Part shown: piece after piece, positions 1-41,980 of the stretch
Layout of the letters: the number at the start of each line of letters is the position of its first letter
Numbering within the stretch: position 1 is the stretch's first letter
Source of the DNA: Betaproteobacteria bacterium
Lineage (GTDB): Bacteria; Pseudomonadota; Gammaproteobacteria; Burkholderiales; SG8-41
Assembly (NCBI GenBank): GCA_016868015.1
Contig: VGIF01000011.1
Location: 1-41,980 of the forward strand
Reading direction: 5' to 3'
Length of the DNA stretch: 41,980 nucleotides
Program-made: the position numbers and the translations under genes
Notes under the pieces: generated by a model
What the model saw: the letters and a program-made list of their open reading frames with translations, nothing else
Databases searched by the model: none
What the model was told of the DNA's origin: nothing

Positions 1-924
1 ATCATCTCAGTTTCGCAGTACCCTGGAAACACCGTTCTTCACTCGGGAAACGCTCGATTTATTCGCGAAATTGACCCACACGACTTCCCGAAGACCCATT
101 TTTTTGAATTGGACGGCAAGCATCCGCCGCTGCGCGTGGTGCGCGGCTCGCCGTGGAGTGCGCAAACCCGTTACTTCGACGCCGAGCAAGCGGGCTTCGC
201 CGCGAAATCGATGCACGCGCTGGTGGCGAGCAGCGGCTACCTGCCGCCGGGGCTCGATCTGGGGCCGGCGGCGGAGCCGGCCGCGGTGGAGCGTGTGTTA
301 AGGCACGTGATGGCTCAGTGGGCCAACGAAACGCCGCCGCGCGCGGCCGAGCGTCACAAGAATGCGCTGGCGATGCAGGCGGTGCATGGTTTCCAGGCGG
401 TGCTCCAGGTGTTCACGGCGGCACATGCCGAGGATCTGGATTTCAGCGGCGCGGTGGTGGGCGATGCCTGGTTTACCGACGATGTCAGCCGCAACGGCTA
501 CGGCATTCTGGTGCCGGCGGGCAAGGCGGAACGGCTGGCTGTGGGGGATCTGGTGGCCCTGCGCGCGGGGCCCGGCGTGCCGTGGGAGCTGGGCGTGATC
601 CGGCGCTTGAGCGCGCAGGCGCAGGCGCGCTGCCACATCGGTGTCGGTTTGTTGTCGGCGGCGGCGTTGCCGTTGCAAGTGCGCACGATGTCCGGCGCGG
701 CGCTGGGCGGCAAACGCAGCGCGGCGATTTTGCTGAGCGAGCAGCCAACGCCGGATGGCAGCGTTTATATCGTTGCGCGCCGCGAACTACTGACCATGCG
801 CGAAGCGATCGAGGCCGCCTACGGGCGCGAGAGCAAAACGCTGATGCTCGAGCCGGTGGGCGTGGTGGAAAGTGGTGCTGATTTCGACCATCTGCACTAT
901 CGCTTGCAGCGCCCGGCGTTTTAG
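1..924 (+). CDS. C-terminal part of an uncharacterised protein, possibly with a PilZ-like domain (5' end outside window)
   Basis: Frame 1 is open from base 1 to the TAG-type stop at 924, so the gene enters from upstream. The tracked start at 109 is an internal TTG and should not be taken as the real one. 307 codons are visible. The middle (roughly visible residues 155-230) has a beta-rich stretch with a D-x-S-x-N-G-like turn (DDVSRNGYGI), then VGDLVAL and WELGVIRRL. This order resembles the c-di-GMP-binding PilZ fold and related proteins of Burkholderiales, but the N-terminal RxxxR half of a PilZ motif is not convincing here. There is no membrane segment in the visible part. The role is unknown; PilZ-like is a tentative reading. 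Confidence 0.6.
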   Translation: MISVSQYPGNTVLHSGNARFIREIDPHDFPKTHFFELDGKHPPLRVVRGSPWSAQTRYFDAEQAGFAAKSMHALVASSGYLPPGLDLGPAAEPAAVERVLRHVMAQWANETPPRAAERHKNALAMQAVHGFQAVLQVFTAAHAEDLDFSGAVVGDAWFTDDVSRNGYGILVPAGKAERLAVGDLVALRAGPGVPWELGVIRRLSAQAQARCHIGVGLLSAAALPLQVRTMSGAALGGKRSAAILLSEQPTPDGSVYIVARRELLTMREAIEAAYGRESKTLMLEPVGVVESGADFDHLHYRLQRPAF

Positions 925-950
925 GCGGCGGACTTAACGCGGCGGCGCGC

Positions 951-1778
951 TCACGCGCTTTTCGCGCGCGGCCGGAAAATCATCGAGTGCGCGATTTCGG
1001 CCACGGTGCGGGCTGGCGCGCCAGCCGTTGCCGGGGTGCGAATGGCGACAAAAAGCCGCGCGAACTCATGTCCCTTGCGCTGCCATTTTTCTTCCGGGAT
1101 CGCGCGCACTTCATACGCCACGCCCACGCGCGCCACTTCTAGAAAACGAATGTGGCTTTGGGTGTGAATCCACGCCGGCAATTTAAAGCGATGGCGCAGC
1201 ACGTAGTTGCCCTGGCGCAGCATGAGGCCGGGATGCAGCGGCGCCTTCGCGCCTTCGCGGTAGATCGGCAAGGTCTCGCGGGTGTCGGCGCACCATTGTA
1301 AATTGTCGGCAGCCGTGGGCGACCATAGTAATGCCGGGAAGGGCTTGCCGATTTCCATCAAGTCCCAGGTGACCAGCGGACGTTCGGCGGGTTGCGGCGC
1401 GGGTGCGATGTCGCCGCGCGCATCGGCGGCGGGCGCTTGTTCCGGCAGGGTTGCGCGCAAGTGCGCAAGCTCGTCACCTTGCGCGTTGACGCAGGTCAGC
1501 GCATGCGAGCCGTCGGGCTCGTCGGCAACGTTGATGGTGAGCAATTCGCCGTCGTAGGCGGGCTTGTCAAAACGCACTTCGGCACTGCCGCGCGCGAGCC
1601 ATGCCTCGCCATAACGCGCGACCAGCGGCTGGGTCATATGCGAAAACACCGTCACACCCGGCACTAACGCGCCCTTGAAGCCGAATTGCCGCGCGACCTC
1701 GTCGCTGTGGATGCGGTTTTCGCTCACGTGCGAGGCGTTATGAGTGTGCACTTGATAGCGGCTTAGGGTGCTGGCCAT
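951..1778 (-). CDS. Hotdog-fold MaoC-like dehydratase family protein
   Basis: 275 residues, no signal peptide, so cytoplasmic. The N-terminal half reads like a MaoC/hotdog domain: an HVSENRIHSDEVAR start is followed by GALVPGVTVFSHM, the hydrophobic helix that carries the substrate pocket in this fold, and later by AEVRFDKPAYDGE, a typical strand pair. The C-terminal half (about residues 130-270) could be a second, degenerate hotdog unit. MaoC-type proteins hydrate or dehydrate enoyl thioesters, but I cannot see a clear D-x5-H catalytic pair, so the activity is not assured. It lies 116 bases downstream of the molybdoenzyme gene on the same strand. Copy A of the AT-rich repeat sits directly in its 5' leader and no Shine-Dalgarno is visible before the ATG. 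Confidence 0.72.
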   Translation of the reverse strand: MASTLSRYQVHTHNASHVSENRIHSDEVARQFGFKGALVPGVTVFSHMTQPLVARYGEAWLARGSAEVRFDKPAYDGELLTINVADEPDGSHALTCVNAQGDELAHLRATLPEQAPAADARGDIAPAPQPAERPLVTWDLMEIGKPFPALLWSPTAADNLQWCADTRETLPIYREGAKAPLHPGLMLRQGNYVLRHRFKLPAWIHTQSHIRFLEVARVGVAYEVRAIPEEKWQRKGHEFARLFVAIRTPATAGAPARTVAEIAHSMIFRPRAKSA

Positions 1779-1793
1779 GGCTTGATATTTACG

Positions 1794-1822
1794 TAAGTAT
1801 CTGATTTAATTATGTTTTTTTA
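1794..1822 (+). repeat. AT-rich intergenic element, copy A
   Basis: Begins TAAGTATCTGATTTAATT and ends in a T-tract. It lies 16 bases upstream of the hotdog-protein start and 73 bases past the end of the molybdoenzyme gene. One of ten copies in the window. Confidence 0.75.
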
Positions 1823-1894
1823 ATTGTTTTAAATTGGCTTAAATGGGCTTAACGGCGCGTGGATGCGGCGCCGGCGCATGCAGGCGCGCCTTGC

Positions 1895-4192
1895 TCAGCG
1901 CTTCGCGAAAGCCGGTGGATCGAACGCGGTGACGCGCGGCAACTCGCCGGCGTAGCGCTCGACTTGCACCAAGGCAGAGTGCGCGCTGCAGCCCTGGGTG
2001 AGTTTCGACGTGCCTTTATCGAGTGTGAGCACGTTGGGGTTGCCGTGTTTTTCGAGTTGGGCCACGCCCTCGACATCGAGCGGATCGAACCAGGCGCCGG
2101 TGGGCAACACCGCCACACCGGGCCTGACACCGTCGTCGATTTTGACGCCCGCCAGACACGCGCCGCGCGCGTTGTAGACGCGCACCACGTCGCCGGCTTT
2201 GATGCCGCGCACGTTGGCGTCTTGCGGGTTTAGCGAAATCGCTTCGCGGCCCTGGATCTTGGCAGCGATGCTGTAGCTGCCGTGATCGTATTGACTGTGC
2301 AGGCGTGTCGCGGGCTGATGCGACATCAAATGCAGCGGGTATTGTTGCGCGAGCGGCGCGCCCAGCCATTCGGCGGGCTCCAGCCAGGCCGGGTGGCCGG
2401 GGCAATCGGCGTAGTTAAACGAGGCGATGGTGGGCGAGGTGATTTCTATTTTGCCCGAGGGGGTGGGCAGCTTATTCGCCTGCGGATCCGCGCGGTAATG
2501 TTTGAGCATCACCGGCGGGTCCCGCGGCGGCGGCACTTCAAACAGGCCCTCGCTCCAGAACGCTTCGAACGAGGGCAGCTCGATGCCGAGCCGGCGCGCG
2601 CGTTGTGCCGATTCGTCGTACAGGTGCCTTAGCCAGGCCGCTTCGCTGCGGCCTTCGGTAAATTTTTCTTTGACGCCGAGTTTTTCCGAGAGCGCGCTGA
2701 AAATATCGTAGTCGTTGCGCGCTTCGGCCACCGGGTCGAGCGCGCGTTTCATCGCGATCAGGTGGCGGTCGCGATTGCTTGAGCCGATGTCGTTGCGCTC
2801 CAGCATGGTGGTGGCGGGCAGCACGATGTCGGCGAACTTGGCGTTGGGGTTCCAGTATTGCTCGTTGACGATAATGGTTTCGGGTTTGCTGCGCCACGCG
2901 CGCACCAGACGATTCAAATCCTGATGATGATGAAACGGATTACCACCCGCCCAATAAATCAGGCGGATGTCGGGGTAGGTGCACACCGCGCCGTCAAAGT
3001 CGTAGGTGCCGCCGGGGTTTTCCAGCATGTCGGTGATGCGCGCCACCGGGATCGGCGTTCTCACGCCATTGGAACCTTGCGGCAGCACCGGGCCGGAGAA
3101 CGGGCGCGCGTTGGCGCCTTCGATGCCGACCGGGCCGTAGGCGAGCGCAAAGCCGCCGCCGGGCGTGCCGATCTGGCCGAGCATGGCGGCCAATGCAATC
3201 GCCATCCAGTACGGTTGCTCGCCGTGATCGCCGCGCTGCAGCGACCACGCGACGTTGATCATGGTGCGGCTTGCCGCCATGCGCCGTGCGAGATTGGCGA
3301 TGCTGTCGGCAGGCACATCGCAAATCTTCGCCGCCCACGCCGCGGATTTTGCCACGCCGTCCGCTTCGCCCATGATGTAGCGGCGCAGCGGCTCGAAGTC
3401 GCTGCAGTAGCGCGCGAGGAACGCTTGGTCGTGTTTGTTTTCGCTGATCAGCGTGTGCGCCAAGCCCAGCATGAACGCGGTGTCGGTGTTGGGTCTCACC
3501 GCAACCCATTCTGCACCCGGTGCGCTTTCGAAATCCTCGCGCAACGGCGACACATTGACGAACTTAACGCCGGCGGCCGCCAGGCGCTTTAACATCGGCC
3601 GCACTTCATGCTGGCTGATGCCGCCGGAATTCACCTGCGCGTTTTTCGCCGGCACGCCGCCAAAGGCTACCAGCAGTTCGCAATGCTGCTCGAGCGACAC
3701 CCACGCGGTTTGCTGCGAGCGCATCACATCCATGTCCATCAAAATGCGCGGCAGCAGCGTGCGCGCGGCGCCCAGGCTGTAGGTGCCCAGGTGCGCGACA
3801 TAACCGCCCAGGCAATTCATAAAGCGGTGCACCTGGCTTTGCGCGTGATGAAAACGCCCCGCGCTCGACCAGCCGTAGGAGCCGGCGAATATCGCGCTGT
3901 TGCCGAACTGCGTGGTGACGCGCTTTAACTCGGCACTCACCAGGTCGATGGCTTCATTCCACGACACGTCAACGAAGGCTTCGGCGCCGCGTTTATGTCG
4001 CGTACTGCCCGGGCCGCCTTCGAGATAACTTTTGCGCACGGCGGGATGGCGCACGCGCACCGGGCCGGTGATGGCGCGCAACGATTCGCCGATGGGTGAA
4101 GGGTCGGGATCGCGCTCGAAGGGTTTGATGCTGGTGATGGCGCCGTTTTCGGTGGTAATGTCGTAAACGCCCCAGTGTGTGGAGGTGAGCAT
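1895..4192 (-). CDS. Molybdopterin-dependent oxidoreductase, BisC/TorZ/DMSO-reductase family
   Basis: 765 residues from the chosen ATG at 4192. The longer tracked ORF (816 aa) adds 51 residues that look like translated promoter DNA. The protein then starts LTSTHWG, as BisC- and TorZ-type enzymes do. YGWSSAGR holds the active-site Trp (about residue 108), and GTYSLGAA places a Ser exactly 31 residues later (about 139). That is the spacing of Trp116 and the Mo-ligand Ser147 in DMSO reductase. Molybdopterin-binding segments follow (YWAGGNPFHHHQD, DIVLPATTMLERND), and a C-terminal cofactor-capping domain has MSHQPATRLHSQYD. There is no Tat signal and no N-terminal Fe-S cysteine motif, so it is probably a cytoplasmic S- or N-oxide reductase such as biotin or methionine sulfoxide reductase. 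The substrate is not determined. It is divergent from the Bug gene at 4383. Confidence 0.9.
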   Translation of the reverse strand: MLTSTHWGVYDITTENGAITSIKPFERDPDPSPIGESLRAITGPVRVRHPAVRKSYLEGGPGSTRHKRGAEAFVDVSWNEAIDLVSAELKRVTTQFGNSAIFAGSYGWSSAGRFHHAQSQVHRFMNCLGGYVAHLGTYSLGAARTLLPRILMDMDVMRSQQTAWVSLEQHCELLVAFGGVPAKNAQVNSGGISQHEVRPMLKRLAAAGVKFVNVSPLREDFESAPGAEWVAVRPNTDTAFMLGLAHTLISENKHDQAFLARYCSDFEPLRRYIMGEADGVAKSAAWAAKICDVPADSIANLARRMAASRTMINVAWSLQRGDHGEQPYWMAIALAAMLGQIGTPGGGFALAYGPVGIEGANARPFSGPVLPQGSNGVRTPIPVARITDMLENPGGTYDFDGAVCTYPDIRLIYWAGGNPFHHHQDLNRLVRAWRSKPETIIVNEQYWNPNAKFADIVLPATTMLERNDIGSSNRDRHLIAMKRALDPVAEARNDYDIFSALSEKLGVKEKFTEGRSEAAWLRHLYDESAQRARRLGIELPSFEAFWSEGLFEVPPPRDPPVMLKHYRADPQANKLPTPSGKIEITSPTIASFNYADCPGHPAWLEPAEWLGAPLAQQYPLHLMSHQPATRLHSQYDHGSYSIAAKIQGREAISLNPQDANVRGIKAGDVVRVYNARGACLAGVKIDDGVRPGVAVLPTGAWFDPLDVEGVAQLEKHGNPNVLTLDKGTSKLTQGCSAHSALVQVERYAGELPRVTAFDPPAFAKR

Positions 4193-4382
4193 GGCCGCGG
4201 ATCCCGGAAAGTTAAGTAAAAACAAGTATAACCAAACGCCGCGCCGCTGGTGGACGCCCCGCACCGAGAGTGCCATAATTTTTGCAAAGGGATACTCGCT
4301 TTCCCGGTGCCGCGGTTGCCGCGCCTGAAACGGCGCGGCAAACACGGCCGTTCATCGTTGCAGGGCCTTTTGGAGGAGGTGC

Positions 4383-5393
4383 ATGATGCGTGGTGAGAGC
4401 AAAGCAGTACGTCGTTGGTTATATGCGCTGGGCGTAGGCGCTTCGTGGGTGGCCACCGCTGCGTTGGCGCAAGCCCCCGCCGCGGGCGCTGCTCAAGGCT
4501 ACCCGGCAAAGCCGGTGCGCTACGTGATACCGTTCGCGGCGGGCACCGGTAACGACATCGTCGGGCGCCTGATCACCGAACGATTGTCGCGGACGTGGGG
4601 TCAGCCGGTCATCGTCGATAACCGTGGCGGTGCGTCGGGCTCGATCGGCGCCGCGTTCGTGGCCAAGGCGCCCGCGGACGGCTATACGCTGCTTCATTGC
4701 AACATCGCGCCCAATGCGATTTCGATATCGCTGATCGACAAGATTCCCTATCAGCACAGCGATTTCGCGCCGATCACGCGCATCGGTGCGCCGCCCAACG
4801 TGATCGCCGTGCATCCGTCGACGCCGTTTAAAACCATCAAGAGCCTGGTCTCTTACGCGCAGGCAAATCCGGGGAAATTAAGTTATGCCGCCAGCACGCC
4901 CGGCACCTCGCCGCACCTGACGATGGAATTGCTCAAGTTGAGATTGAAGTTCGACATCGTGCACGTGGCCTATAAAAACGCCGCGCAAGGCACCGGCGAC
5001 GTGATCGGCGGCCAACTGCCGGTCAATATCACCAACATTCCGTTTCTCGTGGCGCCAATCAAGGCCGGTCAACTGCGCGCGCTGGCGGTGGCGAGCGCGG
5101 CGCGCCAGCCGCTGTTGCCGGATGTGCCGACGATGCAGGAATCGGGCGTGCCCGATTTCGAGGTCAACTCGTGGTACGGCGTGTGCGCGCCGGCCGCGAC
5201 GCCGGCGGCGCTGCTTGACAAGATTCATGCGGATCTCATGGAGATACTCAAAATTCCCGAGGTCGATAAGCGTCTGAACGAATTGGGCATGCCGCCGGCG
5301 CCGCTCACCCGCGGCGAATTCGACAAGTTCATGCGCGGCGAGATCGCGCGTTGGGCGCAGGTGATCAAGTCGGCGAATATTCCGAAGATGTAA
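4383..5393 (+). CDS. Bug/TctC-family periplasmic solute-binding protein 1
   Basis: 336 residues. A strong GGAGGAGGT Shine-Dalgarno precedes an ATGATG start. A Sec signal peptide runs to about residue 29 (VATAALAQA). The mature part opens YPAKPVRYVIPFAAGTGND, the Bug family entry strand and ligand-binding loop. It continues with VIVDNRGGASGSIGAAFVAKAPADGYTLL, a second ligand loop near HVAYKN, and LPDVPTMQESG. Bug proteins are type II binding folds that capture small carboxylates in the periplasm for tripartite tricarboxylate transporters. No permease gene is nearby. It is the first of three tandem paralogues and is very close in sequence to the second, especially over the C-terminal 200 residues (GMPPAPLTR, FMRGEIARWAQV, NIPKM). 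Confidence 0.93.
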   Translation: MMRGESKAVRRWLYALGVGASWVATAALAQAPAAGAAQGYPAKPVRYVIPFAAGTGNDIVGRLITERLSRTWGQPVIVDNRGGASGSIGAAFVAKAPADGYTLLHCNIAPNAISISLIDKIPYQHSDFAPITRIGAPPNVIAVHPSTPFKTIKSLVSYAQANPGKLSYAASTPGTSPHLTMELLKLRLKFDIVHVAYKNAAQGTGDVIGGQLPVNITNIPFLVAPIKAGQLRALAVASAARQPLLPDVPTMQESGVPDFEVNSWYGVCAPAATPAALLDKIHADLMEILKIPEVDKRLNELGMPPAPLTRGEFDKFMRGEIARWAQVIKSANIPKM

Positions 5394-5503
5394 GCCGCCG
5401 CGGCATGCGGGAACAGTCCATTTATCAGGGAGCAAGCATCCAAAAATAGCGCAGACAACCGAGATAGTTTTTGTTGCGCAGCAGTACCTTTGAAAGGAGG
5501 TGC

Positions 5504-6522
5504 ATGATGTTTGCAACGGTTAACGCAAGTCGCGGGTTCAAGTTGTGTTTGGGCGCTGTATTTTCGATCAATGCCTGCGCCGCATGGGCGCAAACCGCCG
5601 CGCCGGGGGTACCCGGCGCGGGCCCGGTTTTCCCGGTCAAGCCGGTGCGTTACGTGATCCCGTTTCCCGCGGGCTCCGGCAACGACATCGTCGGGCGCCT
5701 CATTACCGAGCGCTTGACGCGAGCCTGGGGGCAGCAGGTCATCGTCGACAATCGCGCCGGCGCTTCCGGCTCGATAGGCGCGGCGTTCGTGGCGAAGGCG
5801 GCGCCCGACGGCTACACGCTGCTTCACTGCAACATCGCGCCCAACGCGATTTCGCTGTCGATCATCGACAAATTGCCCTATCAGCAAGCGATTTCGCGCC
5901 AATCACGCGCATTGGCGCGCCGCCCAACGTGATCGTGGTGCATCCTTCTACGCCGTTCAAGACCATTATGTCGCTGGTGAATTTCGCCCGCGCCAATCCG
6001 GGCAAATTAAGTTACGCCGCGGGCACGCCGGGCACTTCGCCGCACCTGACGATGGAGCTGCTCAAGCTGAAAATGAAATTCGACATCGTGCATGTTCCCT
6101 ACAAAAACGCCACGCAGGGAACGGGGGATGTCATCGCCGGCCAGCTTCCGATCAACGTCACCAACATTCCGTTTTTGGTTGCGCCGATCAAGGATGGACG
6201 CTTGCGCGCGCTGGCGGTGGCCAGCGCGCAACGCCAGCCCTTGCTGCCGGACGTGCCGACGATGCAGGAGCAGGGCGTGAATGACTTCGAAGTCAACTCT
6301 TGGTATGGCGTGTGCGCGCCGGCCGCGACACCGGTGGCGCTGCTTGACAAGATTCATGCGGATCTTATGGGGGTAATGAAAATTCCCGAGGTCGATAAGC
6401 GGCTGAACGAATTGGGCATGCCGCCGGCGCCGCTTACCCGCGCTGAATTCGACAAATTCATGCGCGGCGAGATCGCGCGTTGGGCGCAGGTGGTGAAGGC
6501 GGCGAATATACCGAAGATGTAG
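5504..6522 (+). pseudogene. Bug/TctC-family solute-binding protein 2, frameshifted
   Basis: The start is the ATGATG after AAAGGAGGTGC, the same arrangement as in the upstream paralogue. Translation runs in frame 2 through the signal peptide (to about CAAWAQ) and the entry strand FPVKPVRYVIPFPAGSGND. At IIDKLPYQQ the frame is lost, and the rest of the protein (DFAPITRIGAPPN to NIPKM) continues in frame 1. Against the paralogue, TATCAGCACAGCGAT reads TATCAGCAAGCGAT here, so one C is missing at about 5886-5887. The span is 1019 bases, one short of a whole number of codons, as expected. Everything after the break is well conserved with no further stops, so the lesion is recent or a consensus error. 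If the frame is intact in the organism this is an ordinary Bug protein of about 339 residues. Confidence 0.88.
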
Positions 6523-6581
6523 TGTGCGCGGGCTGGCTGGCGAGCAGCACTTTTGCAACGAAAACTTTCAGGGGGGACAAG

Positions 6582-7601
6582 ATGCGCGATGTGAGGAGAG
6601 CGGGATATGCTTGGCCGTGCGTGGTGGCGCTGGGTGTTGCATTGGGTTGCGCGCAAGCCGGCGCGCAGAGCGCGCAGAGCACGCAGAGCGCGCCGGCGGC
6701 GGCGTTTCCAGGCAAGCCCGTGCGTTATGTGGTGCCGTTTGGCGCGGGCACTTCGCCCGATCTGGTCGGCCGCTTGCTGGCCGACCGGCTCACCCGGCTG
6801 TGGAACCAGCAGGTGATCGTCGAGAACCGCGTGGGGGCGGCGGGTGTGCTCGGCTCGTCCTTTGTCGCCAAGGCGCCGTCGGACGGTTACACGCTGCTAC
6901 AGTGCAACGTCGGCTCCAATGCCATCGCCGTGTCGCTGCATCAGAAAGTGCCTTACGATCAGTTGCGCGATTTTGCGCCGGTGACGCGCATCGGCGTCAC
7001 CGCGAACATCATCACGGCGCATCCCTCGGTGCCGATGCGCTCGCTCAAGGATTTCGTCGCCTACGCCAAGGCAAACCCCGGCAAATTGAGTTATTCCGCC
7101 GGGTTGGTGGGCGTGTCGCCGCAACTGACCATGGAACTGCTCAAGCTCAGACTGAAGTTCGACGTGGTGCACATCCCCTACAAGGTCGGCTCGCAGGCCA
7201 TTTCCGATACCATCGCCGGGCAAGTGCCGTTTAACGTGTCCAATCTGCCGGCGATCGTGGCCCCGGTGCAATCCGGCCGGCTGCGCGCGCTGGCGGTTAC
7301 CAGTGCGCAGCGCATGCCGCAGTTACCGGATGTGCCGACCGTGCAGGAATCGGGCGTGCCCGATTTCGAGGTCTATACCTGGCAGGGCGTGTGCGCGCCC
7401 GGCGCAACATCCGTGCCGTTGCTCGAAAAACTCAATGCCGATTTCACTACGGTGCTGCGCATGGCCGATATGCGCGAGCGCATGAACGAACTGGTGATGC
7501 CGCCGGCGCCCACCACGCGTGATGGATTCGAGCAATTCATACGCGGTGAAATAAAGCGTTGGGCGCAGGTGATTCAGGAGGCCGGGATACCGAAGCAGTA
7601 G
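6582..7601 (+). CDS. Bug/TctC-family periplasmic solute-binding protein 3
   Basis: 339 residues. I chose the ATG at 6582 after AGGGGGGACAAG. The longer tracked ORF overlaps the end of the previous gene and has no ribosome site. A signal peptide (cleavage near CAQAGAQ, about residue 27) is followed by a short QSAQSTQS linker. Then come the family strand PGKPVRYVVPFGAGTSPD, the loops VENRVGAAGVLGSSF and SDGYTLL, and VPTVQESGVPDFEVYTW near the C-terminus. It is clearly related to the two preceding paralogues but more diverged (it ends AGIPKQ rather than NIPKM). The three genes share one strand with gaps of 110 and 59 bases and are probably co-transcribed. The ligand is unknown; a carboxylate is expected for the family. 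Confidence 0.93.
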   Translation: MRDVRRAGYAWPCVVALGVALGCAQAGAQSAQSTQSAPAAAFPGKPVRYVVPFGAGTSPDLVGRLLADRLTRLWNQQVIVENRVGAAGVLGSSFVAKAPSDGYTLLQCNVGSNAIAVSLHQKVPYDQLRDFAPVTRIGVTANIITAHPSVPMRSLKDFVAYAKANPGKLSYSAGLVGVSPQLTMELLKLRLKFDVVHIPYKVGSQAISDTIAGQVPFNVSNLPAIVAPVQSGRLRALAVTSAQRMPQLPDVPTVQESGVPDFEVYTWQGVCAPGATSVPLLEKLNADFTTVLRMADMRERMNELVMPPAPTTRDGFEQFIRGEIKRWAQVIQEAGIPKQ

Positions 7602-7657
7602 TGGTGCGTGGATTACCACAGCAATATACGCAGACCGCCTTGCACGCAAACCACCGC

Positions 7658-7737
7658 GTCGTTCCCGCGCAGGCGGGAACCCATAACGCCCGTGCCACTG
7701 GCAACACCCTATGGGTTCCCGCCTGCGCGGGAACGAC
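7658..7737. repeat. Long perfect palindrome of the CCCGCGCAGGCGGG type (REP/dRS3-like)
   Basis: Two perfect 27-base inverted arms (7658-7684 and 7711-7737) enclose a 26-base loop. Each arm contains its own hairpin, TTCCCGCGCAGGCGGGAA, so the element is a palindrome of palindromes. This sequence type is dispersed in many beta- and gammaproteobacterial genomes. It lies between convergent genes (Bug 3 and the rhodanese gene) and could also stop transcription from either side. Confidence 0.85.
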
Positions 7738-7750
7738 CCGGTGTTTAATA

Positions 7751-7780
7751 TAAGTATTTGATTTTATTGTATTTTTTATA
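7751..7780 (+). repeat. AT-rich intergenic element, copy B
   Basis: TAAGTATTTGATTTTATTG followed by a T-tract that overlaps the stop codon of the rhodanese gene (7776-7778). It lies between the palindrome at 7658-7737 and the gene end. Confidence 0.8.
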
Positions 7781-9362
7781 AAGGCACACCGATCTTGAAA
7801 CTGGCCTTGTCTTGCGCGTCCAGTTGCGCCATCAAGCCGGTTTCCCACGCCAGATACTGGCGCATCGCTTCGCGATTGCCCAAGTGGCGATCGTGCACGA
7901 AGAACAGGTAGTCGATGCATTCGGCATCGGGCGGCTCGTCGGGCGAGGATTCCAGCGAGTAGCCCGCCTTGGTCCAGGCGGCAAGACCGCCTTCGAGCAG
8001 TTTCACGTCTTTGATGCCGGCTTCATGCAGATCGATCGCGGCGAGTTGCGCGAGCGTTGCGTCGCGGGTGATCAACACCACTTGTTTGGCGCCGGCGGCG
8101 TCCGCGTCGATGCGCGGGCGGATGCTCCATAGGCTGCCCGGCACATGCTGCTTGCGATAATTCATGCTGGGGCCGAGATAAAACGCGCTGCATTGATTGG
8201 CGTCGAGCGCGTGTTTCAAATCCTGCGCGGAAATGGTTGGCAGCGCGGGGCGTGGCGCTTTTTCCGGCACGCGCAGCTTAAGGCCCGCCCGCACGCCGCC
8301 TTCGAGCACATAAACATCGCAGCCCAATTGTTTTAACCACGCCGCCACCACCGGCGCGCGCACGCCTTCATGGTCCAGCAGCACGATCCGCGCGTTGCGC
8401 ACGCCGACCCAGGCGTCGGTCGCCTGCACCAACTGCCCGCCGGGCGCGTGCACGGCGCCGGGCAGTGAACCGGCTTCGAATTCTTCCGGTGTGCGCACAT
8501 CGAGCAGGTAGAGCGAGCGGTTCGCTTCACCCGACCAGGCTTGGACCTGTTGCGCGTTGACGCTTGGCACTTTGAAGCGCGCCATCAGATTTTTCGCGCT
8601 GGCTTGCAGGCCGGGCAGCGCGGCGGCATTGATGTCCTCGGGATACTTGCGGGTGGCGCCGCGCTCCAGTTCCATGTCGGCGAGCACCCAGCCCTGGGTG
8701 CCGTTTTCCAGCGCGTAGACCGGATTTTCGATGCCGAAATTAAGCAGCGTTTGCGCGCCCATGATCGAGCGCGTACGCCCGGCACAATTGACGATGATCT
8801 TGGTCTTGGGGTTTTTGACGATGTCGCGGATGCGCAGCGGCAGCTCCGCGTTGGGGCAGCAAATGCCGCCGGGGATGTTCATCTTGCTGTATTCGCTGTA
8901 GGGGCGGCCATCGACGATGACAAAATCCTCTTGGTCTTTTTTCATTTGCGCCAGTTGCGTGACGGTAACGCGCGGCGTGTCGTAAACGTGTTCGACCATT
9001 TCGCCGAACAATTTGCTCGGCACGTTAACCCCTTTAAAAATCGCGTAACCGGCCTTGGTCCATGCTTCGTTGCCGCCGGCGAGCACCGCAACGTCGCTAT
9101 AGCCGATGGCGTTAAGGCGCTTGGCCGCCTTGTCGGCGACACCGCCGCCGTCTTCGCCGTCGTCGCACAGCACGATGCGCGCCGACTTGCGCGGCACCAG
9201 CGCGCCGATGCCGATTTCGAGTTTGCTGTACGGCAAGGGCGTGGCGAACAGCAAATGCCCTTCGCCGAACTGGCCCTCTTCGCGCACGTCGATGAGTGCG
9301 ATTTCGCCGCCGTCGTGCAGCATGTTCTTGAGTGTTTGCGGCGTTAGCGTGGGTGTCTTCAT
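7776..9362 (-). CDS. Four-domain rhodanese-like sulfurtransferase
   Basis: 528 residues, cytoplasmic. There are four rhodanese units in tandem, each closing with a GG-x-x-A-W/GG-type helix (LAGGNEAW, LENGTQGW, LEGGVRAG, LEGGLAAW). Units run at about 1-110, 130-235, 265-365 and 378-470, followed by a helical tail of about 55 residues. The active-site loop of unit 1 has Cys66 in VLCDDGE, and unit 2 has Cys193 in the classical NCAGRTRS loop. Units 3 and 4 have Asp (LLDHEG, about 330) and Thr (ITRDAT, about 432) where the Cys should be, so they are presumably structural or binding modules. Rhodaneses move sulfane sulfur through a persulfide on the Cys. No sulfur-oxidation genes flank it, so the acceptor cannot be inferred. 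Confidence 0.9.
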   Translation of the reverse strand: MKTPTLTPQTLKNMLHDGGEIALIDVREEGQFGEGHLLFATPLPYSKLEIGIGALVPRKSARIVLCDDGEDGGGVADKAAKRLNAIGYSDVAVLAGGNEAWTKAGYAIFKGVNVPSKLFGEMVEHVYDTPRVTVTQLAQMKKDQEDFVIVDGRPYSEYSKMNIPGGICCPNAELPLRIRDIVKNPKTKIIVNCAGRTRSIMGAQTLLNFGIENPVYALENGTQGWVLADMELERGATRKYPEDINAAALPGLQASAKNLMARFKVPSVNAQQVQAWSGEANRSLYLLDVRTPEEFEAGSLPGAVHAPGGQLVQATDAWVGVRNARIVLLDHEGVRAPVVAAWLKQLGCDVYVLEGGVRAGLKLRVPEKAPRPALPTISAQDLKHALDANQCSAFYLGPSMNYRKQHVPGSLWSIRPRIDADAAGAKQVVLITRDATLAQLAAIDLHEAGIKDVKLLEGGLAAWTKAGYSLESSPDEPPDAECIDYLFFVHDRHLGNREAMRQYLAWETGLMAQLDAQDKASFKIGVPL

Positions 9363-9447
9363 GGGCTCACTCGGTTGATGGTTGTGCGTGGCTTTCGGTT
9401 GATGCGCATTATAGCGGCGTATGCAAAGTTAACCGCGATGCGCCGGC

Positions 9448-10695
9448 TTACAAGTCTAATCGTCCGCCGAGATAGATGTCTTCCAGTTTTGACATCGCCG
9501 CGCCGTACGGGCCGAGGCCGGCGCGATCGTGGATAAACAGCGCTTTGTTCAAATCGCGCGGCTTTTTGTCGGTGAGCGCGTCCTTTAACCAGTCGGCCAC
9601 CAGCGGATCGGCCAGCATGCCGCCGAAATTGCGGCTGGGACGCGGCACGTGGTTTTCGTTTTCAAGCACCCAGATTTCCTTGGGACCGGCCACTTCCTGG
9701 AAATAAGCGAGCCCTTCCTCGAGATGGCACAACGGGTCGTACTCCCCCAGCACCATCAGTGAAAAACATTGCACCTTCCCGCCGTAGCCGTACAAATGCA
9801 TCTGCTCGGCCATTTTGTCGAACGCGGCTTCGTCATGGATGCCCGCCATGTACATGAACACCTGTTTAAAGCGCGGCGAGGCCTCCTCGAAAATCGCCTT
9901 TTTGGTGCCATAGTTCGCTGCCGAGCTGGCGATGGCTTTTACGCGCGGGTCGAGCGCGGCGAGCCGGTTGCTCCAGTACGAGCCCATGGAGATACCCATC
10001 ACGCCGATGCGCGCAGCATCCACTTCGGGCTGCTGCACCAGCCAATCGACGCAGGCGCGCGTGGCGCGCTCGTGATTGTCCGCAGTGACGCGGATTTTGC
10101 GCAAATTGCTCATGCCCTGGCCGGGGCCGTCGACCGCGAGCACGTTCATGGCGCGCTTGACGAACAGATTGTTGCTCGGGTCGGGTACCGCTTCCTTGGT
10201 CTGGTCCATGCCGGGAATCGACAGGATGGTGGGCAGGTTCTTGGCGCCGGGCACTTTGTGCCAGTTGCACTGGATACGCACGCCTTCCCATTCGATTTCC
10301 ACGCGCTCGATTGGATAGGCCGCGGTGCGCATGCAACCGGCGAACGATTCGATCAGCTTGCCGTGCAAATAAATCTTGTCGGGATGGTCGTCGACAAAGA
10401 TCGCGTGCTGCGCAATGCGGTAGTTCTCGCACGCCTTGTAGTAGAGCTCGCACGCGCTTTCGCGATGGCCGGCCGCTTCTGCCGCGCGCGCGATAGCTTC
10501 CTGATGGCGGCCGGCTTTTTCCATCACGCGCGGAATCTGGCGGTAGGTTTTCACCTCTGGCGGGATTTCGCGGTGGTCGTAGGCGAAGTTGTGGGTGCGT
10601 CCGGTGGTTTTCACCATCCAGTCGAGTAGCCACTGTTGGCTGTCGCGGCGGCGCTCGGACTTCAGGCTGCCGGTCTTGTCGGTCGGGGGAATCAT
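9448..10695 (-). CDS. Alpha/beta hydrolase, FrsA / dihydropseudooxynicotine-hydrolase-like
   Basis: 415 residues from the ATG at 10695, which has a good GGAGAGG ribosome site. The tracked 586-aa ORF extends into non-coding DNA. An N-terminal helical segment of about 140 residues precedes the alpha/beta fold. The nucleophile elbow GISMGS places Ser236; LGEYDPLCH offers Asp320 and ENENHVPRP offers His349, giving a full triad. The oxyanion side has ILSIPGMDQ, and VDGPGQGMS follows. The helical N-terminal cap and these motifs match the family that includes FrsA-type esterases and C-C bond hydrolases such as 2,6-dihydropseudooxynicotine hydrolase. The exact substrate is open. It is divergent from an MFS carrier, which may export or import a related compound. 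Confidence 0.85.
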   Translation of the reverse strand: MIPPTDKTGSLKSERRRDSQQWLLDWMVKTTGRTHNFAYDHREIPPEVKTYRQIPRVMEKAGRHQEAIARAAEAAGHRESACELYYKACENYRIAQHAIFVDDHPDKIYLHGKLIESFAGCMRTAAYPIERVEIEWEGVRIQCNWHKVPGAKNLPTILSIPGMDQTKEAVPDPSNNLFVKRAMNVLAVDGPGQGMSNLRKIRVTADNHERATRACVDWLVQQPEVDAARIGVMGISMGSYWSNRLAALDPRVKAIASSAANYGTKKAIFEEASPRFKQVFMYMAGIHDEAAFDKMAEQMHLYGYGGKVQCFSLMVLGEYDPLCHLEEGLAYFQEVAGPKEIWVLENENHVPRPSRNFGGMLADPLVADWLKDALTDKKPRDLNKALFIHDRAGLGPYGAAMSKLEDIYLGGRLDL

Positions 10696-10924
10696 GGCCT
10701 CTCCTCGTGGCGGTTGTTTGGCTAAGAGCTCGTGCGCGAAATAATCATACGTGATCATCGCGCCTGCGCAATGCTCCGCGCCGCGATGGGCACCGCGCGC
10801 GCCAACAACGGCCAGGGTGGTTGACCGGCGTTTGCCCGGCGTGCTACACCAGCGTGTGAGGAGACGGCTGGTGAGTGCCGTGCTCAAATGAACAATAACA
10901 AACCAACAAACCAGCGAGGACACC

Positions 10925-12091
10925 ATGGCCGTGGCCGAACGCCGATTTTTCATGTTGATTGCCTTTATCGGCGCGCTCGCCATCCTCAGCTCGACGCTGT
11001 CCAAGACGCCGGTGCTGCCGTTGTTCGCGCAGTCGCTGGGAGCGACGCCGATGCAAATCGGCTGGATCGTGATTGCCTCCACCATACCCGGCGTGTTGAT
11101 CAGTTTTCCCGCGGGTGCGATCGCCGATGCGCTGGGCAAGCGCCGCGTGATCATGGCATCGCTGGTGGTGTTCGCCACCGCGCCGTTGTTGTATTTACTG
11201 GTCAGCAACAGTTGGCAATTGATGGCGGTGCGTTTTTATCACGGCTTTGCCACCGCGATTTTCGGCACGGTGGCCACAGCCGCGATCGCCGAACGTTATC
11301 CCGAGCAGCGCGCGGCGATGTTGTCGATGTATTCGTCGGCGACCATCATCGGGCGCTCGATCGCGCCGTTTCTGGGCGGCTTTTTGATTTCGCTTGCCAG
11401 CTTTCACTCGGTGTACGTGGCGTGCGCGATCTCCGGCATCCTCGCCTGGGCGGCGGGCTTGATGCTGCCGCCGGAAAAACCAGGAGCGCCGCGCGCGGTG
11501 CGCAAGCTGCCGCCGTTCATGCCGGCGTTAAAGGCGGTGCTCGCCAATCGCGGCATCGTGCTCACCAGCGTGATCGAGGCGGCGCAGTTTCTGGTGTTCG
11601 GCGCGGTGGAATCGTTTCTCGCGCTCTACGCCGCCTCGGTGGGCATTGCGGCGTGGCAGATCGGCATCATCCTCGGCGTGCAATTGATCAGCGTGATCGC
11701 GGTCAAGCCGCTGATGGGCGTGCTCTCCGACCGCTTCGGGCGCAACGCGATTATCGTGCCGGGACTGGTCGTCGGCGCCTTAAGCGTGGGCGCGTTGCCG
11801 TTGGCGAGCGATTTTTATGCGCTGGCGGCGCTGAGCCTGATTTTCGGCGTGGGCTTCGCGGCGGTGACCTCCTCGACCGGCGCGCTGGTGGCGGATCTGG
11901 CCAAGGCCGGGCAGCTTGGCGCCTCCATGGGCGTGCTGCGCACCATCATGGATATCGGCCACACCATCGGGCCGCTGATGACCGGCTTTTTGGTGGCGTA
12001 CGCCGGTTACGGCGTGGCGTTCGGCGCGCTGGCGGCGGTGCTGGTGGCCGCGGCGGTGTTGTTCGTGGCGGGGCGGCCGCGCGCTGGCTAG
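10925..12091 (+). CDS. Major facilitator superfamily transporter
   Basis: 388 residues with about twelve hydrophobic spans and little else, so an inner-membrane carrier. The loop between spans 2 and 3 reads PAGAIADALGKRRVIM, the MFS signature (G-x3-D-x-x-G-x-R/K-x). The corresponding loop in the second half is MGVLSDRFGRNAI. The start is the ATG at 10925 after GAGGACACC; the overlapping 413-aa ORF in another frame is a shadow. It belongs to the drug/sugar-efflux-like MFS group in appearance, with no substrate evidence. It is divergent from the hydrolase gene (229-base gap) and ends convergent with a Bug gene, sharing a stem-loop that spans both stop codons. Confidence 0.9.
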   Translation: MAVAERRFFMLIAFIGALAILSSTLSKTPVLPLFAQSLGATPMQIGWIVIASTIPGVLISFPAGAIADALGKRRVIMASLVVFATAPLLYLLVSNSWQLMAVRFYHGFATAIFGTVATAAIAERYPEQRAAMLSMYSSATIIGRSIAPFLGGFLISLASFHSVYVACAISGILAWAAGLMLPPEKPGAPRAVRKLPPFMPALKAVLANRGIVLTSVIEAAQFLVFGAVESFLALYAASVGIAAWQIGIILGVQLISVIAVKPLMGVLSDRFGRNAIIVPGLVVGALSVGALPLASDFYALAALSLIFGVGFAAVTSSTGALVADLAKAGQLGASMGVLRTIMDIGHTIGPLMTGFLVAYAGYGVAFGALAAVLVAAAVLFVAGRPRAG

Positions 12092-12105
12092 CGCGGCTCG
12101 CTAGC
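12087..12105. terminator. Stem-loop spanning two convergent stop codons
   Basis: GCTAGCG, loop CGGCT, CGCTAGC: a perfect 7-bp stem covering the MFS stop (12089-12091) and the Bug 4 stop (12101-12103). There is no T-tract on either strand, so it could be a bidirectional pause or terminator but is not a canonical one. Confidence 0.45.
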
Positions 12106-13084
12106 GTTTGGCGAGCCCCAGCTCCTTGAGCAGCGCGTGCACTTCGGGGTATTCGTCGTCCATCACCTTTTTGAACGCCGCCGAGCGCGTGAACTGCGTG
12201 ACGCCGTTACGCATCGCCATGTCGGCCTTCCACTCCAAGGTGGCGACGAGCCGTTCGAATTGCGTTTCCCAGAACGCGATCTGCGGCGGCGTCATGTGTT
12301 TGGGGCCGTAGATCGCGCGCCAGTTGAACACCGTCACGTTCGTTCCTTGTTCCCGCCAGGTGGGAATCTGCGCGAAGTGGCCGGGCAGGCGCTCCGGCGC
12401 CGACACCGCGATCACGCGTACCGTGCCCGCTTTCAGATGATCGACCCACAGGCCCAGCGACACCGGCACCACGTCGATGTGGCCGCCCAGCATGGCGCTG
12501 ATCGCATCCGCGCCCGACTGAAACACCACGTTGCGCGTCTTGCGCACGTCGATGCCCGCGTTGCGCAGCGCGCTCGCCACGCCTTGATGGTTGACGTTGC
12601 CCAGACTGGTGGCGATGCCGAGGCTCGCCGCGGCGGGATCGTTTTTCAGCCGCTCGATCAAATCGTGCCCGGATTTGATCGGTGAATTGGCCTTCACCGC
12701 GATGCCGATGTATTCGCCGAATAAAATCGCCACCGGCGTCAGATCGTTGTAGTCGTAGCGGCCCATGGCGTGGCCGGCGAGCGCGCCCTTGTCACTGTGG
12801 TAAAGATAGTGCCCGTTGCCTTCGAACGGTTTGATGTGGGCGCGCGCCACCGTGCCGCCGCCGCCGGATTTATTGAGCACCGTCACCGGTTGTTCGAAAT
12901 AGCGCCGGGTCTGAAACACGCGCTGCATCAGCCGCGCCATGATGTCAGGCCCGCAACCCGGCGCGCAGCCCACCATGATTTCCACCGGGCGCTCGGGCTT
13001 CCACGCCTGCGCGTGAAGCGGCGGCGCGGCCGCGGCGAGCATCGTTGCAACCATCACCCGGGCAAAGTGCGCGACAACCAGCAT
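12101..13084 (-). CDS. Bug/TctC-family solute-binding protein 4 (divergent)
   Basis: 327 residues from the ATG at 13084, which follows GAAGGAG at good spacing. The tracked GTG start at 13099 lies before the ribosome site. A signal peptide ends near PPLHAQA (about residue 21). The mature protein begins KPERPVEIMVGCAPGCGPD, so the usual PF-x-x-GG loop is replaced by a double-Cys GCAPGCGPD. VLNKSGGGGTVAR and LGIATSLGNVNHQG keep the TctC layout. It differs from the other Bug proteins in the window in the ligand loop and the C-terminus, so it probably binds a different molecule. No TctA/TctB partner is present. It sits downstream of the MmgE/PrpD gene on the same strand, with repeat copy C between them. 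Confidence 0.88.
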   Translation of the reverse strand: MLVVAHFARVMVATMLAAAAPPLHAQAWKPERPVEIMVGCAPGCGPDIMARLMQRVFQTRRYFEQPVTVLNKSGGGGTVARAHIKPFEGNGHYLYHSDKGALAGHAMGRYDYNDLTPVAILFGEYIGIAVKANSPIKSGHDLIERLKNDPAAASLGIATSLGNVNHQGVASALRNAGIDVRKTRNVVFQSGADAISAMLGGHIDVVPVSLGLWVDHLKAGTVRVIAVSAPERLPGHFAQIPTWREQGTNVTVFNWRAIYGPKHMTPPQIAFWETQFERLVATLEWKADMAMRNGVTQFTRSAAFKKVMDDEYPEVHALLKELGLAKR

Positions 13085-13234
13085 GAGCGGCTCCTTCACA
13101 GTGGCATGCGAAAACGGTGCAGCGTTTTGCGGCGTGGCGGGCCAATCGGAGCGCGTGACCTGCGTGGTGTGAATTTATGCCTGTGGCAAGCGCGCCGCAA
13201 GGCTCGCCGGGCGCTCACGGTGTCGCGCGAGAGG

Positions 13235-13266
13235 TATAAAAAATAATCAATTAAATCAATAAGTTA
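13235..13266 (-). repeat. AT-rich intergenic element, copy C
   Basis: Read on the minus strand: TAACTTATTGATTTAATTG, then a T-tract. It starts 12 bases past the stop of the MmgE/PrpD gene. ATTGAT occurs twice in direct order. Confidence 0.72.
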
Positions 13267-13278
13267 AAAAATATCAGT

Positions 13279-14655
13279 TTAACTGGATGGTGTTGTTGCT
13301 AGCGCCATGATTGCGCCCGCGTCGGCGCATTGGGCAATTCCCCACAGCGCTTCGATCAGCGGCTGCGCATTGACGCGCGCGCTGGCGTCGCGATTGAGCG
13401 TGCGCAGTTTGGTTTCCAGATCGGCATCGCTCAACGGATTGGCGAGGCTGCCGCGCGCGGCATCGATGTCGATGGCGAGTGCGTGCTTATCTTCAAACGT
13501 CACGCGCAGCCGCGCGGCGTCCACACGCATCGATGCATCGTCGACAAACGCGACTTTCGCGCCCAGCGCGCGCACCGCCGCATCGGCCACCGCGGCGTCA
13601 CTGAATTCGGGCAACCCGGCGCGTTGCCGCGTGAGCGTCACGCCCACCGCGTGTTGCGCGCACACTTGTGACAAGCGCCCGCTATCGACTGCGGGCCGGT
13701 CAGTGCGTTGGCGCAGCAGCGGATGGCCTGTGATTTCGACGCGGGCAATCGCCCGCGCGCCGCGCGCCTGAAAATCGGCGTGCGACGCGAGTGCGAGGCA
13801 CGCATCGATCACCGGATTTAACACCACGCCGCAGGGATAGGGCTTGTAGGTGTTGCACTCGATTTGCCAGCGCGCGGGTGTTGCGCCGGCGAGCGCTTCC
13901 CAGCGGATGTTCTCGCCCACCACCTTCAAAAAGCCAAAGGGGCCATCGAGCGGCTGCGCCGGGCCTTCGAACCCCGCTTGCGCGAGCAAGGCGGACAACA
14001 GGCCGTTACGAGCGGCGTTGCCGACACTGATGCTTTTGGCCGAGGTGCCGAGCGTTTCCACCAGCCCCGCCGATTGCGCCGCGGCGTTGCCCAGCGCCCA
14101 CACGATTTGTCGTTCATCCAGGTCGAGCACTTTCGCCGCCGCCGCGGCCGCGCCAAAAATGCCGCAAGTCGAGGTGATGTGCCAGCCACGCGCGTAGTGC
14201 GCGGGAGAGATGGCGTTGGCGATGCGGCATTCGATTTCGATGCCGGCGATCAACGCCGTTAAAAATTTTTTGCCGCTGACACGGTGCGTTTCCGCCAGCG
14301 CAAATAGCGCGGCGGCCACCGGCGCGGTGGGATGCACGATGCTGGGGATATGCGTGTCGTCAAAGTCGTATACGTTGGCGGCCATGGCGTTGATCGCCGC
14401 CGTGTTCAGCATATCGCAGCGTTCACGGCGGCCCACCAGCGATGCCTGTTCGCCGCTGCCAAAAGGCAGCAGCACGCGCAGCGCCTTTTCGATGGTCAAG
14501 TCGTTGCTGGCGGCGAGTGCCACCGCGAAGTAGTTAACCAGCGCGCGCGAGGCTTCGTGAAAAACGCGCTGGGGTACGTCGCGTGCGTTCAATGCGCATA
14601 AGAACCGGGCAAGTTGGGTGCTGGGGTTGGGCGTCATGGGTAACATGGGTGACAT
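13279..14655 (-). CDS. MmgE/PrpD family protein
   Basis: 458 residues, cytoplasmic, full length for the family that includes 2-methylcitrate dehydratase PrpD and cis-aconitate decarboxylase. Recognisable segments are VYDFDDTHIPSIVHPTAPVA (conserved D-D-x-H near residue 100), GIEIECRIANAISP, GWHITSTCGIFGAAAAAAK, LDERQIVWALGNAAAQSAG and the KPYPCGVVLNPVID strand. These enzymes dehydrate or isomerise tricarboxylate-like acids, which suits the neighbouring carboxylate-binding Bug proteins. Three in-frame ATG codons (14655, 14646, 14637) lie in a ninefold-periodic CATGGGTRA repeat; none has a good ribosome site, so the exact start is uncertain by six residues. Divergent from Bug 5. Confidence 0.9.
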   Translation of the reverse strand: MSPMLPMTPNPSTQLARFLCALNARDVPQRVFHEASRALVNYFAVALAASNDLTIEKALRVLLPFGSGEQASLVGRRERCDMLNTAAINAMAANVYDFDDTHIPSIVHPTAPVAAALFALAETHRVSGKKFLTALIAGIEIECRIANAISPAHYARGWHITSTCGIFGAAAAAAKVLDLDERQIVWALGNAAAQSAGLVETLGTSAKSISVGNAARNGLLSALLAQAGFEGPAQPLDGPFGFLKVVGENIRWEALAGATPARWQIECNTYKPYPCGVVLNPVIDACLALASHADFQARGARAIARVEITGHPLLRQRTDRPAVDSGRLSQVCAQHAVGVTLTRQRAGLPEFSDAAVADAAVRALGAKVAFVDDASMRVDAARLRVTFEDKHALAIDIDAARGSLANPLSDADLETKLRTLNRDASARVNAQPLIEALWGIAQCADAGAIMALATTPSS

Positions 14656-14821
14656 GGGTGAAGGCTTGAATCCTGGGCGAAGGCTTGAAGATGCCGGTCA
14701 GTCGCCATGTTACAACCGGTTGCGCCACGCGCCGCGAAATCGCAGTGGCCTTTGCCTGATGGCGCAAGCGGGCAATAATGCGTCCAAAGCCCATACCACC
14801 CATACCACGAGGAGACCAATC

Positions 14822-15823
14822 ATGGAGCGCGCGTTCAAGCAGGGCCGGTGGCTGTTGATGCTGATGTGCTGCGCGGCGGGTGCGGCAGGCGTGGCGGCCC
14901 AACCCGCGGCGCCGGCACCGGGGCAAGTCTACCCGGCCAAGCAGGTGCGCGTGATCGTGCCGCATGCCGCGGGTGGCGGCTCGGACACGGTTGCGCGGCT
15001 GCTCGCTGCGGAGCTTAACAAGACTTGGGGCCAACAAGTCATCGTCGAAAATCGCGTCGGCGCCGGCGGTCTCATCGGCTCGGAGTTCGTCGCGCGCGCG
15101 GCGCCCGACGGCTACACGCTGCTGGTCAATGAAATAGGCGGTCTGATGATCCGCATGAGCGCGCATGGCAAGCCGCCGTTCGATGCGTTGAAGGATTTGA
15201 CCGCGGTGGGCATGGTTGCTTACGGCGCGAACGCGGTGGTGACGCATCCGTCGATACCGGTGCGCGGCATGAAGGAGCTCTTTGCGTTGGCCGGGGCGCG
15301 GCCCGGCGCGCTTAATTTCGCGGTGCCCGGCATGGGCAGCGTGGCGCATCTGGCGGGGGTGGAACTGGAACAACTGGCGGGTGCGCGCTGGACTTACATT
15401 CCGTACAAGGGCGGCGCGCCGGCGATCGTGGATGTGGTGTCGGGGCAGGCCGACTTTGGCGTGAACGGCATGTTCTCGGTGTTCCCGCACTGGAAAAGCG
15501 GGCGGCTGCGCATCCTCGCGGTGGCCAGCCGCGAGCGGCACCCGTCCGCGCCGGAACTGCCGACGCTGGCCGAAACCGTCGGCGGTAGTGCCAGCGGCTC
15601 ATGGCAGGGCGTGGTCGCGCCCGCCAACGTGCCACGCGAGATCATCGCGCGCTGGAATAACGAAATCGCGCGCATCAACGCCACGCCGGCAATGCGCGAG
15701 CGGCTCGCCGCCTTCGGCGCGTTGGCCGAAACCATGGCGCCGCAAGCGATGCAGCAGTTCCTCGCCAGCGAACACGCGCGCTGGGCGCGCATGGTGCGCG
15801 CGGCGCATATCAAGCTCGATTAG
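14822..15823 (+). CDS. Bug/TctC-family periplasmic solute-binding protein 5
   Basis: 333 residues from the ATG at 14822 behind GAGGAGACC. The tracked start 68 codons upstream runs through the divergent promoter region. A signal peptide ends near AGVAAQ (about residue 26). The mature sequence begins YPAKQVRVIVPHAAGGGSD, then VIVENRVGAGGLIGSEF and APDGYTLLV, and GQADFGVNGMFSVFP in the second lobe. This is a canonical Bug protein for a periplasmic carboxylate. It is divergent from the MmgE/PrpD gene with 166 bases between them, which suggests shared control. It ends 16 bases before repeat copy D. Confidence 0.92.
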   Translation: MERAFKQGRWLLMLMCCAAGAAGVAAQPAAPAPGQVYPAKQVRVIVPHAAGGGSDTVARLLAAELNKTWGQQVIVENRVGAGGLIGSEFVARAAPDGYTLLVNEIGGLMIRMSAHGKPPFDALKDLTAVGMVAYGANAVVTHPSIPVRGMKELFALAGARPGALNFAVPGMGSVAHLAGVELEQLAGARWTYIPYKGGAPAIVDVVSGQADFGVNGMFSVFPHWKSGRLRILAVASRERHPSAPELPTLAETVGGSASGSWQGVVAPANVPREIIARWNNEIARINATPAMRERLAAFGALAETMAPQAMQQFLASEHARWARMVRAAHIKLD

Positions 15824-15838
15824 GCTGCGTGATGCCGG

Positions 15839-15868
15839 TATAAAAAGTTGTTTAAAATCAAATACTTA
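15839..15868 (-). repeat. AT-rich intergenic element, copy D
   Basis: Minus strand: TAAGTATTTGATTTTAAAC and a T-tract. It lies between the convergent ends of Bug 5 (15823) and the NTF2-like gene (15901). Confidence 0.78.
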
Positions 15869-15900
15869 TGTTATTTCGGCAAATGCGCGCGAGCAATCGG

Positions 15901-16338
15901 TCAGAGGCGGAACGCTTGCCGCGCGTAAAGCCGCCAGGTGCCGCCCTCGTTCGCCCACACCATCAGCACACCGATTTTGGTGTTGGTGGTTTTGCCGTCG
16001 CGCTCGCTCACACCGTTGTAGGTGTTACGCACGATGGCGTGAGTGCCATCGACCTGTATGGTTTGATCGGTGAAGGTGAGCGATTTCATCACCGACGGAT
16101 TGGCCAGCGACGCTTTGATAAATTCCTGCTTGTTTTCGATGCGCCCGGCGGAGTGGCCGTAGCTCACGTTTTCGGAGATCAATGCCGCGTAGCCTTTGGG
16201 GTCGCGCGCGAACATGGCTAGCCGCAACAATTCCACGGCTTTCGCAACCGCGGCTTCGTCGGCGGATTGCGCAAAAGTAACAGGTGCGGCGAAAGCGAAG
16301 GTGACGAGAGTCAACAGCGAGAACATGAATGTACGCAT
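15901..16338 (-). CDS. Secreted SnoaL/DUF4440-like (NTF2-fold) protein
   Basis: 145 residues with a clear Sec signal peptide (MRTFMFSLLTLV to about FAQS, residue 25). The rest fits a single cone-shaped NTF2-like domain: helices AVAKAVELLRLAMFARDPKGY, then strands with SENVSYGHSAGRIENKQEFI, AIVRNTYNGV and GTWRLYARQAFRL. Such domains appear in DUF4440/SnoaL proteins of many functions, some enzymatic and some ligand-binding, so only the fold and periplasmic location are supported. GGAGGC lies just before the ATG. It is a single-gene unit on the minus strand, convergent with Bug 5, with a 569-base gap upstream. Confidence 0.85.
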   Translation of the reverse strand: MRTFMFSLLTLVTFAFAAPVTFAQSADEAAVAKAVELLRLAMFARDPKGYAALISENVSYGHSAGRIENKQEFIKASLANPSVMKSLTFTDQTIQVDGTHAIVRNTYNGVSERDGKTTNTKIGVLMVWANEGGTWRLYARQAFRL

Positions 16339-16570
16339 GAAAGCCTCCGTTTGATGATGCGTGGTGGGGGGATTCGGCTGCGTGCGGGCGCAACCACGGC
16401 TTTGTGTCCAACGCGGGCCGATCGTGCATATTGTAACACGATGTCATTAAATCGTCGGGGGTTGGCAGTGCGCGGTGCTGCCGCCTGTGCCGGCAACACG
16501 CGGACAATAGCCAGAAAAACGGCGCTTTAATGGCGCCAAAACGCGGTGCCTTATAGCGGCACCTTATTAG

Positions 16571-16680
16571 GGAAACACTGAATAAGTTGATTCCATTCAT
16601 GGTTCGACAGGCTCACCACGAACGGAATCAACAACTTAGCGTTCGTCCTGAGCTCGTCGAAGGACTTGTTCGGTGTTTCC
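16571..16680. mobile_element. MITE-like palindromic element of about 110 bp
   Basis: Terminal inverted repeats GGAAACACTGAATAAGT (16571-16587) and ACTTGTTCGGTGTTTCC (16664-16680; two mismatches), flanked on both sides by TTAG, which may be a target-site duplication. Inside is a second palindrome of the common TTCGACAGGCTCA / CCTGAGCTCGTCGAA type. There is no room for a transposase, so it is non-autonomous. It occupies the gene-free gap 16339-16907; the remaining parts of that gap hold only a possible promoter for the gene at 15901-16338 and an uninterpretable stretch downstream of rhlE. Confidence 0.75.
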
Positions 16681-16907
16681 TTAGTGGTATCTTGGCGCCG
16701 CCGCGTGGGTGGGGCCGGTCGCGCGCAAGGCGCGTCCGGCTCATGGGGTGGCTTTAGTCGAGCTTGACGCTGATGCCGGTGACGAAGCTGTGCGGCAATA
16801 GGTAGCGTGCGCCACGCACCAGGATATCGATGTCGCTGCAGCACCAAGCGTGTACGGCGCGAGCGCGCGTGGACTAACGAGCGTGGATTGTTTTCAGCGT
16901 GTGCCGC

Positions 16908-18284
16908 TTACTTGCGCGTTGTGGACGTGCCGCCCAGCAGCGCCGACACCGGGCGCGCGCCGCGGCGCGACGGCGCGGCGGGTTTGGTGGAGGTCGTGGG
17001 TTCGGATGCCGCGGGTTCGTAGGGCTTGCTGAAATCGAAGCCGTCGTGCACGGCTTGGGCGATGGGTTTTTGCGTTGGGCGCTCGCGTGGCTCGCGCCGT
17101 TCACGCGGCGCATGATGATCGTGGCGATCGTAACGCGAGGCACGCTGATCGAGGTGGCCCACCGGCACGCGTTCGATCGGGCGCTTTAACAGTTTTTCGA
17201 TGTCGACCAGCAATCGGTGTTCGTCGTGGCACACCAGCGAAATCGCCTCGCCCGGCATGCCCGCGCGGCCAGTGCGCCCAATCCGGTGCACGTAATCTTC
17301 GGGCACGTAGGGCAATTCGAAATTGATGACGAAGGGCAACTGCTCGATATCGAGCCCGCGCGCGGCGATGTCGGTGGCGACCAGGGCGGTGGCGCGGCCT
17401 TCTTTAAAATCCGCCAGCGCTTGTTCGCGCTCGGCCTGGCTGCGGTCGCTGTGGATGGCGGTGGCCTTGATGCCGTCGCGTTCCAGCTCGCGCGCGAGCT
17501 TGTTGCAATCTTTTTTCATGCGCAGGAACACCAGCACCTGCGACATCTCGCGTTGACGGATCAAGTTCGCGAGCAGCGTGCGCTTGCGCTCTTGCGAGAC
17601 TTCATAAACCCGGTGTGTCACCAGGTCGGCGGGGGCGTTGCGCCGCGCGACTTCGATCGACAGCGGGTTTTTCAACATCTGGCCGGCGAGTTTTTTGATG
17701 TCGTCGGAGAACGTCGCGGAGAACAGCAGACTTTGCCGTTGCGTGGGTAAAAGCGCGAGGATGCGCCGGATGTCGGGTAAAAAACCCATGTCGAGCATGC
17801 GGTCGGCCTCGTCCAGCACCAGGATTTGCACTTGGCCCAGGTTGACGGTTTTTTGTTCGACGTGATCCAGCAGCCGCCCCGGCGTGGCGACGAGAATTTC
17901 CACCCCGGCCATCAGCGCCGCCTTTTGCGGCTTCATGTCCACGCCGCCGTAAACCACGGTGGCGCGCAGCGGCAGGTGGGTGCCGTAACCTTGCACGGAC
18001 TCGTGCACCTGCGCCGCGAGCTCGCGCGTGGGCGTTAGCACCAGCGCGCGCACCGGGTGACGCGCGGGAGAGGGGCTGGTGTTGGCCTGGGGCGCAAGGA
18101 TTTGCAGCAGCGGCAGGGTAAAACCGGCGGTCTTGCCGGTGCCCGTTTGTGCGCAGCCCATCAGATCACGCCCGGCCAGCACGGCGGGTATGGCCTGGGC
18201 CTGGATTGGGGTGGGTTCGGTATAACCTTGCTCCGCGACCGCGCGTTGCAGTTCGGGCAATAAATTAAGCTGGGCAAAAGACAT
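16908..18284 (-). CDS. rhlE: DEAD-box ATP-dependent RNA helicase RhlE
   Basis: 458 residues from the ATG giving [16 protein letters not shown], the usual RhlE start; the 47 extra residues of the tracked ORF are upstream DNA. All helicase motifs are present: the Q motif ([11 protein letters not shown]), AQTGTGKT (Walker A), [19 protein letters not shown] (VLDEADRML), SAT (FSATFSDDI), [11 protein letters not shown] and [11 protein letters not shown] basic, low-complexity tail follows residue 380 ([17 protein letters not shown]), then a [15 protein letters not shown] end; such tails bind RNA in RhlE. It unwinds RNA in ribosome assembly and RNA turnover. It is divergent from the HNH gene. The Shine-Dalgarno is weak. 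Confidence 0.95.
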
Positions 18285-18571
18285 CAGTAGGCGGTCAGCG
18301 TGGCGGCGCGGCCGCGGGCAACATTGCAACCCGGTAAAACGGGGCGTGCCGGAAGCGGTGCTAGGGGGGCGCTGCGGGTAGGGTGGTTCACAGGGCGGGA
18401 AGTATACCGGAGCGGTCTCATTCACGCCATCTGGCGCAAATTTGTGCGAACTTATGCCATGGCGGCGGCGCTACCCGGAGATCGCTGGCCGAAATCTTCC
18501 AAAAATTTGCATTTCTGGTAGTGTATTACGACATTGGACAACGAAATTGCACTTAAATCGTTAGTAGTGAC

Positions 18572-19186
18572 ATGGATCAGATCGCCATCGAACCCATCGC
18601 CCAACGCTCGGCACTGCCTTTGGTGCTGACGCTGGATACCCACGGCGTGCCGCATCGCTGGATCACCTGGCAGCACGCTTGTTATTACTATGCCAAGGAT
18701 CAGGTGGCGTGGAGCCTCGGCGAAAACGCCTTTACCGTGTACGGCGGGATGAACCGCTTGACCGGCGAGCGCTCCGAAATCACCGCCAGCAGCATTATCG
18801 CGGTGAAGGGCAGGGCGATGGCGATGAAATCGTTTAACCAGGTGCCGCCGCTGAATAACCGCGAACTGTTCCATCGCGACCGGCAAATCTGCGCCTACTG
18901 CGCGGCGCCGTTTGCGCCCACCAAGCTTACGCGCGATCACATCAAACCATTTTCCAAGGGCGGCAAGGATACCTGGATGAACGTGGTGACCGCGTGCCGT
19001 TCGTGCAACGAAAAAAAATCCGACCGCACGCCGGAAGGCGCGGGCATGGAGCTGGTGTATTTGCCCTACGTGCCCAATCGCGCGGAGTATCTGATACTCA
19101 CCAACCGCCGCATCCTCGCCGACCAGATGGAATTTCTGGCGCAGCACGTGCCGGCGCAGAGCCGGTTGCATCAAAGGGTGGCTTAG
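18572..19186 (+). CDS. HNH endonuclease family protein
   Basis: 204 residues. The HNH core occupies about residues 105-155: a zinc knuckle CAYC, the LTRDHIKPFSKGG strand-turn with the DH catalytic pair, the N of WMNVVTACRSC, and a second CRSC cysteine pair ending NEKKSDRTP. The preceding 100 residues (W-Q-H-A-C-YYYA and a GGMNRLTGERSEI segment) are typical of standalone bacterial HNH proteins of unknown biological role. There is no partner methylase, toxin or phage gene nearby. The last residues (PAQSRLHQRVA) are encoded by the first copy of a 23-bp direct repeat, so the C-terminus may have been altered by repeat insertion. Confidence 0.88.
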   Translation: MDQIAIEPIAQRSALPLVLTLDTHGVPHRWITWQHACYYYAKDQVAWSLGENAFTVYGGMNRLTGERSEITASSIIAVKGRAMAMKSFNQVPPLNNRELFHRDRQICAYCAAPFAPTKLTRDHIKPFSKGGKDTWMNVVTACRSCNEKKSDRTPEGAGMELVYLPYVPNRAEYLILTNRRILADQMEFLAQHVPAQSRLHQRVA

Positions 19187-19232
19187 CCGCGCGCCGGCAG
19201 CGTAACTGTCCGGCGCAGAGCCGGTTACATCA
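19151..19232. repeat. Pair of 23-bp direct repeats, each a small hairpin
   Basis: CCGGCGCAGAGCCGGTTGCA (plus TCA) at 19151-19173 and the same with one change (TTACA) at 19210-19232. CCGGC/GCCGG forms a 5-bp stem in each. The first copy lies inside the end of the HNH gene and the second lies 24 bases after its stop. Confidence 0.7.
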
Positions 19233-19262
19233 GAATGACGGGTAGTAGGGCGCGTTTTTCTT

Positions 19263-20030
19263 TTACCCTGCGCAGTTCGGCAGCGCCACCGCCTGCAACA
19301 CCTCTCCCGTAGCCGCCGTCTGCACGAACGCCGCCACGGCGAGATCTCGCGCCTTCCACGCTGGCGCCACACGGAATGCGTGTTTGATGATGTGACGTTC
19401 GTTTACCGCAAACGGCCCCGCCAATTCGCGCACCACGAAATCGTGTTCCAGCCGCTTGCCTTTGTTTTCGCCGGCGGTGACTTGATTGGCGAGCCGGTTT
19501 TCGTAAAGCGCGACAAACAGCGAAGCGCCGGCGGCTTTGCGATGCAGGGTTACGCGCGCCGAAGCCGTCAACGAGCCGGTGCTGCTGTTTAAAAATAGCC
19601 CTATGTCCGCGCCGGGCTTTTCGCTGTTGCGCGTTGCCACCTCCCGCGCGAAATCATTGCGCACGCCGGCACGGCGATAATCCTTGCCGTCCAGCATCAA
19701 CTGCGGCGTGTAAATTGTGCGGTTGCCGATGCGTGCATTCGCAAAGCGCTGGCGCTCGGTGAAACGCGCTTGCGCGAACGGATCTTTCCAGCCCAGGTAA
19801 TTCCAGTAGTCGACGTGATAGGCCAGCGTCACCACGCGATCGTCGCCAAAGCCGCGCGCGGGCAGCGCGCTCACCCAGCGGTCGGCGGGCGGGCAACTGT
19901 CGCAGCCTTCGGAGGTATAGAGCTCCAGCAACGCGACGCGCTGCGCGCCGCTGTTCGCGCTGCAAGTCGCGGCCAGCGCGTGGCTGGCGCTTAACATCAG
20001 CAAAGTAGCAAAACAGGCGGCAAGTTTCAT
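19263..20030 (-). CDS. Secreted DUF1223 thioredoxin-like protein
   Basis: 255 residues with a Sec signal peptide (MKLAACFATLLML to about ALAAT, residue 22). The mature start carries VALLELYTSEGCDSCPPADRW, the DUF1223 signature in which two Cys sit in a C-x-x-C motif like thioredoxin-fold proteins. TLAYHVDYWNYLGWKDPFA and YTPQLMLDGKDYRR are further family segments. A beta-sandwich-like C-terminal part follows from about residue 145. The biological role of DUF1223 is not established; a periplasmic redox function is an inference from the CxxC. It is a single gene on the minus strand, downstream of Bug 6 and separated from it by a terminator. Confidence 0.9.
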   Translation of the reverse strand: MKLAACFATLLMLSASHALAATCSANSGAQRVALLELYTSEGCDSCPPADRWVSALPARGFGDDRVVTLAYHVDYWNYLGWKDPFAQARFTERQRFANARIGNRTIYTPQLMLDGKDYRRAGVRNDFAREVATRNSEKPGADIGLFLNSSTGSLTASARVTLHRKAAGASLFVALYENRLANQVTAGENKGKRLEHDFVVRELAGPFAVNERHIIKHAFRVAPAWKARDLAVAAFVQTAATGEVLQAVALPNCAG

Positions 20031-20100
20031 GGCGGTCTATTAATGCAATTCGCAGCGGTGGCCAATTCGGTTACAGCCTTGCGCGAGCGCGCCACGCCCA

Positions 20101-20137
20101 ATAAAAAGCGGGTTAAGCATTGCGCTCAACCCGCTTT
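20101..20137 (-). terminator. Rho-independent terminator after Bug 6
   Basis: A 10-bp perfect stem AAAGCGGGTT / AACCCGCTTT with a 13-base loop, followed on the minus strand by TTTAT. It lies 68 bases past the Bug 6 stop. A-residues on the other flank would also give a U-tract for plus-strand transcripts. Confidence 0.85.
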
Positions 20138-20163
20138 AAAAAAACAATTAAATCAATTACTTA
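20135..20163 (-). repeat. AT-rich intergenic element, copy E
   Basis: Minus strand: TAAGTAATTGATTTAATTG and a T-tract running straight into the terminator stem, 41 bases after the Bug 6 stop. Confidence 0.78.
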
Positions 20164-20204
20164 TGAGGGTAACGTTTTTTCGCTCACGCCTAACCCCTCA
20201 CGCC

Positions 20205-21194
20205 TCACAGCTTTTCAAACTTGATCGCCTTTACCACCTCGGCGGTTTCTTTCGACTCGGCGCGGATCAGCGCGATCACGTCTTGCGGTTGGTTACCCAC
20301 CGGGGTCAAGCCGTCGCTCAGAATGCGCGATCTGACATCGGGCGCATTGAGCGCTTTGACCAGCACACCGTTTAAGGTGTTGATGATGGTTTTGGGCGTC
20401 GCGACGGGCGCGAGGATGCTGTGCCAGGTCAAGTACTTGAAATTGGGTAAACCCGACTCATGCACCGTGGGTATGTCGGGCAGCGCCGGGTTGCGTTCGA
20501 GCGAGGTCACCGCCAGGCCGCGCAGCTTGCCCGATTTCACATGCGGGATCGCCACCAGCGGGTTCATCATGAACATTTGCACATGGCCGCCGAGCAACTC
20601 GGTCACCGCTTGCCCGGTCCCCTTGTAGGCGATGGCCACGATGTTAATGCCCGCTGCTTTGGCGAAGTTGGCGATGCCCAGCACGTTGCCGGTGCCGGTG
20701 GTGGCGTGGTTGAGCTTGCCCGGGTGCGCTTTGGCGAGCGCGATAAATTCCGCAGCCGTTTTCGCCGCCACCGAGGGGTGCACCACCATCACGTTGCCGC
20801 CGGTGGTCAACTGCGTGATCGGCATGAAATCGCGCTCCGGATCGTAGGGCAGTTTTTTGTAGACGTGCTGATTGATGGTCAGGCCGCTGTTGGCGGCGAG
20901 AATAATCGTGTAGCCGTCAGGCGGTGCCTTGGCGCCGATTTCAAAGCCCACCACGCCGCCCGCGCTGCCGCGGTTGTCGACCACGAACGGCTGCCCCAGC
21001 GCGTCGGCCAGCTTGGAGGCCATCAGACGCGACAGAATATCGCTGGGCCCGCCGGGCACGAACGGCGCCACAAAACGTACCGGGCGAGTGGGGTATTTAT
21101 CGGCGCCTTTTTGCGCCTGCGCGTAGACACTGGAAACAGTGGATACACCCAAAATCAAAACGAGACTTGCAGATAGCTTTGCTGCGTGATGCAT
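20205..21194 (-). CDS. Bug/TctC-family periplasmic solute-binding protein 6
   Basis: 329 residues from the ATG at 21194 behind GGAGGAAGCA; the tracked start four codons earlier overlaps that ribosome site. A signal peptide ends near SSVYAQAQ (about residue 27). Family strands are YPTRPVRFVAPFVPGGPSD, VVDNRGSAGGVVGFEIGAK and PPDGYTII, with LPYDPERDFMPITQL and VAIAYKGTGQA forming the second ligand wall. Canonical periplasmic Bug protein. A terminator follows it. Upstream is a 544-base gene-free gap that holds a MITE and repeat copy F before the divergent dehydrogenase gene. Confidence 0.93.
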   Translation of the reverse strand: MHHAAKLSASLVLILGVSTVSSVYAQAQKGADKYPTRPVRFVAPFVPGGPSDILSRLMASKLADALGQPFVVDNRGSAGGVVGFEIGAKAPPDGYTIILAANSGLTINQHVYKKLPYDPERDFMPITQLTTGGNVMVVHPSVAAKTAAEFIALAKAHPGKLNHATTGTGNVLGIANFAKAAGINIVAIAYKGTGQAVTELLGGHVQMFMMNPLVAIPHVKSGKLRGLAVTSLERNPALPDIPTVHESGLPNFKYLTWHSILAPVATPKTIINTLNGVLVKALNAPDVRSRILSDGLTPVGNQPQDVIALIRAESKETAEVVKAIKFEKL

Positions 21195-21295
21195 TGCTTC
21201 CTCCATCGTTGGTTTGGTTGAATAGCCGAATGCTGTTGTTACGAGTGCTGGTCTTTCTGCGTATAGGCGGGTTGATGCAATTTTTTTTGGGGGGG

Positions 21296-21464
21296 CTAGC
21301 AGCCTGTCGGACTTAACCCTGCCGGCTGCAAAATGAGCGGATGCGGTCCATATTTCCCCGGTTTCCCGCGCGAATAGTACGAACTTTTCGCTTGAAAACT
21401 GTGAAAATCTGTCCTCGCACCTCTCATTTTTCGCTTTGACAAGTTAAGTCCGACAGGCTGCTAG
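21296..21464. mobile_element. MITE / insertion-sequence remnant with 22-bp perfect terminal repeats
   Basis: CTAGCAGCCTGTCGGACTTA (plus AC) at 21296-21317 is exactly mirrored at 21443-21464, giving a 169-bp element. The outer CTAG may be the target duplication. The interior (about 125 bases) has no open frame for a transposase. I know this terminal sequence as a dispersed one in Proteobacteria, probably mobilised in trans by an IS with the same ends. The rest of the gap 21195-21738 shows only repeat copy F. Confidence 0.82.
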
Positions 21465-21604
21465 TCGGGCCGTTGCTGCGATGCGCGCGGCGGCAAGCGC
21501 CTTTGATGATGGTCCGTGTCGAAATGGCGCGACTATTCTGCCATTACGCAGGCCCCGCGCCTAGCGCTGGCCAATGGTGCAGCACCAGCGCCACAATTAA
21601 AACG

Positions 21605-21634
21605 TAAATATTTGATTTAAAAGGATATTTTTTA
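21605..21634 (+). repeat. AT-rich intergenic element, copy F
   Basis: TAAATATTTGATTTAAAAGG and a T-tract, 105 bases upstream of the dehydrogenase start, in the divergent gap shared with Bug 6. Confidence 0.7.
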
Positions 21635-21738
21635 CATCGTGCCGCGCATTTTGGACTGCGAACGAATGCCGGCATCAGCCTGCGCCGTCATCCGCGGCGC
21701 TACAATGCGCCGGGTGCAAGGCTAACGAGGAGACGCAG

Positions 21739-22629
21739 ATGAGTGAAACCGTGGGTTTGGTCGGCATGGGATTGATGGGGCAGGCGTTCAGCCACAACTT
21801 GTTGCAAGCCGGCTTCAAGGTTCAGGGCTACGATATCGATGAGCAACGCATGCGCCAACTCAGCGAACGCGGCGGCACGCCGGTGGAGTCGCCGGCGGCG
21901 GCGGCGCGCGGCGCGCGCTGGATTATCACGTCGCTGCCCAGCAGCGACATCGTACGCGAAGTGGCGCTGGGCAAAAAAGGCATTGCCGAGGGCGCTGCGC
22001 AGGGACTGATCTTCGCCGACGCCTCGACCTCGCGGCCGGAAGATTCGCAAAAACTGGGTGAAGCACTCGCGCAACGCGGCATCCGTTTTCTGGACGCCGC
22101 GGTGAGCGGCACCAGCGCCATGGCGCAAAAAAAAGATCTGATCGTGATTGCTGGCGGCGACGCGCAGGCGTTCAATGCCGCCGAGCCGATGTTCGCCGGT
22201 TTCAGCCGCGCGGCCTATCACATGGGCCCGGCGGGTTCGGGCGCAATGACCAAGCTGGTGATTAATCTGGTGCTGTTCGGCAATCGTCTCGCGCTCGCCG
22301 AGGGCCTGGTGCTCGGCACCAAGGCGGGCTTGCAAACCGACAATTTGCTCAAAGTGCTGCAAGACGGCGCGTGCAGTTCCAAGACCATGATCGACAAAGG
22401 CCCGAAAATGTTGCAAGGCGATTTCACGCCCGAGGGCCATGTGAAAACGTCGTTGAAAGACGGCCGGCTCGCGCTCGAACAAGGCGCGCGCTTCGGCGCG
22501 CCGATGCTGGTGGCAAGCCTGTGGACGCAGTTGCAGCAAGCGGCGTATCAGCAGGGGCTTGCCGATGTCGACAGCTCGGCGTTTATCGAAGTGCTGCGGG
22601 GGATGGCGGGGTTGCCTCAGCGGAAATAA
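21739..22629 (+). CDS. NAD(P)-dependent oxidoreductase of the 3-hydroxyisobutyrate dehydrogenase family
   Basis: 296 residues, full length. The Rossmann dinucleotide site is GLVGMGLMGQ at residues 6-15. The family substrate loop AAVSGTSAMAQKKDL holds the conserved S-G-x-x-x-A. GSGAMTKLVINL places the catalytic Lys at about residue 172, and the C-terminal helical domain has FTPEGHVKTSLKD. These enzymes oxidise beta-hydroxy acids (3-hydroxyisobutyrate, tartronate semialdehyde and similar) or reduce small aldehydes. GAGGAGACGCAG is a strong ribosome site. It is divergent from Bug 6, so the two may serve the same acid. Repeat copy G begins at its own stop codon. The exact substrate is unknown. 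Confidence 0.92.
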   Translation: MSETVGLVGMGLMGQAFSHNLLQAGFKVQGYDIDEQRMRQLSERGGTPVESPAAAARGARWIITSLPSSDIVREVALGKKGIAEGAAQGLIFADASTSRPEDSQKLGEALAQRGIRFLDAAVSGTSAMAQKKDLIVIAGGDAQAFNAAEPMFAGFSRAAYHMGPAGSGAMTKLVINLVLFGNRLALAEGLVLGTKAGLQTDNLLKVLQDGACSSKTMIDKGPKMLQGDFTPEGHVKTSLKDGRLALEQGARFGAPMLVASLWTQLQQAAYQQGLADVDSSAFIEVLRGMAGLPQRK

Positions 22630-22654
22630 AAAGTATAATAAAATCAAGTGCTTA
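22627..22654 (-). repeat. AT-rich intergenic element, copy G
   Basis: Minus strand: TAAGCACTTGATTTTATTA and a T-tract that includes the TAA stop of the preceding gene. It lies upstream of the CHAT operon. Confidence 0.72.
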
Positions 22655-22667
22655 AATTATTTTTATG

Positions 22668-22698
22668 GTGCAAGGTTACAACCTTCGGTCTATTGCAC
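22668..22698. promoter_or_regulatory. Nested palindrome upstream of the CHAT operon (possible operator)
   Basis: AAGGTTACAACCTT (22672-22685) is a perfect 6-2-6 palindrome. GTGCAA (22668) and TTGCAC (22693) form a second inverted pair around it. It lies 66 bases before the GTG start. No regulator is identified. Confidence 0.4.
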
Positions 22699-22763
22699 GA
22701 GCCCGCGGCGGCGCCTAGAGTGGCGCTGCTCGCGCATCGCGCAGCATCGACTGGGAGGCGGTT

Positions 22764-25283
22764 GTGAATTCTCGGCATTCGAACTGGCGCTGGCTGGCTG
22801 TTTTGTTGCTGTCGATCGGGATTGGTAACGCCAACGCGCAAAGTGATGCGCTCATCTTGCAGCAACAAGCGATTAAACGCATCGACGCCTTTGTTCTGCA
22901 TTTTCGGCAGACCGGCGATTTCAAGCGCATGAACGAATTCCTGGCGCCCGCGCAGCAAGAGCTGGTGGCGAGCGCGCAAGCGTTTGAGGCGCGTAAGGAC
23001 GTTGCCAACCTGGTGGTGTCGCTCTACCGGCTCGCCGAAGTGCAGCGCTTGCAAGGCCATTGGCAAAACGCGGTTAAGCTCTATCAGCAAACGCTGGCGC
23101 TTGCGCGTAAGGTCAACGATGAGTTGCATCAAGCGCGCGCGCTCGGCCGCATGGCGCTTGCCAAGCGCAATGCACGCGATTCGCAAGGGGCGCTCGAGGA
23201 CGCGACGCGCGCCGTTACCCACGCGCAACGCGCCGGCGATGCCGCGGTGTTGTTCGACGCGCTTAACATCAGGGCGCAGGTGCAAGTCGATCACGGCGAT
23301 ATCGCGGCGGCGAACGAAACTTTGACACGCGCTTTTGATGCAGCCAGGGCCAGCAACAAACCGTAATCGCTGTACTTTTTTTACCTGGATCGAGCGGACA
23401 TCTACGCCAAACTCGCCGAACCCTGCGAAAGCGGGCGCGAGCCGAGCGGCTGCAAGGAGCGTTTCGACCAGATGGAGGCCGATTATCGCCAGGCACGCGA
23501 CATTGCCCAGCGCGAGGGTTGGGCGGGCTTGGCGCGCATGATGGACGACATGATGAAGCGGCTCGCGCTCAGGCGCAAATTGAGTCACTCGATGGCGCAA
23601 GTGCAAGGCGCCGTCAAAAACCTGTTCAACCCGCGCACGGCGCGCGAAGTCTTGGTCAACGAACAATTCGTCGCGCGCGACCAGACCAATGCCGCGCAAT
23701 TGGAAGTCATGTTCCGCCAACTGGTGCAAGAAAACGCGCGGCTGGGTCCCTACGCGGAACTCACCGGTTACCGCATGCACGTGACCGACGCGCACTTGCG
23801 GCAGTTGCGCGGCGATAAAGCGGGCGCGGTGCAGGCGTTTGGCAAGGCGATCGACTTGATCGAGCGCGACCGGCGCGGGCTCGCCGAGGAACGCGCGCGC
23901 GCGGCGTACTTGCGGGACAAGGTGGTGGTGTATGACGGCGCGATCGCGGAACTGCTCGACCAAAAACGCCACGCCGAGGCGTTTGACTTGATGGAGCGCA
24001 GCCGCTCGCGCGCCCTGAGCGCCCTATTGGCCAAAAAAGAGTTGGTGCTGGGCAGCGCGCAAGAGCGCACGGCTTATGGCAAGTCGCTCGAACTGCGCAG
24101 CCGCATCGCGCGGCTGCAAAACGATCACTTCGCGCTGGCGGCGGGCAAAGATGCCAGCCCGCGGCAACTCGCCGGATATTCGACGCAAATCCGGCAACTC
24201 GAAGCCGAGCATGGCAAGCTGCTGTCGCAATTGGAGCAACAATCCCCGAAGCTCAAAGAGCTGGTGGAGTCGCGCCCGGCGCGGCTAAGCGAGCTGCAAA
24301 AAGCGGCGCGCGCCGAAGGTTTTGAAGTGCTGCAATACCTGGTGCGAGACAACGACGTGGTGCTGTGGTACATCGGCGCCGAGCGCGTCGAGGTGCGAGC
24401 GGTGTTTTTGACGCGCGCCGCGCTGGTGGAAAAGGTCGCGGCCTTGCAGGCGAGTCTCGCCAACCCGCAAACGGCGTTTGACGAACGCATCGCGCGTCAA
24501 CTGTATTTGTTTTTGCTCGAACCGGCGCGCGCGTGGCTCACCGGCAAGCGCGTGGTGGTGATCCCGCATGACGTGCTGCATGTGCTGCCGTTTCAAGCCT
24601 TGATCGCGCCCGGCGGCGAGCCGTGGGGCGCAGGCGCGCAAATCACGTACGCACCGAGCGCCACCGTGCTGCTGGGGCTTGCGCCGGCGCGCCAGATCAA
24701 GGACGGCAAAATGCTCGCTATCGCCGATCCGTCGATTCCCGCCGCGCGCGAGGAAGTGCGGGCTATCGGCGCGCTGTATCCGGGTAGCAAGGTCGAGTTC
24801 GGGCGGCTTACCACCGAGGGCGAAGTCAAAGCCTGGGCAAAGGACTACAATCTGCTGCATCTTTCGGTGCACGGAAAATTCGATGCGAGCGAGCCGTTGT
24901 TTTCACATCTGGCGTTCGCAAGGGGCGGGCAAAGTGATCAAGACGACGGCAAACTCACCGCGGCGGAAATTTTTGGTTTGCCGCTCGAGGGCGCGCAGCT
25001 CGTGGTGTTAAGCGCGTGCGAAACCGGCAGGGCCGAGGTTACGCGCGGCGACGAGGTGATGGGGCTCACGCGCGCTTTTCTCTACGCCGGCGCGCAGCGG
25101 CTGATCGTGTCGCAATGGAACGTGTCGTCGGAGTCGACCCGGCTGTGGATGGAGACTTTTTATCGCGAGGCGCAACGCGAGCTGCCGGCCGAGGCCGCGC
25201 GGCGCGCGCTCATCGCGGTCAGATCGAATAAAGCGTTTAGCCACCCTCATTACTGGGCGGCGTTCACCATGGTTGGCCGATGA
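22764..25283 (+). pseudogene. Secreted TPR-CHAT (caspase-like) protein, interrupted by an in-frame TAA
   Basis: GTG start behind GGGAGGCG, then a Sec signal peptide (to about NANAQS, residue 26). TPR-type helical hairpins follow (SLYRLAEVQRLQGHWQNAVK, ALGRMALAKRNARDSQGALE) to codon 200. Codon 201 is TAA (23364-23366), yet the same frame continues without shift (SLYFFYLDRADIYAKLAEP) to 25283, about 839 codons in all. The C-terminal half has more helices, a coiled region near 24100-24300 and a CHAT protease domain. His467 (LHLSVHGKFD) and Cys516 (VLSACETG), numbered from the ATG at 23472, form the dyad. An AAGGAG 12 bases before that ATG could re-initiate translation, giving a CHAT half without a signal peptide. 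The nonsense codon may be real or an error. First gene of a coupled operon. Confidence 0.85.
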
Positions 25284-26215
25284 GCAGCGGCGACGCATTC
25301 AATCAGATCACCGAACGCATCAAGGCGCTGGCCGGCAGTTGGCCGGCGTACACCGCGCTCGCCACGTTTGCGCTGTATGTGCTGGGTTATTTGTCGCTGC
25401 GCTTTCAGGTGAGCGCGCTGGGGGTGATCAGCTCCGATTTCGCCGCGCTCGACGAACGGTATTTGTTCGCGGGCATCGATTTTCTGGTTTATCTGGTGCC
25501 GCAGGCGTCATCGGCGTTTTTGCTGTTGCTGTTGGCGGCGCTGCCGTTGGGCGTGGTGCTGGCGTTGTTTGCGCTGGGCGCCAAACGCAAAGGCACCAGC
25601 CTCGCCGCACGTTTTGTGCGTTGGCGCGAGTGCTTAAGCCCGCGCGCGGCTTTCACATGGGCGGCGCTTGGCGTGGTGGCGAGCGTGTTGCTGGTGCAAA
25701 TGGTGATGCGGCAGTGCTTCGCGTTTCAATCGCTATTGCTGGCGCCGGCGCTGCCGCGTTCGCCGGCGTGGCTGGCGGCGCTGCTCACGAGCGAGGACGG
25801 TGCGTCGCGCGCGCTGTTTTTTATCGGCATACTGCTGGCCACGGTGGCGTGCGCGGCGTGGCTCGCGTGGTTGCGGCCCAAACTTCGCGAATTTGAGTCG
25901 GGCCGCTGGCTGGCCGCAATCTACGCCTCGGTGGTGTTGTTGCAGGTGTTGCTGTGGCCGGCCAACTATGCGCTGCTGGCGGTGGCGGAGCGCTATCCCA
26001 AGGTGGGTGAGCTCAATGGCGAAAAAGCGGGCGACAAAATGCTGGCCGCGGGCGACCAGGCCTGGCTGGTGTGGCGCAGCAAGGAGACGCTCACGCTGTT
26101 TGTGATCAGCGCGGCCGACGGCCAGCGCTCGCTGGTCGCGCTGCCGGCGAAGGACATGAAGTTCGCTATTACCGGTTACGATCGCTTGATCACGAAAGTG
26201 CATGCCCGGCCATGA
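25280..26215 (+). CDS. Polytopic membrane protein of the CHAT operon
   Basis: 311 residues; its ATG overlaps the CHAT stop (ATGA), so the two are translationally coupled. Hydrophobic spans are seen at about residues 22-42, 62-78, 78-102, 124-146, 176-197 and 210-236, so five or six membrane helices. A soluble C-terminal segment of about 75 residues follows, with short beta-like stretches (LTLFVISAADG, LVALPAKDMKFAITGYDRL). The N-terminal 18 residues are polar. I do not recognise a named family. The conserved-looking W-P-A-Y and the RYPKVGELNGEKAGDKM patch are the only notable motifs. Position between a secreted CHAT protein and a secreted partner suggests a membrane anchor, channel or substrate for the protease. 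Confidence 0.85.
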   Translation: MSSGDAFNQITERIKALAGSWPAYTALATFALYVLGYLSLRFQVSALGVISSDFAALDERYLFAGIDFLVYLVPQASSAFLLLLLAALPLGVVLALFALGAKRKGTSLAARFVRWRECLSPRAAFTWAALGVVASVLLVQMVMRQCFAFQSLLLAPALPRSPAWLAALLTSEDGASRALFFIGILLATVACAAWLAWLRPKLREFESGRWLAAIYASVVLLQVLLWPANYALLAVAERYPKVGELNGEKAGDKMLAAGDQAWLVWRSKETLTLFVISAADGQRSLVALPAKDMKFAITGYDRLITKVHARP

Positions 26216-26937
26216 AGACTACGCTTAGGTTAACCGTCATCGGCGCCGTTATCGTGCTCGGCGCCGCGTTGCAGAGTCAGCACGCTCACGCGCAAAGCGT
26301 GTTGAGCCGGCTCTTGAGTAGCTTGGGCATAACCGATGTGCCGGGCCAGGTGCGCTCCGGCGGCGAAACGGCGAGCGGCGACGTCATGCTGTGGGGCGGT
26401 GGCGCCGAGCCCGCCCAGCCGCTCACCACCGCGGGCGGCTACCGCTCGCCGGTATTCGGCCGCAAGGGCGAGGCGCTGGCGTTAAAGGGCGATACCCTGG
26501 TGAGCATTGCGCTCGCCGGCGGCGCGATGCGCGAGCTGCGCGCGCTGCCCGGCGCCATCAAGCTACTCGGCGTCAACAAGGATAATCCCGATGAGCTTTA
26601 TGTTTTGCTCAAACACAACGGTGTGCTCGGGCTGGCGGCCGCCACGCGCGGCGGCAACACCCTGACTGCGCTATCCCTCGATGCCGCCACGCACAAGGAT
26701 CAGGCGCAACTCGCGGCGCTGCAAGACGATGCGCGCGACTACGGCACAACCCGGCTTTTTTTAACAACGCAAAGCAAACGCGGCATCACTGGGCGCAGCG
26801 TCGAGTGGACGGATGTTTTTGTGTCGCGCGGCAATGCCGCAGCGCAGAACGTGAGCCGTTGCGATGGCCGCAACTGCGTGCAGCCGGCGCTGGACTTGGT
26901 GACGGGACAGGTGCTCTACCTGCGCCATGCGCCATAA
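26212..26937 (+). CDS. Secreted protein of unknown function, third gene of the CHAT operon
   Basis: 241 residues from the ATG at 26212, which overlaps the stop of the membrane-protein gene (ATGA again); the tracked start at 26071 is inside that gene. A signal peptide runs to about residue 28 (AHAQS). The mature part is rich in short strands with a loose repeat: SGDVMLWGGGAEP, YRSPVFGRKGEALALKGDTLVSI, KLLGVNKDNPDELYVLLKHNG. This hints at a beta-propeller-like or beta-sandwich fold. A Cys pair CDGRNC near residue 220 could form a disulfide, in keeping with a periplasmic site. I do not recognise the family. Repeat copy H begins at its stop codon. Confidence 0.82.
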   Translation: MKTTLRLTVIGAVIVLGAALQSQHAHAQSVLSRLLSSLGITDVPGQVRSGGETASGDVMLWGGGAEPAQPLTTAGGYRSPVFGRKGEALALKGDTLVSIALAGGAMRELRALPGAIKLLGVNKDNPDELYVLLKHNGVLGLAAATRGGNTLTALSLDAATHKDQAQLAALQDDARDYGTTRLFLTTQSKRGITGRSVEWTDVFVSRGNAAAQNVSRCDGRNCVQPALDLVTGQVLYLRHAP

Positions 26938-26964
26938 AAAAAATATTTTTAGATCAATAAGTTA
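26935..26964 (-). repeat. AT-rich intergenic element, copy H
   Basis: Minus strand: TAACTTATTGATCTAAAAA and a T-tract. It sits between the convergent ends of the CHAT operon and the glutamyltransferase gene, overlapping the first stop codon. Confidence 0.7.
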
Positions 26965-26988
26965 CGTTAATTCACTGATGCCAGGCGG

Positions 26989-28605
26989 TCAGCCGGCATA
27001 AGCCACCCCCGCGCCGCCGCGCGGATCGGCGCCGCCGCGCAGACGCCCACCGAGTGTCGAGATCACATGCGCGCGCGACATGATGGGTTCGAAGCTGTGC
27101 GGGCTGTGCACCACCTTGTGCCCCATCGCGCGCAATTCGTTCACCACCGCCAATTGCACCGTGGCTTCGGCGTGGATGCCCTTGCCTTCGCAATGGATGC
27201 GCGGCACGGTGACCGCTTCCACCGGCGACATGCCGAAGTCGATCACATTCAAAATCGCCTGCAGCGTGGCACTGATGATCACGCTGCCGCCCGGCGCGCC
27301 CGCCACCAACACCGGTTTGCCGTCTTTTAACAGCATCGTCGGCACCATGCCGGTGGTGCGCGCCTTGCCCGGCGCCATGGAATTTTTGCGGCCGGGGAAG
27401 GGGTCGAAGAGCTTCATCGAATTGTTGTAATTAAAGCCCAGCCCCGGCGTCACCACGCCGGCGGCGGTGCCCAGCGTGTGCGTGAGCGACACCGCGTTGC
27501 CGTGCTCGTCGAAGGTGCACAAATGCGTGGTGCAGGAGGGCGGCGCCTGTTTTTCGTCACCGAGAAAATCGCCGCGCTTGATGCGCTCGGCCCAGTACGC
27601 CGCGCGCTCTTTCGATATCAGCATGGCGGTGGGCACGTCGGCGAAATGCGGGTCGCCCAGATACTCGTTGCGATCCACATGGGCCGCCGCCATCGCGCGC
27701 GCCACCAGGTCGATGTGCCGCGCCGAGCAGTGCCCAAGACTCGCCAGATCGAAATGCTCCAATATCTGCAGCATGGCGATCAGCGTCGCGCCGCTGCCGG
27801 GCGGCGGGTTGGAACGCACGGTGTAACCGCGGTAGCTGCCTTCCAGCGGCGCGTAGGTTTCGGGTGTGACGTTGGCGATGTCTGCGCGCGTCACATACGA
27901 ACCGTTCGCCGCGAGATCGGCGGCGATTTCGTCGCCGAGCTTGCCGTGGTGAAATTCGCGCCAGCCGCCGCGTGCCAGCCGCTCCAGCGTGCGCGCATAA
28001 TCCGGCAGCCGCATGGTTTCGCCGACTTCGAAAAAACGGCCTTCGGGATGTAGAAACACGCGCGCGCATTCCGCGGTTTTGCGTATGCGCGTCATGCCGT
28101 CGGGGATGCCCGGTTGCCGATAACGCGCCCACACCCCCGCCGAATGCGGCGTGATGACAATGCCTTCGTTAGCTTGCGCAATGGCCGGTGCGAGCAGCTC
28201 GGCCCACGGCAGCGTGCAATGCTGCTCATGAAAAATGCCGAATCCGGCGGGTGTCGCCGGGGTCATGATCGAGGTGTAGCCGATCTCGCTGCGATAGTCG
28301 TCAAACAGGCTGTAGCCGGAAATCTCGGTGCGGCCCTTGCAGTCGTTCGCCCACATGTCCGGGCGCACCTGGCTGCCCGCGCGATTGTAAAAATCGACCA
28401 TGCCGCTGCGACCGTTGCCGCCACCATCATTGGCGCGATAGTAGTGCAGCGTGCCCATGCCGCCGATGCCGCACATAAAAGGGTCGTTGACCATTTGCGA
28501 AAACGCGGTGGCGACCGCGGCATCGAAGGCATTGCCGCCTTTAGCCAGAATGGCCGCGCCCACATCGGCGGCACGCGGTTGCGGACAAACGACGACACCT
28601 TTCAT
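26989..28605 (-). CDS. Gamma-glutamyltranspeptidase-family protein (no signal peptide)
   Basis: 538 residues from the ATG at 28605 (MKGVVVCPQPRAADVG), which follows GGAG; a start 12 codons earlier is possible. The family layout is complete: GGNAFDAAVATAF, GIGGMGTLHYY, PPPGSGATLIAMLQIL and the autocleavage site. Thr360 in CTTHLCTFDEHGNAVSLTHTLG is the expected nucleophile exposed by self-processing into two subunits. GAPGGSVIISATLQAILNV lies in the small subunit. Classical GGT is periplasmic and has a signal peptide; this one has none, so it is probably a cytoplasmic Ntn-hydrolase of the GGT/cephalosporin-acylase type acting on a gamma-glutamyl or other amide. It is upstream of nothing on its strand except the convergent CHAT operon. 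Confidence 0.92.
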   Translation of the reverse strand: MKGVVVCPQPRAADVGAAILAKGGNAFDAAVATAFSQMVNDPFMCGIGGMGTLHYYRANDGGGNGRSGMVDFYNRAGSQVRPDMWANDCKGRTEISGYSLFDDYRSEIGYTSIMTPATPAGFGIFHEQHCTLPWAELLAPAIAQANEGIVITPHSAGVWARYRQPGIPDGMTRIRKTAECARVFLHPEGRFFEVGETMRLPDYARTLERLARGGWREFHHGKLGDEIAADLAANGSYVTRADIANVTPETYAPLEGSYRGYTVRSNPPPGSGATLIAMLQILEHFDLASLGHCSARHIDLVARAMAAAHVDRNEYLGDPHFADVPTAMLISKERAAYWAERIKRGDFLGDEKQAPPSCTTHLCTFDEHGNAVSLTHTLGTAAGVVTPGLGFNYNNSMKLFDPFPGRKNSMAPGKARTTGMVPTMLLKDGKPVLVAGAPGGSVIISATLQAILNVIDFGMSPVEAVTVPRIHCEGKGIHAEATVQLAVVNELRAMGHKVVHSPHSFEPIMSRAHVISTLGGRLRGGADPRGGAGVAYAG

Positions 28606-28698
28606 GGCAGGGGGCTCCTTGTCGGTGGTGTTATACGCCAAGCTGCGGCCCGCCGTGCGCGCGGGCTTGCGGTTTTAACCCGCAATCGCTGATCACGC

Positions 28699-29667
28699 TT
28701 ACTCAGGCATGATGCCGGCGATCTTTACGATTTCGGCCCAGCGCTTGATGTCGTTGGGAAAATTCTTTTGGAATACCGCGGGCGGATCAGCGACGATGTC
28801 ATAGCCGCCGCCGGCGAGATAGTCGCGTACCTTGGGAACTTCCAACGATTTTTTGATCGCGCCGTAAATGCGCTGAACGATGGCATCGGGCGTTTTTGCC
28901 GGCGCAAACCAGGCTTGCCAGCCGGTGTCGATGGCGAAACCCGGCAGCCCGCCCTCGGCGGCGGTGGGCACATCGGGCAGCGCCGCCAGCCGCTTGGTGC
29001 CACTGTAGGCAATGGGGCGCAGCTTTTCCGATTTGAAATGCGGCATGCCAACGATCGGCGGCACCACCGCCATGTGCACCTCGCCGCCGAGCAGCGCGGT
29101 GATCACCGGCCCCGCGCCTTTGTAAGGCACATGGGTCAGCTTGATGCCGGCGCGCGCGTTAAATCCCTCGGCGATCAAATGCAGCACATTGCCCACACCG
29201 GGCGAAGCGAAGGTGAGTTTCTGGCGTTTGGCGAGCGCGATGAATTCCGGGACCGTGCGCACCGGCAGCGACGAATGCACCGTCAACATGGAGCCTTGGC
29301 CGACGATCGGGTTGGTGATCGGCGTAAAGTCGCGCTCGGTATCGTAGGGCAGGTTCTTGCGCAACGCGGGATTGATGACCAGTGCCGCGGATACATACAT
29401 CAACGTATAACCATTGGGCGCGGCCTTGGCGACGATGTCGCTGCCGATCACCGCGTTGGCGCCGCCGCGATTGTCGATCACGATCGGCTGGCCCAGAACG
29501 GGCTCCATCTCGCGCGCGAACACGCGCGCGTTGGCGTCGGTGGCGCCGCCGGGCGGAAACGGCATGATCAGGCGGATCGGGCGGTCGGGAAAATTTGCTT
29601 GCGCAAAGGTGTCGGCGACGGGCGAGAGCGCAAAACATGCAAGTGCCAGGTAACGAAGATTATTCAC
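28699..29667 (-). CDS. Bug/TctC-family periplasmic solute-binding protein 7
   Basis: 322 residues from a GTG start. A short signal peptide ends near VADTFAQ (about residue 23). Mature motifs are FPDRPIRLIMPFPPGGATD, VIDNRGGANAVIGSDIVAKA, PNGYTLMYV, LPYDTERDFTPIT and HVPYKGAGPV, all canonical for Bug. It lies 93 bases upstream of the GGT-like gene on the same strand and 150 bases downstream of Bug 8, from which it is separated by the large inverted repeat at 29715-29807. The ribosome site is poor (GGAAA). The ligand is unknown. Confidence 0.93.
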   Translation of the reverse strand: MNNLRYLALACFALSPVADTFAQANFPDRPIRLIMPFPPGGATDANARVFAREMEPVLGQPIVIDNRGGANAVIGSDIVAKAAPNGYTLMYVSAALVINPALRKNLPYDTERDFTPITNPIVGQGSMLTVHSSLPVRTVPEFIALAKRQKLTFASPGVGNVLHLIAEGFNARAGIKLTHVPYKGAGPVITALLGGEVHMAVVPPIVGMPHFKSEKLRPIAYSGTKRLAALPDVPTAAEGGLPGFAIDTGWQAWFAPAKTPDAIVQRIYGAIKKSLEVPKVRDYLAGGGYDIVADPPAVFQKNFPNDIKRWAEIVKIAGIMPE

Positions 29668-29714
29668 GATAAAGTTTCCGTTGCGATAAGAAAACGTTGT
29701 GGTGTTGCGGGCAC

Positions 29715-29807
29715 AAAACCTTTTTTTGACGCAGATTTACGCAGATGAACGCGGATTAACTCCGAAAAAATCTGCGTCAATCTGCGTTCATCTGCGTCGA
29801 AGGTTTT
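29715..29807. repeat. Large imperfect palindrome built of ACGCAGATNN units
   Basis: The left arm GACGCAGATTTACGCAGATG and the right arm, ending CATCTGCGTC, pair over about 30 bases, inside a further AAAACCTT / AAGGTTTT pair. Each arm is three near-direct copies of ACGCAGAT. A related, AT-richer copy lies at 37794-37871. This type is dispersed in many bacteria. Confidence 0.8.
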
Positions 29808-29817
29808 GGCAGTCGAA

Positions 29818-30807
29818 TTACTTCACCTCGCGCGGCATGCCCGCATCGATCGCCACCTTGGTCCACTTGGCGATTTCGGCGGGGATGAATTTGCGCATTT
29901 GTTCGGGCGTCATGATCTCGAGCACGGCGCCCATGGCGGTGAGTCTTTTCACGTTGTCCTGGGCGGTGAAGTATTTGACCATTTCGTTGTGTAATTGCAT
30001 GACGATCGGCCGCGGCGTGCCGGCGGGCGCGGCCACCGAGTACCAATTCGAGGCGTCGTAGCCTTTGACGCCGGCTTCATCCACCGTCGGCAAATCGGGC
30101 AGCAGTTCCACGCGCTTTAACGTGCCGACAGCAAGGCCTTTAAGCTTGCCCGACTTCAGATGCGGAATCGCCGGTACGCTCACCGCGAAAGTGGAGTGGG
30201 TTTGGCCGCCGATGGTGTCGATCATCGCCGGAAAGCCACCCTTGTAGACGATGATGTTGAAGTTTTGCCTGGACAGGCTTTTGAATAGCGCCGAGGCAAA
30301 GTGCTGAAACCCGCCGGAGGTCGCGATGGTGATTTCGCCGGGGCGTTTGCCTGCCAGCGCGACGAATTCCGCCACCGAGTTCACCGGCACCGACGGGTGC
30401 ACGCTCAAAATCAAAAAACTCGAGCCGATTTTGCCGATCGGGTCGAACGCGTTAATCGCATCGTAAGGCAGCTTACGCACCACCGCGTTCATGGCGTAGC
30501 CCGAGGACAACACGATCAGGGTGTAACCATCGGGCGGCGACTTGGCGGCGATTTCAGTGCCGATAATGCCGTCGGCGCCGGTGCGATTGTCCACCACCAC
30601 GGGCCGTCCCCAGGTATCGGCAAGGTGGGTGGCCAGCATGCGTCCCAACACATCGTTGGTGCCGCCGGGGGCGAACGGCACGATCATACGCACGGGTTTG
30701 GCGGGGTAGGCGGCTGCCGCGCCTGGCGCGGCGGCTTGTGCTAACGCAACTTGCGGCGTGAATGTCATGGCGACCGCGGCCAGTGAACCTGACAGTTTCG
30801 CGAACAC
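29818..30807 (-). CDS. Bug/TctC-family periplasmic solute-binding protein 8
   Basis: 329 residues. GTG start with a strong AAGGAGGA ribosome site five bases before it. A signal peptide ends near QVALAQA (about residue 24). Mature motifs are YPAKPVRMIVPFAPGGTND, VVDNRTGADGIIGTEIAAKS, PPDGYTLIV and LPYDAINAFDPIGK. A GGFQHFASALFKSL stretch replaces the usual G-S-x-H ligand segment, which may alter specificity. Same strand as Bug 7. Divergent from the PHP phosphatase gene with repeat copy I in the gap. Probably binds a carboxylate; no permease is nearby. Confidence 0.93.
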   Translation of the reverse strand: MFAKLSGSLAAVAMTFTPQVALAQAAAPGAAAAYPAKPVRMIVPFAPGGTNDVLGRMLATHLADTWGRPVVVDNRTGADGIIGTEIAAKSPPDGYTLIVLSSGYAMNAVVRKLPYDAINAFDPIGKIGSSFLILSVHPSVPVNSVAEFVALAGKRPGEITIATSGGFQHFASALFKSLSRQNFNIIVYKGGFPAMIDTIGGQTHSTFAVSVPAIPHLKSGKLKGLAVGTLKRVELLPDLPTVDEAGVKGYDASNWYSVAAPAGTPRPIVMQLHNEMVKYFTAQDNVKRLTAMGAVLEIMTPEQMRKFIPAEIAKWTKVAIDAGMPREVK

Positions 30808-30977
30808 GAGCTCCTCCTTATGGTTGCTTTAAGTGCGGCGCGCGATAAGCTGCGTTCGGGAATTCTAGCCGACAACGCCGCGCGTTGCGCCTTCACCCGC
30901 CAAGTTGCGCGGCGGTGTGACAAAGCGCCTCGCGAAAAGCGTGCGCGATCTGTTATGCTCATTCATCGGAAATTTTT

Positions 30978-31007
30978 TAAGTATTTAATTTAATTGATAT
31001 TTTTTTA
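30978..31007 (+). repeat. AT-rich intergenic element, copy I
   Basis: TAAGTATTTAATTTAATTG and a T-tract ending one base before the PHP start codon. It replaces the normal ribosome-binding region of that gene. Confidence 0.78.
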
Positions 31008-31008
31008 A

Positions 31009-31839
31009 ATGCTTTCGGTTGATCTTCACAGTCACTCGACACGTCCCGACGGCCTTATCGCGCCGGGGGAGCTGGCCGCGCGCGCGGCGGCGCAGGGGGT
31101 GAAAACCTTTGCGCTGACCGATCACGATGAACTGGGCGGTTTAGAAGAAGCCCGCGCGCAAGCCGAGGCGCGCGGCATGCGCTTTATCGATGGTGTGGAA
31201 ATTTCGGTGAGTTGGACGCACGATACGTTGCACATCGTCGGGCTTAACATCGATCCGCATCACGCGGCGCTGATGGAAGGTTTACGCGGCGTGCGCGCCG
31301 GGCGCGAAGTGCGCGCGCAAAAAATCGCCGCCGATCTCGAACGCGTGGGCGTGGCAGATGCGCTCGCCGGCGCGCGCAAGTACGCGCGCAACCCGGAGCT
31401 GGTGAGCCGTGCGCATTTTGCGCGCTACTTGGTGGAGCAGGGGCGTGCGAGCAGCACCGATGCGGTGTTTCGGCGTTATCTGAGCCAGGGCAACCCCGGT
31501 TATGTGGATCATCAATGGGCGACGCTCGCGCAAGCTTTGGGCTGGATCACCAGCGCGGGCGGCGTGGCGGTGATTGCGCATCCGGGGCGTTACAAGTTGA
31601 ATCAGCAACAGCGCGAACAGATGCTCGGCGAGTTTCGCGATTTGGGCGGCACCGGTGTCGAGGTGGTCACTGGCAGCCACACACAGGCCGAATACGCCAC
31701 TTGGGCGCGTTATGCGCAGCGGTATGGCTTGCACGCCTCGGCCGGCTCGGATTACCACGGGCCGGGGGAGAGTTGGCTGGAGTTGGGCAAGCTGCCGGAT
31801 TTGCCGCAAGGGCTGACGGCGGTGTGGACCAACTTCTAG
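31009..31839 (+). CDS. rnm: PHP-domain phosphoesterase, 5'-3' exoribonuclease / nucleoside bisphosphate phosphatase type (RNase AM)
   Basis: 276 residues. The PHP metal sites are all visible: DLHSHST at residues 5-11, LTDHDELGG, DGVEISV, then AHPGRYKL and GSDYHGPG near the end. This set and the length match E. coli RNase AM (YciV/TrpH), which removes 5' nucleotides from small RNAs and 3',5'-bisphosphates and helps mature 23S rRNA. It is followed by yciO, the same gene pair as in E. coli. The start codon is directly behind AT-rich repeat copy I, so no Shine-Dalgarno exists, and an unusual or leaderless initiation is implied. The family assignment is secure; the substrate is inferred from the E. 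coli homologue. Confidence 0.9.
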   Translation: MLSVDLHSHSTRPDGLIAPGELAARAAAQGVKTFALTDHDELGGLEEARAQAEARGMRFIDGVEISVSWTHDTLHIVGLNIDPHHAALMEGLRGVRAGREVRAQKIAADLERVGVADALAGARKYARNPELVSRAHFARYLVEQGRASSTDAVFRRYLSQGNPGYVDHQWATLAQALGWITSAGGVAVIAHPGRYKLNQQQREQMLGEFRDLGGTGVEVVTGSHTQAEYATWARYAQRYGLHASAGSDYHGPGESWLELGKLPDLPQGLTAVWTNF

Positions 31840-31843
31840 TGCT

Positions 31844-31998
31844 GAGTTTTGAGTGTTTGTTGTTGAGTAGGAGCAGTGTTGAGTGTTAAGTTTTGAATGT
31901 TGAGCTGGAAAATTCGCGTGCGCTTTGCGTAAGCCGGTATTTCACTCAACATTAAACACTCAACACTCAACACTCAACACTCAACACTCAACACTGAA
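31844..31998. repeat. Heptamer tandem repeat (CACTCAA) with inverted degenerate partner
   Basis: 31957-31991 is five perfect CACTCAA units, followed by CACTGAA and preceded by two degenerate units (from 31943). The stretch 31844-31912 carries the complementary motif TTGAGTG several times, so the two halves can pair. It ends five bases before the yciO start codon. Confidence 0.85.
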
Positions 31999-32003
31999 AC
32001 CTC

Positions 32004-32630
32004 GTGGCTCAGTATTTCAAAGTTCACCCCGACAACCCCCAGCCGCGCTTGATACGCCAAGCCGCGCAAATCCTGCGCGACGGCGGCGTGATGGTGTATC
32101 CCACCGATTCATGTTACGCACTGGGTTGCCGCATCGGCGACAAGGCGGCGATGGAACGCCTGCGCGCCATCCGCAGGGTCGATCAGCGCCATCACTTTGC
32201 GCTGGTGTGCCGCGACTTGTCGGAAATCGCCACCTACGCGCGGGTCGACAACCGGCAATATCGCTTGTTGAAAGCGGCCACCCCGGGCGCGTACGCGTTC
32301 ATACTCGAGGCCACGCGTGAAGTGCCCAAGCGGCTGCAACATCCGAGCCGGCGCACCATCGGGCTGCGCATTCCCGATCACGCGCTGGTGCGCGCATTGC
32401 TGGCCGAATTGAACGAGCCGATGTTGTCGACCTCGCTGATTTTGCCGGGCGAGGAGATGCCGCTGAACGATATCGACGACATCCGCGAGCGCATCGAAAG
32501 CCGCGTCGATTTGATTTTGGATGCGGGCGCCTGCGGCATCGAGCCGACCACGGTGGTTAACTTGACGGGTCCTGAACCGGTAATCACGCGCGTGGGTAAA
32601 GGCGATACCGCGCTGTTTGGCGTGCAGTAG
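32004..32630 (+). CDS. yciO: YciO/YrdC/Sua5-family protein
   Basis: 208 residues, GTG start, opening MAQYFKVHPDNPQPRLI like E. coli YciO. The YrdC-domain core shows GGVMVYPTDSCYALGC, RLRAIRRVDQRHHFALVCRDLS, PGAYAFILEATREVPKRL, TIGLRIPDH, PMLSTSLILPGE and PTTVVNL, with the nucleotide and threonine pocket residues in place. YrdC-type enzymes make threonylcarbamoyl-AMP for tRNA t6A; the YciO branch has the same fold but weaker or different activity, so the exact reaction is uncertain. The stop codon just upstream (31995) leaves no earlier start. No ribosome site is visible, and a heptamer array abuts the gene. It lies between rnm and the M50 protease gene. Confidence 0.9.
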   Translation: MAQYFKVHPDNPQPRLIRQAAQILRDGGVMVYPTDSCYALGCRIGDKAAMERLRAIRRVDQRHHFALVCRDLSEIATYARVDNRQYRLLKAATPGAYAFILEATREVPKRLQHPSRRTIGLRIPDHALVRALLAELNEPMLSTSLILPGEEMPLNDIDDIRERIESRVDLILDAGACGIEPTTVVNLTGPEPVITRVGKGDTALFGVQ

Positions 32631-32719
32631 AAACGTGCCGTAGAAATCAGGCAAATCGGTGCGAGCGCGCCGGTTGCGTTAAACTCGTGGTTCTCAGCCG
32701 TTGGGCTGGCGCTTGGCCA

Positions 32720-32750
32720 TGAAAAAAAGTTCAATAAAATCAAATACTTA
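32720..32750 (-). repeat. AT-rich intergenic element, copy J
   Basis: Minus strand: TAAGTATTTGATTTTATTG, then a T-tract. It lies 89 bases past yciO and 45 bases before the M50 protease start. Confidence 0.8.
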
Positions 32751-32795
32751 CGATAATACCCCGATCGTAGTTATAGCCCCAGTTTCGCGCCGCGC

Positions 32796-33497
32796 ATGGA
32801 ATTAAACTTGATTCAGGTGATCGCGGTGTACGCGTTGCCGGTGATTTTTGCGATCACGCTGCACGAAGCCGCGCACGGATATGTCGCCAAGTATTTCGGC
32901 GATTTGACCGCGTATTCACAAGGGCGCGTGAGTTTGAATCCGATCCGCCATATCGATCCCATCGGTACGGTGGCGGTGCCGCTCATTTTGCTGGCGGTTT
33001 CCAAGTTTGCCGGCGGCGGTTTCATATTCGGCTGGGCGAAGCCGGTACCGGTGAATTTCGGGGCGCTGCGCCATCCCAAGCGCGACATGCTGTGGGTGGC
33101 GGCGGCGGGGCCGGGCGCGAATTTGGCGATGATGATTTTTTGGGCGCTGATGGTGAAGCTCGCGTTCCTGCAGTCGATGGGCGGGTTTTCATTGCCGCTG
33201 GCGCTGATGGGCGCGGCGGGTGTGCTGGTGAACGCGATTTTTATGGTGCTCAATCTGCTGCCGATCCCGCCGCTCGATGGCGGGCGCATCATGGTGAGCC
33301 TGTTGCCACACCGGCAGGCGTATCAGTTTTCGCGCATCGAGCCGTATGGGTTTTTTGTCATCATCGGCCTGTTGTTTTTGGGGGTGCTCGGTTATGTGCT
33401 GTGGCCGGTTGTGGCGCTGTCGGTGAGGCTTGTTACCGCGCTGGTCGGCGTCTCCGATGTCGATCTTAATACGCTTGTTTACATGATGCATCGCTAA
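32796..33497 (+). CDS. Site-2-protease-type M50 membrane metalloprotease
   Basis: 233 residues with about five or six hydrophobic spans. The zinc site is HEAAH at residues 23-27 within the first membrane helix, and the third ligand is Asp161 in PPLDGGRIM, as in all M50 enzymes. FGWAKPVPVNFGALRHPKRD is the family loop between them. No PDZ domain is present, so it belongs to the small-rhomboid-sized YdiL/S2P-like branch commonly found directly before trpS in betaproteobacteria. It probably cleaves within the inner membrane; the substrate is unknown. It is six bases upstream of trpS and probably in one transcript. Confidence 0.9.
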   Translation: MELNLIQVIAVYALPVIFAITLHEAAHGYVAKYFGDLTAYSQGRVSLNPIRHIDPIGTVAVPLILLAVSKFAGGGFIFGWAKPVPVNFGALRHPKRDMLWVAAAGPGANLAMMIFWALMVKLAFLQSMGGFSLPLALMGAAGVLVNAIFMVLNLLPIPPLDGGRIMVSLLPHRQAYQFSRIEPYGFFVIIGLLFLGVLGYVLWPVVALSVRLVTALVGVSDVDLNTLVYMMHR

Positions 33498-33502
33498 CTT
33501 TT

Positions 33503-34705
33503 ATGTTCGTCAACCGCGTACTTTCCGGCATGCGCCCCACCGGCGCATTGCATCTGGGGCATTACCACGGCGTGCTCAAAAACTGGGCGCGCTTGCAGCA
33601 CGAATACGATTGCTTTTATTTCGTCGCCGACTGGCATGCGTTGACCACGCACTACGACGACCCGGCGACCATCGAGCAGCATGTGTGGGATATGGTGATC
33701 GATTGGCTGGCGGCGGGGGTTGATCCGGCGCAGGCGACGCTGTTTATTCAATCGCGCGTGCCGGAACACGCGGAGCTGCATTTGTTGCTGTCGATGATCA
33801 CGCCGCTTTCGTGGTTGGAACGCGTGCCGACGTACAAAGACCAGCAGGAAAAACTCGCGGAAAAAGACCTCGCGACTTACGGCTTTCTCGGCTATCCGCT
33901 GTTGCAAAGCGCCGACATTTTGATTTACCGCGCCAACCAGGTGCCGGTGGGCGAGGATCAAGTGCCGCACATCGAGATCACGCGTGAAATCGCGCGCCGC
34001 TTTAATCACGTGTTCGGGCGCGAGCCGGGCTTCGAGGACAAGGCCGAAGCCGCGATCAAAAAACTCGGCGCGCGCCGCGCCAAGGTCTACCGGCAGCATC
34101 GCAAAGGCTATCTCGAAACCGGCAATACCGAGGCGCTCGCCGCCGCGCGCGCGCTGCTCGAAGAATCGCAAAACATTACGCTGGGCGATCGCGAGCGGCT
34201 ATTCGGCTACATCGAAGGCGGCGGCAAAATGATATTGACCGAGCCGCAGGCGCTGCTCACGGAAGCCTCGAAAATGCCTGGCCTCGACGGCCAAAAAATG
34301 TCCAAGTCCTACAACAACACCATCACGCTGCGCGAGGACGCTGACAGCGTCGCCAAAAAAATCAAAACCATGCCCACCGACCCGGCGCGGGTGAAGCGCA
34401 CCGACCCCGGCGACCCGGATAAATGTCCGGTGTGGCAATTGCATCAGGTGTATTCGGACGACGCTAAAAAACAATGGGTGCGGCAAGGCTGCAAAAGCGC
34501 CGGCATCGGCTGCCTGGAATGCAAGCAGCCGGTGATCGACGCGGTGATCGCCGAGCAGCATCCGATGCGCGAGCGCGCGCAGAAATATCTGGATGACCCC
34601 ACGCTGGTGCGCAGCATCGTCGCCGACGGCTGCGAAAAAGCGCGCAAGCTCGCGCAGGAGACGTTGCGCGATGTGCGCGAGGTGATGGGACTGGGCTACA
34701 CGTAG
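33503..34705 (+). CDS. trpS: Tryptophan-tRNA ligase
   Basis: 400 residues, the longer betaproteobacterial type. The class I signatures are HLGHYHG (HIGH) at about residue 18 and DGQKMSKSYNNT (KMSKS). A tryptophan pocket is seen in GEDQVPHIEITREIARRFN. A basic insert (AKVYRQHRKGYLETG) follows. Four Cys at 308, 330, 337 and 340 have the spacing C-x21-C-x6-C-x2-C, close to the C-x22-C-x6-C-x2-C [4Fe-4S] motif described in Thermotoga maritima TrpRS, so an iron-sulfur cluster is possible. It charges tRNA(Trp). The start follows the M50 gene by five bases and no clear ribosome site is seen, which suggests coupling. Confidence 0.95.
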   Translation: MFVNRVLSGMRPTGALHLGHYHGVLKNWARLQHEYDCFYFVADWHALTTHYDDPATIEQHVWDMVIDWLAAGVDPAQATLFIQSRVPEHAELHLLLSMITPLSWLERVPTYKDQQEKLAEKDLATYGFLGYPLLQSADILIYRANQVPVGEDQVPHIEITREIARRFNHVFGREPGFEDKAEAAIKKLGARRAKVYRQHRKGYLETGNTEALAAARALLEESQNITLGDRERLFGYIEGGGKMILTEPQALLTEASKMPGLDGQKMSKSYNNTITLREDADSVAKKIKTMPTDPARVKRTDPGDPDKCPVWQLHQVYSDDAKKQWVRQGCKSAGIGCLECKQPVIDAVIAEQHPMRERAQKYLDDPTLVRSIVADGCEKARKLAQETLRDVREVMGLGYT

Positions 34706-34740
34706 GATGCGGTGACGCGGGACGCGCCCCGATCGAGGAT

Positions 34741-34760
34741 GCATCGCACGCGAGCGATGC
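34741..34760. terminator. Stem-loop between convergent trpS and CBS genes
   Basis: GCATCGC, loop ACGCGA, GCGATGC. A 7-bp perfect stem 35 bases past the trpS stop; no T-tract. It may stop transcription of one or both genes. Confidence 0.4.
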
Positions 34761-34792
34761 GATTCGTCTCGCGCGCCGGCATCCTGCAAACG

Positions 34793-35179
34793 TCAATGCG
34801 TGTGCCGCGCAATCGATTTAAAAATGTCCGACTCGGTGATGATGCCGACCACGGTGTCGCTATTCGGGCTGTTGACCACCGGCAGCCCGCCGATATGTTG
34901 CTTGGCCATCAACAGCGCGGCTTCGTCGAGCGGCATGTCGGGTGTGGCGGTAACGACATCGCGGTGCATCACTTCGGCCACTTCGACGGCACAATTCAAG
35001 TAATGCGTCGCGGCGAGTAGCAGGTCGCGCTCGGCGAGGATGCCCACCAAGTGCTCGCGTTCATCGAGCACCGGCAGATGGCGCAGCGTGTGGCGTTCCA
35101 TCACTGCGAACGCTTGCTTGTAGTCTTCGTGGGCGTGGATGACGATGGGGTGGGGGCTCATGTAATCACGAACGCGCAT
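34793..35179 (-). CDS. CBS-domain-pair protein
   Basis: 128 residues from the ATG at 35179 after AAGGAGTTCACC; the tracked 173-aa ORF starts in the upstream gap. Two CBS units fill the protein: MSPHPIVIHAHEDYKQAFAVMERHTLRHLPVLDEREHLVGILAERDL (1) and MHRDVVTATPDMPLDEAALLMAKQHIGGLPVVNSPNSDTVVGIITESDI (2), with the usual L-P-V and V-G-I-I/L-x-x-x-D ends. Paired CBS domains bind adenosine nucleotides and signal energy status. No catalytic domain is attached. The partner is unknown. It is convergent with trpS. Confidence 0.9.
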   Translation of the reverse strand: MRVRDYMSPHPIVIHAHEDYKQAFAVMERHTLRHLPVLDEREHLVGILAERDLLLAATHYLNCAVEVAEVMHRDVVTATPDMPLDEAALLMAKQHIGGLPVVNSPNSDTVVGIITESDIFKSIARHTH

Positions 35180-35757
35180 GGTGAACTCCTTTATTGAGCG
35201 AGAGCATTGGACGACAGGACGATAGCGCCGTAGCGGATCAAGCCATTTGCGCTGGCGCAATCCGGCGGCGAAAAACTGCATTGGCGCGAGGCAAATGCGC
35301 CCGGCAGCCAACATCCCGTGGGCTCATTTTGATCCGCTTTTAAGTCAGTGGGACGACACTTTTTTGAAATTGTTTCAACTTGTTTTGGTCTCATGCGTGC
35401 GCGGTGCTGCAATATCCCTGAGTCGTGCAGTGTCGAAAATTTTTACGCTCGCACAGCGGCGCACCGACGGCGCGGCGAGAAAATAAAAATCATGAAAATC
35501 AGACGGTTACAAAAGCGCGCGGTCGACCGTATGGTCTAGTGTCTTAGCACTATTGCGGCGCGGCTGAAGTTTGGTGCACATTTAGCCTCAGCAGAAGTAG
35601 CCATTCGCGCGGTATTCCTCGGCAGTGTCGGATTTTTTTACACTTTGTGCACCTGTGCTCTGTGCAGATTATGAAAAATCCCCAAGAATCAACCACATAA
35701 TTATTGGGCGCGAATTTTGCTTGTTTTCGCCGGTATTAAACCAACGGGCCGGGTGGA
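35180..35757. other. Gene-free gap of 578 bases with a duplicated 22-bp motif
   Basis: I see no convincing gene here. The stretch holds divergent promoters for the CBS gene (left) and the transglycosylase (right) and the motif listed at 35427 and 35622. The tracked ORF start at 35625 is a GTG inside the second motif copy and is not believable. Confidence 0.6.
35427..35643 (+). promoter_or_regulatory. Two copies of a 22-bp motif, GCAGTGTCG-x4-TTTTTAC-x-C
   Basis: GCAGTGTCGAAAATTTTTAC (plus GC) at 35427-35448 and GCAGTGTCGGATTTTTTTAC (plus AC) at 35622-35643 agree at 18 of 22 bases in direct orientation, 195 bases apart. The ends GTGT and ACAC of the second copy are inverted repeats. The binding factor is unknown. 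Confidence 0.5.
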
Positions 35758-36791
35758 ATGAAACGTTTTATCCCTATCGTAGTGAGTGCCGCGTTATTAC
35801 GCCAATGGCGGGTTTTGCGGAGGATAATGCGCAAATTACCGAGGCGAGCGTCACACGCAGTGACGGCGGCTCGACAGGCTTTGTCGGTTTGCCGGCAGCA
35901 GGTGTCGCGCCGACTCATGCTCCGGCTCATTCTCCTGATCTGCGTGCTGTATTGGCTGCCGCCGATCTCAAAGCGGCGGTTCAACTGGGTGTCAAATACG
36001 CGCATGCTGAAGGCGTGCCTCGCGATCAACAAAAAGCCCATCAGTTGTTTTGCCATGCCGCGCGTTATGGCGACGCCGATGGTTTGTACAACTTGGGCTG
36101 GATGTATGCCAACGGCCGCGGCGTAACGCACGATGACGCGGTGGCGGCCGCGTTGTTCAGCCGCGCCGCCGACCGCGGCCATGCGCACGCGCAAAGGCTG
36201 CTCGAAGTGGTGCGCTTGCGCGATGATGCCGCGCTACCGGCCTGCGTGCAGCCGGCGGCGCTGCCGGTCGCCAAACTACCCCCGCCCCGCCCCGGCGCGG
36301 TGCAGGAAGCATTGGCCGAGCAGCGCATCCCGATGGCACCCAGGGAAATCATGCAGTTGGTGCAAAAGCTCGCTCCGCAATATGAGGTGGACACCAATCT
36401 TGTACTCGCGCTGATCTCGGTGGAATCGGCGTTTAATCCCAATGCACTGTCCCACGCGCGCGCGCAAGGCCTGATGCAGCTCATTCCCGAAACCGCCGAG
36501 CGTTTCGGCGTCAAAAATCCGTTCAAGCCCGATGAAAACATCCGCGGCGGGCTTGCCTACCTGCGCTGGCTGTTGGCGTATTTCCAGGGCGATGTGCCGC
36601 TGGTGCTGGCGGCGTATAACGCGGGAGAGGGCGCGGTGGAAAAGTTCAGGGGTATCCCGCCGTATAACGAGACCCAGAATTACGTGCGCAAAATCACCGG
36701 CATGTACCAGCGTCTGACCCACCCGTACAACTCGAGCGTGGTTGGGCCTTCGCCGGTTATTTCGCAGCTGCGGCAGCAACGGACCATGTAA
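35758..36791 (+). pseudogene. Sel1-repeat/SLT lytic transglycosylase with a frameshift in the signal peptide
   Basis: ATG at 35758 starts MKRFIPIVVSAALL in frame 1, a perfect signal-peptide core. The natural sequel (TPMAGFA, cleavage, EDNAQITEA) is in frame 0, so one base is missing near 35797-35803; TTATTGACG to TTATTACG would explain it. The span is one base short of whole codons. From EDNAQ on, frame 0 is open to 36791. Sel1-like repeats occupy about residues 75-150 (QLGVKYAHAEGVPRDQQKA, NLGWMYANGRGVTHDDAVA). The SLT domain follows: ALISVESAFNP has the catalytic Glu, AQGLMQLIPETA and VLAAYNAGEGAVEKF are the next family segments, and YNETQNYVRKI is the end. It would cut peptidoglycan in the periplasm. 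The tracked 388-aa ORF would give a protein without a signal peptide. Confidence 0.85.
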
Positions 36792-36832
36792 TGCCGCGGC
36801 CCGCGCCGCAGGGGGGGCGTGGCACGCACCGT

Positions 36833-37771
36833 TTAGGCAGTGATGCGGTCGATTTCCCGCAGTTCGTCCCGCGTGAGCGCCCAATCGGCGGCCTTGACGT
36901 TGGCCTGCAGTTGTTGCGCTTGGGTGGCGCCGGCAATGACGGTGGCAACGATCGGTTGGGCGGCAAGCCAACTGAACGCCAATTCCAGCAGCGTGTGGCC
37001 GCGTGCATGGGCGAAGGCTTCGAGATTTTCCAGGCGCGTCCAGTTGGTTTGCGTCATGAACATGTCTTCGTAGCGCTTGCCTCGGGTGAGCCGGCCGCCT
37101 TCGGGCTTGGGCGCGCCGCGTTTGTATTTTCCCGTCAGAAACCCGCCCGCTAGCGGGTAAAACGGCAGCAGTGCCACCCCGTGTTTTTGCATCGCCGGGA
37201 TCAACTCGGCCTGTGGTTTGCGCGCCAGCAGGCTGTATTCGATCTCGCACGTGGTCAGTGGCGCGTAACCATGGTGGCGCGAGGTCCATTGCATGTCGAC
37301 CAGTTGCCACGCCGCCGCTTGCGAAACGCCCAGATAGCGCACCTTGCCTTGTTGCACCAGGTCGTTTAACGCGCTCATGGTTTCCTCCAGCGGCGTGGCG
37401 GCGTCGAACCGGTGCAACTGGTAAATGTCGATCCAGTCGGTCTTCAAGCGTTTTAGACTCGCCTCAACCGCTTGCATGATGTAACGGCGCGAGGTGCCTT
37501 GCAGCACGCCGGCGTCATCCATCGCGTTGCCGAATTTGGAGGCGATGATGACGTCCTTGCGTCGCGCGCCGAGGTAGCGCCCGAGCGCGGTTTCCGAACC
37601 GCCGCGATGGCCGTAGACGTCGGCGGTGTCGAAAAAATTAATGCCCAGATCGAGCGCTTTGTGGATCACCGCTTGCGAGTCTTCGATGGGCATGCGCAGA
37701 CCAAAGTTGTTGCAGCCCAGGCCGATGGTGGTGGCCTTAAGCGGCGTGTCGCCGATTTGACGTAGTTTCAT
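36833..37771 (-). CDS. Aldo/keto reductase
   Basis: 312 residues, cytoplasmic. The TIM-barrel tetrad is complete: Asp48 and Tyr53 in FFDTADVYG, Lys79 in IIASKFG and His120 in IYQLHRFD. The cofactor end carries VIAGATQAQQLQANV. RGGSETALGRYLGARRKDV is the usual segment for the YajO/YghZ-like (AKR11-13-type) branch. It reduces aldehydes or ketones with NADPH; the natural substrate cannot be told. It is the last gene of a minus-strand set with the 2-hydroxy-acid oxidase, BKACE and GMC enzymes, but the palindrome at 37794-37871 separates it from them and it may have its own promoter. Confidence 0.93.
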   Translation of the reverse strand: MKLRQIGDTPLKATTIGLGCNNFGLRMPIEDSQAVIHKALDLGINFFDTADVYGHRGGSETALGRYLGARRKDVIIASKFGNAMDDAGVLQGTSRRYIMQAVEASLKRLKTDWIDIYQLHRFDAATPLEETMSALNDLVQQGKVRYLGVSQAAAWQLVDMQWTSRHHGYAPLTTCEIEYSLLARKPQAELIPAMQKHGVALLPFYPLAGGFLTGKYKRGAPKPEGGRLTRGKRYEDMFMTQTNWTRLENLEAFAHARGHTLLELAFSWLAAQPIVATVIAGATQAQQLQANVKAADWALTRDELREIDRITA

Positions 37772-37793
37772 GACGGCCCTTTCTCAAACCCTT

Positions 37794-37871
37794 TTTGCTA
37801 TGGATTTACACGGATGAAAACAAATTAAACCACGCAAAAAATCTGTGTTCATTTGTGTAATCTATGGCAAA
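37794..37871. repeat. Imperfect palindrome related to the one at 29715
   Basis: The left arm TTTGCTATGGATTTACACGG and the right arm, ending ATTTGTGTAATCTATGGCAA, pair over about 32 bases. GGATTTACACGGATGAAAAC parallels GCAGATTTACGCAGATGAAC at 29729. It ends six bases before the stop of the next gene. Confidence 0.72.
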
Positions 37872-37876
37872 GATTT

Positions 37877-39052
37877 TCAACCGCCGAACACCCCGCGCAT
37901 ATCGACATGTTCGCGCGTCAATTGATTAAGCCGCGTGCAGCCGATGAGGCCCAACACGCGGTCGATTTCATCGCGATAAATTTGCAGCGCACGCAGGGCG
38001 CCGGCCTCCCCGGCGGCGGCCACGCCGTGCAGCGGCGCGCGGCCCAGCATCACCGCGTGGGCGCCGAGCGCCAGCGCTTTCACCACGTGCGCGCCGCGGC
38101 TAAAGCCGCTGTCAACAATCACCGTGATGCGCCCGCCCACCGCGTCGAGCACGCTCGGCAAGGTCAGGATCGGCACCGGCGAGGCGTCGAGCACGCGGCC
38201 GCCGTGATTGGAGATGACCACGGCATCGGCGCCGCAATCGGCGGCCTTCACCGCATCGTGCGCGTGCTGGATGCCTTTGACGATGAGCTTGCCGGGCCAC
38301 AGTTTGCGCAACTCGCGCACATCATCCCACGTAATATCCGCGCAAAAGTTCGACGAGCGCCCCATCGGCAGCGCGGTGATTTTGGTCTGCGTTTCTTGCG
38401 GGAAGTTTTGGTAGCGTGGCGTGCCCGTTGTCAGCATGTAGCGCAGCCATACGCCGGCGAGCCAGCGCGGATGCCGTAACACGTCGATGGTGTTGCGGGC
38501 GGTGAATTTGAACGGAATGGTCATGCCGTTTTTCAGGTTGTATTCGCGCCCCGGCGCCACCGGTGTGTCCACCGTGAACACCAGCGCTTCAAAGCCGGCT
38601 GCCCGGGCGCGCGCGATCACCTGGTGCGAAAGCTTGCGCTCGGGCCACATGTAAAACTGAAACCACAGCGTACCGCCGGCCTCGGCGGCGACGCGCTCAA
38701 GCTTGGTCATCGAGCCCAGCGCCAGCGTAAACGGTATGCCGTGCGCCTTGGCGGCGCGCGCCAGCGCGATTTCGCCCTCGTGCCAGGCGAGGCCCGCCGA
38801 ACCGGTGGGCGCGACGATGACGGGCATGCCGTGCGTTTTGCCGAACAGGGTGGTTTCGATGCTGCGCGTTTTGACGTCGTTTAGCACGCGCGGCACAAGC
38901 TTGATGCGCTCCATCACCGCGCGGTTCTCGCGCATCGCGACTTCGTCTTCGTTGCCGCGATCCATGAATTCAAAAAGGCCTTTGGGCAGACGCTTTTTCG
39001 CGGCTTCGCGCAGGTCGTTGGTGTCGTAAAAGCCTGGGCTGGGGTCGGGCAT
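37877..39052 (-). CDS. FMN-dependent 2-hydroxy-acid oxidase/dehydrogenase (LldD/glycolate-oxidase family)
   Basis: 391 residues from the ATG at 39052. The upstream TTG in the track adds nine residues without better support. Alpha-hydroxy-acid oxidase hallmarks are VIVAPTGSAGLAW, QFYMWPERK (Tyr134), FTVDTPVAPGREYN, LIVKGIQHAHDAV (Lys259 for FMN) and VISNHGGRVLD with the catalytic base His283. The Arg of SGFSRGAHVVKALALGAHAVMLGR and the phosphate loop that follows bind FMN. It oxidises an L-2-hydroxy acid to the 2-oxo acid, passing electrons to oxygen or a quinone. It lies 39 bases downstream of the BKACE gene and is probably co-transcribed. The exact acid is unknown. Confidence 0.92.
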   Translation of the reverse strand: MPDPSPGFYDTNDLREAAKKRLPKGLFEFMDRGNEDEVAMRENRAVMERIKLVPRVLNDVKTRSIETTLFGKTHGMPVIVAPTGSAGLAWHEGEIALARAAKAHGIPFTLALGSMTKLERVAAEAGGTLWFQFYMWPERKLSHQVIARARAAGFEALVFTVDTPVAPGREYNLKNGMTIPFKFTARNTIDVLRHPRWLAGVWLRYMLTTGTPRYQNFPQETQTKITALPMGRSSNFCADITWDDVRELRKLWPGKLIVKGIQHAHDAVKAADCGADAVVISNHGGRVLDASPVPILTLPSVLDAVGGRITVIVDSGFSRGAHVVKALALGAHAVMLGRAPLHGVAAAGEAGALRALQIYRDEIDRVLGLIGCTRLNQLTREHVDMRGVFGG

Positions 39053-39091
39053 AATTAAGAAGGGTAACGGGCGCGGCAACGCCCAAAAAGA

Positions 39092-39892
39092 TTACTTCGG
39101 AATGTTCAGCATCGAGCGCGCTTCATCGACACTCGCCACTGCGCGCCCCAATTGTCTGGACACACTGGCAATGCGCGCCACATGATCGACGTTGTCGCCT
39201 AGCGTGCCCGGCGCGAGATAAGGCTCATCCTCGGTGCCCACCCGCACATGCCCGCCCATCAGCACCGACATCGCGGTGAGCTGCAAGTGGGTTGCGCCGG
39301 TGACACTGCTCATGTAGTAACTCCCTTGGGGCAGGTGCTTGATGCGATGCATGAATTCCTCCACCGTCGGCGGCGACCAGGTGCCGCCGGGACGGCCGAA
39401 AAAAATCGTCATCATCAGCGGCGCGTCGATCAGGCCTTGTTGCATTAAATCGTCGATCAGCCACAAATCGCCCAACGCGCATACCTCGAATTCGGGTTTG
39501 ACGCCGTTGTCGCGGCACAGCCGCATCATCTCGGCGAGTTCCGCGCGCGGATGCAGCTTCATCAAATCGCGTCCGACGAACGACAGGTTGTGCGCGCCCA
39601 CCGCCACCGAAATCATCTCCGGCTTGTTTTTGACCACCGCGCGGCGCTGCTCCAGATCCTGCGTGGATATGCCGTACTGAATCATGATGCCGCACGCGTC
39701 GCGAATCGCGCGGGTGTGGGATGCCCACGCCCGGTAATCTTCTTGCGGCGCGTGGATGTGCGCGATCGCAGCACCCGCCCGCCAGCCTTGCGCGATGGAG
39801 TCCGCGAGCACCCTGGAATCGTGAAAACGTGGCTGCCATTCGGGGTACATCGAGCAATCGGTGGCGCAGTTGGTGATGATCAATTTTTCCAT
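39092..39892 (-). CDS. BKACE (DUF849) beta-keto acid cleavage-type enzyme
   Basis: 266 residues, a TIM-barrel zinc enzyme of the family whose founder, Kce, cleaves 3-keto-5-aminohexanoate with acetyl-CoA. AHIHAP places the zinc ligands His45 and His47, and VRVGTEDEPYL gives the third ligand Glu221. EFEVCALGDLW and GRPGGTWSPPTVEEF are family segments. The usual H-x-H-A-R is HIHAP here, so the Arg is missing, and the N-terminal TCAxTG motif is altered to TNCATDCSMYPEW. The substrate may therefore differ from characterised members, probably a beta-keto acid with an unusual side chain. It sits between the GMC oxidoreductase (41-base gap) and the hydroxy-acid oxidase gene. Confidence 0.9.
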   Translation of the reverse strand: MEKLIITNCATDCSMYPEWQPRFHDSRVLADSIAQGWRAGAAIAHIHAPQEDYRAWASHTRAIRDACGIMIQYGISTQDLEQRRAVVKNKPEMISVAVGAHNLSFVGRDLMKLHPRAELAEMMRLCRDNGVKPEFEVCALGDLWLIDDLMQQGLIDAPLMMTIFFGRPGGTWSPPTVEEFMHRIKHLPQGSYYMSSVTGATHLQLTAMSVLMGGHVRVGTEDEPYLAPGTLGDNVDHVARIASVSRQLGRAVASVDEARSMLNIPK

Positions 39893-39933
39893 GGGCGTTA
39901 TCCGAATCGGCCGCGCGCGGGTGGCGGCGCGGC

Positions 39934-41613
39934 TTACGCCATTGCCGCGGCGATTTTTTCCGCGATCATGATGGTGGGGATGTTAGTGTTGCCGGAAACC
40001 ACCGTGGGCATGATCGAGGCGTCGGCCACGCGCAGCCCCTGCGCCCCGTAAACGCGGCCTTCGGCATCGACCACGGCGCTAGGGTCTTCCGCCGCGCCCA
40101 TGCGGCAGGTGCCGGCGGGATGGAATACGCCGGCGACATGCTCAAGCACGTGTTCGCGCAGCCGTTGCGGGTCTTGCAGGAGATCGGCAAGCGTGACGCG
40201 GGTGCCGGCGGCGCGTGCGAGCAGGCGCTCGGCGAGCCATGGCAGAGTGTTCAGCATGCCGGCAATGGCAAGCGCTTTCACCGCATTGGTGCGCTTAAGT
40301 TCATTGAGGTTGCGCAGACGGTTGTTGAACGACACCGCAAAGGGCGTGCCGCAATCAATGGCGCCGGCGCAGGCGAACGCGATTTGCGCGGCTTTCACAA
40401 ATGCGCCTTCCATGCGCGCGAGGTCGTCCTCGTGGGAGAGGAAATTAAACGACACCTGCGGCATATCGCGCGCGCGGGCGGAGCCAAGGCGCACCGTGCC
40501 GCGCGATTTGGGCTGCAGCAGCGCCGGCGCGAAATTGGCGATTTGCCGGCCCAGCGCGTGCCACGCGGTTTTGCTCTGCACGTTCAGATAGATGTCGGCG
40601 GCATCGCAGTCCGCAAGTCCAGATGAATAACGCAGGCTTAACGCCGGTGCGGTGCACAGCGCTTTCGGCTGGCGCGCGGCGCGCCGCAAGTGCATGCCGA
40701 TAAACAGCACCGGATGATTCTGCAGGTTGGCGCCGACACCGGGGCGGTCGGCCAACACGCCGATGCCGTGTTCCAGCAGATGTTGCGCCGGGCCGATGCC
40801 CGAGCGCATCAACAGCGCTGGCGTATGGATCGCGCCCGCGGCCAGCACGATCTCGCGGCCTTGTATTTCCACCGGCTGGCGCCGCATCGAGGTGCGCACG
40901 CGCGTGGCGCGCTTGCCGTGGAACAGCACGCGCGTCGCGGCGGTGGTGGTCATGATGGTGAGGTTTGCGCGGTTGCGCACTTCGGTTGACAGGTAGCACG
41001 AGGCGCTGCAAGCGCGCGCGCTTACGCTGTTACTCATCGGCACCACGCCATAGCCGTCGCGAAAATCAAGGTTCATGTCGGCGATGAACGGCAGACCCTG
41101 GGCGTCACCGTACGTCTTGATCGCCTGCGCGAGTGGCGGCCAGTCTGCGGGTTTTAAACGCCGTATCGGCGTGGGGCCGTCCTGGCCGTGGCCTTCGCCG
41201 CCGCCTTCACCGTCGAAATCGTGATCGTGTTCGAGTTTCTTGAAATAGGGCAGCACATCCTGCCAGCCCCAGCCCGCCGCGCCCGCCTCGCGCCAGCGCT
41301 CGTAGTCGGCGGCGATGCCGCGCAACGCGACCATGCCCATGACCGAGCCGCCGCCGCCTAAAACGCGCGCTTGCGAAAACGGCGCAACCTTGCCCTCGCG
41401 CCACTGCACGGTCAGATTGGGCCAGAAATATTGCCGGTTAAAATACGACGCCGGGTACACATCGGTGATGTCGCCGGGCTCTTCGCCGGGGATGATATCG
41501 ACGCCCGCCTCGAGCAACAACACGCTGCGCGAAGCGCGTTCGGAAAGCCGGCTCGCGAGCACGCAACCCGCGGTGCCGCCGCCGACAATAATCACGTCAT
41601 AGGTGGGCAGCAT
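39934..41613 (-). CDS. GMC-family FAD-dependent oxidoreductase (choline-dehydrogenase-like)
   Basis: 559 residues, full length. YDVIIVGGGTAGCVLASRLSE is the N-terminal FAD Rossmann site (residues 5-25), closed by LLLEAG. ARVLGGGGSVMGMVALRG is GMC signature 1, and AGAIHTPALLMRSGIG is signature 2. The active-site His lies in HPAGTCRMG (about residue 498), followed by LRVADASIMPTVVSGNTN with the paired Asn. It oxidises a primary alcohol or polyol to an aldehyde, reducing FAD; electrons probably go to a quinone or cytochrome. First gene of the minus-strand set. Its leader is 366 bases from the window edge and shows no obvious Shine-Dalgarno. Confidence 0.93.
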   Translation of the reverse strand: MLPTYDVIIVGGGTAGCVLASRLSERASRSVLLLEAGVDIIPGEEPGDITDVYPASYFNRQYFWPNLTVQWREGKVAPFSQARVLGGGGSVMGMVALRGIAADYERWREAGAAGWGWQDVLPYFKKLEHDHDFDGEGGGEGHGQDGPTPIRRLKPADWPPLAQAIKTYGDAQGLPFIADMNLDFRDGYGVVPMSNSVSARACSASCYLSTEVRNRANLTIMTTTAATRVLFHGKRATRVRTSMRRQPVEIQGREIVLAAGAIHTPALLMRSGIGPAQHLLEHGIGVLADRPGVGANLQNHPVLFIGMHLRRAARQPKALCTAPALSLRYSSGLADCDAADIYLNVQSKTAWHALGRQIANFAPALLQPKSRGTVRLGSARARDMPQVSFNFLSHEDDLARMEGAFVKAAQIAFACAGAIDCGTPFAVSFNNRLRNLNELKRTNAVKALAIAGMLNTLPWLAERLLARAAGTRVTLADLLQDPQRLREHVLEHVAGVFHPAGTCRMGAAEDPSAVVDAEGRVYGAQGLRVADASIMPTVVSGNTNIPTIMIAEKIAAAMA

Positions 41614-41832
41614 GCGGTCATGCGCTTTTGCGCTGGTGTGAAATTGGCGATCCGGACAATGGCGATCAAGACAACAGCATCAACGGGCACCGCGCTGGCG
41701 CGACCGTGGCTGGGCAATGTGCCTTATTTGGGCGGCGATTGCAAATGCGCGGGCCTGGCCGGTGAAGCCGGCTCTTTGTGAAGGGGCGCCGGCGGTTGCG
41801 CTCGCTCGCGCGCGCGGCAAAACTCGATGCGC

Positions 41833-41861
41833 TCAAGGTAAGGGGCGACATCTGCTATAGT
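41833..41861 (+). promoter_or_regulatory. Extended -10 promoter candidate
   Basis: TGCTATAGT (TGnTATAAT type) at 41853-41861, with a weak -35 (TCAAGG) 17 bases upstream. It would drive rightward transcription out of the window. Confidence 0.45.
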
Positions 41862-41910
41862 GAATTTTTCTAAGGATACGCTGATCAAGTAGGTAAAAGG
41901 TGCGCCCGAG

Positions 41911-41971
41911 GAAAGCGATGATGCCGATTATGCGAAATGAATGCTGATTTCATCAGGCCGAAGGCGCTTTC
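41911..41971 (+). promoter_or_regulatory. Leader hairpin with a nine-codon mini-ORF
   Basis: GAAAGCG (41911-41917) pairs with CGCTTTC (41965-41971) and GATGA (41917-41921) with TCATC (41950-41954). This encloses ATGATGCCG to TGA, a nine-codon frame (41918-41947) behind GAGGAAAGCG. It could be a leader peptide or attenuator for the gene beyond the window. Confidence 0.35.
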
Positions 41972-41980
41972 GATGTTTAA

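Follow-up and report, generated by a model that had tools for sequence, protein, structure and literature searches.

A membrane protein (here mem) and an exported protein (here sec), which constitute two unnamed protein families outside any curated family, are encoded side by side directly downstream of a gene for a caspase-fold protease at all nine loci where mem is found. This trio is real and recurrent and, as far as the search extended, undescribed; its protease is exchangeable, and the pair behind it is not. The type case lies in the window, meaning the whole 41,980-nucleotide stretch of DNA that was analysed, where three same-strand genes at 22764-26937 run in the order TPR-CHAT, mem, sec. 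The preliminary description read these genes as an operon with an ATGA overlap at both junctions (25280-25283 and 26212-26215), and that reading is borne out. Features of the operon are as follows.

22764..25283, plus strand: TPR-CHAT protease gene (~839-840 codons); signal peptide, TPR and CHAT; interrupted in frame
MNSRHSNWRWLAVLLLSIGIGNANA, plus strand: signal peptide of the TPR-CHAT protein
22764-23366, plus strand: upstream listed open reading frame; 200 aa, signal peptide and TPR
23364..23366, plus strand: in-frame TAA (codon 201, from the translation), separating the TPR part from the remainder of the CHAT gene
23472..25283, plus strand: downstream listed open reading frame, same frame; 603 aa, CHAT, without a signal peptide
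24486..25280, plus strand: CHAT domain; motifs HLSVHG and SACETG
25280..25283, plus strand: ATGA shared by the CHAT stop and the mem start (CHAT TGA ends at 25283, mem ATG at 25280)
25280..26215, plus strand: mem, membrane-protein gene; about five TM helices; nine homologous loci
26212..26215, plus strand: ATGA shared by the mem stop and the sec start (mem ends at 26215, sec begins at 26212)
26212..26937, plus strand: sec, exported-protein gene; signal peptide; all-beta model; nine homologous loci

Three genes for TctC/Bug-type periplasmic receptors lie around the operon, at 20205-21206, 28699-29667, 29818-30807 (minus strand), and it is also flanked by a gamma-glutamyltranspeptidase gene (26989-28641) and a DUF1223 gene (19263-20030).

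A constant pair behind a changing protease

The nine mem loci (the window, L003 to L007 and L051 to L053) span the window's order, other Gammaproteobacteria and Acidobacteriota, and amount to about eight independent cases, L051 and L052 being near copies. At every one of them sec lies 3' of mem. The upstream protease carries a CHAT domain at seven (the window, L004, L005, L007, L051, L052 and L053). At L003 (Methylococcaceae) it is instead a 623-aa protein with Sel1 repeats and Peptidase_C14 (9.7e-20; motifs GHG/DSC), and at L006 (Acidobacteriota) it joins TPR to a C14-like stretch that falls short of the cut-off (E 0.0042; SAHGHQD/DACRE). With a C14-like caspase domain at two loci, the label "CHAT" is too narrow for the system. 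Clan CD includes both C14 and CHAT peptidases, and either repeat type, TPR or Sel1, builds an alpha-solenoid; since one or the other repeat is present in each protease scanned, the loci share a format of alpha-solenoid plus caspase fold. Export signals are predicted on most of the trio proteases, with the call made by eye or unsure at L003 (lipoprotein-like N-terminus), L006 (start codon) and L053 (contig edge). The L053 CHAT frame (54-2816), near that edge, has an extra N-terminal part of ~100 aa 5' of its TPR region.

Gene spacing is tight throughout, with gaps of at most 9 bases or an overlap at the junctions measured (31 bases of overlap at L006). At L006, mem and sec form a single open frame of 499 aa (7953-9452), a gene fusion linking the pair. 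Flanking genes differ among the loci. Recurrence in distant taxa amid different flanks was the check proposed in the preliminary description, and the outcome is positive: the trio appears in different surroundings in other families, in other classes and in one further phylum, which argues against chance. A lone CHAT gene with mem and sec as accidental neighbours was rejected on the same nine loci. The mem and sec trees give no resolution of the order in which proteases were exchanged.

The preliminary description also took solitary CHAT proteins, or a pair without CHAT neighbours, as grounds for doubting the association. CHAT genes are indeed mostly found without the pair: CHAT occurs in 24 of 60 genomes of relatives, and neither mem nor sec was seen near the other CHAT loci fetched, within flanks of ~1.5 kb. 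At every locus found, however, the pair is accompanied by a caspase-fold protease. In a tree of 30 CHAT domains, the six from trios that were tested group together as a single clade (support 100/99); L004 was not included, on account of its frame shifts. Three CHAT matches lie within ~9 kb on contig 31 of G089, a genome of the window's order (L016 and L040).

A rare and scattered unit

Both mem and sec are very rare. Only two of 399 genomes of the window's order contain mem, the window's own and one from another family (G096), with none among 13 congeners searched; a sec profile run over 240 genomes of the order returned the same two. A six-member mem profile added one genome among 369 of the class (G488, source of L004), and no further member among the orders to which L003 and L005 belong or among 247 genomes of L006's phylum. 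Within L006's order, mem occurs in 4 of 220 genomes. A scan for two short exact motifs across 84,980 species genomes found L003 to L006. No mem relative was detected in plasmids or viral contigs, and phage or plasmid carriage was rejected on that ground.

The interrupted protease gene of the window

Family membership of the first gene is clear. Pfam finds TPR_12 (2e-11) and CHAT (4.9e-61), the latter at 207 bits for a curated cut-off of 24 (PF12770). GGGAGG precedes the GTG start at 22764, the frame aligns end to end with intact relatives of 839-840 aa, and the CHAT His (HG) and Cys (SACETG) motifs are kept in the window and five relatives.

The same frame is broken by the TAA at 23364-23366, so that, as assembled, the window genome does not hold an intact CHAT reading frame; this bears on function in that genome and leaves the family assignment of the domain untouched. 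The secreted TPR-CHAT protein of the preliminary description thus stands as to signal peptide, TPR and CHAT in one frame, but the stop was missed, and the piece carrying CHAT has no signal of its own. Five relatives (L005, L007, L051, L052 and L053) have a sense codon at the TAA column of the alignment, and the L007 gene matches the window at 80/198 positions before the TAA, 44/133 just after it and 246/501 further on. Uninterrupted relatives and homology that runs on both sides point to a lesion that is recent, or else to a mistake in assembly. The genome, with no second CHAT found in it, is a draft in 366 contigs, and its module is either decaying or affected by such a mistake; for recoding of the TAA no support was seen. 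Likewise, the L004 homologue (USCg_Taylor; 5549-7983) is spread over three frames, with shifts near 6546 and 7678, either through decay or through assembly error, bringing the damaged CHAT genes to two of seven. The mem ATG has no obvious Shine-Dalgarno sequence 5' of it; a real TAA could therefore also lower translation of mem and sec through lost coupling.

Two unnamed partners

The view that mem and sec match no family has held against curated collections: Pfam and NCBIfam searches gave only sub-cut-off matches scattered over single members (DUF3087 0.0074, PRK11465 0.012), and the CHAT, mem and sec sequences gave nothing convincing when searched against the PDB.

For mem, the five or six helices and soluble tail first proposed can be narrowed, on hydropathy, to about five helices as the best reading, followed by a beta-rich C-terminal tail. 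Lysine and arginine are concentrated in loops 2-3 and 4-5 (5.0 and 3.4 per 20 aa) relative to loops 1-2 and 3-4 (1.2 and 1.7), a positive-inside pattern that predicts an N-in/C-out topology. The L006 fusion, in which sec is joined to the C-terminus of mem, would likewise put the tail outside. Most invariant residues are in the N-terminal half, where TM1-loop1-TM2 is the best-conserved part; a conserved region of mem reads LYxxGYLxLRF...DE[RK]YLFAG. The structural model is poor (pLDDT 66.8), with that half badly modelled and the tail predicted as a five-stranded domain; as a query, this poor model found no fold match below E 0.18.

The sec signal peptide ends in HAHA and leaves a mature part of ~215 aa, and a signal-peptide-like start is seen in all eight separate sec proteins (alignment read by eye). 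Its AF2 model is all-beta (pLDDT 82). All 15 Foldseek matches below E 0.001 are TolB, as local matches with TM-scores of ~0.3, and for that reason sec is named TolB/PD40-like rather than TolB. PD40 itself (PF07676) matches two of nine members, at best with E 0.094, which does not reach the curated cut-off. At the C-terminal end, all nine keep two paired cysteines (CDGRNC in the window, CPITC in L003) with QPxL after them. The third gene of the preliminary description, a secreted protein of no known family, accordingly keeps its signal peptide and CDGRNC, while the modelled fold makes it a candidate TolB/PD40-like beta-propeller.

What the trio might do

The composition and structure of the operon, the mem-sec fusion, the exchange of protease, the export signals on sec and most proteases, and the predicted topology are all read from sequence; on top of these we infer a complex, with its sensing, activation, targets and outcome, along the following lines. 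Inner-membrane mem, with its C-terminal tail and the conserved outer loop 1 in the periplasm, would form one sensor or docking complex with periplasmic sec. The first gene would supply an exported clan CD protease whose TPR or Sel1 solenoid serves for docking; once the propeller, or mem, detects a signal, the docked protease may be switched on and would cut envelope or periplasmic targets, or mem and sec themselves. In short, the trio would be an extracytoplasmic module in which a sensor or docking pair governs an exported caspase-fold protease that bears a solenoid and can be exchanged, a proposal to which we give an even chance. A bolder version, distinctly tentative, makes it an "inflammasome-like" module, in which the two new families, sometimes fused, monitor the condition of the envelope and, by recruiting CHAT or C14, set off periplasmic proteolysis and, possibly, regulated death. 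The stress or conflict role raised in the preliminary description is likewise conjectural.

It is unlikely, though worth weighing, that mem is instead both effector and substrate, cut by the protease in its outer loop or tail to yield a pore or other membrane change in the manner of gasdermins, with sec as its guard. The mem gene always adjoins the protease gene, conservation peaks around the first loop, and bacterial gasdermins are described alongside caspase-like proteases (PMC9079055). Against it, a five-helix mem is unlike gasdermins, matching nothing in the PDB and no curated family above cut-off, and no common cleavage site was identified.

Propellers are common binding scaffolds, and a 5' protease tightly followed by its 3' partner recalls the order of many toxin-inhibitor pairs; both suit sec, with mem, as an inhibitor or immunity partner silencing an exported protease harmful to its own cell. 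We consider this improbable: the same partners serve CHAT and C14, something that an inhibitor of the active site would find harder to do, and an exchangeable protease beside a conserved control unit and a conserved solenoid/caspase-fold format favours docking or regulation over an inhibitor fitted to one active site. That mem and sec stay open next to damaged CHAT genes is neutral here, as toxin-first loss is also expected of an inhibitor pair. Housekeeping envelope maturation by a dedicated sheddase or processing protease on a membrane platform, with no role in death or conflict, would suit the absence of defence genes from the flanks scanned (DUF1223, TctC receptors, gamma-glutamyltranspeptidase) and of PADLOC matches to mem and sec, but is equally hard to credit in view of a distribution as sporadic as two genomes in 399.

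Comparison with known systems

To our knowledge, bacterial CHAT or caspase modules with a worked-out mechanism, such as Craspase, act in the cytoplasm. An unnamed pair that stays with exported caspase-fold proteases through a change of protease family suggests common control outside that compartment. PADLOC, whose models match neither mem nor sec, gave a weak BovA match to the CHAT part (0.00021) and a match of the L003 protease to its caspase model (4.3e-14). No published description of the trio was found in the literature searched, a scope outside which most subscription papers lie.

Among periplasmic beta-propellers, the TolB/PD40 proteins resemble sec in being its best match, in export and in a PD40-like end motif; sec differs in its smaller size (~215 aa mature), its TM-score of ~0.3 and its weak PD40 match. 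The Sel1 and Peptidase_C14 protease of L003 resembles the prokaryotic metacaspases (orthocaspases) of a survey that finds WD40, TPR and Sel1 most often as partner domains and counts 70 operons of unknown function out of 217; its operon section has no such membrane and propeller pair (PMC3501461). Craspase TPR-CHAT (Csx29 of type III-E CRISPR) shares only the TPR plus CHAT architecture. Csx29 works with gRAMP/Cas7-11 (PMC9729208), whereas the window protein is predicted to be exported, has unrelated operon partners and scores 37.8 bits against NF041237 (NCBIfam), where the cut-off is 300.

The nearest published parallel, though not the same system, is the two-gene EACC1-caspase system, in which a membrane protein, the proposed sensor, accompanies a caspase (PMC7159879). 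Both are small conserved units in which a peptidase of the caspase superfamily is paired with a membrane protein as proposed sensor. EACC1, with a single TM helix, is encoded 5' of the caspase gene, effectors are fused behind the caspase, and an exported propeller is not described (PMC7159879). The trio lacks that arrangement: its membrane partner, mem, has about five helices and is encoded 3' of the exported protease, and a propeller-like secreted protein comes as a third component. The trio offers a small, defined operon in which protease control outside the cytoplasm can be tested.
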